In this document: positions 1 through 58,109 of the stretch, piece by piece | Numbering within the stretch: position 1 is the stretch's first letter | How the letters are laid out: the number at the start of each line of letters is the position of its first letter | Assembly (NCBI GenBank): GCA_947496235.1 | Contig: CANMCE010000019.1 | Span: 1 to 58,109 of the forward strand | Direction: 5' to 3' | DNA length: 58,109 nt | DNA from: an uncultured Glaciecola sp. | Lineage (GTDB): Bacteria; Pseudomonadota; Gammaproteobacteria; Enterobacterales; Alteromonadaceae | Notes under the pieces: generated by a model | What the model saw: only the letters and a program-made list of their open reading frames with translations | Told to the model about the DNA's origin: nothing | Database searches by the model: none | Translations under genes and position numbers: made by a program

Positions 1-360
1 AACTGGGGTGTGTCTATGCAATACCAAATCTTTAAGCTCAGCCAATATCTAAGAGGCTGGATAAACTACTTTGGTATCGCCAGTGGATATCAACGGTGTG
101 TCGAACTCGATCATTGGATCAGACGCAGAGTGAGAATGGCCTACTGGCGACAATGGCGTAAGCCACGAACTAAAGTAAGAAGCTTAATGAAATTAGGTGT
201 GCATGTTCAGGCCGCAGTGGCTTGTGGCTTAACCAGCAAAGGACCATGGCGAAGTGCTAAATCCCCGGGGATCAACCAAGCTTTATCGCTTGATTATTTA
301 GCATCCGAAGGGCTTTATTCGCTACGCGATGGGTGGATCGCACTTCACTATCCTAAGTGA
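1..360 (+). CDS. ltrA: Group II intron reverse transcriptase/maturase, C-terminal fragment
   Basis: This is the last 119 codons of an intron-encoded protein that begins before the window; the frame is open through base 1. The visible part is the maturase (domain X / GIIM) segment: LRGWINYFG near the start, then RRRVRMAYWRQWRKPRTK and a C-terminal segment ending in LHYPK. In the family this domain binds the intron RNA for splicing and reverse splicing. The catalytic YxDD motif would lie upstream and cannot be checked, so activity is unknown. The stop is followed directly by intron domain V. An ATG at 16 is internal, not a start. Confidence 0.85.
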   Translation, partial: NWGVSMQYQIFKLSQYLRGWINYFGIASGYQRCVELDHWIRRRVRMAYWRQWRKPRTKVRSLMKLGVHVQAAVACGLTSKGPWRSAKSPGINQALSLDYLASEGLYSLRDGWIALHYPK

Positions 361-429
361 AACGCCCTGTGCGGAGCCGCATGCAGGGTGTTGTGGGGGC
401 TGAGGGTTAGAGACCCTTGGCTACCCGAT
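1..429 (+). mobile_element. Group II intron, 3' part (IIC-like)
   Basis: The sequence holds the end of an intron-encoded reverse transcriptase followed by a typical intron 3' end. Domain V can be folded at about 362-391: two complementary arms (CGCCCTG with CAGGGTG, TGCGG with CCGCA) with a two-base bulge. The catalytic triad reads CGC (363-365), the form reported for class IIC introns. A second hairpin at about 399-420 fits domain VI, and the intron ends near GAT at 427-429. The 5' part lies outside the window. The intron runs opposite to the neighbouring cassette-like gene and ends at a GTTATAA core beside that gene's stop codon, as expected for introns that target attC sites. The exact last base (429 or 430) and the IIC class are inferences. 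Confidence 0.8.
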
Positions 430-722
430 TATAACTACTTTCCACGTTTGCTTACTACCAATTTGTAGATAAGGCCTATAACTACCAGAGCAACAGACAA
501 AAATACTACACCAGCCAAGTCTTCGCCTTCCATTCTGAAATTGCCAAAACCAATGAATTGATTCTGGCTGTTAGAGCAAGCACCAACACCGAGCCAATTT
601 TGAAGCAGCGTACCACCACAAAGAGTGAACGTGCCTACTGTCTTAATAAACAGTACCAAAACAATAAGCAGTATAAGAGCTACAGATCCCAACTTTTTCA
701 TTTGATGTTTCAGTAGTTATAA
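429..722. repeat. 11-bp inverted repeat bounding the cassette-like gene
   Basis: TTATAACTACT at 429-439 is the exact reverse complement of AGTAGTTATAA at 712-722. Each arm contains half or all of the palindrome GTTATAAC, which resembles integron core sites (GTTRRRY/RYYYAAC). The arms enclose the 88-residue reading frame and nothing else. They may be recombination core sites; the match beyond the core may be chance. Confidence 0.5.
435..701 (-). CDS. Small two-helix membrane protein, probable integron cassette gene
   Basis: This is an 88-residue protein I cannot assign to a family. It has an N-terminal hydrophobic helix (about residues 5-25), a cysteine- and Asn/Gln-containing loop (Cys at 28 and 42) and a second helix (about 63-82) ending in basic residues, so a small inner-membrane protein is likely. 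It is read away from the integron integrase, as cassette genes are. Its TAG stop merges with a GTTATAA core next to the intron end, and a GTTATAAC core lies 15 bases before its start. That arrangement suggests a single-gene cassette whose attC was interrupted by the group II intron. Function unknown. Confidence 0.6.
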   Translation of the reverse strand: MKKLGSVALILLIVLVLFIKTVGTFTLCGGTLLQNWLGVGACSNSQNQFIGFGNFRMEGEDLAGVVFLSVALVVIGLIYKLVVSKRGK

Positions 723-723
723 C

Positions 724-1082
724 ATCTTATTATAGAGAATTCACAGTAACACGCAGTCATACTCACACTAGAATTCTCTACATAATTTATTGATAACAGT
801 AGCTTACACCTGATTTAGGGCTAGTTTCCAATGATTTATTTGAGTGTTACTGTGAATTCTCAGTAAAAACGCCTCAAAGATTCAAAATATTTACATAAAA
901 ACAATGCTTTAACTAACTTTCACCTTAGTTGTATGTAATTATTGAGAATTCTTAATAATCCCAGCTCCTCTTTATACATAACCCCGCCAATGGTAAGGCA
1001 TTCATTAGCATTTCTTTAGTTTTACAATGCTTTTTACTGAGAATTCTCAGTAATTACATATTGTCAAAATTGGAGATTTTTT
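724..1082. promoter_or_regulatory. Integron leader region (attI / intI promoter) with five GAATTC-centred palindromes
   Basis: This 359-base gene-free stretch lies between the cassette-like gene and intI, where attI and the divergent promoters normally sit. It carries five related inverted motifs centred on GAATTC at 737-742, 771-776, 854-859, 946-951 and 1041-1046. The best copy, TTACTGAGAATTCTCAGTAA (1034-1053), is a perfect 20-bp palindrome 29 bases before the intI start; GTTACTGTGAATTCTCAGTAA-like sequence at 846-866 is nearly identical. They look like operator sites for one dimeric protein, but they do not match a LexA box, whose CTG and CAG are ten bases apart rather than eight. I cannot locate an attI core with confidence. 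Confidence 0.5.
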
Positions 1083-2042
1083 ATGGCTCAAAGTCCATTT
1101 CTGGAAAATGTTCGGAGTATTCTACGAACGAAGCATTATTCAATTCAAACAGAGAAAACATATTTACTCTGGATAAAGCGTTTTATTCTCTTTAATAATA
1201 AAAAACACCCTAAAGAACTCGGTGAGCAGGAAGTTACACAATTCCTTACTTATTTAGCTGTTAAACGCCACGTTACCTCTTCAACACAAAACTTGGCGTT
1301 ATGTGCAATTGTGTTTATGTATAAACATGTTTTTGAGCGAGAGCTAACTCTCTTACCAGATGCTGTGCGAGCACGAGCACCCAAGCGCGTGCCAACTGTC
1401 TTAAGTCATGAGGAAGCGGTAAGCATCATCAATCTTATGAGTGACAAGTATCGACTGATGTTCTCTATGCTCTATGGTTGTGGCTTGCGAAAAGCTGAGC
1501 TGCTGAAACTGAGAATTAAAGATATCGATTTCCAAAATAAAAGTGTTTTCGTATTCAGAGGAAAAGGCGATAAAGATAGAACGACTATGCTACCTGATAT
1601 TCTGCATATGGCTATCGAAGATCAGATTGAAAAGGTTCGAGCAATTCATCTAAACGATCTAGCAGAGGGTGGCGGCGAGACTAGCTTACCTTCTGGTTTA
1701 GCTAGGAAGTACCCCTACGCTATTAAAGAATTCAAATGGCAATATTTATTCCCATCAACATCGCGATGCCAGCATCCTGTAGATGGGTATTTTTGTCGTC
1801 ATCACTTGCATTGGACTGCATTAACTAAAGCGTTAAGGGTGGCTGTCAAAAAATCGGGGGTAACTAAGCATGTGACCGCTCATACGTTTCGTCATTCATT
1901 TGCGACCCAGCTTTTGTATTCAGGAGCAGACATCAGAACCGTACAGGAATTGCTGGGGCATAATGACCTACGTACAACTCAAATATACACTCACGTTATA
2001 GGCCAGCACCATTCTGGTACAAAAAGCCCGTTAGATAGATGA
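1083..2042 (+). CDS. intI: Integron integrase (tyrosine recombinase)
   Basis: This is a 319-residue tyrosine recombinase that joins attI and attC sites to capture gene cassettes. The core-binding domain occupies about residues 1-95. Catalytic residues are visible: Arg in [10 protein letters not shown] (about 136), Lys in GKGDKDR, His-Arg in AHTFRHSFA, His in [10 protein letters not shown] and the nucleophile Tyr in QIYTHV. The insert typical of IntI and absent from XerC/D is present (about 205-245, with [18 protein letters not shown]), as is the IntI-like end SGTKSPLDR. Length is full and no frameshift is seen. ATG 1083 follows a GGAG ribosome-binding site at 1072. It is divergent from the cassette-like gene, the standard integron layout. 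Confidence 0.93.
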
Positions 2043-2311
2043 GGTATGGCGGACTAACGTCCGCTATCAGTGAATTCATCTTGTTCAAAGAAGCACTGCT
2101 TATTTCCGCTTATCGCTCATAGCTGCCGTTAAAATTGCAATGAGCCAACGGCATAAATCCGACACAAGAGCCGGTCAACAGGAAAGCTCAAGTGCCTCCT
2201 ATCCGTAAAAGCGAACTGTCAAATAGTTCAATCTTGAATGAGCTGAACTGCCGAAATTTAACCTAAGCTTATTTCTAATTTCGTTTACCAAAAAAATGGG
2301 CAGCAAAGCCT
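2043..2311. other. Gene-free spacer between intI and the T6SS locus
   Basis: I see no convincing gene here. A short perfect hairpin, GCGGAC/GTCCGC with a four-base loop (2049-2064), follows the intI stop but lacks a T run, so it is at most a weak terminator. The rest shows no repeats or RNA gene I can recognise. Confidence 0.4.
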
Positions 2312-3226
2312 TTAACCCTCGTTAATACGGCTTAGGTTTTCCTGAATTTTAAGAGCGATCTTTAGTTGTTGTACTGTTTTGGGATTATCTTGATCGAACT
2401 TTAGAGACTGTCGCAAATACTCGATGGCTTGTTCAATATCTTGTTTAAATACACGTAACGCTGCTAGGTAATAATGATTTGCCTGTTCGTTTTTAATGTT
2501 TTGAATCTTGGTTTCAATTCTGGTCTTTTCTGCTTCGTCTTCTGCAAAAGCAATGGCTAAATTAAAGGCTTGGATGGCGTCAAGGTATTGAGAGCTTTGT
2601 AGGTAATTTTCAGCTAAACCTAAATGAGCAGCAAACGAATAAGATGCGATTTTGGGATGCGTAGGAGAAAGGTTTTTTAACTTCTCAATTTGACTCAATA
2701 AAGCATCGAAATCTTGATTTTGTTGCATAATCGAAGCATTTTCTAAGATATTTTGCAACTTTTCATTCTTGCGAGCTTTTTGTTTCTTTTGTCTATAAAC
2801 TTGGGCAATAGCGCTAGTTTTCTTCTTCGCATTATCCAGCTCTTGTTGCCAGACAAGGCTTGAAAGTTGAGCTTTTATGTCCGCATCATTAGGATCTAAC
2901 GCCAAAATTTTTAATTTTATTTGTCTTGCTTGGGAATTTTGATGATTAGCTAATTGGCTCAGCTGATCTATTAAATCGCTTTTTTGTTTAGCAATTGACT
3001 GGCGTAACAAAGCTATCTTGTGCGCTATTTCGTCGTTGTCAGGATAACCCAGTTGCAATATTTGCCATTGTTGCAATGCGGCGGCTAACTGCCCTTTTTC
3101 AAACATTCTTTCTGCTATTATGTAGCGGTTATCTGATTGAACATTGGAACTAATTTGTGAATTTGGGGTGGTGCTCGAGCAAGCACTTAATACACAAATA
3201 ACTAGGCACAAGATTAAGGTTTTCAT
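2312..3226 (-). CDS. TPR-like lipoprotein
   Basis: This is a 304-residue protein with a lipoprotein signal peptide (lipobox LSAC, Cys at about 16), so it should be anchored in the outer or inner membrane facing the periplasm. The mature part is helical, with degenerate tetratricopeptide-like units: residues about 38-75 (ERMFEKGQLAAALQQW), 165-200, and 205-290, where YLDAIQAFNLAIAFA and IEQAIEYLRQSLKF are clearest. TPRs usually mediate protein contacts. Its start overlaps the stop of the deacetylase gene by four bases (ATGA), so the two are translationally coupled with the kinase upstream. A role in assembling or anchoring the secretion system at the cell wall is an inference. Confidence 0.75.
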   Translation of the reverse strand: MKTLILCLVICVLSACSSTTPNSQISSNVQSDNRYIIAERMFEKGQLAAALQQWQILQLGYPDNDEIAHKIALLRQSIAKQKSDLIDQLSQLANHQNSQARQIKLKILALDPNDADIKAQLSSLVWQQELDNAKKKTSAIAQVYRQKKQKARKNEKLQNILENASIMQQNQDFDALLSQIEKLKNLSPTHPKIASYSFAAHLGLAENYLQSSQYLDAIQAFNLAIAFAEDEAEKTRIETKIQNIKNEQANHYYLAALRVFKQDIEQAIEYLRQSLKFDQDNPKTVQQLKIALKIQENLSRINEG

Positions 3227-4215
3227 TGTAAGTTTGTCGACTCGAACGTATCCAATGCATTCACAAAAGTTTGCATCGAATCACCACCATAAATCATGGT
3301 TCTGTTGAGTAAATAGGGGGAAGAAAAAGCAGGATTACTTCCCCGTTGCACGGTAACACCGGTTTGGTAGTTATGCTGCTCTAACACACCAACTAATTCG
3401 GCACTAGTATTGCCATATGGATATGCAAAATGCCTTACTTTTTGATGAGTGTTTCGATAAATACGCTGCTGCGCTTGTTCAACTTCGCCTCGAATTCTAG
3501 TCTGATAACCCCTAATGTCTTCTCCTGATGGATTTCGGGATAAACTACTGTGTGTCGTTGAATGAGATTCAATTTCTACCAAAGGATGATTCACTAGTGA
3601 TTTAACATCTTGCCAAGATAAGGCAAGTTTCCCACCGATAAACTCAGGATAAATAAACATTGTTGACGGAAACTGGTACTTTGTAAGCACTGGCAAAGCA
3701 ATATCTTTAAAACTGCGATAGCCGTCGTCAATGGTGATAACCACTGCATTGTCAGGTAATTCTCGTTGTCCGCGGACAAACTCGCTAGCCTCTTGCAAGC
3801 TTATGACCTGATAACCTTTTTCGTGTAGGTACGCCATTTGTTGGGTAAATTCAGCTTCTGTCACCACCATTGGATTACTGCTACTTCTATCCCGAGTAAA
3901 TTGGTGATAACACAGAATAGGTACCTTTTGATAACCGTCATAGAATACGGATGTCATGTTCTGTGGCGTGCGAGGAATAGCAATAAAACCGCCTGAGCTT
4001 AATAAGCTTTCGGGGTTATATCGTTTAATTAAGGAAGCGTACTTAGCACTACCAATAAATTCGAGAGCCAAGCTTTCAAAACTATCGTTTTCTTGCACTT
4101 TTACCAAAATAAAGTCTTCATTTTGATTAATAATACGTTGATTGTTTGGCTTAGTTGCACAAGCAGACAACGAGAAAATGCTCAGTAGTAGTGCTACTTT
4201 TAGTAGGGACTTCAT
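3223..4215 (-). CDS. Lipoprotein polysaccharide deacetylase with LysM-like domain
   Basis: The reading frame opens at 4275, but the likely start is ATG 4215, four bases after the kinase stop. It gives a clean lipoprotein signal (LSIFSLSAC). The 330-residue product has a LysM-like segment (about residues 30-85: VKVQENDSFESLALEF...IAIPRTP) and then a NodB deacetylase domain (about 95-320). The metal-binding Asp pair is visible in ITIDDGYRSF and the His pair in ESHSTTHSSL; PYGN follows. NodB enzymes remove acetyl groups from N-acetylated sugars, here probably peptidoglycan or another envelope glycan. Its place in the kinase operon suggests local wall modification linked to T6SS assembly, which is unproven. 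Confidence 0.85.
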   Translation of the reverse strand: MKSLLKVALLLSIFSLSACATKPNNQRIINQNEDFILVKVQENDSFESLALEFIGSAKYASLIKRYNPESLLSSGGFIAIPRTPQNMTSVFYDGYQKVPILCYHQFTRDRSSSNPMVVTEAEFTQQMAYLHEKGYQVISLQEASEFVRGQRELPDNAVVITIDDGYRSFKDIALPVLTKYQFPSTMFIYPEFIGGKLALSWQDVKSLVNHPLVEIESHSTTHSSLSRNPSGEDIRGYQTRIRGEVEQAQQRIYRNTHQKVRHFAYPYGNTSAELVGVLEQHNYQTGVTVQRGSNPAFSSPYLLNRTMIYGGDSMQTFVNALDTFESTNLQ

Positions 4216-4219
4216 GAGG

Positions 4220-6139
4220 TCATTTTCCCTTTGAAACGTCTTGAGATGAGTCTGGATTATCTGACAAGTAAGCAATTACAGTAGCGTCTTCATCTTGATC
4301 ATCGGCATCATCATTTGGTGCTTCGACAGTGTTAGCTTTCGATTCGCTGTTGTTTTCATCGTCTACAGGAGCAGTTTCAACGGATTCAACTGTTTTAATT
4401 ACGCTAGAAGATACTATGGTTGCATCTTCAACCTCTTCGCTGACATCGCAAGAACCCTGAGAGACCTCTAACGGTGATGGATTTGATGGCTCGTTTTGTT
4501 CTATGTTGATGCCACTTTTTGCAAGTTCATCACTCACTCTTGTGTATTGTGTTTGTATGGCAGAGGCCATTTTGTTAAATGCAATGATTACACGGCCAAT
4601 TTCGTCTGAACGATTCAAGGAAATTCGGGCATCTAGGTCGCCTTCTTCTAAACGTTTTAAATTCCGCGTGATGGTGCGTAATGGTTTAGAAATCAAGCCA
4701 CCAAATACAAACATAATAACCGCCACAGCAGATATAGTGATGAGTGCTAAGAAAAACATCAATAAGGCAGTAGTGCTTTTTACCTCTTCTAAACCTTGTT
4801 GAGAAATCCCAACAATAATTCGGCCTACTTCTGTGTTTTGAAACAGAATAGGTGTAGTAATGTTGAAAACTTCAGAGCCGTCTTCTAAGGTTGAACTTGT
4901 GGTATGAACTTCATTAGATTTACTAATGAAAGTTGCATCTGCATCCTCTATGTAAACTTGGTCAACTAAACCAATATCGCTTGCACCTCTAATAATACCA
5001 TCTCGGTCGGTGACAATGAGGTAACTGAAAGTATCTCTGCTGGCGGCATCATTAATAAAGGTTTCTAGGGTTATCCAATCTTCACTTAAAAGGGGGATTG
5101 CTGTTTCTATGGCGATAAATTTTGCAAAAGACGATCCCGAGTCAACGGCAGATTGTGTCATGGCTTGGGTTTGTTTGTTATAAATTATATTCATGCTTAT
5201 AAGTAAAACTAAACTGACAATAGCCACTGCGACCAAGGTGAATTTATATTTAAGTGGGATATATTTATGTTGCCTTTGCTCTTCTTTTTGTTCTCGCAGA
5301 GCATTCAATTCCGCGATTAATGATTGGGCTAAATTAGCACCTGTTTGAAACCTTTTTTCCGGTGATTTATGCAAAAGTTTTTGCACAATTTGACGAATTC
5401 CAACCGGAATAGTCGGGTCTATCGACTTCAGTGTAGGAGGATCTTGCTGGGATATTTGCATCATCAAGGTCCCCATATTTTTAGCATCGAACGCTTTATT
5501 GCCGGTCAACATTTCATACAAAATCGCACCGACCGAAAATAAATCTGATCGCCCATCTAATTCATGACCCAGGGCTTGTTCTGGCGACATGTACCTGGGA
5601 GTACCCAATACGGAACCGACTTGGGTTTTATGTGCTTCATCATTTTCACTAATTCTAGCAATACCGAAATCAGCTACCTTTACCGTTTCATTGTCTTCTA
5701 ACAGCATTATGTTGTCGGGCTTTATGTCTCTATGTACAATATTATTACTGTGGGCGTAATCTAAAGCTTTAGCTAATTGGAGTGTAATAGTTAGTGCACG
5801 TTCGGGAGTAATCTTATGATTTTCTTCTAAAAGTTTTCCGAGATCAGTGCCTTCAATTAATTCCATCATGATGTAAGGTGCTCCGTCGATTTCACCTACA
5901 TCGAAAACAGTAACTATAGAGGCATGACTTAAACTACCGGCCGCTTTTGCTTCTCGTAGAAATCGACTGGTATATTCTTCATCAACACAATGCTCTGATT
6001 TCAAAATTTTACAGGCAACTGAACGGTTAATTTCAGGATCATAGGCTCGATAAACTATTGCCATAGCACCTTCGCCTATTATCTCTTTAAGCTCATATCG
6101 TCCTATTTTTTTATTCAGCATTTTATCCGAATTAGACAT
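4220..6139 (-). CDS. ppkA: Transmembrane Ser/Thr protein kinase with periplasmic sensor and HAMP (PpkA-like)
   Basis: This is a 639-residue kinase. The cytoplasmic kinase domain (about 14-280) has the glycine loop IGEGAMAIVY, Lys44, HRD (136-138) and DFG (157-159), so it looks active. A membrane helix (300-320), a periplasmic sensor-like segment (321-455), a second helix (458-484) and a HAMP domain (482-535) follow, then an acidic, low-complexity tail. In T6SS loci of the HSI-I type, PpkA phosphorylates Fha and promotes assembly; the PppA-like phosphatase is divergent next door and Fha is in the same cluster. Unlike Pseudomonas PpkA, the sensor here is followed by HAMP rather than a von Willebrand domain. 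ATG 6139 has AGAGGGA upstream. Confidence 0.9.
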   Translation of the reverse strand: MSNSDKMLNKKIGRYELKEIIGEGAMAIVYRAYDPEINRSVACKILKSEHCVDEEYTSRFLREAKAAGSLSHASIVTVFDVGEIDGAPYIMMELIEGTDLGKLLEENHKITPERALTITLQLAKALDYAHSNNIVHRDIKPDNIMLLEDNETVKVADFGIARISENDEAHKTQVGSVLGTPRYMSPEQALGHELDGRSDLFSVGAILYEMLTGNKAFDAKNMGTLMMQISQQDPPTLKSIDPTIPVGIRQIVQKLLHKSPEKRFQTGANLAQSLIAELNALREQKEEQRQHKYIPLKYKFTLVAVAIVSLVLLISMNIIYNKQTQAMTQSAVDSGSSFAKFIAIETAIPLLSEDWITLETFINDAASRDTFSYLIVTDRDGIIRGASDIGLVDQVYIEDADATFISKSNEVHTTSSTLEDGSEVFNITTPILFQNTEVGRIIVGISQQGLEEVKSTTALLMFFLALITISAVAVIMFVFGGLISKPLRTITRNLKRLEEGDLDARISLNRSDEIGRVIIAFNKMASAIQTQYTRVSDELAKSGINIEQNEPSNPSPLEVSQGSCDVSEEVEDATIVSSSVIKTVESVETAPVDDENNSESKANTVEAPNDDADDQDEDATVIAYLSDNPDSSQDVSKGK

Positions 6140-6329
6140 TTAATTTCCCTCTTATTTTTTCATGCAAATCATTCATTTTTTGAAGTGAAAAATACCAATA
6201 AATAGAGGTCTTTTTTGTGCATGATTTAGTCGATTTTTAAAGGTTTTTATAGTACTATATTTGGATGGTTTTTTCACCGAAAAAAGGACTTTTTTTAACC
6301 TTTTTTTGGGGTTTTTAAAGGAACAAAAA
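6140..6329. promoter_or_regulatory. Divergent promoter region between kinase and phosphatase genes
   Basis: This 190-base AT-rich gap separates divergent starts and must hold both promoters. Long T and A runs dominate. TATAGT/TACTATAT at about 6248-6259 could be a -10 element on either strand, but I cannot assign one safely. Confidence 0.4.
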
Positions 6330-7109
6330 ATGGCTAAAAACAATTGGGTTTGTGTATCAAAAACAGATATCGGAACAGTCAGAAAAGTCAATGAAGATGC
6401 GCTTTTGGATGGTTCTGATTATTGTTTGTGGTGTGTGGCAGATGGCATGGGTGGACATGAAAAAGGAGACCTAGCAAGTAGCCGTATTACTGAGCACCTT
6501 TTTTCACTTGTGAAACAAGTAAATTCTGAGTTAAATTTGCAGCTAATTGAACGTTGTGTTCAAGAGATAAATTTTGAATTAATTCAACTTGCAGAGAGGC
6601 AACAATCTGTGGTTGGAAGTACAGTGGCAATTTTGTTTATTCAAGATCAAAAAGCGCATTGTATATGGGCGGGTGATAGCCGAATTTATCGCATTCGAAA
6701 TAATCAACTTTTACGCCTAACACGAGACCATAGTCAAGTGGAAGATATGATAGATGCAGGATTAATTTCACAAGCAGAAGCTGAAACTCATCCGAAAGCC
6801 AATGTAATCACTCGAGCGGTAGGTGCTCATGATCAACTGCAACTTGAAATTTGTAGTTATGATATTGAAAAGAATGATCAATTTATATTATGTAGTGACG
6901 GATTAAACAAAGTTATGACTGATAAAGAATTATCAACTTTTGTACAGCAAAGTACTTTTGAAGAAGTTGCCGAAGATTTGATTGATATTGCATTACAAAG
7001 AAATGCGAGAGATAACGTCACTGTTTTAGTCGTGAAACATAAACTAAATAATGAAAATTCACTTAGATCTACACTGCCATTAGATCGAACGCTTCCGCTA
7101 CACTCATAG
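6330..7109 (+). CDS. pppA: PP2C-family protein phosphatase (PppA/Stp1-like)
   Basis: This is a 259-residue PPM/PP2C Ser/Thr phosphatase. An in-frame ATG exists at 6261, but ATG 6330, with AAAGGA eight bases before it, gives the usual family N-terminus (SKTDIGTVRKVNEDA). Metal-binding motifs are all present: NEDA (about 21-24), VADGMGGH (about 37-44), WAGDSRIYR, CSDGLNKV and ARDNVTVLVV. In T6SS loci this enzyme reverses phosphorylation of Fha by the kinase and so resets the machine. It is the only plus-strand gene in this half of the locus and faces tagF. Soluble, with no signal peptide. Confidence 0.92.
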   Translation: MAKNNWVCVSKTDIGTVRKVNEDALLDGSDYCLWCVADGMGGHEKGDLASSRITEHLFSLVKQVNSELNLQLIERCVQEINFELIQLAERQQSVVGSTVAILFIQDQKAHCIWAGDSRIYRIRNNQLLRLTRDHSQVEDMIDAGLISQAEAETHPKANVITRAVGAHDQLQLEICSYDIEKNDQFILCSDGLNKVMTDKELSTFVQQSTFEEVAEDLIDIALQRNARDNVTVLVVKHKLNNENSLRSTLPLDRTLPLHS

Positions 7110-7142
7110 TTTTTCGAAAAACATTTTAATAAAACTATGAGT
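7102..7142. terminator. Hairpin between convergent pppA and tagF
   Basis: ACTCATAGTTTT (7102-7113) and AAAACTATGAGT (7131-7142) form a perfect 12-bp inverted repeat overlapping both stop codons. The A and T runs inside the arms give U tracts in both directions, so it can act as a bidirectional terminator. Confidence 0.65.
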
Positions 7143-7828
7143 TAGTTTTCGTCAACAGCCAGAAATTCAAGATAAGTTTGTATGGTAGGCATTCCCTTAA
7201 AAAAACGGTATTGCGGTAATATTTTCTCAGATTGACTGCGATGCCAAATACTGATCCCCGCGTAATGTTCAGTTATTACTTTGGACAAACATTCTTGGCT
7301 AATCTCACAAATTGAATTTTCTTGTAGCGGTGAAAATTTAAATATTTCATTGGGGCAATTAGGGTCTATATATTCAGCTTTTTTTAACAAAGATTTATTT
7401 AATGGTTGGTATAATTTCACTAAAGTCTTCGTGATATCGTCTAAGTTCGTGTGTTCAGTTTCGAGCAAATGCAGTAAATAATCCTCACAATCTAGATGAT
7501 GAAGTTCTGCAGAAATCGCAAGTTTAAAAATATCTGTGTGTTCCGAAAATTCTCCAACGACAAAAAATGGATAACAACGACCAGCTTTGTCTACACTTGG
7601 CATCATTAATCCGGTCAAAGCACTTCGGCTAACTATTCCTGCGTCAATATAGAATCGCCATATCGGTGCGGTAAAATATGCATTTCGCCAACCTTTTTCT
7701 AACGTATTTTGCGAATTATCAAAAGCTTGCAAAATCCAATTGTCTAAATAATCAATTATTGCTGGATTAATGTTGCGCTGAATAAAGTCTCCATACGCGG
7801 GGAGTTTTCCAAAATAGCCAATTCTCAT
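7142..7828 (-). CDS. tagF: T6SS accessory protein TagF
   Basis: This is a 228-residue protein of the TagF/ImpM family. The family signature is at the N-terminus: FGKLPAYGDFIQRN (about 5-18), followed by LDNWILQAF and the GWRNAYFTAPIWRF segment. In Pseudomonas, TagF represses T6SS assembly after translation, in part by binding Fha; some species have it fused to the PppA phosphatase. Here it lies beside pppA but on the opposite strand, so the two functions are unfused. It is the last gene of the tssM operon, 14 bases after tssM. Length matches the family domain. Confidence 0.88.
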   Translation of the reverse strand: MRIGYFGKLPAYGDFIQRNINPAIIDYLDNWILQAFDNSQNTLEKGWRNAYFTAPIWRFYIDAGIVSRSALTGLMMPSVDKAGRCYPFFVVGEFSEHTDIFKLAISAELHHLDCEDYLLHLLETEHTNLDDITKTLVKLYQPLNKSLLKKAEYIDPNCPNEIFKFSPLQENSICEISQECLSKVITEHYAGISIWHRSQSEKILPQYRFFKGMPTIQTYLEFLAVDEN

Positions 7829-7842
7829 AATTTAATCCTTGG

Positions 7843-10800
7843 CTAAATATCGGTTAAACATTGGTAGTTAGCCAATTGGTTTAAAACAAGAGGATTGTCA
7901 CCATTACTACTTGCGATTTCATAAATTGTTGAAAATCCTTGATGAGTAAAAGTGACTTGCACTTTATTTGATGACAGTTGTTTGATTTCGGAATCTTTAA
8001 GTAATTTTGTCAGCGAAAATAAACCTGATTGCCCATATGAAATTTCACTCCCATCTCTGCGAATGAATATAATTTTGCTATCTTTTAGCGGATTTTGTGG
8101 CGGCCAATTTACAGTCTTAGGGGTTGGACGACCAAATTGATAGTTCATTAAAGTATCGAATATTTCTAGACGCACTTGAGAAAGAGAAGGATCTAAAAAT
8201 ACTGGGGTAAAAATATATTCTAGACTAGGGGTATTAGGATTCTTAGCAAACAAGTTTTGTTGTAATTCAAAACTTTGTTGAAAAAATACCAGGACTTCCG
8301 GAGCAAAATTGAATTTTTCTTGCACACCTGGTAACCATTGCCACCTTAGAGTTTGCGTATTTACTAATTCGGCTAGATGCTGATTGAAAAAGCTAAAAAT
8401 GGCGCCCTTGCTACTAAATAATTGCGTTATGTCTTGCAAACTAGCATCCGTATTTGCACTTGATGCAAAAGGATATTTGCCATTGGTAATTGCAGAACAA
8501 ATAGGCGCAACTTGGGTTTTCCATATATTCGCCAACTGATCTTTACGAATTTGGCTTTGCCCACGTTTGATTGCAGATGTAAGTTGTTCGACCCAGCGAT
8601 TTAACGGAGCGTCTTGAATAAAACCAAAACCCTCTAAAGCGATTAAAGAATTTGTATTGCCGCCATCTTTTCCATTTTGTTGTAAATTAAGTGCAATTTG
8701 TACTTCTTGTAGTAGGGCGATCATACGTTGCTCCACAGCTTGACGTTTTTCCTTTTTCATCAATTGGTGAAGTTTCTCAAATCTCGAGCTGACAAAATTT
8801 GTGGGGCTTTGCCCGTCCAATGTTGATTTCGCAAAACTAAGGCTTTGATTTAGTTGTTGAGTTGCGGATGTGTTTGGCAATGTTGGAAGGTCGAAGTTAG
8901 ATAAATCAGTTGCTTTGGCTACACTTTCTAACAGAGTAAACATAGGATTAGAATTTTCAGTTAATATGGGCAGCATTGTCAGTAGACCAGCCAAACTAAC
9001 ATCATTTCTGACAGCAATCGAAGCAAGTAAATTTTGCCATTGATTTGCATAGTCCTGAGCATACATAGATAAAAATTTATTTTTCAAACCCTTGGTATCA
9101 ATTAAATTGTCAGGACCTAGTACCCAAGCATTTCTCTCTACCTGTTGAACAAAATCTTCTTTGCCTTGTTGCTCAATTTGATCGAACACCTCAGGTGTAT
9201 AAAGCCTTGAAAGTGTTCTAACTTCGTCTATTGAACTAGTTAAAACACCTCGCCAATCAGGGCCTGCCAACTGCGACATGGAAAGGTAAAAACCTGGTCT
9301 AGAGATATAAGTGTCGCGGAATTCTTGATAATAAATATCACTTAGTTCTTGTGATTTTAGTACATCGCGAACATTGGCAACCAAATCGTTATTGACTTGG
9401 TCAAATAAAAGCTCACTCTTCGCTAAGGCGTTCAAGTGGGGTATTAAGGCCTGAAATTCTTGACTATTTAACCTGTTGTCTTGATTGGTTTCGGTTAGTA
9501 AATATTGGGTCAGATAGGCTTGATCAACAAACTCTGGCTGAGTAAACATTAGGTAAGCTTTTAGCGCTTTGTATTGCTTAACCGGAGAACTGGGGTCTTG
9601 CATGTTTGCAATTAATTGGCGTTCTATGTGTGGTAAAACAATCTGTTTTAATAAACGTTCGTAGCTTTCTTGTAGCGCATTATTGATTGAGCTTGCTTGA
9701 TTCAATCCAAACCCAGCGAGGCTATTAGACTGGGCAGATTTTAATCCTTGAATTTGATTGTTTAACTGCTGTAACGAAGGCAGATTTTCAATCAGTCGAT
9801 CTACTGGGCTGGAAAATGCCTCTCCCGACAAAGCAAAATCATTTTGCCAACGCTCGACGACCGAATCAGTTTGCTCGATAAACTCAGCATTCAATGCAAA
9901 GCTAGTATAAAAAAGCGAGCACAAGCCCATTGAGATTGCTGTAAGTCCAGCCAAAGCAACTTGTTTCAACCGCTTTTTACGATTCTCATAACTGGATAAG
10001 GTGCCAAATTGATCTGCTTCTTTAAATACAACTTGTTCCAGCAAGTCTTTTATAAAGTAGCTTCTTTCATCTTTATTCCAGCTCGCGTGACGAGTCAATC
10101 TTAAACCAAAATTTTGCGACACATGAGCCATCATGCGGTCTATTGGTGCGCCATTTTGAGTACCGCTGGTAAAGTAGACACCGCGTACTAAGCCTGGAGT
10201 GAGTTTGGTTTGAATATTTGATTCTTGAGAACTAAGCTGACAAACAAGGTTTTTAATCGTAGCTTGTAAGGACGCTAATTGATCAGTAAAGGCGTAAATA
10301 CTTGCTTTTCGCTGAGCGTCTCTCTCAAGGGACATTCGTTGCCATTGTCGGCGAGTGACAGACGCCAATAATTGTGAAAATTTTTGTTCAAACTGATCGT
10401 CGATATCTGGTATTTGTTGCTGTGAACCCTGACTTTGTTTTTCAAACGTGAAACCAAAAGCTTGTTCTCTTTCTTTGTGCGAATAGGTGTCGTAAAACTG
10501 AGTAAAGCCAGCCAACATGTCAGCTTTAGTCAATAGTAAATACACAGGAAATTGGGTTTTAAAATATTGATTTACTTCGCTAATTCGTTGTTTTAATTGA
10601 TTAACATGTTGACTTAGCTCATATTCGTTCATGTTCAAAATATCTAACATGCTAATACTTACTAACAATCCACTAATGGGCTTTTTGCGATATCGCTTGA
10701 TTAAGGATAGAAATTTTTGCCACCCAGAGGCGTCTACTTCTTGGTAGCTGTCTTGAGAGGTATATCGACCAGCGGTGTCTAATAACACCGCATTGTTGCT

Positions 10801-11307
10801 GATCCACCAGTCACAGTTTTTAGTGCCAGCAATACCATTAAAGTGTTTAGTATTTAATTTATCTGCAAGTGGGAAAGACAAGCCAGAGTTAGACAATAAG
10901 GTTGTTTTTCCGCTGCCGGGTGAGCCTATTATCATAAACCAGGGCATTTCAACTAATGAGGTTCGGCCGCCCTTGGTGTGTTTCAACGATTCAAATGCCT
11001 GGGTAAATTTATCTTTAAGGGCATGAGACTCAGCATCTATTGCGCTACTGGCATCGTCCTGACCACTCATTGCTTCGACTAATTGGGATTGTTGGCTTTG
11101 TAATTTAAGATGCCTGATGTAGCGGTAGAGTGCGTAGCTTGCTATCAATAAGATGCAGATTGCGAGCCGAGTGAAAATGCTTTCAAGTGGCACAAAACCG
11201 GCAATCGCAATATAGGGCCCAGCAATTAGTATAATTAAGCTTATAAAAAACAGGCTAAGGGCAGGTTTTACCCAAGGTTTCTGCCAGATTGTTGTTAACT
11301 TATCCAT
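7843..11307 (-). CDS. tssM: T6SS membrane-complex protein TssM (IcmF)
   Basis: This is an inner-membrane protein of about 1154 residues forming the trans-envelope channel with TssL and TssJ. Two helices lie at about 14-60 and a third at about 455-480, just after the basic KKRLKQ segment. The cytoplasmic part has a Walker A motif GSPGSGKT (128-135) and DTAGRY as the switch region; the long remainder is periplasmic and ends in the IcmF C-terminal domain. The frame opens at 11328, but ATG 11307 is one base after the tssL stop and is preferred; either start keeps the same domains. A three-helix form with an intact nucleotide site is normal for the family. Confidence 0.95.
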   Translation of the reverse strand: MDKLTTIWQKPWVKPALSLFFISLIILIAGPYIAIAGFVPLESIFTRLAICILLIASYALYRYIRHLKLQSQQSQLVEAMSGQDDASSAIDAESHALKDKFTQAFESLKHTKGGRTSLVEMPWFMIIGSPGSGKTTLLSNSGLSFPLADKLNTKHFNGIAGTKNCDWWISNNAVLLDTAGRYTSQDSYQEVDASGWQKFLSLIKRYRKKPISGLLVSISMLDILNMNEYELSQHVNQLKQRISEVNQYFKTQFPVYLLLTKADMLAGFTQFYDTYSHKEREQAFGFTFEKQSQGSQQQIPDIDDQFEQKFSQLLASVTRRQWQRMSLERDAQRKASIYAFTDQLASLQATIKNLVCQLSSQESNIQTKLTPGLVRGVYFTSGTQNGAPIDRMMAHVSQNFGLRLTRHASWNKDERSYFIKDLLEQVVFKEADQFGTLSSYENRKKRLKQVALAGLTAISMGLCSLFYTSFALNAEFIEQTDSVVERWQNDFALSGEAFSSPVDRLIENLPSLQQLNNQIQGLKSAQSNSLAGFGLNQASSINNALQESYERLLKQIVLPHIERQLIANMQDPSSPVKQYKALKAYLMFTQPEFVDQAYLTQYLLTETNQDNRLNSQEFQALIPHLNALAKSELLFDQVNNDLVANVRDVLKSQELSDIYYQEFRDTYISRPGFYLSMSQLAGPDWRGVLTSSIDEVRTLSRLYTPEVFDQIEQQGKEDFVQQVERNAWVLGPDNLIDTKGLKNKFLSMYAQDYANQWQNLLASIAVRNDVSLAGLLTMLPILTENSNPMFTLLESVAKATDLSNFDLPTLPNTSATQQLNQSLSFAKSTLDGQSPTNFVSSRFEKLHQLMKKEKRQAVEQRMIALLQEVQIALNLQQNGKDGGNTNSLIALEGFGFIQDAPLNRWVEQLTSAIKRGQSQIRKDQLANIWKTQVAPICSAITNGKYPFASSANTDASLQDITQLFSSKGAIFSFFNQHLAELVNTQTLRWQWLPGVQEKFNFAPEVLVFFQQSFELQQNLFAKNPNTPSLEYIFTPVFLDPSLSQVRLEIFDTLMNYQFGRPTPKTVNWPPQNPLKDSKIIFIRRDGSEISYGQSGLFSLTKLLKDSEIKQLSSNKVQVTFTHQGFSTIYEIASSNGDNPLVLNQLANYQCLTDI

Positions 11308-11308
11308 G

Positions 11309-12661
11309 TTATTTACCCGAATCCACAAAGATTAATATTTCAACTCGTCTATTGCGGCTATCTTCTTTATTTGCGGTTAGAGCTTGAGTATCTGCAACAC
11401 CTCTGGTGGCTGTTTGGAACAAAGGTCTACGGCCTGATTTGAGCCATGCTTCGATAGATTCAGCTCGCTGGCGTGAAATAACCCAATTGGATTCAGCTCG
11501 CCCTGTTGAGTCAGTATGACCCACTATCACGACTGAATTGCTATGACCTTCAATGGCACTTAATACCGAGTCAAGGTTAGGTAAAAACGCAGGATCTACG
11601 GTTATGCTCCCAGAGCGAAATAGTTGAGGATGAATAAACCTGATAATCACAAAATCAGGTTGCCTTACTAGCTCGACCAATCCTTGCGCTGTGGCACTAC
11701 CCAAGCGTTGTTGAATATCAGTGAACAGTGCGTTTAGACGATTTTCTCGTGTTTTATTTGGCGAATTAACAATATTAGTTGAAGAATCTGGTGCTGACAG
11801 ATCGAAAGATTGATCCCAGCCGATAGATTCAATCTTGGCAAACAAAGGAGCGCTTTTTGCGTGTAAATTGGATAAGAATCCAATATAAACGCTAATACAA
11901 ACAAAGGCCAAGATACTGAATAATAAACTCGGCGGTACGCGTTTTTCGATGCTAGGTTTATTAGCGTCTGGCACTCGCCAACTAGGTGACAACTCTTGAC
12001 TCACTGGCCGGTGCAAACTAATGGCCTGATGCATCATCATGCAAAGTTGAACGATATCAATTTCGCCGGTAGTAGATAGACGATACTTACCTCTAAAGCC
12101 TATGGATAGGCACAAATAACAAAGCTCAATCAAATCGATGTTGCGTTGCGGCTGTTCCATGATTTTATTCACAATCACGAAAAACTTTTCGCCACCAGAG
12201 GTTTCATTGTGATATTTGCTTAACAAAGTCTGTCGACTCCAATTACTTTCAATTCCCCAAGGGGTAGTAAGTACTAGCTCGTCGATAAGGCAGCATAAAA
12301 TATATCTAGCTGTCATTGCTATTTCGGGACTTAGGTTGGCGTTTTGCAAACGAGTTTCAAATTGGTTTATCTGCCCCTCAATCTCGTGTCGTAATTGATC
12401 AACGCTATTGTTCGGTTCTAGGGTTCTAAGATTACTCGCCAAATTGATTAACTCTGCGGCGTAGGCGAGTAGCTTATTTTCAGCTTCGAATTCAAATGCC
12501 TTATGATCTGTGCTGCTACTTGAAGGTGTTTGATTAAAAACCGATGGTGGCGGTGTTGTATTAGTATCAGTTGTATAATTTGATTGAGTAGAACGACGCC
12601 CTCCCGGATTGGGTATTAGCATTGTGCGATCTAAATCGTCATTATCATCAAAATTATTCAT
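11309..12661 (-). CDS. tssL: T6SS protein TssL (DotU) with C-terminal OmpA-like domain
   Basis: This is a 450-residue evolved TssL. A low-complexity N-terminus (about 1-55, starting with an acidic patch) precedes the DotU domain (about 60-235). One membrane helix follows (about 243-263, LLFSILAFVCISVYIGFL), then a periplasmic OmpA/MotB-type peptidoglycan-binding domain (about 325-447) with the core VVIVGHTDSTG and the helix ISRQRAESIEAWL. TssL anchors the TssJLM complex in the inner membrane; the fused domain can tie it to the wall without a separate TagL protein, and none is seen in this window. It lies five bases after tssK and one base before tssM. Confidence 0.94.
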   Translation of the reverse strand: MNNFDDNDDLDRTMLIPNPGGRRSTQSNYTTDTNTTPPPSVFNQTPSSSSTDHKAFEFEAENKLLAYAAELINLASNLRTLEPNNSVDQLRHEIEGQINQFETRLQNANLSPEIAMTARYILCCLIDELVLTTPWGIESNWSRQTLLSKYHNETSGGEKFFVIVNKIMEQPQRNIDLIELCYLCLSIGFRGKYRLSTTGEIDIVQLCMMMHQAISLHRPVSQELSPSWRVPDANKPSIEKRVPPSLLFSILAFVCISVYIGFLSNLHAKSAPLFAKIESIGWDQSFDLSAPDSSTNIVNSPNKTRENRLNALFTDIQQRLGSATAQGLVELVRQPDFVIIRFIHPQLFRSGSITVDPAFLPNLDSVLSAIEGHSNSVVIVGHTDSTGRAESNWVISRQRAESIEAWLKSGRRPLFQTATRGVADTQALTANKEDSRNRRVEILIFVDSGK

Positions 12662-12666
12662 ACCGC

Positions 12667-13995
12667 TTAACCTCTAACCGCCCAAAGTTCAAGCACTAGA
12701 CCAGGAAGATTTGCGCTGACATGGCAAGCTAAACCGCCAGATTGAGTGAGTGTTTGCCAATATTCGCCGCTTTGCACTAACTCAAAATACACAAAGTTAC
12801 GTTGATAGGGGACTTCTCTAGGGGCTGCAGCCAAATGGGTTAATTGCACCCCAGGTAATTGAAGATTGACTAATTCTTTAATTGATTCGACGGCACCAAT
12901 TTTAGTTTGAGAAGCAAAATGTTTGATGATTTCATCTGGCGACACATCAGCACTAACAGCCAAGATAAAGCTCGCATTTTGAAATAAGGTTTTATCCGAA
13001 ATTGTGCCGACTCGAATACCAAACTTGCGCTCTTGTAGCGGAATGTTAATTGAGTTTTGTTCCAGTACGACGCTAAACAGTTGCCTAGCTTCTTCAATGA
13101 GAGGTTTAAATACAGCGTTTGGGTCCGCGTGCTGATAGCTTGGAAGCGCGTCCGGCAATTTACTGCTTTTAATAAAAGTACTTAATTCGCATATTAATGT
13201 ACTTAGCTTTTCAAAAAGATAAAACGGCGTCACGAAGGCTGCAGCCGCTAGGTGATTTACCACAGCAGAATGGCGATTTAACGCTTGTAGCAACATAAAT
13301 TCGACTAATTCGTTAGCTGTAGATTTACCTGCTACTGAAACCCGTGAGGCTATCGCATGGCTTCTATGAGAAAGCAAGTTTTGCAATTCATCTATAAAGC
13401 TACACACATGTTTAGATATTTTAATGTTTATTGATGGAAGTAAATAATCGCTTACGATGGAAACTGCACCATTTGGGCTGACATCTTCAATCTTTGCAAT
13501 AGGAATACACAAAAACTCACTGTTGTTCTGATTGCTAGTACGTAATGTAAACTGCAATCCCGCGACTTCTAACAGGGTTTTTTTATTTCCAAAACCTGCG
13601 ATATCACGAGTTTCAAACTCGCTTAGCTTGAATCGCGTTAAATCGGCTTCTTTACGCTGAACTTCTGAATTGTTTTCGCGGCTCAGTGCCACGCAAAGAT
13701 AAATGATTTGACCGAGGTTTTCTTGGTGAATATCAATCACTGCAGGTGCATGATCACGTTGTGGAAAGCTGAATACTGTGCCGTCCTGCATTATACCCTC
13801 AGCCTGAGTCACGCTGAGTTTGCCTGTTTTTAACAAGGCCAAATCAATAACAAAAGAGGTTAATCCCCAATGATCAGGGTTCAGCGTTGTTACCGTACTT
13901 TTTAGTTGGGCATCATGATAACGAGTCTGTTGTTGAAAATGTTGCGGTTGCAACATCATGCCTTCAGACCATACTACGCGCTTTTCCCAAGTCAT
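12667..13995 (-). CDS. tssK: T6SS baseplate protein TssK
   Basis: This is a 442-residue TssK, the trimeric baseplate adaptor that docks the baseplate to the TssJLM membrane complex. The family hallmark N-terminus is clear (VVWSEGMMLQPQHFQQQ, about 7-23), and the C-terminal half contains FVYFELVQSGEYW and ends in VLELWAVRG, also typical. Length is standard and no interruption is seen. It sits in the order tssJ-tssK-tssL-tssM, 25 bases after tssJ. ATG 13995 is the first codon of the conserved MTWEKRVVW start. Confidence 0.96.
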   Translation of the reverse strand: MTWEKRVVWSEGMMLQPQHFQQQTRYHDAQLKSTVTTLNPDHWGLTSFVIDLALLKTGKLSVTQAEGIMQDGTVFSFPQRDHAPAVIDIHQENLGQIIYLCVALSRENNSEVQRKEADLTRFKLSEFETRDIAGFGNKKTLLEVAGLQFTLRTSNQNNSEFLCIPIAKIEDVSPNGAVSIVSDYLLPSINIKISKHVCSFIDELQNLLSHRSHAIASRVSVAGKSTANELVEFMLLQALNRHSAVVNHLAAAAFVTPFYLFEKLSTLICELSTFIKSSKLPDALPSYQHADPNAVFKPLIEEARQLFSVVLEQNSINIPLQERKFGIRVGTISDKTLFQNASFILAVSADVSPDEIIKHFASQTKIGAVESIKELVNLQLPGVQLTHLAAAPREVPYQRNFVYFELVQSGEYWQTLTQSGGLACHVSANLPGLVLELWAVRG

Positions 13996-14020
13996 TGCTT
14001 ATTCCTTTGTTACACGCTGG

Positions 14021-14515
14021 TTAAAGTTCAGTTGTTCTTACACTGAGGTCATCGATGATGATCTGGACACCGCCGGAACCAAATAAACCCATTGGATCAA
14101 GGGAGGACTTTTCAGGCATGCTAACGATAGTGCGCCAATTCACTGCATTGGCACTTCGAAATCCCACAGCAATGCCAATGAATTTAGTAGTTGCAGATAC
14201 ATCTGCGTCTAGACTTTTAGAAGTACCAGGATCAATTAAGTATTCGTTGACTGAGATAAATTCAGCACCCAAAGTGTTTTTGTCTGAATCGAATAAATCT
14301 TCATATCTGGCTTTTTCAAAATTCACTCGATTATTAAGTTGGTACACTCGCACCAAAACAGAGGATGCTTGTTGGTTAATATCTGGGTTAATATTCTCTG
14401 ATGCGATAATTTCATATGAAAAATCACGTGTCTTTTCGCTTGGTTCTGTACTCAAGCAGCCACTCATAAATAGGCTGAAAATAAGTACAACTAAGATACG
14501 GTGAAGTGATTGCAT
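14021..14515 (-). CDS. tssJ: T6SS outer-membrane lipoprotein TssJ
   Basis: This 164-residue lipoprotein is the outer-membrane part of the TssJLM complex. The frame opens at 14572, but ATG 14515, seven bases after the fha stop and preceded by AGAGA, gives a signal peptide ending in a lipobox (FMSGC). The mature part matches the small beta-sandwich of TssJ: LVRVYQLNNRVNFEKARYEDLF at about 60-80 and KFIGIAVGFRSANAVNWR near 125. The C-terminal segment VQIIIDDLSVRT is also typical. It is positioned between fha and tssK, a common order. Confidence 0.9.
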   Translation of the reverse strand: MQSLHRILVVLIFSLFMSGCLSTEPSEKTRDFSYEIIASENINPDINQQASSVLVRVYQLNNRVNFEKARYEDLFDSDKNTLGAEFISVNEYLIDPGTSKSLDADVSATTKFIGIAVGFRSANAVNWRTIVSMPEKSSLDPMGLFGSGGVQIIIDDLSVRTTEL

Positions 14516-14522
14516 AACGTCT

Positions 14523-15914
14523 CTACTTAGCCTCATTTGAATGATGTTCTTGGATGTATTTTTCATAAGCATCTGAAAAATATTGCGAAAGCAGGTCGTT
14601 TAAATTTTCATTTACCTGCTTTTTTAAACGCTCTTGCTGCGCCTTAAAGGCTTTCCACTTTGCTGCGTTTTTGTTGATGTCTATTAATGACGTTGGTTGA
14701 TTCTCAGCTAAAGCCTCGATTCTGGTTGGATTCATCCGTTCTACCATGCCTTCAAGACAGGCCTGTAGACCGCTTAAAAATGCCATTTGATGAATCTGAA
14801 TGTCGTTTAATGCTTCGCTATAAGAAGACTGTGCTGACATGTAACCAGGCTTTTTCTTCACTAATAACATTTCAAGGGTGTCAGTAGGATCTAACGAGAA
14901 CTTTATGGGGTTATTTGACTGAGGTTTTATCATAGTCAAATTAAGTCGAGATTCTTGTTTGAACAAGGAACGGCCAGCGAGTAAAGCCATAATGCCTTGA
15001 GTGCTGGTGAGCAAGATAGAAACCAAATCATCTGCAAAGGTGTGTTTATCAACACTATGTTTGTATTCTTTAGGCAACCCTAATGCTCGATATAAATAAT
15101 CAAAGAAATCATCGCTCTGATTTTCTAGGGTTTTGTTGTGGGTCTTCTCAGGTGCAGCTTTATCTGAGTTATTCGACGTAAGTTGTTTTGTCACTTCAGG
15201 TGCGATTTCCACCTTAGCTTCAACTGCGTGCTCAGACTGCTGCGAAGGTTCGAAATTAGCACTGCGCGAAGTTTGCATTGGCGAATCATCATGGTCCGAT
15301 TCAGAGGGCGCTAGATCTAAAAAATCCCAATCGTCAGGTATGGTCTGTTGATAATTTGAAGCTTGTTTTTGCTCTTGGCCTTTTTCTGAATTATCGAACT
15401 GTGCCTCAAAAACGTCTTGCTGAGATTGACTTGATTGCTCTTCAGCGGGAGTGTTGTTCAGAATATCAAACAAACCAACAGCACTGTCATTGTCTTGCGC
15501 GTTATTATTTTGATCATAGCCAGTTGAAGGCGCTTGCTGTTGATGATAATTGTAATTTGAACTTACCCTAGGATAGGCATCAGCCGCTTTTTCCAATTCA
15601 ATATCGCTGATTAAAATACGAAACTTACCCAAGGTAATGATATCGTTAGTTTCAACAACCTTACTGTTACCTTTACCAATGGCGTCTTGACTACCGTTTA
15701 CAAATACCCCATTACTGCTTAAATCGTTGATATAAAATTGATTTTCTCGGAAAGAAATCAGCATATGTTTATTAGAGATAAAGCGGTCATTATCGAGCAA
15801 TACCCAATCACAATCTCTCGAGCGACCGACAGTAGCCCCCGTATGCGAAACCGTAAAAACGGAGCGCTCATTGAGTGCGTTTCCCTCTAACAATGTGAGT
15901 TGCAAACTCGCCAT
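14523..15914 (-). CDS. tagH: FHA-domain T6SS scaffold protein (Fha/TagH)
   Basis: This is a 463-residue protein with an N-terminal forkhead-associated domain (about 5-100). The phosphothreonine-binding motifs are visible: VGRSRDCDW, SNKHMLISF and LSSNGVFVNG. A long Gln/Ser/Asp-rich linker (about 125-270) follows, with several candidate Thr sites. The C-terminal T6SS-FHA domain comes next (about 270-455, DDFFDYLYRALGLP and the ARLNPxxL-like VERMNPTRIEAL). Fha is the known target of PpkA and PppA in HSI-I systems, and both enzymes lie about 9 kb away in this locus. This is the first gene of the minus-strand fha-tssJKLM-tagF run, after a 128-base gap. Confidence 0.93.
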   Translation of the reverse strand: MASLQLTLLEGNALNERSVFTVSHTGATVGRSRDCDWVLLDNDRFISNKHMLISFRENQFYINDLSSNGVFVNGSQDAIGKGNSKVVETNDIITLGKFRILISDIELEKAADAYPRVSSNYNYHQQQAPSTGYDQNNNAQDNDSAVGLFDILNNTPAEEQSSQSQQDVFEAQFDNSEKGQEQKQASNYQQTIPDDWDFLDLAPSESDHDDSPMQTSRSANFEPSQQSEHAVEAKVEIAPEVTKQLTSNNSDKAAPEKTHNKTLENQSDDFFDYLYRALGLPKEYKHSVDKHTFADDLVSILLTSTQGIMALLAGRSLFKQESRLNLTMIKPQSNNPIKFSLDPTDTLEMLLVKKKPGYMSAQSSYSEALNDIQIHQMAFLSGLQACLEGMVERMNPTRIEALAENQPTSLIDINKNAAKWKAFKAQQERLKKQVNENLNDLLSQYFSDAYEKYIQEHHSNEAK

Positions 15915-16042
15915 AAAATCTCACCAAAATTCAATAAAAATAATCACTTAACCAGTTTATTTGCATGTTTAATGCTGATTAAGTCGTGTATTACTGAGGA
16001 TTACGCGGAAAAAATTGGAAAGTTGCAGCAAGGTTGAAATAT
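15915..16042 (-). promoter_or_regulatory. Probable promoter gap before fha
   Basis: This 128-base AT-rich gap separates the DUF4280 gene from fha, while genes on either side are packed within about 5 to 45 bases. A ribosome-binding site GGTGAG lies just before the fha start. A separate promoter for fha-tssJKLM-tagF is likely, but I see no clear -35/-10 pair. Confidence 0.35.
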
Positions 16043-16432
16043 TTAGCTTACTTGAGTTTTTGTTGCCCCAGGTTTGGTAATGGATATTGAGCCGCCCCAA
16101 GCACAAATGCATTTTGAGTTTTGAGTCAAACAGGGAAGTCCACCTAGGGTGGATTTTTTAGCGCCGGGCTGCCATGGACCTGGTAAAACGGGAATACATG
16201 GCATGGGCGTTAAAACGCCCATGGCCGCCGAAGTGGCTGCAGCGACTTGTGGATTAGCCATTGAGCGGCACATTCCGAAGGGCGGGATATTTACCATAGG
16301 AATTTTGTCCATGATAGTTGCCGCCGGCATACCTTCAACCAAAACTCGCTTTAACGGCGGAACTATGAGGGTACTGGGTGCTAATCCTTGTGAACACATT
16401 AAATTAGCTCCCATGGTAACTTGAAGTGGCAT
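16043..16432 (-). CDS. DUF4280-family PAAR-like spike tip protein
   Basis: This is a 129-residue protein of the DUF4280 family, a PAAR-like group. Family features are evident: VTMGANLMCSQGLAPS at the start, the ANIMD/VNIPPFGMC segment (PMVNIPPFGMCRSMANP, about 46-62), VLTPMPCIPVLPGPWQPG and the end CICAWGGSISITKPG. Regularly spaced cysteines fit a metal-stabilised cone. Such proteins cap the VgrG spike and can carry effectors. No toxin domain is fused: the protein ends right after the tip fold. It is the last gene of the vgrG-led operon, 11 bases after the HEAT-like gene. Confidence 0.88.
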   Translation of the reverse strand: MPLQVTMGANLMCSQGLAPSTLIVPPLKRVLVEGMPAATIMDKIPMVNIPPFGMCRSMANPQVAAATSAAMGVLTPMPCIPVLPGPWQPGAKKSTLGGLPCLTQNSKCICAWGGSISITKPGATKTQVS

Positions 16433-16443
16433 ACTAGACCTCG

Positions 16444-17280
16444 TTAGATACTGGTTTGATTGACGTTATGGGCGTAAAGTTTGCTACCCATTTGGCTAGC
16501 GACTTTAGCTGCCTCCTCAAGTTGCACATCGCTAAAATTCTTTAGCGGATGAGGAGTAAAACTAAAAGCTTGATGACAGATTTGGCTAATTGCTAATACA
16601 GCAAGATCACAAACTCGCAGTTCTTTGGGAGTTCCTGGTATAGAGGGCTCAAGCGCATGTAAGCATTTTTTATTTTGCAGCAATTGGCGCAAGGTTGGAA
16701 GCAACCACGGTTGTCGAATATAGTCGATTAGGGACATTACACTGGCTAATTGCTGTAGACTACTGTGCAAGGAATTTACATAGGCTGAAAATTGCTGTCT
16801 TCGTCGCTTATCGCCAGCTTTTGCTAATGCCGTTACAGCATGTAACGCCAAGTTTTCTCCATGTTCAATGCTGCAATATTGCTGCATTATTTGACGTTCG
16901 TTTAGGTGTTGGGCGTCGGGTGTATTTTCTAGTTTAGTTCCCAACATAAGAAGTACGCTAATTTTTGCCGATTCGAAATGCAACTTTTCCAGTAAAGCAG
17001 CTAAAATTGTGCTGGAAACTTGGCTTTGATGTTTTTCTATAATCGATAACCCAGTGTGTACGATATTGATATCCTGTTCTTCTAACGCTGCAAAAACGAT
17101 GTTGTAGCTATCTTGAAGATCAAAATTTTGTAAGATTCTGAGGGCATCCATGCGAATGCTGGTTTGGGAATGTTGGGTGAGCGCGGCTAATTCTGCAATA
17201 GCAGGCTTTCCCATGCTTATTGCGATGTCAGCTGCAAAAGGCTGTTTGGAAATAATCGCTTGGCTAAGTTGAACTGTCAT
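16444..17280 (-). CDS. HEAT-repeat-like protein of the vgrG operon
   Basis: This is a 278-residue, wholly helical protein with no signal peptide. Repeated helix pairs such as AIAELAALTQHSQTSIRMDALRIL and DINIVHTGLSIIEKHQ suggest HEAT/armadillo-type repeats across about residues 15-220. The frame opens at a GTG at 17289, but GGAATG would be too close to it; ATG 17280 is better spaced and is used here. It lies between the pseudo-metalloprotease and the DUF4280 tip. HEAT-like proteins beside vgrG genes are often reported as adaptors or immunity factors. Which applies here is not decidable from sequence. Confidence 0.7.
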   Translation of the reverse strand: MTVQLSQAIISKQPFAADIAISMGKPAIAELAALTQHSQTSIRMDALRILQNFDLQDSYNIVFAALEEQDINIVHTGLSIIEKHQSQVSSTILAALLEKLHFESAKISVLLMLGTKLENTPDAQHLNERQIMQQYCSIEHGENLALHAVTALAKAGDKRRRQQFSAYVNSLHSSLQQLASVMSLIDYIRQPWLLPTLRQLLQNKKCLHALEPSIPGTPKELRVCDLAVLAISQICHQAFSFTPHPLKNFSDVQLEEAAKVASQMGSKLYAHNVNQTSI

Positions 17281-17307
17281 AGGTTTCACATTCCGATGTT
17301 GATGTAA

Positions 17308-18450
17308 TTATGAGTACAAGTACTTAAAGCCTTTACTGATGTAACGTCGAGCAGCAATCAGTGGCCCTGAAGTTTGGACATTCATAGGCGTTTTTAATGG
17401 AATAAAAGCACCTCTGTAAGCTTGCTCTTGCGCATTTAGCCCATAGCCTAAATCTTTTGGCACCAAGGTTTTGTTTTCATTATTCGTAATAACGACTGGA
17501 TTTTGGGGATACATCAGATTGCCCATAGACCAGGTATCAGCCATTGAAGCGGCGCCTTTTAGTGTTTTTAGGCTAAAAAATTGACCGATGGCATGGGCGA
17601 TGTTGTTCGAAAATTGGTTTACATCTAGCGTCCGCGCATGAGTATTAATATTCAAAGGGACAAATATCCCAGGATGATTAAGGCCAATAAGCTTATGAGC
17701 TTGTGCGTTGATACAGTAATCTTTATTGCCTTCAACACACTGTAGAAAATAGATATTTATTCTTTCAGCCTCCCATCTTAGAGAGGTTATTTGATTCATT
17801 TCGTTAAGTTCAGCGTTACAAGCCATTAAATTAGCTTGATGTAAATTCGCTTTTATTGCTGTAGGTTTGGCTAGAAGTAAATGTATTCCAGCATGATGCC
17901 AAATGGCCTGTACTTGTTTAAACAGGCTCTGCATTTCAAGGTGCGGTATTTCGCCAGCGTTGCCAGTTTTGCTGTCTATTTGCACTATATGAGGCTGTAT
18001 TTTTACAATAAGGCTTTGCATCACGCAAACCAGCAGATTAGCAATAACAGGCCCGCTTTCGCTGCCAAATCGTACTTGTAAATTACACTGAAGCATGTGC
18101 TTGCCTTGAGTACTTTTAGTTCTCAGCTGAATAGGTACGGTGGGAGCGGGTTTACATGGATTGGCTGATACTACTTCCAATAAGTTTGGTTCTGTAGAAA
18201 TTACGAACAGAGGTGCTTGTAATCCAATATTATCGCGAACTAAGTTTATCGTACCTTGGCTATTTTCCGATAAGCTCAATGCTGCACACGCCAAGCCTTG
18301 AGAACTAATATTTTCTAGTCCAGCTATTCGGCCCCTAAATCCATAATTATCAACTTCGGGATATTGGGCATCCGCAGGGCCTTTAATCCCTCGTTCAAAA
18401 TGCACGGGTACCAAACGAATGCTATCTTTGATGGACAATTGGATTTTCAA
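17308..18450 (-). CDS. Degenerate metalloprotease-like protein of the vgrG operon
   Basis: This is a 380-residue protein with no signal peptide. The C-terminal half keeps the frame of a zincin protease: a strand with RINIYFLQCV, then a helix IAHAIGQFFSL at the active-site position, and DTWSMGNLMYP, which resembles the Met-turn end of zincins. The zinc signature HExxHxxGxxH is lost: the aligned residues read H, A, Q, S and T, so only the first His remains. It is probably a structural or binding protein derived from a protease. It starts with TTG 18450, supported by GGAGG seven bases upstream, and follows the previous stop by two bases. A cargo or adaptor role is inferred. Confidence 0.65.
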   Translation of the reverse strand: MKIQLSIKDSIRLVPVHFERGIKGPADAQYPEVDNYGFRGRIAGLENISSQGLACAALSLSENSQGTINLVRDNIGLQAPLFVISTEPNLLEVVSANPCKPAPTVPIQLRTKSTQGKHMLQCNLQVRFGSESGPVIANLLVCVMQSLIVKIQPHIVQIDSKTGNAGEIPHLEMQSLFKQVQAIWHHAGIHLLLAKPTAIKANLHQANLMACNAELNEMNQITSLRWEAERINIYFLQCVEGNKDYCINAQAHKLIGLNHPGIFVPLNINTHARTLDVNQFSNNIAHAIGQFFSLKTLKGAASMADTWSMGNLMYPQNPVVITNNENKTLVPKDLGYGLNAQEQAYRGAFIPLKTPMNVQTSGPLIAARRYISKGFKYLYS

Positions 18451-18452
18451 AC

Positions 18453-18947
18453 CTAGTCCTCCGACTCAAGCATCTGTTTGGTTTTGTCACAGACTTCACC
18501 CGTTGGCGTAATATCATGATCTGCTTGGAAGCTAAGTAGAGCGCTACCACAGCTTTCATCCCATACGGAACTCTTGGTATTTGACAAATAACCTAGTCGC
18601 TGTAAGCGTTGCTGAATACCAACTAGAGTGTGTATAGATGCCATACTTGGCAAACTGTTAAGTTCATAGATTGTGCCAAGAACATCCAGTTCTGCTTTAT
18701 GTCCTGCTGCAACCAAAAGCTCAAGGCTTCCGTCTGAATTTAATTGTCCTGATTGAGCAAATTCTTGGTTAATACGTAATGTATATTCAATATCAGCGCT
18801 AGAATCGGTGGCAGATAAACTCGATATATGTCGAGATTGGGCATCACCCCAATGACCGGGATGGGTTTGAAAATGTAGTTTAAAACGATGGAATACCAAG
18901 GTATTGACATTGCTTATACTACCGCTAGAACGAGCAACTTTAGCCAT
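18453..18947 (-). CDS. Peptidoglycan-binding-domain protein of the vgrG operon
   Basis: This is a 164-residue protein. The C-terminus (about 105-160) is a PG_binding_1-type domain: VGIQQRLQRLGYL, then ALLSFQADHDITPTGEVC. The N-terminal 100 residues are beta-rich and resemble the middle part of the next gene's product (SDGSLELLVAAGHKAELDV), though weakly. No signal peptide is present, so export would have to be by the T6SS itself or the protein stays inside. ATG 18947 has AAGGA upstream. It lies between the pseudo-metalloprotease and a LysM protein with a similar C-terminal domain, so the two may be related by duplication. Confidence 0.75.
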   Translation of the reverse strand: MAKVARSSGSISNVNTLVFHRFKLHFQTHPGHWGDAQSRHISSLSATDSSADIEYTLRINQEFAQSGQLNSDGSLELLVAAGHKAELDVLGTIYELNSLPSMASIHTLVGIQQRLQRLGYLSNTKSSVWDESCGSALLSFQADHDITPTGEVCDKTKQMLESED

Positions 18948-18991
18948 TTTTAAAATCCTTTTTAGCTGCCACGAGCAAATTATTATCCATA

Positions 18992-19639
18992 TTAAAATCC
19001 ATAAATCTCGAGTAATGCATTGAAAAAATGCTCATCGAGGTTGCTATCAGGGTTTAACCCTTGGCTTGTTTTGAACGAACAAATTGCATCCTGAGTTGAC
19101 TGGTCTATTTCTCCTGCTTCATTAGCACAATAAAATCCCAAGTTGTTTAATCTGGCTTGAGCACCAATAATTGAATCATGGGGCGGCAGAGCGCCAAATT
19201 CCAAAGGCCATGTCAACGTATTCTTTTTTACACTGTCTAGAAAAATGCGCAAAATTCCGGTTTTTGCGGATGCGTCAATATTTACCTTTATCTCCCCAAT
19301 AGAATTGGTAAGACCATTAATGGTTTGGTTTTTTATTTCTATCTCAAAAGGTTTATTTGCCAACGGGTTACCTAAATTATCTTGAATCAGAGTCTTAAAT
19401 TGAGTGACTTGACCTTTAACAGTAATCTGTACTTTTCCACTTTTATCAATAGGCATAGACTTTGGTTTTTTTTCTGGTAAGAAAACCACGTCTCCGGTTT
19501 GCAACAAGTGCATATTAGGCCGCAAATTGCGTAACTTTTCATTTGCCTGATTTTGGTAAATGCTAGTTGGATCTTTGTAGCCAAACTGCTTTGCTAAACT
19601 TGCGCAGCAGTCGCCTGATTTGACGATCACTTTATGCAT
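18992..19639 (-). CDS. LysM and peptidoglycan-binding protein of the vgrG operon
   Basis: This is a 215-residue protein without a signal peptide. It has an N-terminal LysM-like domain (about 1-55, VIVKSGDCCASLAKQFGY ... GDVVFLPEK), a middle beta-sandwich resembling a carboxypeptidase-regulatory-type domain (about 70-145, LIQDNLGNPLANKPFEI) and a C-terminal peptidoglycan-binding domain (about 155-213, GAQARLNNLGFY and AICSFKTSQGL). Proteins of this build are common next to vgrG and are thought to be delivered with the spike or to guide it across the wall. No catalytic residues are evident. It lies 39 bases after the repeat protein gene. Confidence 0.78.
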   Translation of the reverse strand: MHKVIVKSGDCCASLAKQFGYKDPTSIYQNQANEKLRNLRPNMHLLQTGDVVFLPEKKPKSMPIDKSGKVQITVKGQVTQFKTLIQDNLGNPLANKPFEIEIKNQTINGLTNSIGEIKVNIDASAKTGILRIFLDSVKKNTLTWPLEFGALPPHDSIIGAQARLNNLGFYCANEAGEIDQSTQDAICSFKTSQGLNPDSNLDEHFFNALLEIYGF

Positions 19640-19678
19640 TGCACATAACCCCTAATGAACACCTAATACATTGCCAAA

Positions 19679-20785
19679 TTACCATGCGTCTGCCTCCAAA
19701 TTTGGCAATGTGATAGAACATTCGTCTGTGTCTAAAGCGGGTAAAAATGCTTGTCCTTTTTCATCCGTAGTCCCTTTAATGCATCGACCGTCAGGTAATA
19801 CGACTTCATACACTTGCCCACACAGGGGGTGCCCAGCTTGGTCTTGTACTAGGATTGATATTGGTGTTGCCTTAGATGTGCCATCACTGGATGATTTTTC
19901 ATTTTGTTTTGGCATTTTTAAAGACGGTATTGCTGCACCTGTGACCAAGGTTTCTGCTGTCGTTAGCGATGTCTTTGATTGTTGGGTGTTAATTAGCGCA
20001 TTCAAAGATTCAATGTTTGCATTGGTCTCTGCTTGTGCTGTTTCATCGTTAGCGCCGACATTATTAAATTGCTCTGAAGATTGGGTAGCGAGCAGTTCTG
20101 CTTGCGCGCTTTTTGAATTAGCCACTATCAGCAATTGCTCAGGCGTTACTGCAGCATCGGTTAACTGTTCGTAAGATACTTCCGTTGCCGCTATAACCTG
20201 TTCTGGCGACGCACTGGCTAAGGTTGAAAGCTGAGCTTGAGTTATGCCTATAGCTTCTAATTTTTCAGGCGAAACGTTAGCGCTTATCTGCATTTGCTCA
20301 GGACTAAGCTTGATTAAACTGGCAAACGCTGAAGCGTTAATTCCCAAAGCAGCTAAATGCTGAGGTGTAATATCCAATCCCGCTGTTAATTGAGACGGTG
20401 ACATGCCGCGCATGTTGTTAATTTGCTCAGGGGATATTCCAACGTTAGATAATTTTTCACTGAGTGCTGCGGTGGATAATACTTCTTCATTTAATGCTAA
20501 ATCCTGCATGCCTTTGGCAAATAAGGCTTGCTGCGCACTTAGCTCTAAATCCACAGCAGGTATTTCCAAATTGGGAACAGTAGGTGCGGTGGTAGACGCC
20601 AGTGCTAGTAGCTCTTCAGGATTAACTTGTGTCAGTTTGGCGCTACCGTATTTACCTATCTTTTGCGCAATCTGTTGCGCTTTATTTTCCAAGGCTTGCT
20701 TTAAAATATGACTATCAGCATCAAACACTTGCTCTGGAAAAGCAGGTAATATGGTTTTAATCAATTGTCCTGTTTTAGCTTGCAT
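19679..20785 (-). CDS. SPEQL-repeat protein with regulatory-type beta domain, vgrG operon
   Basis: This is a 368-residue Ala/Glu/Leu-rich protein I cannot place in a named family. Residues about 117-222 hold ten units of 10-11 residues with the pattern hydrophobic-S/T-P-E-Q-L (ISPEQI, MSPSQL, ITPQHL, LSPEQM, VSPEKL, ITQAQL, ASPEQV, VSYEQL, VTPEQL); one more (VNPEELLAL) is at 54. The C-terminus (about 305-360) is a small beta domain, VQDQAGHPLCGQVYEVV ... GTTDEKGQAFLP, like the middle domain of the adjacent LysM protein. No signal peptide or catalytic motif is visible. It lies 18 bases after vgrG, the usual place for an effector, adaptor or chaperone. Confidence 0.65.
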   Translation of the reverse strand: MQAKTGQLIKTILPAFPEQVFDADSHILKQALENKAQQIAQKIGKYGSAKLTQVNPEELLALASTTAPTVPNLEIPAVDLELSAQQALFAKGMQDLALNEEVLSTAALSEKLSNVGISPEQINNMRGMSPSQLTAGLDITPQHLAALGINASAFASLIKLSPEQMQISANVSPEKLEAIGITQAQLSTLASASPEQVIAATEVSYEQLTDAAVTPEQLLIVANSKSAQAELLATQSSEQFNNVGANDETAQAETNANIESLNALINTQQSKTSLTTAETLVTGAAIPSLKMPKQNEKSSSDGTSKATPISILVQDQAGHPLCGQVYEVVLPDGRCIKGTTDEKGQAFLPALDTDECSITLPNLEADAW

Positions 20786-20803
20786 GATTATCGATGTCCA
20801 TTT

Positions 20804-22795
20804 TTAGTTAATTTTTACCGTTGCGCCTTTAATGCTAACTGGGCCGCCCGCTTTGATATCGGCAGCACTACTGGCTTTAGCGCTCAGTTTGCCTTTGGCA
20901 TCTAAACTTATATTGCCCGATGTACTAATGCTGATCCCGCCCCTTTCAATGGCAATAAAAGAGTTACCCACTTTCAATGTGATATTGCTGCTAGCCTCTA
21001 AGCAGATATTTTTTGCTTTTAAATAACTGTCTTTGTCCGAATTAATCGACAGATTCCCCGCATAGTCATAACTTCCATTGCTCCCAACACTCAAAGAAAT
21101 AGACTGGCCAACTTCTTTGGCTTCCTTACCTTCAATCGAAAGATTGAAGTCTTTACCCACTTTCTGGGTACTATCGCCATCAATACTGTCAAATCTATTA
21201 TTATGAACCTTGGAATGTTGATTTTTCTTAACCGTCAGATGGCGATCGCCACCAACGGTTTCAAAACAATCTTGAGTTATGGAGATGTCTTGATTCTTAG
21301 CTGCATGAATAAATAATTGTTCATCGCCTTTTTTATCCTCAAAGCGAATCTCACTAAACGTACCTGCATTGCCAGTAGTGCGAGAGCGAAAACCTGACAT
21401 TGTGGAATGCTGCGGTAGAGGATAAGGAGGTAAGTTACTGCCATTGTAAATACAGGCCACAACTATGGGTTGATTGGGATCTCCTTGTAAAAAGTCTACA
21501 AGAACTTCTTGCCCAACTCTGGGAATATACACACTTCCCCAATTTTTACCGGCCATGGATTGTGCAACACGAATCCAGCAAGAACTGTTTTCATTGCCTT
21601 TAGTGTACTGATCCCAATGAAACTGAACTTTGATTCTGCCGTATTTATCGGTCCAGATTTCTTCTTTGTTTTTACCCACTACAGTAGCCGTTTGTGGGCC
21701 GCGCATAATTGGCGAAGGTATTGTTACTGGTGGCCTAAAGCTTAAACGGGCGGGCATGGCAGTTGCGGAAAATTCGAATAATGAGTGCTGATTAAGCTCA
21801 TCTTGCTCAAACAACTCATCCGAACGAATAACACACTCGATGCTAGTCACTAAATGCTGCGCATTTTGGTCTTCTCGCATATGGTCTTTTAAAGTAAATT
21901 TGACCCCAGATTCAAGGGTTCGTATGTCGCCGGAAAACCAAGTTTGCGAAAACGATGTATTTTCCCTTTCCATTAGAACTTTACTGTAGTGTTCACCAGT
22001 TTTACGTTCGTTGTAACCTAGTTGATATTCCGAGCGTTCAAAATGGGACAGTTGCTTTACTTTAGGATCCTTAGTGCTGGCTTGTAGATTTTTATTCGGC
22101 AATTCAAAATCATAACTGGAAAGGCTAAAGCTACCGCTTTTTACTTGTTGCTTATTTTCCCACTGCTTTATGCCTTCTACGCCAAGGTGTTTGTTCTGCT
22201 CAACCAATTCAAAATATGGAATCTTGCCTATGTCTTGTAGTCGGGCGTTATCGTCATGCAGAATAAGGCTATGTTTACTTTTTGTGTGGGAAAACGTGTA
22301 GAAAATACCTTCTTGTTGCATGATGCGGCTAATAAAATCAAAGTCTGTTTCGCCAAATTGCACCACATAATCTTGTTTAGCATATTTCTGCGAAAGCTTG
22401 TCTTCGTAGTCTGAAAAGCCCAATTCGTCAAATACAGTTTTTATGATCTCGGGATAGGATTTTTGTTGAAAAATACGGCACTTTTTACTCAGATTTAATA
22501 AATAAATCCAAGGTCTTATGACAGCAACATAGGCTGCGTTTTGTTTGATGTTCTCTTTTTGCTCAAAGGATGTAACAACGCCATTGATGTGACGTGTATG
22601 CTTTTCTGTTTCTAAGTGAACAGTCAGTGTTTTGCCTAATATATCGGTGAAATTTAACGACTCGTCGTTGCTCACCATTTCAACTTCTAGGGTGAAAGGT
22701 TGACCTAAGGCTTCTTTAAATTTTGCTTGGCGGAGCACTAAAGTATCGTCTCGCAACGGCGTACTCATACTGACAAGTCTTTTTTGAACGGGCAT
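20804..22795 (-). CDS. vgrG: T6SS spike protein VgrG (TssI)
   Basis: This is a 663-residue VgrG, the trimeric tip of the secreted tube. The frame opens at 22864, but ATG 22795, preceded by GGTGAG, gives the usual N-terminus. The gp27-like part spans about residues 10-350 (FTLEVEMVS, QKYAKQDYVVQFGETDFDFISRIM-type segment), and the gp5 OB-fold follows (WTDKYGRIKVQFHWD; WIRVAQSMAGKNWG; PRVGQEVLVDFLQGDP). The C-terminal beta-helix needle has repeated short strands and ends in SIKGATVKIN. No extra effector domain is attached, so cargo must be separate. It is first in the minus-strand operon that ends with the DUF4280 tip. Confidence 0.96.
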   Translation of the reverse strand: MPVQKRLVSMSTPLRDDTLVLRQAKFKEALGQPFTLEVEMVSNDESLNFTDILGKTLTVHLETEKHTRHINGVVTSFEQKENIKQNAAYVAVIRPWIYLLNLSKKCRIFQQKSYPEIIKTVFDELGFSDYEDKLSQKYAKQDYVVQFGETDFDFISRIMQQEGIFYTFSHTKSKHSLILHDDNARLQDIGKIPYFELVEQNKHLGVEGIKQWENKQQVKSGSFSLSSYDFELPNKNLQASTKDPKVKQLSHFERSEYQLGYNERKTGEHYSKVLMERENTSFSQTWFSGDIRTLESGVKFTLKDHMREDQNAQHLVTSIECVIRSDELFEQDELNQHSLFEFSATAMPARLSFRPPVTIPSPIMRGPQTATVVGKNKEEIWTDKYGRIKVQFHWDQYTKGNENSSCWIRVAQSMAGKNWGSVYIPRVGQEVLVDFLQGDPNQPIVVACIYNGSNLPPYPLPQHSTMSGFRSRTTGNAGTFSEIRFEDKKGDEQLFIHAAKNQDISITQDCFETVGGDRHLTVKKNQHSKVHNNRFDSIDGDSTQKVGKDFNLSIEGKEAKEVGQSISLSVGSNGSYDYAGNLSINSDKDSYLKAKNICLEASSNITLKVGNSFIAIERGGISISTSGNISLDAKGKLSAKASSAADIKAGGPVSIKGATVKIN

Positions 22796-23032
22796 TTTCT
22801 CACCAACAATAAGAATTGATTCTCTTTTTCTACCCTTACGACGCAAGCTCAACTTATGTTGCACCTGATGATGAGTTTTTTACTAACTGATGAAGTTCTC
22901 GATTTACTAGAGGTTGCAAGTTCAGATGAATTTGTGTTGTATAGGTTTGCTGGATAATGTGAAGAAGATCGCTGTTTTAGGGAATTAAAACAAATTAGGG
23001 CAATAGCCCATAAAAGAAAGGGAAATAGTAAT
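22796..23032. promoter_or_regulatory. Divergent promoter region, vgrG and deacetylase gene
   Basis: This 237-base gap lies between the vgrG start on the minus strand and the deacetylase start on the plus strand. It has no convincing gene; a 67-codon minus-strand frame covers it but overlaps the deacetylase start. No repeat or clear operator was recognised. Confidence 0.4.
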
Positions 23033-23755
23033 TTGAAAAAGTATATCACCATAGGTCTATTGCTTATTTTAGCAACCTATAGCTTATGGCAAATCAGTAG
23101 ATCGACAAGCTTCCAACTGTTTGGGGAAATTGTGGCAAGCGTCGATACAACTGAAAAGATTGTTGCGATAACCTTTGATGATGGGCCGTGGAATATAAAA
23201 TACACCACAGATGTGATTCAAACCCTTGATAGCTTAAATGTTAAGGCGACATTTTTCTTGAACGGCAGAGGCATTGAACAGAATTTTGATGCGGCTAAAA
23301 ATTTGGTGTTAGCGGGACATCAAATTGGTAATCATGGATACTCGCACCAACGCCTTGTGTTCAAAGGTTTTGATACGGTAAAAAATGAAATTGAAAGTAC
23401 AAATGCATTAATACGCGAAATTGGCTATGAGAATGACATCTACTTTCGACCACCATACGGTAGCAAATTGTTTGTTTTGCCTTACTATCTAAAACAACAT
23501 GACATCACAACAGTTACTTGGGATCTGGCGCCAGAAACATTCGATGGGGCTGGTCAAACGAGTTCCTATATATCTAACACTGTGATTGAGAACGCAGTAC
23601 CAGGTTCAATTATTCTTTTGCATGTCCTTGGTAGTGGAAACTCTCAGGCTCGAGAAGCACTTAAACCTATAGTTGAGGGGCTTAGAGCAAAAGGTTTTCG
23701 ATTTGTGACGCTAAGTGAATTACTGGGCAAAAAGACATCTTCGACAGTTAGTTGA
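23033..23755 (+). CDS. NodB polysaccharide deacetylase, membrane-anchored or secreted
   Basis: This is a 240-residue protein with an N-terminal hydrophobic helix (about 4-20), followed by a NodB domain. Metal ligands are visible: Asp pair in ITFDDGPWN (about 47-55) and His pair in NHGYSHQ, with RPPYG and TWDLAPE later. These enzymes deacetylate chitin-like or peptidoglycan glycans. The start is TTG 23033, chosen because AAGGGAAA lies about ten bases before and the signal helix begins at once; no upstream ATG fits. It is divergent from vgrG and not obviously part of the secretion operon, but it is the second NodB protein in this window. Confidence 0.85.
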   Translation: MKKYITIGLLLILATYSLWQISRSTSFQLFGEIVASVDTTEKIVAITFDDGPWNIKYTTDVIQTLDSLNVKATFFLNGRGIEQNFDAAKNLVLAGHQIGNHGYSHQRLVFKGFDTVKNEIESTNALIREIGYENDIYFRPPYGSKLFVLPYYLKQHDITTVTWDLAPETFDGAGQTSSYISNTVIENAVPGSIILLHVLGSGNSQAREALKPIVEGLRAKGFRFVTLSELLGKKTSSTVS

Positions 23756-23869
23756 CGCTATTTTCAAAATCCTCAATTTGTTTCTTAAATAAAAAAACTA
23801 CTATCAATGTGTAAACCTTTTGTACTTTGATTGCGACTTTATAGGCTTTTCTACATTAGGAGATAAATT

Positions 23870-24625
23870 ATGCGTGTATTGCTTATAGTAGTGATTTTTG
23901 CTCTCGGCGTTGCGTTTGAAGCATCAGGGGAAACCAACAAAGGTGTACTTATTATCGCATCCAATATGCTGGATATGGGCGATCCTGAAAAGCATGAAGC
24001 GAGAAACGATTTGTTTGAATTTGCGCCGCCGTACCATGTCTTTGTCAGCCATGGTTATGAAGTAGACTTTGTTTCTCCCCTAGGTGGCAAAGTGGAATTT
24101 ATGCGTGAACCTTTGGGCATTTCTAGTTACACAATTAAGTATGAAGGTTTTCTCGACAAAACCGCAAATACCTTAACACCTGAAGAAGTAGACCCTTCAA
24201 AATATTCAGGGGTGTTCACTGGCGGCGGTTATGGGGTGATGTTTGACGTGGCAAAAGATGCAAAGATTCAAGCTATCATTGGGCAGATTTACCAAAATCA
24301 GGGGATAGTTGGAGCTGGTGGACACGGCACTGCAAGCATTATCAATGTAAAACTTCCCAACGGAGAATACTTGGTAAAAGACAAAAGAATAGCAGGCTTT
24401 CCCAATTCAACTGAAACCAGCAAACCTTGGGCTAAACAGGGTACCTTGCTTCCATTTTTAATTGAAAGCCAATTGAAAAAAAATGGGGCGATTGCAGAAA
24501 ATAAAGAAACCTTAAGCGACAAACACCAAGTGGTGATTGATAATAGAATAGTGTCTACCATGTTTTTACCTTCGGCAGCTTTGGTTGCAAAAGAAATGAT
24601 ATTACTGATGGAGCAGAATAAGTAG
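23870..24625 (+). CDS. Exported DJ-1/PfpI-like protein lacking the nucleophile Cys
   Basis: This is a 251-residue protein with a signal peptide (about 1-20) and a class I glutamine-amidotransferase-like fold of the Hsp31/DJ-1 type. Family landmarks are GVLIIASN, FEFAPPYHVF, VDFVSPLGG, GVFTGGGYG and KRIAGFPNSTE. The nucleophile elbow, usually Ala-Val-Cys-His-Gly, reads GAGGHGTAS, with Gly in place of Cys. The usual glyoxalase or deglycase chemistry is therefore unlikely, although the His is kept. It is preceded by AGGAGA and followed by a GNAT gene after 98 bases. A sequencing error is unlikely to explain a clean Gly codon. Confidence 0.85.
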   Translation: MRVLLIVVIFALGVAFEASGETNKGVLIIASNMLDMGDPEKHEARNDLFEFAPPYHVFVSHGYEVDFVSPLGGKVEFMREPLGISSYTIKYEGFLDKTANTLTPEEVDPSKYSGVFTGGGYGVMFDVAKDAKIQAIIGQIYQNQGIVGAGGHGTASIINVKLPNGEYLVKDKRIAGFPNSTETSKPWAKQGTLLPFLIESQLKKNGAIAENKETLSDKHQVVIDNRIVSTMFLPSAALVAKEMILLMEQNK

Positions 24626-24723
24626 ACTAGGGTTCAACCCCATGATCTGATAAAAATGCTGTTATTTTCGATTGGCTAACTAGGTCTTAATATTTAAACA
24701 CTAATTTATAAATTGGATATTAA

Positions 24724-25176
24724 ATGAAAGTTCGCGCCGCAACTTTAGAAGACGCAGAAAATCTAGCCAGTTTGGTCAGGTCACTTGCTCACTTTTATAT
24801 AGACCAAGATACCGATAATTTGCCTTTATGGTTGGCCGAAACCTTGACTACTTCAGCATTTGAAAGGCGATTAACAGATGATAACTATGTCAATTTGGTA
24901 TGTGTTATCGATAATAAAATTGTGGGTTATATTGCACTAAAAGAAAAAAGTCATCTTTATCATTTGTTTGTGGATAAGAATTTTCACGGAAGGGGCATAG
25001 CACGTATGTTATGGACGTCTTTATCCCCATTTTTAAGTAAATCAACGCCAACAACTGTGCGTTCTTCAGTGTATGCTGTGCCTGTGTATCAGAAATTAGG
25101 ATTTATAATTTGTGGCGAAAAAGCGACTAAGAACGGGGTTTCATTTCAACCTATGGAGATAAAAACATCACCATGA
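24724..25176 (+). CDS. GNAT-family N-acetyltransferase
   Basis: This is a 150-residue protein of the GNAT superfamily, which transfers an acetyl group from acetyl-CoA to an amine. The core motif A is visible: LYHLFVDKNFHGRGIARMLW (about 79-98), including the Arg/Gly-rich CoA-binding loop. The C-terminal VYAVPVYQKLGFI is motif B-like. The substrate cannot be predicted. The protein is soluble and of normal length. Its stop overlaps the start of the next gene by four bases (ATGA), so the two are co-translated. Confidence 0.85.
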   Translation: MKVRAATLEDAENLASLVRSLAHFYIDQDTDNLPLWLAETLTTSAFERRLTDDNYVNLVCVIDNKIVGYIALKEKSHLYHLFVDKNFHGRGIARMLWTSLSPFLSKSTPTTVRSSVYAVPVYQKLGFIICGEKATKNGVSFQPMEIKTSP

Positions 25177-25565
25177 ATGGCCCCTTTGATCGTCTCTCTA
25201 ACGCGTTGCAAAACAAGCGTTCCCAGTCTTCTAAATATGAAATCAATAAGATGGTTAAAGTTTATGAGGCTATTTCTTTACTGCTGGTTATTCCAAGCCT
25301 AATAATTTTTGTTCCAGGGTTTATTTTTTCGCTGTTTAACTATTATCTTTCCAGATTGATAACAAAAGGGCTAACTAGCGCTTCATTTGTTTTGATAGGT
25401 ATAGTCAATACTGGGTATATAGTAGTAACTTTTTATTACTACAAACCAGAATTTTATATCGCCGAAACCTCACCATGGTTTGTTATTTGTTTGCCCATTA
25501 TATTTTTGTTGTCGGGCTACTCGGCGTTGTTTTATCAACTAAAAGAAATAAAAAACGCATCTTAA
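25173..25565 (+). CDS. Three-helix membrane protein of unknown function
   Basis: This is a 130-residue protein I do not recognise. A basic, polar N-terminus (about 1-28) precedes a hydrophobic hairpin (about 32-60, LLLVIPSLIIFVPGFIF) and two further helices (about 70-90 and 102-122, WFVICLPIIFLLSGYSALF). It overlaps the acetyltransferase gene by four bases and is probably expressed with it. No conserved motif or catalytic residue is visible. Confidence 0.65.
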   Translation: MNGPFDRLSNALQNKRSQSSKYEINKMVKVYEAISLLLVIPSLIIFVPGFIFSLFNYYLSRLITKGLTSASFVLIGIVNTGYIVVTFYYYKPEFYIAETSPWFVICLPIIFLLSGYSALFYQLKEIKNAS

Positions 25566-25687
25566 TAGACAGCAAATAGCCTTTTGCAGTATTTTCCTGA
25601 AAGTTGGCAGATTTATCCGTATTCAACTTTAATAAACCTCAATATAGTGCTCTAACTGTTATTTTTTGACATTCGGAGCCCCAAATA

Positions 25688-25918
25688 ATGTTAGAACTTC
25701 GCCCAAATTGTGAATGCTGCAATGTTGATTTACCACCAGAGTCAACTTCTGCGCTCATTTGTAGCTTTGAATGCACTTTCTGCTTAGACTGCGCAACTCA
25801 AAGATTCAACAATATTTGCCCGAATTGTGGCGGCAATTTGGTACAACGACCCATACGCCCCGCCGAAAAACTGTTGCATCACCCAGCCTCAAAGGTTCGA
25901 GTTGTTAAAGGGCATTAG
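25688..25918 (+). CDS. DUF1272 small zinc-ribbon protein
   Basis: This is a 76-residue protein of the DUF1272 family. The family start MLELRPNCECC is intact. Cysteines occur in three clusters: CECC (8-11), CSFECTFCLDC (26-36) and CPNCGG (45-50). These fit binding of one or two zinc ions. The function of the family is not known. The C-terminus is basic. It stands alone between the GNAT pair and the DUF6090 gene, with its own upstream gap of 122 bases. Confidence 0.88.
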   Translation: MLELRPNCECCNVDLPPESTSALICSFECTFCLDCATQRFNNICPNCGGNLVQRPIRPAEKLLHHPASKVRVVKGH

Positions 25919-26063
25919 CTTTTAACTCCATTTGAAATATTCAAATTAAGCTGAAAATGCTGTTAGCTCTAAGCGTATGATGAATTTTGGGTGTTAAATG
26001 CAGCTAGACTGTGTTATCAAGCTAATAAATAGCTTAAAAAATCTGCAAAAAGTCTAAAGCAAG

Positions 26064-26810
26064 ATGATTAACTTTTATCGTAAACTTCGAAAAAAACTAA
26101 TTGAAGAAGGTAAAGTTGCCAACTATCTAAAATATGCCTTGGGTGAAATCATACTCGTTGTGATTGGAATATTAATCGCCTTGCAAATTAATACTTGGAA
26201 CAACAATCTTCAGGATAAGCAAAAGTCTATTGTGTTCCATACCAGATTGATAGAAGACGTCGATAGAGTGATTGAACGAGCTAAAACCTTAAACGAAAGA
26301 GCTAACACAACACTTACCGCGATTACCAATTCAGTTGCTGTACTTGAGAAAGGCGAGATAGCGACTCAACAAAATCAAGCAGACCTTGATAGTGCACTGT
26401 TAAGGTTTTCAAGATTTAACTATCAACAACCAGAACTACCCACTTGGGAAGAAATGAAAAGCAATGGCGAATTAGACTTAATTTATTCTATCAGCTTAAG
26501 AAATAATCTTGCCGAGTTTAATAGTTATCTTTTTGTCGTTGCCTCTATTTATAAAACCTTGGGAGAAGGCGTTTATGAAGAACTTTCTCTTTTTGATAAA
26601 TATGTAAGATCTTACGTAGATCCTGTTATTTTAAAAGTAACCAATAAGTTCGATTTTGACGCAATGGCGGCGCATCCTGTGTTTATAAACCGTTTTTCAA
26701 GAATCTCTCTACCATGGCGTGGCAGTGCCTATTTTTCTTCTCAAGTAGAAAGAAATGCAATTCCAGTAAAACAAGAACTTCAAAAAGAGTTAGATAAACT
26801 TACGCAATAA
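26064..26810 (+). CDS. DUF6090-like single-pass membrane protein
   Basis: This is a 248-residue protein with the N-terminus typical of DUF6090: a short basic helix (FYRKLRKKLIEEGKVANYLKYALGEI) followed by one membrane helix (about 27-43, IILVVIGILIALQIN) and WNN. The rest is a helical, probably periplasmic or cytoplasmic, domain with coiled-coil character (about 45-110). Such proteins are most common in Bacteroidota and marine Gammaproteobacteria, and no function is established. It ends 105 bases before tssA. Confidence 0.75.
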   Translation: MINFYRKLRKKLIEEGKVANYLKYALGEIILVVIGILIALQINTWNNNLQDKQKSIVFHTRLIEDVDRVIERAKTLNERANTTLTAITNSVAVLEKGEIATQQNQADLDSALLRFSRFNYQQPELPTWEEMKSNGELDLIYSISLRNNLAEFNSYLFVVASIYKTLGEGVYEELSLFDKYVRSYVDPVILKVTNKFDFDAMAAHPVFINRFSRISLPWRGSAYFSSQVERNAIPVKQELQKELDKLTQ

Positions 26811-26915
26811 AATATTTACTTTCCACCGCAACTTCCAAAGATCTCATGCCGTAATGGTCACTAAGAGATCATGTGTTGATGTGCTATACACATTAACCGC
26901 TAAGGAAGTATTCGG

Positions 26916-28001
26916 ATGGATTACACAGAAAAACTGCTTGAACCTATTTCAGAGGATTCACCTTGTGGTGAAAACCTTGAAGATGATGCAGCATTTCAAA
27001 ACTTTTTCTTTATGGCCCAAGGGACGCCGGAAAGGTTTGATGGCAGTAATACACTGGCCGCTGAGCCACCGGATTGGCGCCAAGTAGAAAAAGAAGCTGC
27101 GGTATTTTTACAGCAAACCAAAGATCTCAAATTAATCAGTGTTTATAGCCAAAGCCTACTGAATACTAAAGGTCTGATTGCATTTTCTCAGTGTGTGAAA
27201 GCAATTGCAGATTTAGTTTCAGACTATTGGCAAGATATTTATCCCCTACTGGATGAAGACGACGGAGACCCTCTAGAAAGAGTCGCAGGTCTATCCTTTT
27301 TATCAACGCCATTTATTACTACCCCCTTAAAGTCAATGTCTTTGGCCAGTGCCAAAGGAGCCGGCAATATCACCTTGGCAGACATTGAAGCAGCAGAAAA
27401 CGACAGTGAAGACGCAAAATTCAGCCTAAGCCAAATAAAAGGGGTTTTTGGGGAATTAAATTCTGACGAGGTGCAACTTTTCTATGATGCCTTGGCGTAT
27501 AGCTTAGAAAGTTTGCAGCAGATTAATCAATGCTTCATTGACAACTCTGGTTATGAATACGCGTTAGATTTCTCTGCTTTGGAATCTGTATTACATCGAC
27601 TTAAAGCATCTTTAGAGAAGTATGCGCAAATGGATTCCGAAGCTTTAGATGATATTTCGAGCGACGACGATCAATACGTTGAAACGGAAGATGCAGAAAA
27701 ACAGAGCCAGCGAGATAGTGAATCGCAAAACGTTGGAATGAAAGGAAAAACAGAAGGTGGTCAAGTGCCAAACCAAATTCATTCAAGAGCAGATGTTGAG
27801 TGGTGTTTAGGTTTAATCAACGCGTATTACGCGAACTACGAGCCTTCGAGCCCTATTCCTGTGTTGGTAAACCGGGCATTGAAGTTAGTACACAAAGATT
27901 TCATGGCCATAGTGCAAGACATTTATCCGGATGCTTTGGCAACAGTGCAAAGTCTAGCTGGCATGAGTGACGAAGAAACAGAAAAAGATGATGACTGGTA
28001 G
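26916..28001 (+). CDS. tssA: T6SS cap/initiation protein TssA
   Basis: This is a 361-residue TssA. The ImpA N-terminal domain is clear (about 5-130): LLEPISEDSPCGENLEDD, then WRQVEKEA and YWQDIYPLLDEDDGDPLERV. A Glu/Asp/Ser-rich linker (about 245-285) separates it from a C-terminal helical domain (about 290-350, SRADVEWCLGLINAYYANYEPSSPIP). The last segment matches the short class of TssA that primes and caps the sheath at the distal end. ATG 26916 has AAGGAAG about nine bases before. It is the first gene of the plus-strand structural operon. Confidence 0.93.
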   Translation: MDYTEKLLEPISEDSPCGENLEDDAAFQNFFFMAQGTPERFDGSNTLAAEPPDWRQVEKEAAVFLQQTKDLKLISVYSQSLLNTKGLIAFSQCVKAIADLVSDYWQDIYPLLDEDDGDPLERVAGLSFLSTPFITTPLKSMSLASAKGAGNITLADIEAAENDSEDAKFSLSQIKGVFGELNSDEVQLFYDALAYSLESLQQINQCFIDNSGYEYALDFSALESVLHRLKASLEKYAQMDSEALDDISSDDDQYVETEDAEKQSQRDSESQNVGMKGKTEGGQVPNQIHSRADVEWCLGLINAYYANYEPSSPIPVLVNRALKLVHKDFMAIVQDIYPDALATVQSLAGMSDEETEKDDDW

Positions 28002-28089
28002 CAAAGCAACCAGACTCAAACAGATTAAGCAGTGTGAAAACGCTGCAATTAGTAAGTAAATAAAGAGGCTGTTCAGAAGGAGAAGCAAA

Positions 28090-28608
28090 GTGTCAAGCGG
28101 TCAAAAATTTGTAGCAAAAAACAGAGCACCTAGAGTGCAAATTGAATACGACGTGGAATTGTACGGCGCCCAGAAAAAAGTCCAATTACCTTTTGTTATG
28201 GGAGTAATGGCTGATTTAAGTGGAAAGCCTACTGAGCCGCTTGCGCCGCTTTCAGAACGTAAGATTACAGAGATTGATGTTGATAACTTTGATGATCGTT
28301 TGAAGGCTGCTAAACCGCGAGTGCAATTTACCGTTCCAAACACCTTAACAGGTGAAGGAAATTTATCGGTGGAAATGGACTTTGAAAGTATGGATGACTT
28401 TTCTCCCGAGGCAATTGCTAAGAAAACAGACGGCTTACGCCAATTATTGGAAGCTCGCACGCAATTAGCCAACTTGGTGACCTATATGGATGGAAAGGAA
28501 GGCGCCGAGCAGCTAATTGCAAAAGTACTTGCAGATCCAGCATTGCTTGAAACCCTAAGCGCGGCGCCTAAAGCTGCCGCATCTGACAATGCTGAAGAGG
28601 AGCAATAA
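28090..28608 (+). CDS. tssB: T6SS sheath small subunit TssB
   Basis: This is a 172-residue TssB (VipA/ImpB), which polymerises with TssC into the contractile sheath. Characteristic segments are RAPRVQIEYDV (about 10-20), LPFVMGVMADLSG and RKITEIDVDNFDD, then VEMDFESMDDFSPEAI. The start is GTG 28090, supported by AAGGAGAAG six bases upstream and by the usual length; there is no nearby ATG. The stop lies two bases before tssC, so the sheath subunits are coupled. Confidence 0.96.
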   Translation: MSSGQKFVAKNRAPRVQIEYDVELYGAQKKVQLPFVMGVMADLSGKPTEPLAPLSERKITEIDVDNFDDRLKAAKPRVQFTVPNTLTGEGNLSVEMDFESMDDFSPEAIAKKTDGLRQLLEARTQLANLVTYMDGKEGAEQLIAKVLADPALLETLSAAPKAAASDNAEEEQ

Positions 28609-28610
28609 CC

Positions 28611-30104
28611 ATGGCTGAGAGTCAAGTTGACATTAATGTAGAAACTGGATTGTCAGAGCTAGACGGTGATTCTTTTGCGTCTTTGTTGCAAAAAGAATTC
28701 AAACCTAAGTCTGATCATGCCAAATCGGAAGTAGAAAAAGCAGTAACTACATTAGCGGGTTTTGCGTTGCAAGACGCTAATAAGATTTCTGAAGACACAG
28801 TGAATTCCATTGAATCTATTATTGCTGAAATTGATAAAAAGCTTAGTGAGCAAATCAATGAAATTCTGCATCATCAAGACTATCAAAAATTAGAAGGTAC
28901 TTGGCGTGGACTTCATTACTTAGTGAATAACACGGAAACGGACGAATATTTGAAGGTCAAAGTCTTCAATATCTCGAAGAAAGAACTCGGTAAGAACCTT
29001 AAAAAGTTTGCCGGAACAGCATGGGATCAAAGTCCAGTGTTCAAAAAGTTCTATGAAGAGGAATATGGTCAGTTTGGCGGCGAACCCTTTGGCGCAATTG
29101 TTGGCGACTATTATTTTGACAATAGCCCAGCAGACGTAAACTTACTTACTGAAATGTCCAAGGTTTGTGCGGCATCTCATTCACCATTTTTAAGTGCAGC
29201 ATCGCCTGGCTTATTACAAATGGATAGTTGGAATGAATTAACCAATCCCCGAGATTTAACCAAGGTATTTTCTACCCCTGACTATGCATCTTTCCGCTCA
29301 CTAAGAGAAACAGAAGATGCAAAATACATTTCACTGACCATGCCAAGAGTTTTGTCACGCTTACCATACGGCGCAGACACAGATCCAGTAGAAGCCTTTG
29401 ATTTTGAGGAAGACGTAAGTGGTCCTGATGAATCCAAATATGCTTGGACCAATGCTGCATATTCCTTAGCGGTAAATATTAACCGTTCATTTAAAGAATA
29501 CGGTTGGTGTTCACGTATTCGCGGGATTGAATCGGGTGGTGCAGTGGAAGGTTTACCTGTGCATACCTTCCCCAGTGACGATGGTGGAGTTGATATGAAG
29601 TGCCCTACCGAAGTTGCTATCAGTGACCGTCGCGAAGCTGAACTTTCAGCCTGTGGTTTGATGCCACTGATTCACCGCAAAAACAGCGACATGGCAGCTT
29701 TCATAGGCGCGCAAACCTTACAAAAGCCAGCCATATATGACAATCCGGACGCTACAGCAAATGCTGCCTTAGCGGCCCGTTTGCCTTATCTGTTCGCGAC
29801 TACCCGTTTTGCTCACTACCTCAAGTGTATTGTGCGTGACAAGGTGGGTTCGTTTAAAGAAAAACAAGATATGCAGCAATGGTTACAAGGTTGGATTGAT
29901 GACTATGTGGATGGTGCACCCACCACATCAAGTGATGAAACTAAATCTCGTAAACCATTGGCTGGGGCTGATGTTGCGGTAGATGAAGTAGAAGGACAGC
30001 CGGGCTATTACAGCGCTAAGTTCTTCCTAAAACCACATTACCAACTGGAAGGATTAACTGCCTCCTTGCGCTTGGTTTCTAAGTTACCAGCCGGAAATGG
30101 CTAG
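28611..30104 (+). CDS. tssC: T6SS sheath large subunit TssC
   Basis: This is a 497-residue TssC (VipB/ImpC), the large sheath protein. Typical segments are visible: YQKLEGTWRGLHYLVNNTE (about 95-113), FGAIVGDYYFDNSP (about 163-176), ASPGLLQMDSW, TMPRVLSRLPYG, and the C-terminal ARLPYLFATTRFAHYLKCI. The last 40 residues (GYYSAKFFLKPHYQLEGLTASLRLVSKLP) match the family end. Length and order tssB-tssC-hcp are standard, and no interruption is seen. Confidence 0.97.
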   Translation: MAESQVDINVETGLSELDGDSFASLLQKEFKPKSDHAKSEVEKAVTTLAGFALQDANKISEDTVNSIESIIAEIDKKLSEQINEILHHQDYQKLEGTWRGLHYLVNNTETDEYLKVKVFNISKKELGKNLKKFAGTAWDQSPVFKKFYEEEYGQFGGEPFGAIVGDYYFDNSPADVNLLTEMSKVCAASHSPFLSAASPGLLQMDSWNELTNPRDLTKVFSTPDYASFRSLRETEDAKYISLTMPRVLSRLPYGADTDPVEAFDFEEDVSGPDESKYAWTNAAYSLAVNINRSFKEYGWCSRIRGIESGGAVEGLPVHTFPSDDGGVDMKCPTEVAISDRREAELSACGLMPLIHRKNSDMAAFIGAQTLQKPAIYDNPDATANAALAARLPYLFATTRFAHYLKCIVRDKVGSFKEKQDMQQWLQGWIDDYVDGAPTTSSDETKSRKPLAGADVAVDEVEGQPGYYSAKFFLKPHYQLEGLTASLRLVSKLPAGNG

Positions 30105-30155
30105 GATTTCGCAGTTTAGTTTAAATTTTGCCATTAACCTCAAAAGGAGAAGATC

Positions 30156-30638
30156 ATGGCTGTAGATATGTTTTTAGAGTTAGACAAAATCAAGGGCGAA
30201 GCCCGAGATAAAGATCATAAAGAAGATATTGATATTATCACCTGGAGCTGGGGCTTATCTCAGTCGGGAAGTACCCATGTCAGCACTGGAAGTGGAATCG
30301 GAAAAGCCAACTTTCAAGACATTAGCATTACCAAATATACAGATAAATCATCTGTAACCCTAATGGAATATGTTGCCACAGGTAAACACATTGATAAGGG
30401 TAAGTTGGTAGTTCGAAAAGCTGGCGGCAAGCCACTGGAATACATTGTAATGGAATTTAAGCATATTTTAGTAAGTTCTATTTCTGTAGGTGGTTCTGGA
30501 GGTGAAGATTTACTTACTGAAACCATCACCTTGAATTTTGCCGAAGTAAAACTCACTTACGTGCCGCAAAAACCAGATGGTTCTGGTGGCGCAAAAATTG
30601 ATTTTGGTTTCAATATTCCTGAAAACAAGAAAATCTAA
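30156..30638 (+). CDS. hcp: T6SS tube protein Hcp (TssD)
   Basis: This is a 160-residue Hcp, which stacks as hexameric rings to form the inner tube and is secreted. Family features include MFLELDKIKGEA at the start, IDIITWSWGLSQSG (about 25-38), the loop VTLMEYVATGKHIDKGKL and the end segment NFAEVKLTYVPQ. There is no C-terminal effector extension. A strong AAAGGAGAAG ribosome-binding site precedes ATG 30156. The stop is followed by a stable hairpin, which fits the high expression usual for hcp. Confidence 0.96.
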   Translation: MAVDMFLELDKIKGEARDKDHKEDIDIITWSWGLSQSGSTHVSTGSGIGKANFQDISITKYTDKSSVTLMEYVATGKHIDKGKLVVRKAGGKPLEYIVMEFKHILVSSISVGGSGGEDLLTETITLNFAEVKLTYVPQKPDGSGGAKIDFGFNIPENKKI

Positions 30639-30644
30639 GCAATA

Positions 30645-30671
30645 ATCATGGCGTCTAAAAGGCGCCATGAT
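30645..30671 (+). terminator. Intergenic hairpin after hcp
   Basis: ATCATGGCG (30645-30653) pairs perfectly with CGCCATGAT (30663-30671) around a nine-base loop. Only a short T run follows, and tssE begins 25 bases later. It is more likely a partial terminator or an mRNA-stabilising element that raises hcp over the downstream genes. Confidence 0.55.
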
Positions 30672-30695
30672 ATCCACTTTTAGAAGTTCAACACC

Positions 30696-31196
30696 ATGCC
30701 TGAATTATCACAAAAAGAGCGTTTGCAACTGTCATTATTAGACAGATTGACCGACGATGAGCCGGACAAAAAAAGTGAATCGCGTAGCAAGCGAGTGATA
30801 ACTGTGTCCCGTTTAAAAGAGTTAGTTCAACGTGATTTGGCGTGGTTGTTAAATGCGGTAGCATCGCAAACTACAAACAATTTTGATGATTACCCTTACA
30901 TTAAAAACTCTACCCTAAATTACGGTATTCCAGATTTGTCAGGTTCTAATGTTAAGTCATTAAATACCCGTTCTTTAGAACGAGAAGTTGTGTCAGCAAT
31001 AAAACGATTTGAATCGCGCATCATTCCTAAGACGTTACAAGTAGACGTAAAGGTGGCATCTGAACAAATGAGTGGCAATACATTATCTGTCACCATTCAT
31101 GCAGACCTTTGGGCCCAGCCACTGCCATTGCAGTTGTATTTGCAAACGGATATCGATATTGAAAACGGCATCGTGACTGTTAATCAATGGCATTAG
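30696..31196 (+). CDS. tssE: T6SS baseplate protein TssE (gp25-like)
   Basis: This is a 166-residue TssE, a baseplate wedge protein homologous to phage T4 gp25. The N-terminal SLLDRLTDDEP (about 13-23) and the central VKSLNTRSLEREVVSAIKRFESRI fit the family, as does STLNYGIPDLSG (about 68-79). The C-terminus has the beta strands of the gp25 lysozyme-like fold. It follows hcp and lies three bases before tssF, with which it forms the baseplate wedge together with TssG. Confidence 0.93.
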   Translation: MPELSQKERLQLSLLDRLTDDEPDKKSESRSKRVITVSRLKELVQRDLAWLLNAVASQTTNNFDDYPYIKNSTLNYGIPDLSGSNVKSLNTRSLEREVVSAIKRFESRIIPKTLQVDVKVASEQMSGNTLSVTIHADLWAQPLPLQLYLQTDIDIENGIVTVNQWH

Positions 31197-31199
31197 ATT

Positions 31200-33140
31200 A
31201 TGGATTCTAAATTTTTACAGCTTTACAATCAGGAGCTCAAATTTATTCGTGAGTCTGGGGCAGAGTTTGCCAAAGAGTATCCTAAAATAGCGGGTAGATT
31301 AGGACTGGAGGGCTTCGATTGTGCAGATCCATACGTGGAGCGCTTATTAGAAGGCTTTGCCTTCATGTCGGCACGAGTACATCGAAAACTAGACGCTGCT
31401 TATCCAGAATTTACCCAGCATCTTTTAAACTTGCTGTTTCCCACATTTTTGCAGCCTATTCCTTCATGTTTGATTGTACAGTTTCATCCAGATTTTGATG
31501 AAGGTAGTCTAGTATCTGGGGTTAATGTAGACAGAGACACGTCGCTCATCAGCCAATTAGGCAAAGACGAACAAACTCCATGCGAATATAAAACTGTTCA
31601 AGATACTCAGATTTGGCCAATCAGCCTAACCCACGCTGAATATCTAAATGGGCAAGAATTAATTGGTCTTACCAATGAGATGAGCAGTCAGTATTCATCA
31701 AAAGCTGGGATAAAACTGGTGCTGGAAACGCCGCCAGGGATGACTTTTTCTGCATTGTCCATGGACAAGCTAAGGCTGCATTTTCGTGGAACAGAATCTT
31801 TTCCTACTTACGTGTTTGAAACTCTGTTCAAACATTTTTCGGGTATGCTCTATAAAACCGGGGATTCATTGTGGAGACATGCGCAATCACCGGTAAAACT
31901 CTCGCCTGTGGGCTTTAATCAACAAGATGCCTTACTCCCCTATAATAATCGTCAATTTGATGGATTTAGGTTACTCCGCGAGTTTTTTGTTTTTCAACAG
32001 CGTTTTCTTTTTCTTGATATTGACCAGCTTAATCCGAGCATAAGCCTGTGCAATCACCACAAGCTTGAATTGGTTTTTTTGTTAGATGAAACCAATAGCA
32101 AATTGGAGAAGGTGCTAAGTAAAGAGCATTTCGCACTGCATTGCGCGCCCTGTATAAATTTATTTCCTAAAAGAGCAGAACGTATTCAACTGGACAAAAA
32201 GTTAACTGAGTTTCATGTTGTTCCAGATAAATTACGTCCCCTTGATTTTGAGGTCTGTTCGATTAAGGGGGTCAAAGGTATTGGCAACAGTATTGATGCG
32301 CAGCATCAAATTTTACCGCTATATAGCCAAGAACATGCTCAAAGCCAAAGCTTCTCCCAAGGCGGTTTGTTTGCTCAACCCACTGAAAATCCATTTAGTT
32401 TTGCTTCTAGCGTTACAAAACACTCAGGCTTTTTTACGAGTAAGCGAACCAGCCGCACATTAAGTGTAAACGAACGTAAATTTGGCCACAGATCAAGTTA
32501 CATTGGCAGTGAAGTTTTTATTTCTTTAGTGGACCCTAAAGCCGCGCCTTATTCCGAGGAGTTGCAGCAATTGGCGGTAGATACCATGTGTAGCAACCGT
32601 GATTTACCGCTAATGATGCCCTTAGGAAAAGGCAAAACTGATTTTAGTATCGAAGTGGGTTTGCCATGTGCCGCTGTGCGTTGTGTTGGCGAGCCAACTC
32701 GTCCTTCTCCGCCTTTGAATAATGGTGATATTGCCTGGGATTTGATTAATTTATTATCGATAAACTTTCTTGGTTTTACCCGGGATGAAAATGAGCAAGC
32801 CTTAGTTGCGCTTAAAAAGCTGCTTAGTTTAATGAGTGACAGGAATAAGCAAGCACAATCAAAACAGATAGACGGCATAGTGGACATGCGGATAGATGCA
32901 ACCACAGGGCGCTTGCCAGTAGAAGGCCCTATATGCTTTGTTCGAGGTGTAAAGATCACTATTACCTTGGACGAAACCGCATATGAAGGGAGCAGCCCAT
33001 TCTTACTTGGCGTAGTTTTAGATGCTTTTTTTGCGCAATTTGTTGGAATAAATTCCTTTTCTCAATTAGTGCTAATGACCAATGACGGTCAAGAGATCCA
33101 TCAATGGCCTATCCGAACCGGCACGCACAGCGCTATTTAA
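31200..33140 (+). CDS. tssF: T6SS baseplate protein TssF
   Basis: This is a 646-residue TssF (ImpG/VasA), a baseplate wedge subunit. The conserved N-terminus is intact: FLQLYNQELKFIRESGAEFAKEYPKIAGRLGLEG, written here as segments around residues 4-37, followed by DPYVERLLEGFAFMSARVHRKLD. The middle contains LQPIPSCLIVQFHPD. The C-terminal half holds GPICFVRGVKITITLDE and the terminal HQWPIRTG. Length is a little above the usual 580-620 residues. Its last 37 bases overlap the start of tssG in another frame, implying coupled translation. Confidence 0.94.
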   Translation: MDSKFLQLYNQELKFIRESGAEFAKEYPKIAGRLGLEGFDCADPYVERLLEGFAFMSARVHRKLDAAYPEFTQHLLNLLFPTFLQPIPSCLIVQFHPDFDEGSLVSGVNVDRDTSLISQLGKDEQTPCEYKTVQDTQIWPISLTHAEYLNGQELIGLTNEMSSQYSSKAGIKLVLETPPGMTFSALSMDKLRLHFRGTESFPTYVFETLFKHFSGMLYKTGDSLWRHAQSPVKLSPVGFNQQDALLPYNNRQFDGFRLLREFFVFQQRFLFLDIDQLNPSISLCNHHKLELVFLLDETNSKLEKVLSKEHFALHCAPCINLFPKRAERIQLDKKLTEFHVVPDKLRPLDFEVCSIKGVKGIGNSIDAQHQILPLYSQEHAQSQSFSQGGLFAQPTENPFSFASSVTKHSGFFTSKRTSRTLSVNERKFGHRSSYIGSEVFISLVDPKAAPYSEELQQLAVDTMCSNRDLPLMMPLGKGKTDFSIEVGLPCAAVRCVGEPTRPSPPLNNGDIAWDLINLLSINFLGFTRDENEQALVALKKLLSLMSDRNKQAQSKQIDGIVDMRIDATTGRLPVEGPICFVRGVKITITLDETAYEGSSPFLLGVVLDAFFAQFVGINSFSQLVLMTNDGQEIHQWPIRTGTHSAI

Positions 33141-34150
33141 GCGATTTATCAAAGGACAGCAAAGCTCTTTATGAAGAGGGCTTTGAGTCTTTATTGCGTT
33201 ATGTGGATGCAAATTCTCCCCTGTATGAGCGACTTGGTTATTCAGTATCTCTAAAACAAGACCCCATTAGGTTCGGACAAAAACCTATCATGCATTTTCA
33301 TGCGTCCGCATTTTCGGATTTGCGCTTGTTAAAAGAAATTGGTCTGTACAAACTTAATAATGTGTATTGGGGAATGTTTGGGGTTAACGGTCCTCTGCCT
33401 TTACATTTAACCGAATATGCCATTGAAAGAAAATATCGCCATCAAGATCAAACCCTAGCCGCTTTTTGTGATATTTTTCATCATAGATTTATTTCGCTTT
33501 TTTATCGTGCATGGGCTGAATCTCAACCCGCCGTGAGTCACGACAGACCAGATAAAGATACATTTGCTAAACGCATCTCTAGCTTAAGCGGCGCTGACGT
33601 GCAGCAACAATGTTATCTGGCTGGCTTATTGAGCCACAAAAACAAAAGTGCCGATGTTTTAGCTCAATTATTGTCTCAGCATCTGCATCAACGAGTATCC
33701 ATTAGTCAATTTGAAGGTAAATGGTACTCTTTGCCAGAAGCCCATAAAAACAAACTTGGTTGTGCTAATTCGCAATTAGGCATGGATTGTCTGATTGGTG
33801 ACAGTACTTTTGAAAGAGGGTTTTCCTATTCTGTCTTAATTGGTCCATTAAAGTACCAAGACTATCTCTGTTTTATTCAAAATCCCGATATTTTCAAACA
33901 AATCCAGAAATTGGCCGTTCGCCATACAGGGAGTGAATTTAACTTAAGCATTAAATTGTTATTACATGCAAACGTCTTTCAAACTGCGCGCTTGGGAGCG
34001 TCTGGTAGTGACCCTCAAAGCAATAACAAGCAAACAACACCTAGCCGTTTAGGAACAAACGCTTGGTTGGCGGGCCCTTTGGAGGGCAATTTACAGCCTC
34101 ATCAGCAAGTAAATCCGCCTGTTGTGGCATACGAATATGCCTGTGATTGA
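33104..34150 (+). CDS. tssG: T6SS baseplate protein TssG
   Basis: This is a 348-residue TssG (ImpH/VasB). Family features are visible: the N-terminal helix around FESLLRYVDANSP, the segment RFGQKPIMHFHASAF (about 52-66), VYWGMFGVNGPLPLHLTEY (about 85-103) and DIFHHRFISLFYRAWAESQP (about 119-138). The later GCANSQLGMDCLIGD matches the conserved LG-x-D loop. It starts inside tssF (ATG 33104) and the unusual 37-base overlap is retained because the first conserved residues follow soon after. It completes the TssE-F-G wedge. Confidence 0.93.
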   Translation: MAYPNRHAQRYLSDLSKDSKALYEEGFESLLRYVDANSPLYERLGYSVSLKQDPIRFGQKPIMHFHASAFSDLRLLKEIGLYKLNNVYWGMFGVNGPLPLHLTEYAIERKYRHQDQTLAAFCDIFHHRFISLFYRAWAESQPAVSHDRPDKDTFAKRISSLSGADVQQQCYLAGLLSHKNKSADVLAQLLSQHLHQRVSISQFEGKWYSLPEAHKNKLGCANSQLGMDCLIGDSTFERGFSYSVLIGPLKYQDYLCFIQNPDIFKQIQKLAVRHTGSEFNLSIKLLLHANVFQTARLGASGSDPQSNNKQTTPSRLGTNAWLAGPLEGNLQPHQQVNPPVVAYEYACD

Positions 34151-34184
34151 CTAAATAACCAAGATTTTAAAGAGGAAGAATGAA

Positions 34185-36869
34185 ATGGCTGAAATCAGCA
34201 GAGTGAATTTATTTGGTAAGCTCAATACCTTGAGTTACAAAGCCATTGAAAGTGCAACCGTGTTTTGCAAATTACGCGGTAATCCCTATGTGGAACTTGC
34301 ACACTGGTTTCAACAAATTCTGCAATTACAGGATTCTGATTTACACAAAATTATCCGCTATTTTGGGCTGGATAGCTCCCTGATAGCAAGGGATATGAGT
34401 ACGGCGCTTGAGTCGCTTCCTAAGGGCGCTACTTCGATCTCTGATTTATCTAGCCACATCGAAGATGCCGTGGAGCGTGCATGGGTATATGGCTCACTGG
34501 CCTACGGGGATAACAAAGTACGCATGGCTTATGTGATATTAGGCATGTTACATACTAAGCCGCTGAAAAATGTATTACTTAAAATGTCACCGGAATTCGG
34601 CAAAATTAAATTGGAAACCCTGAGTGACAAGCTTCACGAGATTATCGAAGGTTCTAGCGAGGATGGTCTTAGTGCTAGTAATGGAAGCTCAACTTCAACA
34701 GAGCCTGGGGAAGCTAGCCAAGCCATGTCACCAGCCACCATGGGCAAACAACAAGCGTTATCACAATTTACCACAGACCTGACGGAACAGGCGGCTCAAG
34801 GCAAGCTTGATCCCATTATTGGACGGGATGATGAAATTCGACAATTGATCGATATTCTAATGCGACGAAGACAAAATAATCCCATTTTAACCGGTGAAGC
34901 TGGGGTTGGAAAAACTGCTGTCGTAGAAGGATTTGCACACCGTATAAATAAGGGAGATGTGCCGCCTTCTTTGCAAAACGTGCGTTTATTAAGTTTGGAT
35001 ATAGGCTTGTTGCAAGCTGGCGCTAGTATGAAAGGAGAATTTGAAAACCGACTCAAACAAGTGATCGAAGAAGTGAAAGCTTCGCCTAAACCTATCATCA
35101 TGTTCGTCGATGAAACCCATACGCTTGTTGGGGCTGGTGGTAGTGCTGGTACTGGCGATGCTGCAAATTTGCTTAAACCGGCATTGGCAAGAGGGGAGCT
35201 CCGCACTATAGGCGCCACTACTTGGGCGGAATATAAAAAACACATCGAAAAAGATCCTGCGCTAACTCGACGTTTCCAAGTCGTAAAAGTAGAAGAGCCA
35301 AGTCCCGAAAAAGCCATTCTTATGCTGCGCAATATCGGTGATATTCTGCAAAAACATCATAAAGTGACTGTACTCGATAATGCAATAGAAGCCGCTGTAA
35401 AGCTATCCCACCGCTATATTCCAGCCCGACAACTACCAGACAAGGCCGTGAGTTTATTAGATACAGCGGCTGCTCGCGTGGCCGTTAGCCAATATGCTAC
35501 ACCAGCAAAACTGGAAAATTGTGTGCAGCAGCTGGCAAATTTACAAAAAGAGTTGGCTATTTTGCAGGATGAAACTATCACCGGTGGAAATCACCTAAAA
35601 CGCATTACCACTATAGAACAAGAACTTGCAGAGGCCACTTCTCTTAAACTACAACTAGAAGAAACTTGGGAACAGGAGAAAACGCTAGTAGATGAAATTA
35701 TCGCGCTGAACGGCAAAATTAAATCATCGGTCAATAGTGAAAAAGATCAAGACCCTCAATCAGAAACCCATGCCTCTTCGTTATCTGACATGCAACAATC
35801 GTTAAGCCAAAAACGAGAGCAATTAAGCGCTATTCAAGGGGAGTCTCCATTGATTTTACCTGAGTGTGATGAACAAGCGGTGGCGGCTGTGGTTTCAGAT
35901 TGGACAGGTATACCTCTTGGCAAGATGGTAAATGACGAAATAGCCGCGGTGTTAAACTTGGCAGATACGATGAAACAGCGTGTGATCGGTCAAGACCATG
36001 CTATGGAAGCCATAGCAAAACGTATTCAAACATCTCGGGCTGGTTTAGATAATCCAAACAAACCTGTAGGGGTATTTATGCTTTGTGGTCCTTCCGGTAC
36101 TGGAAAAACCGAAACTGCTTTGACGCTGGCGGAAAGTCTGTATGGTGGCGAACAAAATGTGATCACCATCAATATGAGCGAATTTCAAGAGGCTCATACA
36201 GTATCGACATTAAAAGGTGCACCTCCAGGTTATGTTGGTTATGGGGAAGGCGGTGTGTTAACCGAAGCAGTAAGACGCAACCCTCATTCAATCGTATTAT
36301 TGGATGAAGTTGAAAAAGCCCATCCCGATGTACATGAGATATTCTTTCAAGTGTTTGATAAAGGCATTATGGAAGATGGGGAAGGACGTCAAATCGATTT
36401 TAAAAATACCCTAATTCTACTTACGTCAAACGTTGGTAGTGAAGAAGTTATGACTCTTTGCGCTGATCCTAATGCGATACCGCATATAGAGGTGATCACT
36501 GAAGCATTACGTCAACCCCAACTGAATGTGTTTCCAGCAGCGCTTTTGGGTCGCATAGTGTCTATTCCATATTTTCCGCTTTCGCCGCAGATGTTAAGCA
36601 ACATTACCAAATTACACTTGGAACGCATTAAAAAGCGTATCGAAACACAAAGAGATATTCAGTTTAACTACAGTGAAGATGTGGTTCAGCAGGTGGTGGC
36701 GAGATGCAAACAGCTCGAAAGTGGCGGTCGTATGATTGATAGCATATTAACGCATACTCTACTGCCAGAATTGAGTACCCAAATATTAAATCGAATGCTG
36801 AAGCAAGAAACGCTTAATGCTATTCAAGTTGATATCGCTGACAATGAGTTTGCTTACCAATTTTCCTAA
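34185..36869 (+). CDS. clpV: T6SS sheath-recycling AAA+ ATPase ClpV (TssH)
   Basis: This is an 894-residue ClpB-type AAA+ protein that disassembles contracted sheaths. The N-terminal ClpV domain (about 1-150) binds the TssC N-terminus. The first ATPase module has Walker A GEAGVGKT (about 239-246) and Walker B with FVDETHTLVG; a coiled-coil middle domain lies at about 440-560 with an insert rich in Ser/Glu. The second module has Walker A GPSGTGKT (about 638-645) and LLDEVEKAHPDV. Both modules keep key residues, so the protein looks active. It is the last gene of the structural operon and is followed by a hairpin. Confidence 0.96.
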   Translation: MAEISRVNLFGKLNTLSYKAIESATVFCKLRGNPYVELAHWFQQILQLQDSDLHKIIRYFGLDSSLIARDMSTALESLPKGATSISDLSSHIEDAVERAWVYGSLAYGDNKVRMAYVILGMLHTKPLKNVLLKMSPEFGKIKLETLSDKLHEIIEGSSEDGLSASNGSSTSTEPGEASQAMSPATMGKQQALSQFTTDLTEQAAQGKLDPIIGRDDEIRQLIDILMRRRQNNPILTGEAGVGKTAVVEGFAHRINKGDVPPSLQNVRLLSLDIGLLQAGASMKGEFENRLKQVIEEVKASPKPIIMFVDETHTLVGAGGSAGTGDAANLLKPALARGELRTIGATTWAEYKKHIEKDPALTRRFQVVKVEEPSPEKAILMLRNIGDILQKHHKVTVLDNAIEAAVKLSHRYIPARQLPDKAVSLLDTAAARVAVSQYATPAKLENCVQQLANLQKELAILQDETITGGNHLKRITTIEQELAEATSLKLQLEETWEQEKTLVDEIIALNGKIKSSVNSEKDQDPQSETHASSLSDMQQSLSQKREQLSAIQGESPLILPECDEQAVAAVVSDWTGIPLGKMVNDEIAAVLNLADTMKQRVIGQDHAMEAIAKRIQTSRAGLDNPNKPVGVFMLCGPSGTGKTETALTLAESLYGGEQNVITINMSEFQEAHTVSTLKGAPPGYVGYGEGGVLTEAVRRNPHSIVLLDEVEKAHPDVHEIFFQVFDKGIMEDGEGRQIDFKNTLILLTSNVGSEEVMTLCADPNAIPHIEVITEALRQPQLNVFPAALLGRIVSIPYFPLSPQMLSNITKLHLERIKKRIETQRDIQFNYSEDVVQQVVARCKQLESGGRMIDSILTHTLLPELSTQILNRMLKQETLNAIQVDIADNEFAYQFS

Positions 36870-36881
36870 TAAATAGGCATG

Positions 36882-36907
36882 GGCGCTTAGTACAGAAGCG
36901 CCATTTT
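36882..36907. terminator. Hairpin between convergent clpV and the 161-residue gene
   Basis: GGCGCTT (36882-36888) pairs with AAGCGCC (36896-36902) around a seven-base loop, followed by ATTTT. It lies between the clpV stop and the stop of the minus-strand gene, where a terminator is expected. Confidence 0.6.
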
Positions 36908-36918
36908 AGTGCTATCTA

Positions 36919-37404
36919 CTATTTAATAATTTCGGCCTTTTGCACTTCCATGCTCGAAAGATCAAAGGTGTAAATATCGCCGGCTTCATTTTCTATCACA
37001 AAAGAATGTTTGTCTCGATTGTAATCTAAGCTGATGGGGTAAACTTCTTGTACATCTGTTTCTATGCTCGTGTCGAACTTAGTAACATAAACTGGTATCC
37101 GCCATATTTCATCATAGTTAGCATCTACAGCGAACAAATACGTAATTGAAAAAGATACTTCCGAATTTCTAATATTGTCTAAATAGTAGCGAATTTCATC
37201 TATAGTAACCGGCTCTATATAGGGTGGTGGTAACCGGTTGGGTTTGGGAGTATTCATATTGCTATTCTCTTTGCTGGTAGCTGTGTAATTGGTTTCAATT
37301 CTTAGTCTAAAAAGGCTGGGGTTTGCAAAGCTACACTGTGCTACACAGAACATTAAATAGTAGCTTACAACAAACTTGATAATCCACAAAGTTGCTGTTC
37401 TCAT
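36919..37404 (-). CDS. Exported small protein, possible immunity partner of the M35-like peptidase
   Basis: This is a 161-residue protein of unknown family. An N-terminal hydrophobic segment (about 7-26) ends in CSFANP, fitting a signal peptide, so the mature protein is probably periplasmic. A Pro/Asn-rich stretch (about 50-65) leads into a compact beta-rich domain (about 66-161) with no catalytic motif. It begins 16 bases after the stop of the metallopeptidase gene and is the last gene of that pair, a typical layout for an effector followed by its immunity protein. That role is an inference from position, size and location only. Confidence 0.6.
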   Translation of the reverse strand: MRTATLWIIKFVVSYYLMFCVAQCSFANPSLFRLRIETNYTATSKENSNMNTPKPNRLPPPYIEPVTIDEIRYYLDNIRNSEVSFSITYLFAVDANYDEIWRIPVYVTKFDTSIETDVQEVYPISLDYNRDKHSFVIENEAGDIYTFDLSSMEVQKAEIIK

Positions 37405-37420
37405 TAATAGTTGGGCCCGA

Positions 37421-38596
37421 TTAAGGGCCTGGTTTACTACTAATTTTCGGAATTTTCGCCACTTTGGGAATTTTCGGTGGCACTGGAGGCGCTACTGGTG
37501 GACGTAAGCTACGACCGAAGTTGAAATAAGCCTTTTGATATTGAGTCATCATATTACATGCATCCAGACAAAAAATGCTCCAAGTATCAGCGTTATTCAT
37601 GGCTTCATGAGGCATTAAATGGTGGTCTGGAGATAATCCTTCAAACCGATATCTATGGTCTTTAGTGCCTAAAATCAAATGGCTAATTTCATGAATAATG
37701 GTATTGGTCCAGTGCAAACTGTCGCCAAGAATAGTATGTGAAGCGTTAAAAAAGGCATCTTCCACGTAAATGATAGGTATTTTTTCTGCCATTGATCCGA
37801 ACACAAAGGCGATAGAATTATAAAAATATTGATCGTCTTTTCTATTTCCGGTGCGTAGATAAGGCATGTCGGTAAAAATCAATTTATTGGAATTGATAAC
37901 GTTCTCTATTTTTTTCAAGCCAGCCAAAATTTTATTCATATCACTTTTAACACTGGCTGCACTTACACTCTCTCCTGAAAACCATCGTCTAACTATTCTG
38001 TGAATACGGGAATTCGCGTTATTTCTATCCATACACAATAACATTATTGTTTTTGCAACTAGTCGCCTGGCTTCATTGGTAGATGCTCCTATTAGTTTGC
38101 GTTGATGTTCACTAAAGTGTTCATTTACATCTTCCAATTTTGCCCGCTGCATAAGCGACAAAGAACTGGTTTTCTCAAGCTCTTTTGAGATAAAACGCTG
38201 GTAGCTTTTGGGTGTTGATACGACCCAAATATCCGTACTACCTTGTACGTGAACCATATACACATGCCTGAGTAACTTGATTGCGGCAGCGCGTTTAATT
38301 TGCTCATCACTTAAATAATTAACTCGCATGCCATGTCTATCACTGGTAGTCACAGACTCGTCGGAAAAGCCCACAGCATCAAGAATGGCCTGAGCTTCTT
38401 TACCTTTTAAAATGTGTCTAAGACTGCCCAGCATTACACCATATTTTCGATCAAATCCACTGTCACCCATGATACTTTTGAGAAAATTCATGGTATGAGT
38501 CAAAGGAGCGTCATATTGAGTGAAAGGGTGGCTCAATACACGCTGATTTTTTTTGTATTCTTTCGAAAATGAATAATGATCAAAAAGGTGTGACAT
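37421..38596 (-). CDS. M35-like (aspzincin) metallopeptidase, candidate T6SS effector
   Basis: This is a 391-residue protein. The C-terminal half carries an aspzincin-type site: HEISH at about 302-306, GTKDHRYRFEG after it, and the third-ligand-type Asp in NNADTW (about 337). That resembles the lysine-specific/deuterolysin M35 group, which cleaves proteins with a single zinc. The N-terminal half (1-240) is helical and unassigned, and the C-terminus is a Pro/Lys-rich tail (PPVAPPVPPKIPK). There is no signal peptide, so a T6SS route would fit. ATG 38596 is preferred over TTG 38617. It sits just beyond clpV and before a small exported protein. Confidence 0.78.
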   Translation of the reverse strand: MSHLFDHYSFSKEYKKNQRVLSHPFTQYDAPLTHTMNFLKSIMGDSGFDRKYGVMLGSLRHILKGKEAQAILDAVGFSDESVTTSDRHGMRVNYLSDEQIKRAAAIKLLRHVYMVHVQGSTDIWVVSTPKSYQRFISKELEKTSSLSLMQRAKLEDVNEHFSEHQRKLIGASTNEARRLVAKTIMLLCMDRNNANSRIHRIVRRWFSGESVSAASVKSDMNKILAGLKKIENVINSNKLIFTDMPYLRTGNRKDDQYFYNSIAFVFGSMAEKIPIIYVEDAFFNASHTILGDSLHWTNTIIHEISHLILGTKDHRYRFEGLSPDHHLMPHEAMNNADTWSIFCLDACNMMTQYQKAYFNFGRSLRPPVAPPVPPKIPKVAKIPKISSKPGP

Positions 38597-38733
38597 AAAT
38601 AGGTTTCCGCCGAACAATGACTTTTACTAGGCTAAACTGAGTTTGCGTTATAAGAAGCTTACGGCAGGCAATAGGGATAAGTTGCACCTGATAATGGCGC
38701 AAGTGTAAATATTTTCAGAGAGAATTAAGATGT

Positions 38734-40326
38734 TTAGTTTCGAGCAATAAAGTCTTTAACTGTATTCACAAATACATCGGAAGCTACTTCTCTTCCTAAC
38801 AATAAATGCCCATCACTTTCTAACCCTACAAATTCAGCATTTGGAATCTGTGCAGCTATATCTTGGCCTATTTCAAGTGGAATACGCTGATCTCCCAAGG
38901 AATGAATAACCAAAGTGGGCACCTTAATGTGGGCAAGTTTATCTCTTACATCAATATCGCCAAAAGTGGACAAATACCTAGCTGCGTTTTCTGGGCTTGT
39001 GGTTTGTCGTTGGAATTCATTGAACCAATCGAGCTCTTCTTTATTCGCACTGGGCATAAAAGTACTAGAAAATATTTGTCGATAAGCCGGATTGTCTTGT
39101 CCCCAGCCGCTTTCGGTAAGCGTAATAACGGCTTCTCGACGTTTTATTTCATCTGGCGTAGCGTTAATTCGCCAACCTGAGGCATAAGCGCCAAATAAAA
39201 TTAAGTGGCTGACTTTGTCTGGATGTTTGATGGCATAATCAATGGAAACTGAAGCGCCTTGAGAAATCCCTAAAAGTGCAAATTTTTCTAGGTTTGTCTG
39301 TTGAACAACTGCTTCTAAATCATCCACAAAAGCATTAAACGACAGGTCTTTGACTTGCCAATCTGAAAGACCGTTTCCTCGTTCATCATAGCGAATTACT
39401 CTATGATCTTGAGCCAATTGTCTAAACAAAGGACTCCAAATAGGCGCATTCCAGTCATACTCTAAGTGAGTTAACCAATTGGCCGCTTTAACGATGGGAT
39501 AACCTTCGCCGACGCTAGCGTATGCAATTCGTGTATTGTCTTTGGTTTTACAAAATCGTACTTGCTGGCGGTTAAGCAAATCTCGACTTTTTTCTTCTTC
39601 TTTACTGGGATGCTGTGGGTCACTGGTAAATATTGAATTAGGTAGAGAATCTTGCCATTTGATACCTGCATCTTGAAATCGTTGTTTAAACAATTTCTCG
39701 GTTTTTTGTTTATCCGCAATAAAACCCATAGTATCAAGTTGTCTAATTAAGCCATGACAAAGCCCCATGTTGTATGGCTCTTTGGCTAGCCCAATTTTCA
39801 TGTACTTGAGTTTGTCATCAGGACTTGTATGAGGGTGTTCCCACAATTTTTCCAACACTTGTAAATAAAGCCTATCGATTTCAAGACGTTCTGCGGTTAA
39901 CCAACGCTGAAAGCTGTGTTGATCTGGGATATCAATGCCTGCAAGGAAAGGTTCTTCAAGTTTATTCAGGTGTTGCTTTAGTTCTTCTATGGTTAAAAGA
40001 TCTGCGTCGAGTCTATTTTTTAAGTGATGAACGTCAATCACAATGTCATTAGTTAGCAACATGACACGTTCACGATCTGAAATTAACCGCTGAGCATTAC
40101 GCTCGTTGACTAAGCGCCGGATTTTACTTAATGACCAGCGCAGCGCGCCTTTTGGATCATTGTGCTCATCCCATAGAAAATCACACAGGCTTTCTCGGCG
40201 TTGTGGTCTGCTAGTCATTGCCATATAGGACAATAACGCACGAGTACGCTTCGACTTTACCAGCGAAAGTGCTTTTCCATCCAATGTTAGGGATAATTCG
40301 CCTAACAGGTTAATTTCTAACGTCAT
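38734..40326 (-). CDS. BTAD-type regulator fused to alpha/beta hydrolase
   Basis: This is a 530-residue two-part protein. Residues about 1-95 are an OmpR-like winged-helix DNA-binding domain (INLLGELSLTLDGKAL, GALRWSLSKIRRLV). Residues 96-225 are a bacterial transcriptional activation domain (BTAD), as in SARP regulators. Residues about 262-528 are an alpha/beta hydrolase with a complete nucleophile elbow GISQG (Ser355), an oxyanion-type YDERGNGLSD and a C-terminal ESDGHLLLG His; the acid is probably the Asp in SLGDQRIP. The fusion suggests a regulator that senses or processes a small ester-like ligand. It is 81 bases after the LuxR-type response regulator gene. Confidence 0.85.
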   Translation of the reverse strand: MTLEINLLGELSLTLDGKALSLVKSKRTRALLSYMAMTSRPQRRESLCDFLWDEHNDPKGALRWSLSKIRRLVNERNAQRLISDRERVMLLTNDIVIDVHHLKNRLDADLLTIEELKQHLNKLEEPFLAGIDIPDQHSFQRWLTAERLEIDRLYLQVLEKLWEHPHTSPDDKLKYMKIGLAKEPYNMGLCHGLIRQLDTMGFIADKQKTEKLFKQRFQDAGIKWQDSLPNSIFTSDPQHPSKEEEKSRDLLNRQQVRFCKTKDNTRIAYASVGEGYPIVKAANWLTHLEYDWNAPIWSPLFRQLAQDHRVIRYDERGNGLSDWQVKDLSFNAFVDDLEAVVQQTNLEKFALLGISQGASVSIDYAIKHPDKVSHLILFGAYASGWRINATPDEIKRREAVITLTESGWGQDNPAYRQIFSSTFMPSANKEELDWFNEFQRQTTSPENAARYLSTFGDIDVRDKLAHIKVPTLVIHSLGDQRIPLEIGQDIAAQIPNAEFVGLESDGHLLLGREVASDVFVNTVKDFIARN

Positions 40327-40407
40327 GTCGAAAATTAAAAGTTGAGTTCCGTTAGCAGTAAGAATAGCTTGGTATTTGAGCTTTACATACCCCTCACATG
40401 GGGGGAA

Positions 40408-41043
40408 TTAATAGTCAGAATCAAATAATAAACCCAATTGCTCGGCTTTTTGCACAGCTTGAGTTCGGTTTTCAACTTCTAACTCTTTGATTACACTTGA
40501 GACATATTCTTTTACTGTGTAAGGCGACAGATTCATCTCTTTAGCAATTTCTTTGTTACTTTTCCCTTCAGACATTAATTGCAGCGTCTGTTGTAGGCGA
40601 GTTGAAAGTGGATGAGTGTTTTCATCGTAATTGGGGGATTCAATAACATTCTTGCCGTCGAGCACGTCAAACAGGGCTGTTTTGATTCTCACCTTTGGCG
40701 TACTTTTCGAAATGAACCCGTTTACACCAAGTGCCATCACTTGATTCACGGTTATGGTTGAATCCAAGGAAGAAAGGATAATTAATGTATGGCAAGGAAA
40801 TGAATTTTTCACCGCTTTAATGCCATTTAATCCCTTGGTACCTGGCATTTTGAGATCCATCAGAATTAAATCTATGTCATTGTTATTCTGCAAAGTAATC
40901 CAGGCTTGGTCAAAATCCATTGCGCGAATAATGCGGGTTCCGGGAAACAATTCAATGAGTAGCCAATTAATCCCATCGCCAAAGAGTTCGTGGTCTTCTG
41001 CCACTAAAATCGTCGATAATGTTATTGGGGTGAGGGTAGACAT
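40408..41043 (-). CDS. LuxR/NarL-type response regulator
   Basis: This is a 211-residue response regulator. The receiver domain (about 10-130) has an acidic pair AEDHE (15-19), the phospho-acceptor Asp63 in LILMDLKMPG, ILSS at about 92-95 and the conserved Lys in FISKST. The C-terminal HTH (about 145-205, MSEGKSNKEIAKEMNLSPYTVKEYVSSVI) is of the LuxR type. It is 17 bases after the histidine kinase gene, so the two form a two-component pair. The proximity to T6SS genes makes control of that locus or of the fusion regulator plausible, but unproven. Confidence 0.92.
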   Translation of the reverse strand: MSTLTPITLSTILVAEDHELFGDGINWLLIELFPGTRIIRAMDFDQAWITLQNNNDIDLILMDLKMPGTKGLNGIKAVKNSFPCHTLIILSSLDSTITVNQVMALGVNGFISKSTPKVRIKTALFDVLDGKNVIESPNYDENTHPLSTRLQQTLQLMSEGKSNKEIAKEMNLSPYTVKEYVSSVIKELEVENRTQAVQKAEQLGLLFDSDY

Positions 41044-41060
41044 AATAATTGTTGAACCGC

Positions 41061-43466
41061 TTATTTTATTTCAATGAAATTTAGCAAGGATCTTAACTGT
41101 GCCGGCTTTATTGGGTTTGCCAAGAGCAGAATATCTTTGAATGTACCTATTTGAATAGTACTTTTTAAATTTTCGTTAGTAATGCAAAAACAAGCCAACA
41201 CCAAATTGGAATTGAGATTTTCAGGCTTTTGAATTTTCAGATCACGTATTTTGTTGCGTAAATCTTCTATGTCCTCGGCCTCGATTAAAATAAGTCTTTT
41301 TTCAGTATCGTCTACCGAAAAACAATCATTATGACCTAGACTGATAGGTTGATATGGATAAGACCATTGATCTAGGTAGCCTTGGAGTGCTTGTGCAAGT
41401 TTCACATCATCTATAGCACAAAATATATTTACTTGTTTTTTTGCTTCGTTTGGCTTTTTCGTTTGAGCGGGTCGATTTGAGGGAGAAGTTAATAAGGGGA
41501 TATGTAAATTAAATACGCTTCCTTTGCCTTGTTCCGAACTAAAGCTAATCGCGTATCCCATCAAACTACATAAATACTGCACAGATGATAACCCTATGCC
41601 ATGACCCAATTGTTGTATTAACGCCTGTTCAGGAGAGTTGGTATGCAGTCTTTTGCTGCTTTGTTTGAGTATGCTCCAAATACGTTTTTGTTGTTCATCG
41701 GTAATGCCGCAACCCGTGTCCCAAACTTGAATAAGGATGCCTGCTTTACGGGCTCGACAGGACACTAATACGCCACCGTTTTCGGTGAATTTCAGTGCAT
41801 TATGAATAAGATTGTTGAGGATTCTTTGCAATAATGTCTTATCGGTTTCAATGGTTACATCTTGGGAATACAGTTTGAATTTTAAATTTTTATTATCGAA
41901 GTTGGCAGAATGGGTGGTCGCTAATTCGTCTATAAGTTTATTTAATTTAACCAGACTTTTTACCGGCTTTATCTTACCTGTTTGTAATTGCCCCAGATCG
42001 AGCAAGGCGCTAAAGGTATCTTGCATATTTTTTTGAATATTCTGAGCATTGTTAATCAACAATTCGTTATCTTTGTCCTTATTGTTATCTTTTAAATGCG
42101 CCAAAGTGAGTCCCATTGCGTCCAATGGCTGTTTTAAATCGTGACTTAATTGGGCCAGAAAAGACGTTTTTGCATCGCTCGCAGTTTCTGCCGCAATTTT
42201 TTCTCGTTTGATCTCTAACACCCTAAGCACCAACACCACGAAATGAATAAAAAAGTGCAACACTTGAAAATAGGGGCTCATTAAATTGCCATATTGCAAG
42301 GTGATTTGGTTTGGTTCTGGCACTGAATATTGAAGATGTATAGTAGTGGCAATAGAGTACAGCAGAGGTATCCACCCTAGCATAAAAATGAGATTCAGTG
42401 CGCCATGAGAATAAGCTTTTACAATACTGGTAGTAATTACCAAAATAATAACGAGTAGGCTTGAAATAGAAAAAATAGACCCATTGGTATTTGCATCAAC
42501 AAACAAACTGCCTAGCATTGACATTACTACTAGCAATATAACTAATTGATAAACTCGCCCAGTCTTGCTGCTTTTTTCAGGGGAAAAAAATGAATAGACA
42601 AACAGCAAAATAGTTAACTGCATGCCGCCAACTACTAGCCACAGCCAATAGGGGATGCCTGCTTGACCCTCTATGACAAAAACAGCAAATGGAGAACGCA
42701 GTAGGGAAATAGTTAGTAAAAAGCTAGTGGACAAAGCAAACCAAAGGAAGGTTTGGTCAAACGTTAGCAAAAAACTGGTGAGTGCTAGCATGACGAAACC
42801 TAGCACTATGCCTATGGCAATAATAAAAACAAAATCCATGTCTCGGGTCCAAGACTGATACTTTTGCTCAGTCATTAACCCTATATAAAGTGGGTTCCGA
42901 GTTTTTACTTCTTTTAATACAATGATCAACTCTGCAGATTCACCTGAACTTATTTGAATTGGCGAGGATCTGCCCAACATGTTGACGCTATATGAAGGTG
43001 ATTGTGACTCATTGGGAATAATTGCTGTGTGAGCTAGATGAGGCCCCGAGCGAGTATAAATTTGAATGTCATTCACCATGTAGTGGCTAACATGGACCCG
43101 CCAATCTTGATTATTAGTTTGATTATTCAGGGTTACTAGCATTCCATAACGAGTAGACTTTGAAAAATCCGGGCGTGTGGAAAGTTCGGTTTTAGGTTTT
43201 TTGGAAAGTACGCTATTTTTAACAGAGCTAGCATATTCAAACATAGCTGGCGCTTGAATTTCTTCGGGTATCGGGAAAAAGCCAGTGGTTTGGATGGCAG
43301 AGTTGAGGTGATATATGGTTTGCTCATTATCCAATATTAAGGATTGCTCATGTTCCCTAGCTACCGTCTCTTGGGCACTTAGGTCGAGCAAAACTGCAGT
43401 TAAAAAATACATTCCCAACAGCAAACTTAAAATAATGAGACTCTTTTTTAACAAGACAATTTCCAA
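41061..43466 (-). CDS. 7TMR-DISM sensor histidine kinase with degenerate receiver
   Basis: This is an 801-residue membrane sensor kinase. After a signal-like helix (about 8-30), a periplasmic 7TMR-DISM extracellular domain spans about 40-205, then seven helices (about 211-415). The HisKA motif FLAQLSHDLKQPLDA has the phospho-acceptor His442; the HATPase domain has NNLIHNALKF and DTGCGI (583-588). The C-terminal 130 residues look like a receiver domain without its Asp: at the phospho site LILIEAED has Glu in place of the Asp. The start is TTG 43466; a second TTG at 43454, with GGAAA before it, would remove four residues. Its partner is the LuxR-type regulator just downstream. Confidence 0.88.
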   Translation of the reverse strand: MEIVLLKKSLIILSLLLGMYFLTAVLLDLSAQETVAREHEQSLILDNEQTIYHLNSAIQTTGFFPIPEEIQAPAMFEYASSVKNSVLSKKPKTELSTRPDFSKSTRYGMLVTLNNQTNNQDWRVHVSHYMVNDIQIYTRSGPHLAHTAIIPNESQSPSYSVNMLGRSSPIQISSGESAELIIVLKEVKTRNPLYIGLMTEQKYQSWTRDMDFVFIIAIGIVLGFVMLALTSFLLTFDQTFLWFALSTSFLLTISLLRSPFAVFVIEGQAGIPYWLWLVVGGMQLTILLFVYSFFSPEKSSKTGRVYQLVILLVVMSMLGSLFVDANTNGSIFSISSLLVIILVITTSIVKAYSHGALNLIFMLGWIPLLYSIATTIHLQYSVPEPNQITLQYGNLMSPYFQVLHFFIHFVVLVLRVLEIKREKIAAETASDAKTSFLAQLSHDLKQPLDAMGLTLAHLKDNNKDKDNELLINNAQNIQKNMQDTFSALLDLGQLQTGKIKPVKSLVKLNKLIDELATTHSANFDNKNLKFKLYSQDVTIETDKTLLQRILNNLIHNALKFTENGGVLVSCRARKAGILIQVWDTGCGITDEQQKRIWSILKQSSKRLHTNSPEQALIQQLGHGIGLSSVQYLCSLMGYAISFSSEQGKGSVFNLHIPLLTSPSNRPAQTKKPNEAKKQVNIFCAIDDVKLAQALQGYLDQWSYPYQPISLGHNDCFSVDDTEKRLILIEAEDIEDLRNKIRDLKIQKPENLNSNLVLACFCITNENLKSTIQIGTFKDILLLANPIKPAQLRSLLNFIEIK

Positions 43467-43673
43467 TTCAATTTGCTGAAGTTAGGTTGCATTAAAGTTA
43501 CCGTTATGTGGTAATTCTGCAGCAATCATGCCGACATCAGTAGGTATAATTCTCGAAATGCTAGTTTTATTAGCTTTCAGCTATCAGACATCATTCTATA
43601 CGGAAGTGGCAGAAAATAAACACAAACTTGCTAAGTTTATGGATTACATTTGCTAAATCTATTAGAGGTTCGT
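43467..43673 (-). promoter_or_regulatory. Promoter gap before the histidine kinase gene
   Basis: This 207-base gap separates the Ser/Thr kinase stop from the histidine kinase start, while genes further on are tightly spaced. A promoter on the minus strand is expected. I see no strong terminator or operator in it. Confidence 0.35.
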
Positions 43674-45755
43674 TTAATATGAAATTAATAGCAGCTTATC
43701 AAACATTTCTCTCACGCTTTGATATCTATCTTCAGGAGATTTGGCCAGTGCTTTTAGAATGATGGAATTAATATTTTCCGGTAAAGGTTCTTTTCTAGCT
43801 GTCATCTGGGGCACTTCTGAATGACAGTGCTTAAGGGCCAGTTGCTGAAAGTTTGTGCCAGAAAAAGGCGGCTTTCCATTAAAAATACTGTACATGATAA
43901 CCCCAATGGCGTAGATATCTGTTCGTTCATCCAGAATTCCAGATGCACTAAACTGTTCAGGTGCCATAAATCTGGGGGTTCCCATAATAGGTCTTTCTGG
44001 TTCCGTCAAAATTTTTGTTTCATCCGCCTCGTCGTCTGAGGTTAAAAATGCCGATTCAACCTGCATAGCTAATCCGAAATCCATGACTTTAAGAATCCCT
44101 TGGCGATTGATAATCATATTGCCAGGTTTTAAATCTCGATGAATAACACCCAGTTGGTGAGCAGCTATCATGGCAGAACAAATTTGCTTCATAATTGCCA
44201 CTCCAGTGGCAATATCCAAAGCGCCTTTTTTCTTGATCAACTGACCTAAATCATAGCCGTGGACGTATTCCATGGTAATAAACAACTCACTCTCATTTAC
44301 ACCAAAATCGAATGTGCGCACTACATTACGGTGGGTAATTTTTCTGGCAAGTCGAATTTCTTCTTTTACGTTCAAGCCTTGGATATCTTCAAAAAATGAT
44401 TTTTGCATTACTTTTATAGCGACCTTGTCATTTAACTCAAGATCTTGGGCTAAAAATACAGTTCCCATAGTTCCCGAGCCAAGTTCTGAAATGACTTTAT
44501 ATCGGTTATCAATGATATGATCTGCCTGAGAGTTAGGTTGAGATAACGGATCTGATTCTAGATCCAAAACCGCATTATTTTTTAAATGTTGGCTATCATC
44601 ATTTTCTAATTCGCTTGAAAGTTCTGCAAGATAGGCTTCAAATTCTGCCTTTTCTTTTAAATCCGTGCTCATTTGTAGCAAGGCTTTTTCTAGGCGTCCA
44701 ATTTCATCTTTTGGGTGTTTTTTAGCACTTATTTCTGGATATAACCCTGCCTGAATTTGTTTGGTTATTTCCACCAATCGAATAATTGGGCGACTCATGG
44801 TTATCGCCATGAATAAAGCAATTAACGACGCTAAAATTAAACAAAATGCGCCTGTAAGCAAAAGTGCTTGCTGAATGTCTTTAAAGGGGCGCTGCAAGTC
44901 TTCAGCAGAGCGCATAGCGACCACAAACCCTAGTGGATTATTATCATTGCTATCAATACGGCGAAAAACTGTGTGCTGTATTTGAGAGTTAACAGTAAAT
45001 TGATTTTTTATCAGCGCATCTGGGGACGTTAACACTGATTTCCAAAGTTCTGGATGGTCTGAAAAGTAAGACAGTTTAGACTCAGATAATCCTAGATCTG
45101 ACATATAGTTAAGCTCTATGCCTGTAACTTCACCATTGGCATCTCGTGTAAAGGTAAATATGCCGATTTGGCTTTGGGTAAGGGCAACTATTTCTTGGGC
45201 GGTTTGCTTTGATAATTCATAGGCGAGAACGACAGCTCCCTTTACCAGATCTTTTGCCACATTATCAAAGATAGGGGCAGCTATGGCTTGCATTAATTTT
45301 CCATTACTGGAGAAAAAGCCTGAACTAATTTGACCGCTTAAAGCTTCATCTAGTAAGGAGCTTCGCCCAGCTAAATTGATACCGATGGCATCAGGTTGGT
45401 CAGCTCTAGCAAGCACATTGCCAAATTGATCCATGAAAAACAACACATCAAAGTCGTATGTTCTGACGTATTCAAGACTAAGATCTTGTAAGGTTAGAGT
45501 GTCTTGGTCCGCGACTAAAGGCAAGACGCGCACATCTCGTGCAATGCCATTTGCTAACTCTTGAATGAAACGATAACGACTATCGATTCGAGTATCTAAT
45601 ATGCGACTTGATTGATTTAACGAACGATCAATAACTTCTTGAGAAATACTGCTGGCTTTGTTTTCAATTTGCCAATATATAATACCGACAAAGAGTAAAA
45701 ATGCGATAAACACAAAAGAGAACAGCTTGGTTCTAATGCTAAATAACCACTTCAT
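43674..45755 (-). CDS. Sensor Ser/Thr protein kinase with N-terminal cache domain and HAMP
   Basis: This is a 693-residue membrane kinase. A helix (about 11-29), a large periplasmic cache-like sensor (about 30-295) and a second helix (about 298-320) lead to a HAMP domain (about 320-372). The cytoplasmic kinase domain follows (about 418-690), with glycine loop LGSGTMGTV, Lys448, HRD (539-541) and DFG (559-561), all intact. The layout is that of a chemoreceptor or histidine-kinase sensor joined to an eukaryotic-type kinase, the reverse order to the kinase at 4220-6139. It follows the cupredoxin-like lipoprotein gene by 37 bases, so the two may form a sensory pair. Confidence 0.9.
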   Translation of the reverse strand: MKWLFSIRTKLFSFVFIAFLLFVGIIYWQIENKASSISQEVIDRSLNQSSRILDTRIDSRYRFIQELANGIARDVRVLPLVADQDTLTLQDLSLEYVRTYDFDVLFFMDQFGNVLARADQPDAIGINLAGRSSLLDEALSGQISSGFFSSNGKLMQAIAAPIFDNVAKDLVKGAVVLAYELSKQTAQEIVALTQSQIGIFTFTRDANGEVTGIELNYMSDLGLSESKLSYFSDHPELWKSVLTSPDALIKNQFTVNSQIQHTVFRRIDSNDNNPLGFVVAMRSAEDLQRPFKDIQQALLLTGAFCLILASLIALFMAITMSRPIIRLVEITKQIQAGLYPEISAKKHPKDEIGRLEKALLQMSTDLKEKAEFEAYLAELSSELENDDSQHLKNNAVLDLESDPLSQPNSQADHIIDNRYKVISELGSGTMGTVFLAQDLELNDKVAIKVMQKSFFEDIQGLNVKEEIRLARKITHRNVVRTFDFGVNESELFITMEYVHGYDLGQLIKKKGALDIATGVAIMKQICSAMIAAHQLGVIHRDLKPGNMIINRQGILKVMDFGLAMQVESAFLTSDDEADETKILTEPERPIMGTPRFMAPEQFSASGILDERTDIYAIGVIMYSIFNGKPPFSGTNFQQLALKHCHSEVPQMTARKEPLPENINSIILKALAKSPEDRYQSVREMFDKLLLISY

Positions 45756-45792
45756 CTTGATACTCCAAACTTAGCCTTTGATGTTGAACAAT

Positions 45793-46776
45793 TTAAAAAT
45801 AATCACCTTGTTTTTTTGCTTTTTGCGGGTAGGTTTCGCCGAACTTATTGCGCCGTTCAATGGCTTTGAATTGGCGTGTATCGAAGATAAGATTCAGGGT
45901 TTCAACTTGTTTGTCTTTAATCGTGAAATTTTGGCTTTGTTCACCTCTAATACTCCATAAATTTAGGCTATATTCCCCCTCTGGTAATTCAGTAAACTCA
46001 AATGAACCGTCTTCAGAATCGATGATTTGCGATTTGCCCTTGTCATCGATTGCAATATAAGCCGCCATTCCAGGATGAATATTGCAATACACTTTTACAA
46101 TACCTTCTTTATTCAGTTTAACCGCTCGCTGTAATCCGCCACCAAAGGTACCTAAATCAAAGGCATTTTCACCGGTAGTAGAGAAAACGTTATGTTGAAT
46201 TTCATCTTGATTCACAAAATTAATCACATCACCTTTGCGAATGACCATGTTGCCAGGTGTATAGACTTTATTGACCATATCCACGTCATGCACAGCGTTG
46301 TTTTGAGCACTTGAGAGAGATTTTCCATCCGTTCGCATTACACTGACAATAATGCCTTCAGCCGACAGATTCCCCTGATTTGTAATCACGCTAATCTTGC
46401 CTGACAAAGCACCTAATTTAGGTTGGGTGGCCACAGGAACATTAGGGGTTGTAATGACCTCTTTTGCGGCTTCTGTACGATTAGAAATTATAGGTTCTTG
46501 AGGTAATCTAGGTGTTTGCTCAGCCGCAGGTATTTGATTAGAGGCTTGCTCGGGCTCCGATAAACTTGGTTCAACGTCAAATCCGGTTTGCGTGCCCTCT
46601 ATTACCTTTCCTTGGTCATCTTTTACGGCGCCGACTTGGGCGGAGCTAAAGCTACTTATTATGCGATCCAGACCGGGAATTTTATCTCTTAGTCCGTATA
46701 CTGAAGCACAACCCACCATGCTTATCGTTATAAAAATCATGGATGCTTTAATAGCGAAATGTGCGTTTTTTTGCAT
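45793..46776 (-). CDS. Cupredoxin-like lipoprotein
   Basis: This is a 327-residue lipoprotein (lipobox ISMVGC, Cys at about 23). A Pro/Glu/Thr-rich spacer runs to about 125. The next 140 residues (about 128-250) contain a plastocyanin-like fold with a type 1 copper set: His in IQHNVFS and Cys-His-Met in VYCNIHPGMAAYI. A small carboxypeptidase-regulatory-type domain follows (SFEFTELPEGEYSLNLW). Such proteins carry electrons or sense copper or redox state in the periplasm. It begins with ATG 46776 after AAGGTGA and precedes the sensor kinase gene, so it could be an accessory to that sensor. That link is inferred. Confidence 0.8.
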   Translation of the reverse strand: MQKNAHFAIKASMIFITISMVGCASVYGLRDKIPGLDRIISSFSSAQVGAVKDDQGKVIEGTQTGFDVEPSLSEPEQASNQIPAAEQTPRLPQEPIISNRTEAAKEVITTPNVPVATQPKLGALSGKISVITNQGNLSAEGIIVSVMRTDGKSLSSAQNNAVHDVDMVNKVYTPGNMVIRKGDVINFVNQDEIQHNVFSTTGENAFDLGTFGGGLQRAVKLNKEGIVKVYCNIHPGMAAYIAIDDKGKSQIIDSEDGSFEFTELPEGEYSLNLWSIRGEQSQNFTIKDKQVETLNLIFDTRQFKAIERRNKFGETYPQKAKKQGDYF

Positions 46777-47173
46777 GGTTAGTATTCACCTTCAATCTTT
46801 TAGGTAAGTTTGATGCTTAAAGCTCAAGCACAGCGTCTTTTTCAACATTACGATTTGTTTCTGTCGGAAGTTGCACCTCGAAAACAAGAATAGATGCAAG
46901 TGAGTATGTTTAAGATTGACTTACCCAAAGATCAGTAGCTGATCAGGAGAATAAAAATTATGATTAATCTGGTAGTTAAAACTTATCTAAAGTAAAGCTT
47001 GTGTTTTCACTGGTAAAATTAGGGGGAATCGCGTTACACTTTACCTATAAAAATAAATAGCGATAAAGCAGTTCTTTCCCTCCCGAATATTGATTTCTTA
47101 CGCCGCCTGGTGTTGTCAGTGCCTGGGCTGTCTGGGAATGGATCTGAAAAGTAATAGAAAAGGATAGATAAAC
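46777..47173. promoter_or_regulatory. Divergent intergenic region, cupredoxin lipoprotein gene and ssb
   Basis: This 397-base region must hold promoters in both directions. It has a small inverted repeat GATCAG-TAG-CTGATC (46930-46944), followed at once by AGGAGA and an 11-codon reading frame (46960-46995, MINLVVKTYLK), which is too short to call. No LexA-type CTG-N10-CAG box is seen, although ssb is SOS-controlled in some relatives. Confidence 0.4.
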
Positions 47174-47692
47174 ATGGCCTCTAGAGGTGTAAACAAAGTC
47201 ATTTTAGTTGGCAATCTGGGTAATGATCCAGAAGTACGATATATGCCAAATGGCGGCGCAGTAGCTAATTTAAGCATTGCGACCAGTGAAAGTTGGAAAG
47301 ACCAACAAGGGCAACAACAAGAGCGCACAGAGTGGCATCGCGTTACCATGTATCGTCGACTTGCAGAAATTGCTGGTGAGTACTTGAAAAAAGGCTCACA
47401 AATTTATCTCGAAGGTAAATTACAAACCCGTAAGTGGCAAGATCAGCAAGGGAATGACAGATATACCACAGAAATAATTGCAGACCAGATGCAAATGCTA
47501 GGTGGTGGCGCTAGAGGCGACAATCAAGGCGGTTATCAACCGTCAGGCGGTCAACAACAACCTCAACAAGGTGGCTATCAGCAACAGCCTAACCAAGGTT
47601 ATCAACAACCTCCACAACAGCAAAGACCTGCGCAACAGCCACCGAAAATGTCTGAGCCAAACTTTGACTATGATGACGATATTCCCTTTTAA
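47174..47692 (+). CDS. ssb: Single-stranded DNA-binding protein
   Basis: This is a 172-residue SSB. The OB fold (about 1-112) has the family start [18 protein letters not shown], then [29 protein letters not shown] Gln/Gly/Pro-rich linker (about 113-160) leads to the acidic tip DDDIPF, which recruits replication and repair proteins. Length and tail are normal for a housekeeping gammaproteobacterial SSB. In many relatives ssb is divergent from uvrA; here the neighbour is the cupredoxin lipoprotein gene, so local order has changed. A clear terminator follows. Confidence 0.97.
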
Positions 47693-47756
47693 TTTCTGAG
47701 GAAACAACACTTTTATAAGTGCTTACATAAAATCTGTTAACACTGAGCAACTATCA

Positions 47757-47786
47757 AACCCAGCTAAATGCTGGGTTTTTTATTTT
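47757..47786 (+). terminator. Rho-independent terminator of ssb
   Basis: AACCCAGC (47757-47764) pairs with GCTGGGTT (47770-47777) around a five-base loop, followed by a T-rich run to 47786. This is a textbook intrinsic terminator. Confidence 0.9.
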
Positions 47787-47982
47787 CCAAGTCACCAATA
47801 GCTGCTCAAAAAATGTGCAGCCATTGCCCCGTTTGTGCGCTATTCAAAAATAGAAACAGCAAAAATAATAGAAAAAACCATATTAAACAAAAGTATAGTT
47901 TTTAGGAATAAAATTTGCTTTTGGGATTATTGCCACGGCAGTTGTGTGGATTATCGCAGCAAAAATTAAAAGGAAGATTAAC

Positions 47983-48813
47983 ATGAAAAAGCTTTATGCT
48001 TGTCTGGCTCTGCTGATTTGTACACACGCTAATGCCATTGTGATTACCAGTGTGGATGATGGCAGCACACTTGCGAGTAATATTGAGGGATCTGACGTAT
48101 CAATAGATTTTTCGTCTATCAACTATGTAGGAAGTAGTTCACAAGCAGGGACTTTTACAGGGGGAATTGCGTCTGGAATTGGTATTGACGCCGGGATTAT
48201 TTTAACCAGTGGAACAGCAGCTGACGCTGCAGGACCAAATACGAGTACTTCAACGACTACTGAACTAGGGGCGGGGGGCGACAGTGATCTTTCCGATCTG
48301 GTAGCTGGAGTAGCAACCTTCGATGCTAATATTTTAGAATTTGAATTTACCACACCTACAGGAGATTTATTTTTTGATTTTGTGTTTGCATCAGAGGAGT
48401 ACAACGAGTTTTTGGACTTTGTAGACCCTTTTGGATTATTTGTAGACGGTGTCAATTATGCCTTAGCGCCAGATGGACAAGCCATTGCTGTTAGTACGGT
48501 AAACTGCGGCGAATCTGGCGTAGATATTACGGGGCCTAATTGCAGTTTCTTTAATAATAATGATTTAGGATTATTCGATATAGAATACGATGGTTTTACT
48601 GATGTGTTCACCGCCATGATTACCGGTTTAGGTGCAGGAACCCATACAATGAAAATTGCTATTAGTGATGCCACTGACGATGAACTGGATAGTGCTGTCT
48701 TCATAGAAGCAGGTTCATTTAGTGGCGTTAACCCAAGGCCTGTTCCCGCTCCGGCGATATTTATCCTTATATTGTTAGCGCTCGCCTTTGTATTTCCAAA
48801 AAGGAAAATATAA
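47983..48813 (+). CDS. Exported choice-of-anchor-L protein with PEP-CTERM-like tail
   Basis: This is a 276-residue exported protein. An in-frame ATG at 47944 exists, but ATG 47983, with AAGGAAG before it, gives a clean signal peptide (MKKLYACLALLICTHANA). The core (about 30-245) resembles the choice-of-anchor-L domain: SGIGIDAGIILTSG, FEFTTPTGDLFFDFVFASEEYNEF and VFIEAGSF are typical. The C-terminus VPAPAIFILILLALAF followed by PKRKI matches a sorting signal of Pro-containing motif, hydrophobic helix and basic end, like PEP-CTERM/VPxPA tails. A surface or extracellular-matrix role is likely. It stands alone. Confidence 0.82.
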   Translation: MKKLYACLALLICTHANAIVITSVDDGSTLASNIEGSDVSIDFSSINYVGSSSQAGTFTGGIASGIGIDAGIILTSGTAADAAGPNTSTSTTTELGAGGDSDLSDLVAGVATFDANILEFEFTTPTGDLFFDFVFASEEYNEFLDFVDPFGLFVDGVNYALAPDGQAIAVSTVNCGESGVDITGPNCSFFNNNDLGLFDIEYDGFTDVFTAMITGLGAGTHTMKIAISDATDDELDSAVFIEAGSFSGVNPRPVPAPAIFILILLALAFVFPKRKI

Positions 48814-49127
48814 ATCCTATAGCAAAAAATACATCTGGTATTGATAAGTTGATAGTGGGGCCTTTGATAATTGTTTTAGGCCCTATCTTGTATTGATTTA
48901 AGTATTTTGATCAAGTTGTGAACCCTCCTTATCAGCATCTCTGCTTAATAAGATTACGAAGACTGATTTTCTGTTTATTTATTTAATTAATGTCGCTATT
49001 GGCTTTTACATCAGATCGGATTTTCATGCTAACCTCTAATACTTATCGGTCCTTTAATCAGGACTCAATTTGTCGCGCACTTTAGTCACTCTTTAAGCGC
49101 CGCACTGAATCAAAGATAGGTAGTTAG
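48814..49127. other. Intergenic region before uxuA
   Basis: This 314-base gap holds an imperfect hairpin (GATAGTGGGGCCT at 48851-48863 with AGGCCCTATC at 48878-48887) that may end the preceding gene, though no T run follows. The rest should contain the uxuA promoter; no operator was recognised. Confidence 0.4.
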
Positions 49128-50312
49128 ATGTTAGAAACATGGCGTTGGTTTGATCCCAATGATTCAATTACATTAAAGAAAATTGCCCAAGCAGGTGCGA
49201 CTGGTATTGTCAGTTCGTTGACCGAAATTCCAACCGGTGAAGTTTGGCCATTGGAAAATTTACTTGAGCGTAAAGCCATGATCGAACAAGCTGGTCTTTC
49301 TTGGGACGTAATTGAAAGTATCCCAGTACATAATGATATAAAAACGCGAAAAGGCAACTACCAACAGCTCATAGAAAATTATAAGACTTCCATTGAAAAT
49401 GTCGGTAAGGCTGGCATTAAATATGTGTGTTATAACTTCATGCCAGTCGTCGACTGGACTCGAACCAATCTTGATTACTTGCTGGAAAATACTGGCTCAG
49501 CATTACGCTTTGATATGGTGGATTTTGTTGCTTACGACGTATTTGTGTTAGAACGCACTAATGCCTCTGCTAGCTATCCTGATGAACTAGTGGCCAAAGC
49601 TCAGGAAAAAGTTGGCGCTATGACCGCAGAGCAAATTGATGTACTAGAAAGTAATATCATTGCGGGATTGCCTGGCGGCGAAGGCTCTTATACTCGAGAG
49701 TCTATCAAAATCACCATAGAAGAATTTATTGCGTTGGGTGAAGAAGGCCTAAGATCTAACCTTTTACAATTTTTAACTGACGTCATTCCAGTGGCCGAAT
49801 CAGTGGGCGTAAGTATGTGTATCCATCCAGATGATCCGCCGTTTTCATTGTTTGGATTACCCCGAGTGGTATCTACTCAGCAGGATGTAAGAAGGATCCT
49901 TAATACTGTTGATAGTAGTTCAAATGGTTTGACTTTGTGCGCTGGTTCTTTTGGTGCGCGAGGTGATAATAACCTCGTGAGTATGGTGGAAGAATTTGGA
50001 CCTAAGATATTCTTTGTGCATTTGCGTAACGTGGTACGTGAACAGGACGGTTCCTTTTATGAAGCTGAACATTTAAACGGTGATAACGACATGGTTGGTT
50101 TGATCAATGCATTGTTAAATGAGGAAGCAAAACGCTCAGATGCTGGCTTGAATCAACCTATTCCAATGCGTCCCGATCACGGGCACTTGCTAGACGATGA
50201 GGCTAGTCAGCAAAACGTAAAACCTGGCTACTCCTATTTAGGCCGGTTAAAAGGCCTTGCTGAATTACGCGGCGTGATTCATGCCTTGTCTTATATGCGT
50301 GAGCGCAATTAG
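49128..50312 (+). CDS. uxuA: Mannonate dehydratase
   Basis: This is a 394-residue UxuA, which converts D-mannonate to 2-keto-3-deoxy-D-gluconate in glucuronate and alginate/pectin-derived uronate breakdown. The N-terminus MLETWRWFDPNDSITLKKI and the segments ATGIVSSLTEIPTGEVW, CYNFMPVVDWTRT and CIHPDDPPFSLFGLPRVV are typical. The metal-site region FVHLRNV and the DHGHLL motif near the end (about 352-357) are intact. No uxuB, uxaC or transporter is adjacent, so the rest of the pathway must be elsewhere. The family length is about 390-400 residues. Confidence 0.96.
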   Translation: MLETWRWFDPNDSITLKKIAQAGATGIVSSLTEIPTGEVWPLENLLERKAMIEQAGLSWDVIESIPVHNDIKTRKGNYQQLIENYKTSIENVGKAGIKYVCYNFMPVVDWTRTNLDYLLENTGSALRFDMVDFVAYDVFVLERTNASASYPDELVAKAQEKVGAMTAEQIDVLESNIIAGLPGGEGSYTRESIKITIEEFIALGEEGLRSNLLQFLTDVIPVAESVGVSMCIHPDDPPFSLFGLPRVVSTQQDVRRILNTVDSSSNGLTLCAGSFGARGDNNLVSMVEEFGPKIFFVHLRNVVREQDGSFYEAEHLNGDNDMVGLINALLNEEAKRSDAGLNQPIPMRPDHGHLLDDEASQQNVKPGYSYLGRLKGLAELRGVIHALSYMRERN

Positions 50313-50470
50313 GCGTAGACGAAAAGAGGTGTGCATAAGATATTTAGTCTTAATTTAGCCATCAATTGAATTAATATGTAAAGTTGAATGCAGTCGTTGT
50401 AAAGGCAAAGGGTGAGTTCAAAAGCATTATGCTTTAACATGACGAAAGTAAGTAACTGAATTAAAGACAC

Positions 50471-52030
50471 ATGTATAAGAATAAACTCTACGCGTTTGGC
50501 GTAATTTCTGTTGCTATTTTGATGATAGCGCTCATTTGTACCGCCGTAGCTGCTCAAATTACCCGTACAAATTTGCAACAAAGTACCACCGCGCAAACTC
50601 TGCTCTCGGAGCACCAACAACTTTCGAGCATTTCTTATAGACTATTTAAGCAATTAACAGATGAACTCATTTTTGGACAGAACGCAAACCAAGCTGAAGT
50701 TCGAAATAAAAGACAATTAATTACCATATCACTGGCCAAAATTCGTCAATTGGAGATAAGTCAACGTGAAGCTTTAGGTGAAGCAGAGACCCAAGGAACA
50801 GTGGAAGATACTGACGAATTGGAAAGTTTGATAGATGAAATTATTACCGAATTTAAAGCGATAATTGCGCTCAATGATTCAACACCTCTGCGACAGCAAG
50901 AGAGGCTGCAACGCCTATTAGAAGTGACAATTGACAATCAGTTTAGAGAAGCAATTAATTCCGCAGTTTCAAGACAAAGTCGCGTAGTTTCTGCCACTAA
51001 TGCAAGAATCGACACCTTAAATACTACGATAATGTGGTTTGCGGTAATGATAGGATTAATTGCTGCGCCTAGTATTTTGGTGGGTTGTTATTGGTTGTTT
51101 AGTCAACTTTATCAACCGTTAAGCATTATACAAAGCGGCACTGAAACTATTGCAACAGGAAACTATCAATATAGATTACCTGAATCTATGGACAAGGAGT
51201 TTCAGACCATAGTTCAAGCATTAAATAAGTTAGCGATTCAACTTGCTGAGCACGAAAACATGCAAGCCGAATCTCGAAAGCAGTTGGAATTTGAAGTGGA
51301 GCGGCGAACTCAAGAATTAAGACAAGCCAATTTGCAACTTACGCAAATTGATTCAAAGCGTCGCCAATTTATTGCCGATGTTTCACATGAGTTTAGAACA
51401 CCCCTTACAATCATTCGAGGTGAAGCACAGGTCACCTTGCGGCAAAAGCAAGGTAAAGAATCTGAGTACAGGGATTCGCTGAAAGTCATTCTAAATCAAG
51501 CAATAGGGTTGAGCCGGTTAGTAGAGGACTTGTTGTTACTTGCTAGAGCTGAGATAGACCAAATGAGTCTGCAGCTCAATTTAGAAAATATGAAAGACTT
51601 GGTTGAAAATAATCATACTCAGTGGCAAAGACAACATCCAGAAAGACGGATTGATTATTTTTGTGAGCAGGCACTTGATGACTTGTACATTAAATGTGAT
51701 GCCCAGAAAATATCACAAGCACTTTCCATTTTAATGGACAATGCAATTAAATACTCTAAACAGGACAGCCCAATAGAAGTTAGACTTCGAGTCCATAGTA
51801 CTCATTGTCATATTGAAGTAAGAGATCATGGCGATGGAATTGCACCAGCAGAACTGGAACATATTTTTGAGCGTTTTGTACGATTTAAACATAGAAGTGA
51901 GGGCTTTGGGTTGGGGTTATCAATCGCTAAAGTCATTATGCATGCTCATAACGGCGATGTGATCGCAACATCAACAGCAAATGAAGGCTCCACTTTTACC
52001 CTGCAGTTACCTTTGGGAGAAAACAAATGA
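50471..52030 (+). CDS. Sensor histidine kinase with HAMP domain
   Basis: This is a 519-residue classical sensor kinase. Two helices (about 9-28 and 192-215) enclose a helical periplasmic domain of about 165 residues. HAMP follows (about 215-267), then a short coiled coil (about 268-300). HisKA has the phospho-acceptor His in FIADVSHEFRTPL, and the HATPase domain has MDNAIKYS (N box), RDHGDGI (G1) and GFGLGLSIAK (G2). It overlaps the response regulator gene by four bases. The stimulus cannot be read from sequence; no transporter or enzyme gene is joined to the pair. Confidence 0.93.
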   Translation: MYKNKLYAFGVISVAILMIALICTAVAAQITRTNLQQSTTAQTLLSEHQQLSSISYRLFKQLTDELIFGQNANQAEVRNKRQLITISLAKIRQLEISQREALGEAETQGTVEDTDELESLIDEIITEFKAIIALNDSTPLRQQERLQRLLEVTIDNQFREAINSAVSRQSRVVSATNARIDTLNTTIMWFAVMIGLIAAPSILVGCYWLFSQLYQPLSIIQSGTETIATGNYQYRLPESMDKEFQTIVQALNKLAIQLAEHENMQAESRKQLEFEVERRTQELRQANLQLTQIDSKRRQFIADVSHEFRTPLTIIRGEAQVTLRQKQGKESEYRDSLKVILNQAIGLSRLVEDLLLLARAEIDQMSLQLNLENMKDLVENNHTQWQRQHPERRIDYFCEQALDDLYIKCDAQKISQALSILMDNAIKYSKQDSPIEVRLRVHSTHCHIEVRDHGDGIAPAELEHIFERFVRFKHRSEGFGLGLSIAKVIMHAHNGDVIATSTANEGSTFTLQLPLGENK

Positions 52031-52707
52031 AGGTTTTATTAGCTGACGATGAAATTCCTTTATTAAGTTTTCTGTTTCGAGGATTACAAGCTGAGGGCTT
52101 CGAATGCTATAAAACCAATGTTTTGCAGGATGTCATCACCCTGATTAAAAAAGTAAAGCCGCAAGTCGTGGTATTGGATCGAATGTTTGAAGAGCAAGAT
52201 AGTGTAGAAATTGTACCATTAATCAAGCACTTACCTGATCCGCCAATGGTATTGCTATTAACGGCAGTGGATGAAGTGTCAGAACGCGTGTCCGGACTAC
52301 AAAAAGGTGCAGATGATTATTTATGTAAGCCTTTTGATTTCGACGAATTATTGGCCAGAATTACAGTATTAGGTCGTCGTATAGATGTGGGTCATAACAA
52401 AGCGATAAATGAGATTTCATTTGCCAATATCACCTTGGATAAAGAGTCGCGTATTGCAAGTGTACAAGGGATAGAGCTTCAATTAACTAAGTTAGAATAT
52501 GATTTATGTTTGTACTTTATAGAAAACCCTAATAAGGTGTTATCTAGAGAACGCATTTTAAGTCGGGTTTGGCAGACCTATAGTGATCCTCAGACAAACA
52601 TAGTGGATGTTTATGTGAGTCGGTTGCGGCAAAAACTACCTTCAAACTCAGACATAGAAATACAAACCTTAAGAGGCAATGGTTATAGATTAATCAATGC
52701 TTCATAA
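52027..52707 (+). CDS. OmpR-family response regulator
   Basis: This is a 226-residue regulator. The receiver domain (about 1-115) has the acidic pair ADDE (6-9), phospho-acceptor Asp in VVVLDRMF (about 51), LLTAVDE and the conserved Lys in DDYLCKPFDF. The C-terminal winged helix (about 130-225) contains LTKLEYDLCLYF and NIVDVYVSRLRQKL with the terminal RGNGYRL. It is translationally coupled to the sensor kinase. The next gene, an S9 peptidase with an inverted-repeat-flanked promoter, is a plausible target by proximity. Confidence 0.93.
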   Translation: MKVLLADDEIPLLSFLFRGLQAEGFECYKTNVLQDVITLIKKVKPQVVVLDRMFEEQDSVEIVPLIKHLPDPPMVLLLTAVDEVSERVSGLQKGADDYLCKPFDFDELLARITVLGRRIDVGHNKAINEISFANITLDKESRIASVQGIELQLTKLEYDLCLYFIENPNKVLSRERILSRVWQTYSDPQTNIVDVYVSRLRQKLPSNSDIEIQTLRGNGYRLINAS

Positions 52708-52758
52708 AACTATTGCGTTAATAATGGTTTAAATACAGATTTATACAAGTTGCAAGAA

Positions 52759-52800
52759 TTGTTTTCACTACCTCCCTTGCTTTATACTTTAGTAGTGAAA
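52759..52800 (+). promoter_or_regulatory. Candidate promoter with flanking inverted repeat, S9 peptidase gene
   Basis: A -35-like TTGTTT (52759-52764) and -10-like TATACT (52783-52788) lie 18 bases apart. They are overlapped by a perfect 9-bp inverted repeat, TTTCACTAC (52763-52771) and GTAGTGAAA (52792-52800), about 30 bases before the peptidase start. This may be an operator, or a leader hairpin if transcription starts earlier. Confidence 0.4.
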
Positions 52801-52831
52801 CGTCGTAGATATGATAAATAAAAGGAATCTC

Positions 52832-54808
52832 ATGAAAAGGATCTTGTTCTCACTGTGCTTACTCGTAGTTACTGTAGCAGCTTCAGCGCAACAACTCCCA
52901 TTACAATATTTCATTAAACACGGTGACTACTTAGATTTAAGTTTATCTCCAGACGGTAAGCACTTGGCTGCCCGTATTTTATACGATGGAAAAGTTTTTC
53001 TTGCAATCATGGATTCGGAAACTATGAAAGTCGTTGGCGGAGCAAGACCTATGAATAACGACATCATTCATAGTGCCACTTGGGTAAATAACGAGCGTAT
53101 TATGTATGAATACGCTGAAAAGCAATTCTATTACGATAGCCCAATTCCCACTGGCGAACTCTACGCCATGAATATTGATGGCTCTAAAAACGAACTGCTT
53201 TATGGTTATAGGGCTGGAGATCAGAAAGCAGGGTCCCGTATATCGAGTAAAGAAGATACTCTCGCAAGCCAAGAAATTCTAAGTTTAATGCAAAATGACG
53301 ACGATTTTATTCTCATAATTGAATATCCATGGAGTATGCAAAATGGGAAGTATTACGATAAAAGAGAAAAGCCTCCAATAATCAGTAAGTTAAATATTTA
53401 CAGTGGTAGAAAGCGCAGAATAGATAGTCTACCACATGGCTCCAGTCGAGCACTAGCAACCAAAGAAGGTCAGGTTAGGTTTATGGTTTGGAGAGACGAA
53501 GAAGGCTATTCTCATTCCGCTTATCGTGAAAACAATGATGCAGAATGGATCCCGCTAGACGAAGCGTTCGAACAAGTAGATGGCTTGTACCCTATGGGAA
53601 TTAGCGAAGATAATAAATCGGTCTATTTGTCAGGCCTATATGGGGAAGAAGGTGTTTATACTTACTATATTTTAGATTTAGAAACTGGCGAATATAATCG
53701 AATTTTTCCTGACCATGCCACAGACATTGAAAAAAGCATTTTTGATAGTAATGGCATGCCTGCCGTTGGGATTACTTACCCTGACAAGTCTCATTATGTT
53801 TACGCGAAAAATGAATCCAGAATTAGTAGTATTCATAAAAAGCTAGCAAAGGCATTTAAAGGACAAACCGTTGACATAGAAAGTACCACTAAAGATTGGA
53901 AAACCTTGCTTGTGCATGTTTCAAGTGATGTTAATCCAGGAGAATATTTCTTGTTTGACAGTGAAACTCTCAATGCCCGGTTTATCTGGGCGAATAGCTC
54001 TTGGATAGATCCCCGCACGCTTGCTCCTATGCAGCCTGTTGCGATTCCAACTGAAGACGGAGAAACTATTCACGGTTATCTCACACTACCAAAAGGAAGC
54101 GAATCAGGTAAGAAACCGCCTTTGGTTGTTAGGATCCACGGTGGACCTCACCAAGCTGGTACCCGAGATTTTTGGAATTATGATGCCGAAACACAACTGT
54201 TAGCTAACCGAGGTTACGCTGTGTTGAGGGTCAATTTCAGAGGCAGTGACGGTTATGGAAAACGCTTTGAGAAATTAGGTTATCGCGAATGGGGTGGCGC
54301 CATGATTAAAGATATCAACGACTCAGTTAAATGGACCATTGATCAAGGTTTGGTGGATGGTAACAAAGTATGTTCATACGGCGATAGTTACGGCGGATAT
54401 GCGGCTCTAATGTCTGTTGTAAGGGCGCCTAATTTATACCGTTGTACCATCGGCTACGTTGGGATTTATGACCTAGATTTCATGTATACCGAAAGTGATA
54501 TTCCCAACAACTGGGGTGGTCAAGCCTATCTAGAAAGAGTACTGGGCACGGATAAGCAAAAGTTGGATGAGTTTTCGCCTATCAATCATGTTGATAAAAT
54601 TAAAGCCAAAGTCATGTTGATTCATGGTTCTAAAGATAGACGTGTTCCAGAGATTAACTCTGAAGCCTTGGCCGAGCGGCTTAAAAAAGTAAATAATCCA
54701 CCTGTGTATTTGCAATATTCTCAAGCTGGACATGGCGTATTTGATGAGGAAGATCGCCAGGAAATGTATCAGGGTTTGTTGGATTTTCTGGATGCAAATT
54801 TAAGGTAA
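52832..54808 (+). CDS. S9-family prolyl-oligopeptidase-like serine peptidase, exported
   Basis: This is a 658-residue enzyme with a signal peptide (cleavage after AASA). The frame has an ATG at 52811, but ATG 52832 follows AAGGAATCTC and is preferred. The N-terminal part (about 25-400) is a beta-propeller. The C-terminal alpha/beta hydrolase has the nucleophile in YGDSYGGYAAL, Asp in HGSKDRRVPE and His in AGHGVFDEE, so the triad is complete. HGGPHQAGTRDFWN is the oxyanion region. The family cleaves short peptides, usually after Pro or another small set of residues. Periplasmic peptide use is likely. Confidence 0.93.
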   Translation: MKRILFSLCLLVVTVAASAQQLPLQYFIKHGDYLDLSLSPDGKHLAARILYDGKVFLAIMDSETMKVVGGARPMNNDIIHSATWVNNERIMYEYAEKQFYYDSPIPTGELYAMNIDGSKNELLYGYRAGDQKAGSRISSKEDTLASQEILSLMQNDDDFILIIEYPWSMQNGKYYDKREKPPIISKLNIYSGRKRRIDSLPHGSSRALATKEGQVRFMVWRDEEGYSHSAYRENNDAEWIPLDEAFEQVDGLYPMGISEDNKSVYLSGLYGEEGVYTYYILDLETGEYNRIFPDHATDIEKSIFDSNGMPAVGITYPDKSHYVYAKNESRISSIHKKLAKAFKGQTVDIESTTKDWKTLLVHVSSDVNPGEYFLFDSETLNARFIWANSSWIDPRTLAPMQPVAIPTEDGETIHGYLTLPKGSESGKKPPLVVRIHGGPHQAGTRDFWNYDAETQLLANRGYAVLRVNFRGSDGYGKRFEKLGYREWGGAMIKDINDSVKWTIDQGLVDGNKVCSYGDSYGGYAALMSVVRAPNLYRCTIGYVGIYDLDFMYTESDIPNNWGGQAYLERVLGTDKQKLDEFSPINHVDKIKAKVMLIHGSKDRRVPEINSEALAERLKKVNNPPVYLQYSQAGHGVFDEEDRQEMYQGLLDFLDANLR

Positions 54809-54844
54809 GTTTAGACTGGATCTGAGCTCAAAAATATTCAATTG

Positions 54845-54877
54845 CTTCTCACCGTCATTTCTTTCGACGGTGAGAAG
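54845..54877. terminator. Bidirectional terminator hairpin
   Basis: CTTCTCACCGTC (54845-54856) pairs perfectly with GACGGTGAGAAG (54866-54877) around a nine-base loop. It lies between the convergent S9 peptidase and carbonic anhydrase genes. No strong T run follows on the plus strand. Confidence 0.7.
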
Positions 54878-54892
54878 ACTGTACTTTAATTT

Positions 54893-55744
54893 CTATTGGA
54901 TAGGGGAAAGCAACATTGGATTGGTTACTAAGTTTCTAACGCCATGAGCATGATCTTCATTAAATTCATTGTCCTCACACCACTCCGCGACTGAACTTAT
55001 ATCGACCTTGGTAACCTGAGGCCTAACCGACCAGCTAACTTGTAATGGCGAGCCTTTTTCATTGTAACTAGGTCCTGTAGTTGAACCTAAATACTGCACT
55101 GGAATACCTGTATTTGACGGAATATTCGGCGCTTGATAATAGCCTTGTATCACTTCAATTTCCGTCATGTCCTCAAAATCTCGACCATTGCCGTCATTGG
55201 TTAATACTATCACCTGTGCTTCTACACGAAGTTGTGGATTCATAGTCGAATCAGATAAGCAAGCGCCTAGGGTTGGTCCCGGGCTTATTTGGGCTGAAGA
55301 AAATACATAATGAACCTCCAAAGTATCGCCTACCTCAAGACTTTTACCTTTAGCAGGACATACTTTGCCTGTGTATTTTGATTGCTCGGCTTTACTTAGT
55401 GGGTGATTATATAGATAACCCGAGTTTTTACCTTGTCCATCACCATTGCCGGCATAAGTAGTAAAATCGCCACCTTTGTGTTCAGCACCTTTATGGAAAT
55501 GAATATTACACAAATTCAGCTCACTTCTATTTGGAGCCAGAGAAAACTCCCTTTCATTGGTACCGTAGGTTTGGTCTATATCTCGAGGAGATTGCGGTCC
55601 AAATCCTTTACCTTTGGTGTTTTGAGCTAAAGCACTTTTTTGTTGCGCAATTACGCTGTTACTTACAGTTTTTTCTTCAGCGTAAATACTCATTGAAATC
55701 GTAATACTAGCTATAGCGCTTAAACAGCTTATTTTTTTTATCAT
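54893..55744 (-). CDS. Delta-class carbonic anhydrase, exported
   Basis: This is a 283-residue protein. The frame opens at 55795, but ATG 55744 gives a signal peptide (MIKKISCLSAIASITISMSIYA). The mature protein carries the motif LCNIHFHKGAEHKGGDF (about 90-106), whose His residues fit the zinc site of delta carbonic anhydrases, first known from diatoms and present in some marine bacteria. Further matches are LEVHYVFSS, QVIVLTNDG and VSWSVRPQV. The enzyme would hydrate CO2 in the periplasm. Conserved Cys pairs (in LCNIHFH, KVCPAKG, GACLSD and EWCEDN) suggest disulfides. It stands alone. Confidence 0.82.
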   Translation of the reverse strand: MIKKISCLSAIASITISMSIYAEEKTVSNSVIAQQKSALAQNTKGKGFGPQSPRDIDQTYGTNEREFSLAPNRSELNLCNIHFHKGAEHKGGDFTTYAGNGDGQGKNSGYLYNHPLSKAEQSKYTGKVCPAKGKSLEVGDTLEVHYVFSSAQISPGPTLGACLSDSTMNPQLRVEAQVIVLTNDGNGRDFEDMTEIEVIQGYYQAPNIPSNTGIPVQYLGSTTGPSYNEKGSPLQVSWSVRPQVTKVDISSVAEWCEDNEFNEDHAHGVRNLVTNPMLLSPIQ

Positions 55745-55938
55745 TATGACATTCACTTTGGTTAGTTCTATTAACCTAGAAGTGTAAACAGTCAAATTTA
55801 ATAAGACTTAACTAGAAAATTAAATATTCATAAGCAGAACATTAAAAGTTTATGAATAAAATTAGAAAAGCGTATGATGACTTGTCTCTCGGGAAAATTT
55901 GGAATAATTGGCACTAAGCAAAAATTACAGAGGGTCTG

Positions 55939-56367
55939 ATGCAGAATATGTCAAAAGTAGTCTTTAAATCGAAAATGGACACCTGGCTAGTCCTAGTGTT
56001 GTTGTTTGCCATTGGTAGTTGTTTAGTGGCTTGTGTTTTTGCTTTTTTTACAGAGAGCTTGGTTGAAATTCTTATCATCTCTGGGATAACAGTTTTAACA
56101 AGCGCCTTTATTGTGTGGTGTTTTGTAAGTACTTACTATGCGATAACGGTAGATAAGCTGGTGGTGAAATCGGGTCCCTTTGTTTGGAAAATTGATCTAA
56201 AAACAATTACGAAAATAACAGCTTCCAGAAACCCAATTTCAAGTCCAGCCTTATCCCTTGATAGATTATGCATCGAATATAAGCAAAATTCTTCCCTGCT
56301 AATATCGCCAAAAAATAAAGTGGAGTTTCTGTCTGAGCTTCAAAAGCGAACAGGAATTGAATTATGA
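55939..56367 (+). CDS. PH-domain-like membrane protein
   Basis: This is a 142-residue protein with two membrane helices (about 16-36 and 42-63), followed by a soluble beta-rich part (about 65-140). The segment YYAITVDKLVVKSGPFVWKIDLKTI followed by ITASRNPISSPALSLDRLCIEY resembles bacterial PH domains (bPH type), which face the cytoplasm or membrane surface. Function is unknown. The start ATG 55939 has AGAGGG before it. It overlaps the VOC gene by four bases, so the two are co-expressed. Confidence 0.75.
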   Translation: MQNMSKVVFKSKMDTWLVLVLLFAIGSCLVACVFAFFTESLVEILIISGITVLTSAFIVWCFVSTYYAITVDKLVVKSGPFVWKIDLKTITKITASRNPISSPALSLDRLCIEYKQNSSLLISPKNKVEFLSELQKRTGIEL

Positions 56368-56714
56368 ACATAAGTGAAATTCGCGCCTTCATTCCCTGTA
56401 AAGACTATCAAAAGTCTATCGCTTTTTATCAAGCCTTAGGCTTTAAAAGTGAGAGTGCAGGTGAAGAATTGACGCTTTTGATTAAAGATGACTGTACTTT
56501 ATTTCTGCAAAACCATTTTTATAATGAAGAAATGGCGAATAGTCTTATGTTTCAGTTGATAGTTAATGATATTGAAGATGCTTTTGCAACAATCTCAAAC
56601 AACTGTGATAGTGGCGTTAAATATAGTGAAATCAATCATGAACGCTGGGGGAAAGTTTTCTATTTGTGGGGCCCTTCTGGAGAACTTTGGCACGTTACAG
56701 AATTAAATGGCTAA
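56364..56714 (+). CDS. VOC-superfamily (glyoxalase/bleomycin-resistance-like) protein
   Basis: This is a 116-residue single-domain VOC protein, built from paired beta-alpha-beta-beta-beta units. IRAFIPCKDYQKSIAFYQALGF (about 6-27) is the first unit, and FQLIVNDIEDAFATI starts the second. The C-terminal GPSGELWHVTEL fits the metal-binding strand. The usual His/Glu ligands are only partly recognisable, so metal dependence and substrate are unknown. It is fused translationally (ATGA) to the PH-like gene. Confidence 0.78.
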   Translation: MNISEIRAFIPCKDYQKSIAFYQALGFKSESAGEELTLLIKDDCTLFLQNHFYNEEMANSLMFQLIVNDIEDAFATISNNCDSGVKYSEINHERWGKVFYLWGPSGELWHVTELNG

Positions 56715-56795
56715 TTAACTGCTGTAGCAATAAATCTTTGAGAATTTCCTCCTTAGTAGTTGAGGCTTACTAATTATTTTGATAGGTTTACGAGC

Positions 56796-56849
56796 ATGAA
56801 AAAGACATTTCTTGAAACTACTTCTTTTAACTGGTGGCGCTCACTCTGA
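56796..56849 (+). CDS. Candidate Trp leader peptide upstream of trpS
   Basis: This 17-codon reading frame encodes MKKTFLETTSFNWWRSL. Codons 13 and 14 (56832-56837) are consecutive TGG, the rarest codon doubled, and it stops 100 bases before trpS. This is the hallmark of a ribosome-sensed attenuator for tryptophan. A hairpin follows at once. The ribosome-binding site is weak (GAG at 56792-56794). It is too short for normal gene calling. The assignment rests on the Trp pair, the hairpin and the downstream gene. Confidence 0.65.
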   Translation: MKKTFLETTSFNWWRSL

Positions 56850-56852
56850 GCG
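56838..56852 (+). promoter_or_regulatory. Hairpin abutting the Trp codons, candidate attenuator element
   Basis: CGCTCA (56838-56843) pairs with TGAGCG (56847-56852) around a three-base loop, starting one base after the two TGG codons. A ribosome stalled there would melt it. Other short pairings are possible further down: CACTG (56854-56858) with CAGTG (56917-56921), and CTGGA (56880-56884) with TCCAG (56915-56919). I cannot identify the terminator stem with certainty. Confidence 0.5.
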
Positions 56853-56949
56853 GCACTGAATTCGTACATTCTTTTGCTGCTGGAAGGTAGCTAAGTTTGT
56901 AAATTCTTTATATCTCCAGTGGCAATCTTCATTCACTTAGAGATATATC

Positions 56950-57969
56950 ATGAGCAATAAAACAACCACAGAAAAAGAAATTATTCTCACTGGCGATAGA
57001 GCAACGGGGCCACTCCATCTTGGCCATTACGTTGGTTCGCTAAAGCAACGGGTTTCCTTACAAGACAAGCATGAGCAAACGATACTTGTAGCTGATATGC
57101 AAGGGCTGACAGATAACGCAAACAACCCTGCAAAAGTGTCATCCAATATTCTCAACGTAGTTGCTGATTATTTAGCGGTAGGTATAGATCCGAACAAAAC
57201 TACTATATGCCTACAATCTCAGCTCCCAGCCCTTGCTGAGCTGACCATGTATTACAGTAACTTAGTTACAATCGCGAGACTTGAGCGCAATCCAACAGTT
57301 AAAAGCGAAATAAAAAGCAAAGGATTTGAACGTTCTGTCCCCGCAGGCTTTTTAACTTATCCTATATCTCAAGCGGCTGATATTACCGCATTTAATGCTA
57401 CGCTGATTCCTGTAGGCGATGATCAGCTTCCAATGCTTGAACAAACAAATGAAATAGTCAGAAAGGTAAATTCATTGGCAGGTAAACACGTGCTTAATGA
57501 ATGCAAACCTTTATTGAGCAATGCTTCGCGTTTACCAAGCACGGACGGTAAAAACAAAATGAGTAAAACAATGGGCAATGCCATCAACCTTGGCGCTTCT
57601 GAGAAAGAGATAAGAGATGCTGTTCGCAGTATGTACACAGACCCAAACCACTTGAGAGTTGAAGATCCTGGCAACGTAGAAGGTAATGTTGTCTTCACTT
57701 ACTTAGAAGCTTTTCATCCAGACATAAACTACGTTAGTCAACTTAAAGAACACTACCAAAGAGGCGGCCTTGGTGATGGCACAACAAAGAAAATCCTCGA
57801 AGAATGCTTAAATGAATTATTAGCGCCAATTCGAAAGCGTAGAGAACACTACCTGAATGACAAAGCTCATCTAATAGATATATTATGGACTGGAAGCGAA
57901 GTCTCGCGCGCGAGGACTGATAGTGTGTTATCGAGGGTGAAAGATATTTTTGGACTAAATATTTTTTGA
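56950..57969 (+). CDS. trpS: Tryptophanyl-tRNA synthetase, type II
   Basis: This is a 339-residue class I synthetase that charges tRNA-Trp. The HIGH-type motif is GPLHLGHYVG (about 20-29) and the KMSKS-type motif is KNKMSKTMGN (about 201-210). The sequence follows the second lineage of bacterial TrpRS (GDRATGPLHLGHYVGSLKQRV, PAGFLTYPISQAADI, PVGDDQLPMLEQTNEIV), as in Deinococcus TrpRS II and the inducible, indolmycin-resistant enzyme of Streptomyces, and unlike the E. coli enzyme (GNYMGAL). A housekeeping copy is therefore likely elsewhere. The Trp-rich leader upstream suggests control by charged tRNA-Trp. Confidence 0.93.
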   Translation: MSNKTTTEKEIILTGDRATGPLHLGHYVGSLKQRVSLQDKHEQTILVADMQGLTDNANNPAKVSSNILNVVADYLAVGIDPNKTTICLQSQLPALAELTMYYSNLVTIARLERNPTVKSEIKSKGFERSVPAGFLTYPISQAADITAFNATLIPVGDDQLPMLEQTNEIVRKVNSLAGKHVLNECKPLLSNASRLPSTDGKNKMSKTMGNAINLGASEKEIRDAVRSMYTDPNHLRVEDPGNVEGNVVFTYLEAFHPDINYVSQLKEHYQRGGLGDGTTKKILEECLNELLAPIRKRREHYLNDKAHLIDILWTGSEVSRARTDSVLSRVKDIFGLNIF

Positions 57970-58042
57970 TTTGTTAAATAAAGATTTGGTATAGATGTAA
58001 ATTAAGGTCTTTTTCGTACGTAAACCGGAAGCAAGCAACGAA

Positions 58043-58109
58043 GAATCGTTATTGAGCTAGCTACATAGAATCGTTATTGAGCTAGCTACATAGAATCGTT
58101 ATTGAGCTA
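58043..58109. repeat. 25-bp tandem repeat at the window edge
   Basis: Two full copies (58043-58067 and 58068-58092) and 17 bases of a third run to the last base. The copies are identical. Each starts GAATCGTTATTGAGC and contains a TAGCTAGCTA-like palindromic part. There is no spacer, so it is not a CRISPR array. It may continue beyond the window. Confidence 0.9.

What the first reader, a model, noticed from the sequence alone, without database searches (positions are those of the whole stretch)
56796..57969. Tandem-Trp leader peptide before a type II tryptophanyl-tRNA synthetase
A 17-codon frame (MKKTFLETTSFNWWRSL) with two adjacent TGG codons lies about 100 bases before trpS. A hairpin begins one base after the Trp pair. 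The gene is of the TrpRS-II lineage, whose Streptomyces member gives indolmycin resistance and is known to be controlled by a Trp leader. A Gram-negative marine version would be an independent or shared example of antibiotic- or starvation-induced aminoacyl-tRNA synthetase control.
Basis: partly seen in the sequence, partly recalled or inferred. Interest (0 to 1): 0.75.

Follow-up and report, generated by a model that had tools for sequence, protein, structure and literature searches.

The report
Tryptophan-sensing leader of a spare synthetase
A second, horizontally moving tryptophanyl-tRNA synthetase gene carries in front of it a tiny two-tryptophan sensor peptide whose RNA appears to hide the gene's ribosome-binding site until ribosomes stall for lack of charged tryptophan tRNA; similar arrangements recur across a bacterial phylum.

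Summary
The frame MKKTFLETTSFNWWRSL (56796-56849) is conserved: 78 of 80 named relatives of this TrpRS-II have a short Trp-Trp frame upstream, against 25 of 502 random windows and 0 of 13 housekeeping trpS upstream regions. The mechanism differs from the one implied: the window has no terminator (score -51). Its leader RNA has two conserved, mutually exclusive states. OFF: hairpins H1, H2 and H3, which hides the trpS Shine-Dalgarno (SD). ON: a covarying helix between H2 and the anti-SD arm (94.4% paired). In a home-made cotranscriptional model a ribosome stalled on either Trp codon removes H3; a released ribosome, or one at the stop, does not; equilibrium folding shows no such effect. So: probably translational attenuation. 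New points: promoter register puts +1 on the leader ATG in 36 of 57, with no SD, predicting a leaderless sensor mRNA; 18 of 18 leader-bearing genomes tested have two TrpRS; 19 of 25 phylum-wide TrpRS-II loci have the frame; 9 of 40 scored leaders look terminator-based instead. No Rfam family matches. Induction is untested.

The parts
56760..56765 (+). -35 element TTGAGG; blastn similarity to the closest relative (L022) also begins here
   Evidence: not picked up by the simple consensus scan
56780..56788 (+). extended -10 element TG-A-TAGGTT, placing the predicted transcription start at 56795-56796, at the leader ATG (one base off the majority register)
   Evidence: not picked up
56796..56849 (+). 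leader peptide gene MKKTFLETTSFNWWRSL, predicted leaderless
56832..56837 (+). tandem Trp codons, predicted stall site
56833..56857 (+). H1 (strands 1:2), can form after the ribosome leaves
   Evidence: 97.7% of cells paired in 44 aligned leaders
56848..56856 (+). strand 2 GAGCGGCAC, alternative partner of strand 3 when the ribosome covers strand 1
   Evidence: 94.3% paired, little covariation
56858..56906 (+). H2 (strands 3:4), OFF-state hairpin
   Evidence: inner helix 80.2%, outer 67.5% paired
56874..56888 (+). strand 3 TTGCTGCTGGAAGGT, pairs with 4 (OFF) or with 5 (ON)
56909..56947 (+). H3 (strands 5:6), hairpin that hides the trpS SD
   Evidence: 86.2% paired
56912..56925 (+). strand 5 ATCTCCAGTGGCAA, holds the anti-SD; pairs with the SD (OFF) or with strand 3 (ON)
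56939..56942 (+). trpS Shine-Dalgarno AGAG
56950..57969 (+). trpS2, tryptophanyl-tRNA synthetase type II, 339 aa; Gln where the type I enzyme has the His of its DLHAIT motif

Best explanation
This is a ribosome-mediated translational attenuator that senses Trp-tRNA and controls an accessory TrpRS. A sigma70 promoter starts the RNA at or next to the leader AUG, so the leader is read without an SD. If Trp-tRNA is plentiful the ribosome reads to the stop codon; strand 2 is covered or paired in H1, so strand 3 pairs with 4 (H2), strand 5 stays free and captures the trpS SD (H3): OFF. If TrpRS-I fails or Trp is short, the ribosome stalls on the Trp pair, H1 cannot form, strand 2 holds strand 3 and keeps H2 from forming, and strand 5, when transcribed, pairs with strand 3 instead of the SD: ON. 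Shown from sequence: frame, conservation, both conserved pairings, promoter register, absence of an SD core and of a terminator. Inferred: transcription start, stalling, order of folding events, induction.
For: Trp-Trp frame in 78 of 80 relatives. In 44 aligned leaders H1 is 97.7%, H3 86.2%, the inner H2 helix 80.2% paired. Helix 3:5, incompatible with H2 and H3, is 94.4% paired over 572 cells, with 48 double-change cells against 16.6 in shuffles; 32-62% when slid by 1-3 columns; the unguided RNAalifold consensus chooses H1 plus 3:5. Kinetic model, window: released or at stop H2=1.0 and H3=1.0; stalled on Trp 1 or 2, 3:5=0.84-1.0 and H3 at most 0.05; same at about 20, 40, 80 nt/s. 40 of 76 leaders: mean SD openness 0.22 released, 0.42/0.43 stalled, 0.16 at stop; stalled on Trp 1 above released in 33, below in 4; shuffled-core control, one shuffle each and slightly coarser settings, 15 up and 19 down. 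Promoter pattern TGnTA...T at the exact register in 36 of 57, one base upstream in 7, 0-2 at each other shift; SD core before trpS 50 of 57, before the leader 0 of 57. Terminator score of the window -51.4. 18 of 18 leader-bearing genomes tested have a type I TrpRS as well.
Against: Equilibrium folding shows no effect of the stalled ribosome (means 0.225 against 0.235-0.241, 78 leaders), and stepwise minimum-energy folds of the stalled window pass through H2 before strand 5 appears and return to H2+H3 at full length; the switch rests on kinetics in a home-made, uncalibrated model. In the window the SD falls into a weak local hairpin after the switch, so its openness hardly rises (0.25 to 0.28). 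With the ribosome one codon past the Trp pair the model restores H2 (0.96-1.0) but not H3 (0.04-0.22). Of six leaders, L023 switches only in part (3:5 0.30-0.64), and L033 has 3:5 0.15-0.33 when released and keeps H3 0.22-0.67 when stalled. The 2:3 pairing hardly covaries (4 double-change cells). The simple promoter scan lists no plus-strand promoter at the leader. SD-like cores are rare upstream anyway (0-6 of 57 in 20 other placements), so 0 of 57 is weak by itself. The 44 aligned and 40 simulated leaders are my selections. Opening costs of 8.9 (OFF) and 2.3 kcal/mol (ON) for the window (62 of 76 leaders computed) compare imposed states and predict nothing. No transcript, footprint or induction data.
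Confidence: 0.75

Rival explanations
1. Classical transcription attenuation: H2 is a terminator, strand 2:3 the antiterminator.
For: 9 of 40 scored leaders are positive in a recalled terminator formula: Serratia L089 +29.8 and L099 +29.2, a betaproteobacterial MAG L100 +19.9, Shewanella carassii L090 +22.7, unnamed L133 +17.3, L135 +7.7, L145 +3.9, L148 (outside the class) +53.6, and the plasmid copy L152 +27.4.
Against: The window scores -51.4, and so do below zero the other 30 of the 40, among them every Vibrio, Alteromonas, Pseudoalteromonas and Photobacterium leader scored. In this group the SD-hiding hairpin and the 3:5 helix are conserved.
Confidence: 0.1
2. Mixed control: the SD-hiding state also exposes the untranslated RNA to Rho or RNase, so RNA level and translation change together. 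This can hold together with the best explanation.
For: Common consequence of blocked translation (general knowledge, no call).
Against: Nothing here tests it.
Confidence: 0.35
3. The leader is mainly a reinitiation or coupling device, not a Trp sensor.
For: Leader frames without an excess of regulatory codons are common (PMC4833913, passages seen).
Against: Trp-Trp kept in 78 of 80 relatives while the N-terminal part drifts; in the window 100 bases separate the leader stop from the trpS start.
Confidence: 0.05

Closest known systems
trpS/trpS2 attenuators of Streptomyces (PMC1262725, passages seen: computational prediction; experiments of Vecchione and Sello 2010 recalled, paper not held)
   Same: Trp leader before an accessory TrpRS; attenuator logic
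   Different: described as classical attenuators; the window hides the SD, has six competing strands, and lies in another phylum
trp operon leader of gammaproteobacteria (E. coli trpL; recalled)
   Same: tandem Trp codons; strands 1:2, 2:3, 3:4 compete
   Different: here a synthetase gene, no terminator, two further strands 5 and 6, predicted leaderless (E. coli trpL has an SD; recalled); Rfam gives no family match over the leader
erm/cat translational attenuators (recalled; erm passage only in a search listing)
   Same: stalled leader ribosome frees a hidden SD
   Different: stall expected at a codon lacking charged tRNA, not at a drug-peptide complex (inferred)
Leaderless trpL of Sinorhizobium meliloti (PMC7298713, passages seen)
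   Same: leader mRNA starts with the ATG of the Trp leader frame
   Different: trp biosynthesis gene with a transcription terminator
Indolmycin-resistant second TrpRS (PMC9437257, passages seen; a tryptophan-tRNA ligase in the putative Pseudoalteromonas indolmycin cluster, PMC5069768, passages seen)
   Same: second, distantly related TrpRS
   Different: no resistance measured here; no biosynthetic cluster looked for

Membership tests
Ribosome-mediated attenuation by a leader peptide | short conserved frame with repeated codons of the amino acid concerned | tested here: met
   78 of 80 relatives
Ribosome-mediated attenuation by a leader peptide | mutually exclusive conserved RNA pairings | tested here: met
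   44 of 76 leaders aligned
Ribosome-mediated attenuation by a leader peptide | expression rises when the cognate charged tRNA falls | not testable with these tools
   needs a reporter assay
Classical transcription attenuator (trp type) | intrinsic terminator with U tract between leader and gene | tested here: not met
   window score -51.4; the pattern scan lists none in the leader
Translational attenuator (erm/cat type) | SD of the target gene in a conserved hairpin | tested here: met
Translational attenuator (erm/cat type) | stalled ribosome frees the SD | tested here: inconclusive
   kinetic model removes H3; equilibrium shows no effect; window SD still in a weak hairpin
Leaderless mRNA | 5' end at the start codon | not testable with these tools
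   predicted from promoter register
Leaderless mRNA | no SD before the start codon | tested here: met
   0 of 57 leaders have AGGA, GGAG or GAGG at -16 to -4; background 0-6 of 57
TrpRS-II auxiliary synthetase | TrpRS-II sequence beside a separate TrpRS-I | tested here: met
TrpRS-II auxiliary synthetase | indolmycin resistance | not testable with these tools
   only a sequence hint: Gln at the His position in 79 of 81 sequences, motif not found in 2; role of that His recalled
T-box or another Rfam 15 family | covariance model match over the leader | tested here: not met
   no match at gathering score over the leader; only weak unrelated matches below it

The most novel reading that the evidence does not exclude
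A mobile 'spare synthetase' cassette spread across Pseudomonadota: leaderless promoter, Trp-Trp sensor peptide, bistable RNA and TrpRS-II travel together, give a host inducible protection when its own TrpRS is blocked, and in evolution keep the same sensor while swapping the output between SD hiding and transcription termination. Starting the sensor frame without an SD would let it report charging even when ordinary initiation is impaired.
Probability: 0.45. Interest if true: 0.78.

Novelty: new variant of a known kind. Interest (0 to 1): 0.62.

Why it matters
It would be a widespread family of Trp-sensing leaders absent from Rfam 15, showing how an accessory synthetase stays silent until the main one fails, with a sensor frame read without an SD and a natural series of homologous leaders whose output differs (SD hiding or terminator). 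The model makes concrete predictions about which ribosome position flips the RNA, so an old question, how attenuators change output in evolution, becomes directly testable.

Tried and rejected
Equilibrium SD openness with ribosome masks: no effect, kept as evidence against. One search (opening cost with hard constraints) gave zeros in every ON state; discarded and redone with soft constraints, which compares imposed states only (62 of 76 leaders; 14 skipped). Transcription terminator in the window: not found. Rfam: no family over the leader. Two weak matches of model R1 (G225, G244) have no TrpRS in the 2.0 and 1.6 kb fetched. R1 reaches only E 0.1-0.9 or nothing on the five Aeromonas loci given to it, and misses L090, L093 and L100 and several distant loci, so genome counts with it are lower bounds. 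HipT toxin escape (HipT phosphorylates the first Ser of KMSKS in E. coli TrpS, PMC6581861, passages seen): TrpRS-II keeps that Ser in 81 of 81 sequences, so no support. One search read minus-strand loci unoriented; redone. Papers: ten searches; the titles and abstract starts listed showed no report of a trpS leader in Pseudomonadota, but several lists were capped (for example 30 of 41, 15 of 81), most subscription papers are not held, Vitreschak 2004 was not looked up (it appears in a reference list), and supplements could not be read. A Shewanella survey of cis-regulatory RNAs does not mention trpS (PMC2659441, term search and passages).

Rows dropped: of 81 sequences (80 relatives plus window), L038 and L084 have no Trp-Trp frame, and L083, L090 and L093 had an unclear trpS start or SD; 76 remained for the alignment and promoter work, 57 after removing near-identical promoters. 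One search used 78 (L038, L083, L084 left out). L134 gave no row. Frames were sought from ATG only. Trees, protein structure prediction, and viral or metagenome scans were not run.

Full report
What is there. The window's last gene, 56950-57969, is a type II tryptophanyl-tRNA synthetase. The frame MKKTFLETTSFNWWRSL lies at 56796-56849, its two TGG codons at 56832-56837, and its stop is 100 bases before trpS. The genome has a second TrpRS of type I, 27% identical, behind a frame that looks like rpe by eye. The 12 other genomes of the genus that were searched give only matches of about 30% identity, the type I gene, and weaker ones.

Is it more than chance? A scan of named genomes kept the best 80 relatives. 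78 of 80 have a short frame with Trp-Trp upstream, many ending in WWRS plus one or two residues, while the N-terminal part drifts. Controls: 25 of 502 random 350-base windows of the same loci, 0 of 13 type I upstream regions. L038 and L084 lack it.

The RNA. From the first Trp codon on, the window folds into three hairpins in a row, better than all 200 shuffles: H1 overlapping the Trp codons, H2, and H3 holding the trpS SD. On an alignment of 44 of the 76 usable leaders, chosen by me because they align well, this OFF fold pairs in 84.7% of cells (H1 97.7%, inner H2 helix 80.2%, outer H2 helix 67.5%, H3 86.2%). A different helix, between the H2 apex (GCUGCUGG-A-AGGU in most) and the anti-SD strand (AUCU-CCAGUAGC), excludes both H2 and H3, yet pairs in 94.4% of 572 cells, with 48 double-change cells against 16.6 in shuffles, and 32-62% when slid by up to three columns. 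RNAalifold, unguided, picks H1 plus this helix. A third pairing, strand 2 with strand 3, is kept in 94.3% of cells but hardly varies. Two incompatible, conserved pairings are what a switch needs.

How it may switch. At equilibrium the position of the ribosome makes no difference, and stepwise minimum-energy folds of the stalled window end in H2 plus H3 again. I therefore wrote a simple cotranscriptional folding model in the style of DrTransformer (method recalled, not calibrated). In the window, with the ribosome released or at the stop codon, H2 and H3 form completely; stalled with Trp 1 or Trp 2 in the A site, the 3:5 helix forms in 0.84-1.0 and H3 in at most 0.05, at about 20, 40 and 80 nt/s; one codon further on, H2 returns (0.96-1.0) but H3 stays at 0.04-0.22. 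Of the other five leaders run there, L022 and L039 switch cleanly, L070 mostly, L023 in part (3:5 0.30-0.64), and L033 leaks when released (3:5 0.15-0.33) and keeps H3 at 0.22-0.67 when stalled. Over 40 of the 76 leaders, mean SD openness was 0.22 released, 0.42 and 0.43 stalled, 0.16 at the stop; stalled on Trp 1 exceeded released in 33 and fell below in 4. With shuffled cores (one each, slightly coarser settings) the means were 0.34, 0.35 and 0.28 for released, Trp 1 and stop, with 15 up and 19 down against released, 17 up and 11 down against stop. In the window the freed SD falls into a weak local hairpin, so its openness goes only from 0.25 to 0.28. The polarity, ON when stalled, is therefore a model result plus logic, not a measurement.

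Promoter and leaderlessness. I aligned 76 leaders (57 after removing near-duplicates) by nothing but their ATG. T and G at -15/-14, T at -12, A at -11, T at -7 and TTG at -35 to -33 stand out, the standard sigma70 numbering with +1 on the A of the leader ATG. The pattern TGnTA...T occurs at that exact register in 36 of 57, one base upstream in 7 (the window is one of these by eye), and in 0 to 2 at each other shift. An SD core precedes trpS in 50 of 57 and the leader in 0 of 57; other upstream placements give 0 to 6 of 57. The simple consensus scan lists no plus-strand promoter here, so the case rests on conservation. The simplest reading is an mRNA that begins at or within a base or two of the AUG. 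A leaderless Trp leader is known from Sinorhizobium meliloti (PMC7298713, passages seen).

Spread. A covariance model of the element found 26 of 295 genomes of the order; two weak hits have no TrpRS nearby. Of the other 24, the window and 17 more were seen to precede TrpRS-II; six were not checked. Of 18 leader-bearing genomes tested, 18 have both TrpRS types; of 12 genomes of the class with a more distant relative and no Trp-Trp frame, 11 have only that one TrpRS at E 1e-15. These 12 proteins are 37-54% identical to the query, so lineage and copy number are confounded. In a phylum sample, 25 of 398 genomes have TrpRS-II at E up to 1e-90; some of them were also in the order sample. 19 of the 25, the window included, have an ATG-started Trp-Trp frame upstream, 6 of 8 outside the class; three of those six match the model at E 5e-10, 3e-6 and 5e-5. 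TrpRS-II of five genomes is 82-85% identical to the window's, while their TrpRS-I is 60-61% (four genomes of another family) or 78% (one of the same family), which points to horizontal transfer; blastn similarity to L022 begins at the -35 element, 56760, and to six other relatives further in.

Change of output. With a recalled terminator formula (recalled E. coli trp attenuator +36), 9 of 40 scored leaders are positive: two Serratia, Shewanella carassii, a betaproteobacterial MAG, a plasmid copy, L148 outside the class, and unnamed L133, L135 and L145, the last two weakly. The other 31, the window (-51) and every Vibrio, Alteromonas and Photobacterium leader scored among them, are negative. 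The same kind of sensor thus appears with two outputs.

Function. TrpRS-II proteins carry Gln where type I has the His of the DLHAIT motif (79 of 81 sequences, motif not found in 2); that this His matters for indolmycin is recalled. Indolmycin resistance of second TrpRS copies is described in PMC9437257 (passages seen). Nothing here measures resistance or induction.

Known or new. A Trp attenuator before trpS2 was predicted in Streptomyces (PMC1262725, passages seen); its experimental proof is recalled. The element studied here matches no Rfam 15 family, and ten paper searches listed no report of it in Pseudomonadota, in a library that lacks most subscription papers and with several lists capped. 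I rate it a new variant of a known kind.

Noticed in passing
L152, L153, L154 (plasmid records of E. coli and Klebsiella): TrpRS-II with a Trp-Trp leader sits on records listed as plasmids, in one case near an IS26 transposase gene; 91 plasmid records hold a relative of the protein.
   Followed up: partly
L155: An Acinetobacter copy shows no ATG-started Trp-containing short frame in the 300 bases upstream; whether it is the only TrpRS was not tested.
   Followed up: no
window 58042-58109: Perfect 25-base tandem repeat, 2.7 copies, at the very end of the contig; perhaps why the assembly stops there.
   Followed up: no
window 360-429: Group II intron match in Rfam, 49 bits.
   Followed up: no
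window 54893-55795, minus strand: Delta carbonic anhydrase family protein (PF10563, E 6e-76), a family I recall mainly from diatoms.
   Followed up: no
window 21061-21287: Weak matches of the leader model R1 on both strands (19 and 15 bits, E 0.009 and 0.2); probably chance.
   Followed up: no
L084: The Celerinatantimonas locus has no Trp-Trp frame but a weak model match (17 bits, E 0.035), perhaps a decayed leader.
   Followed up: partly
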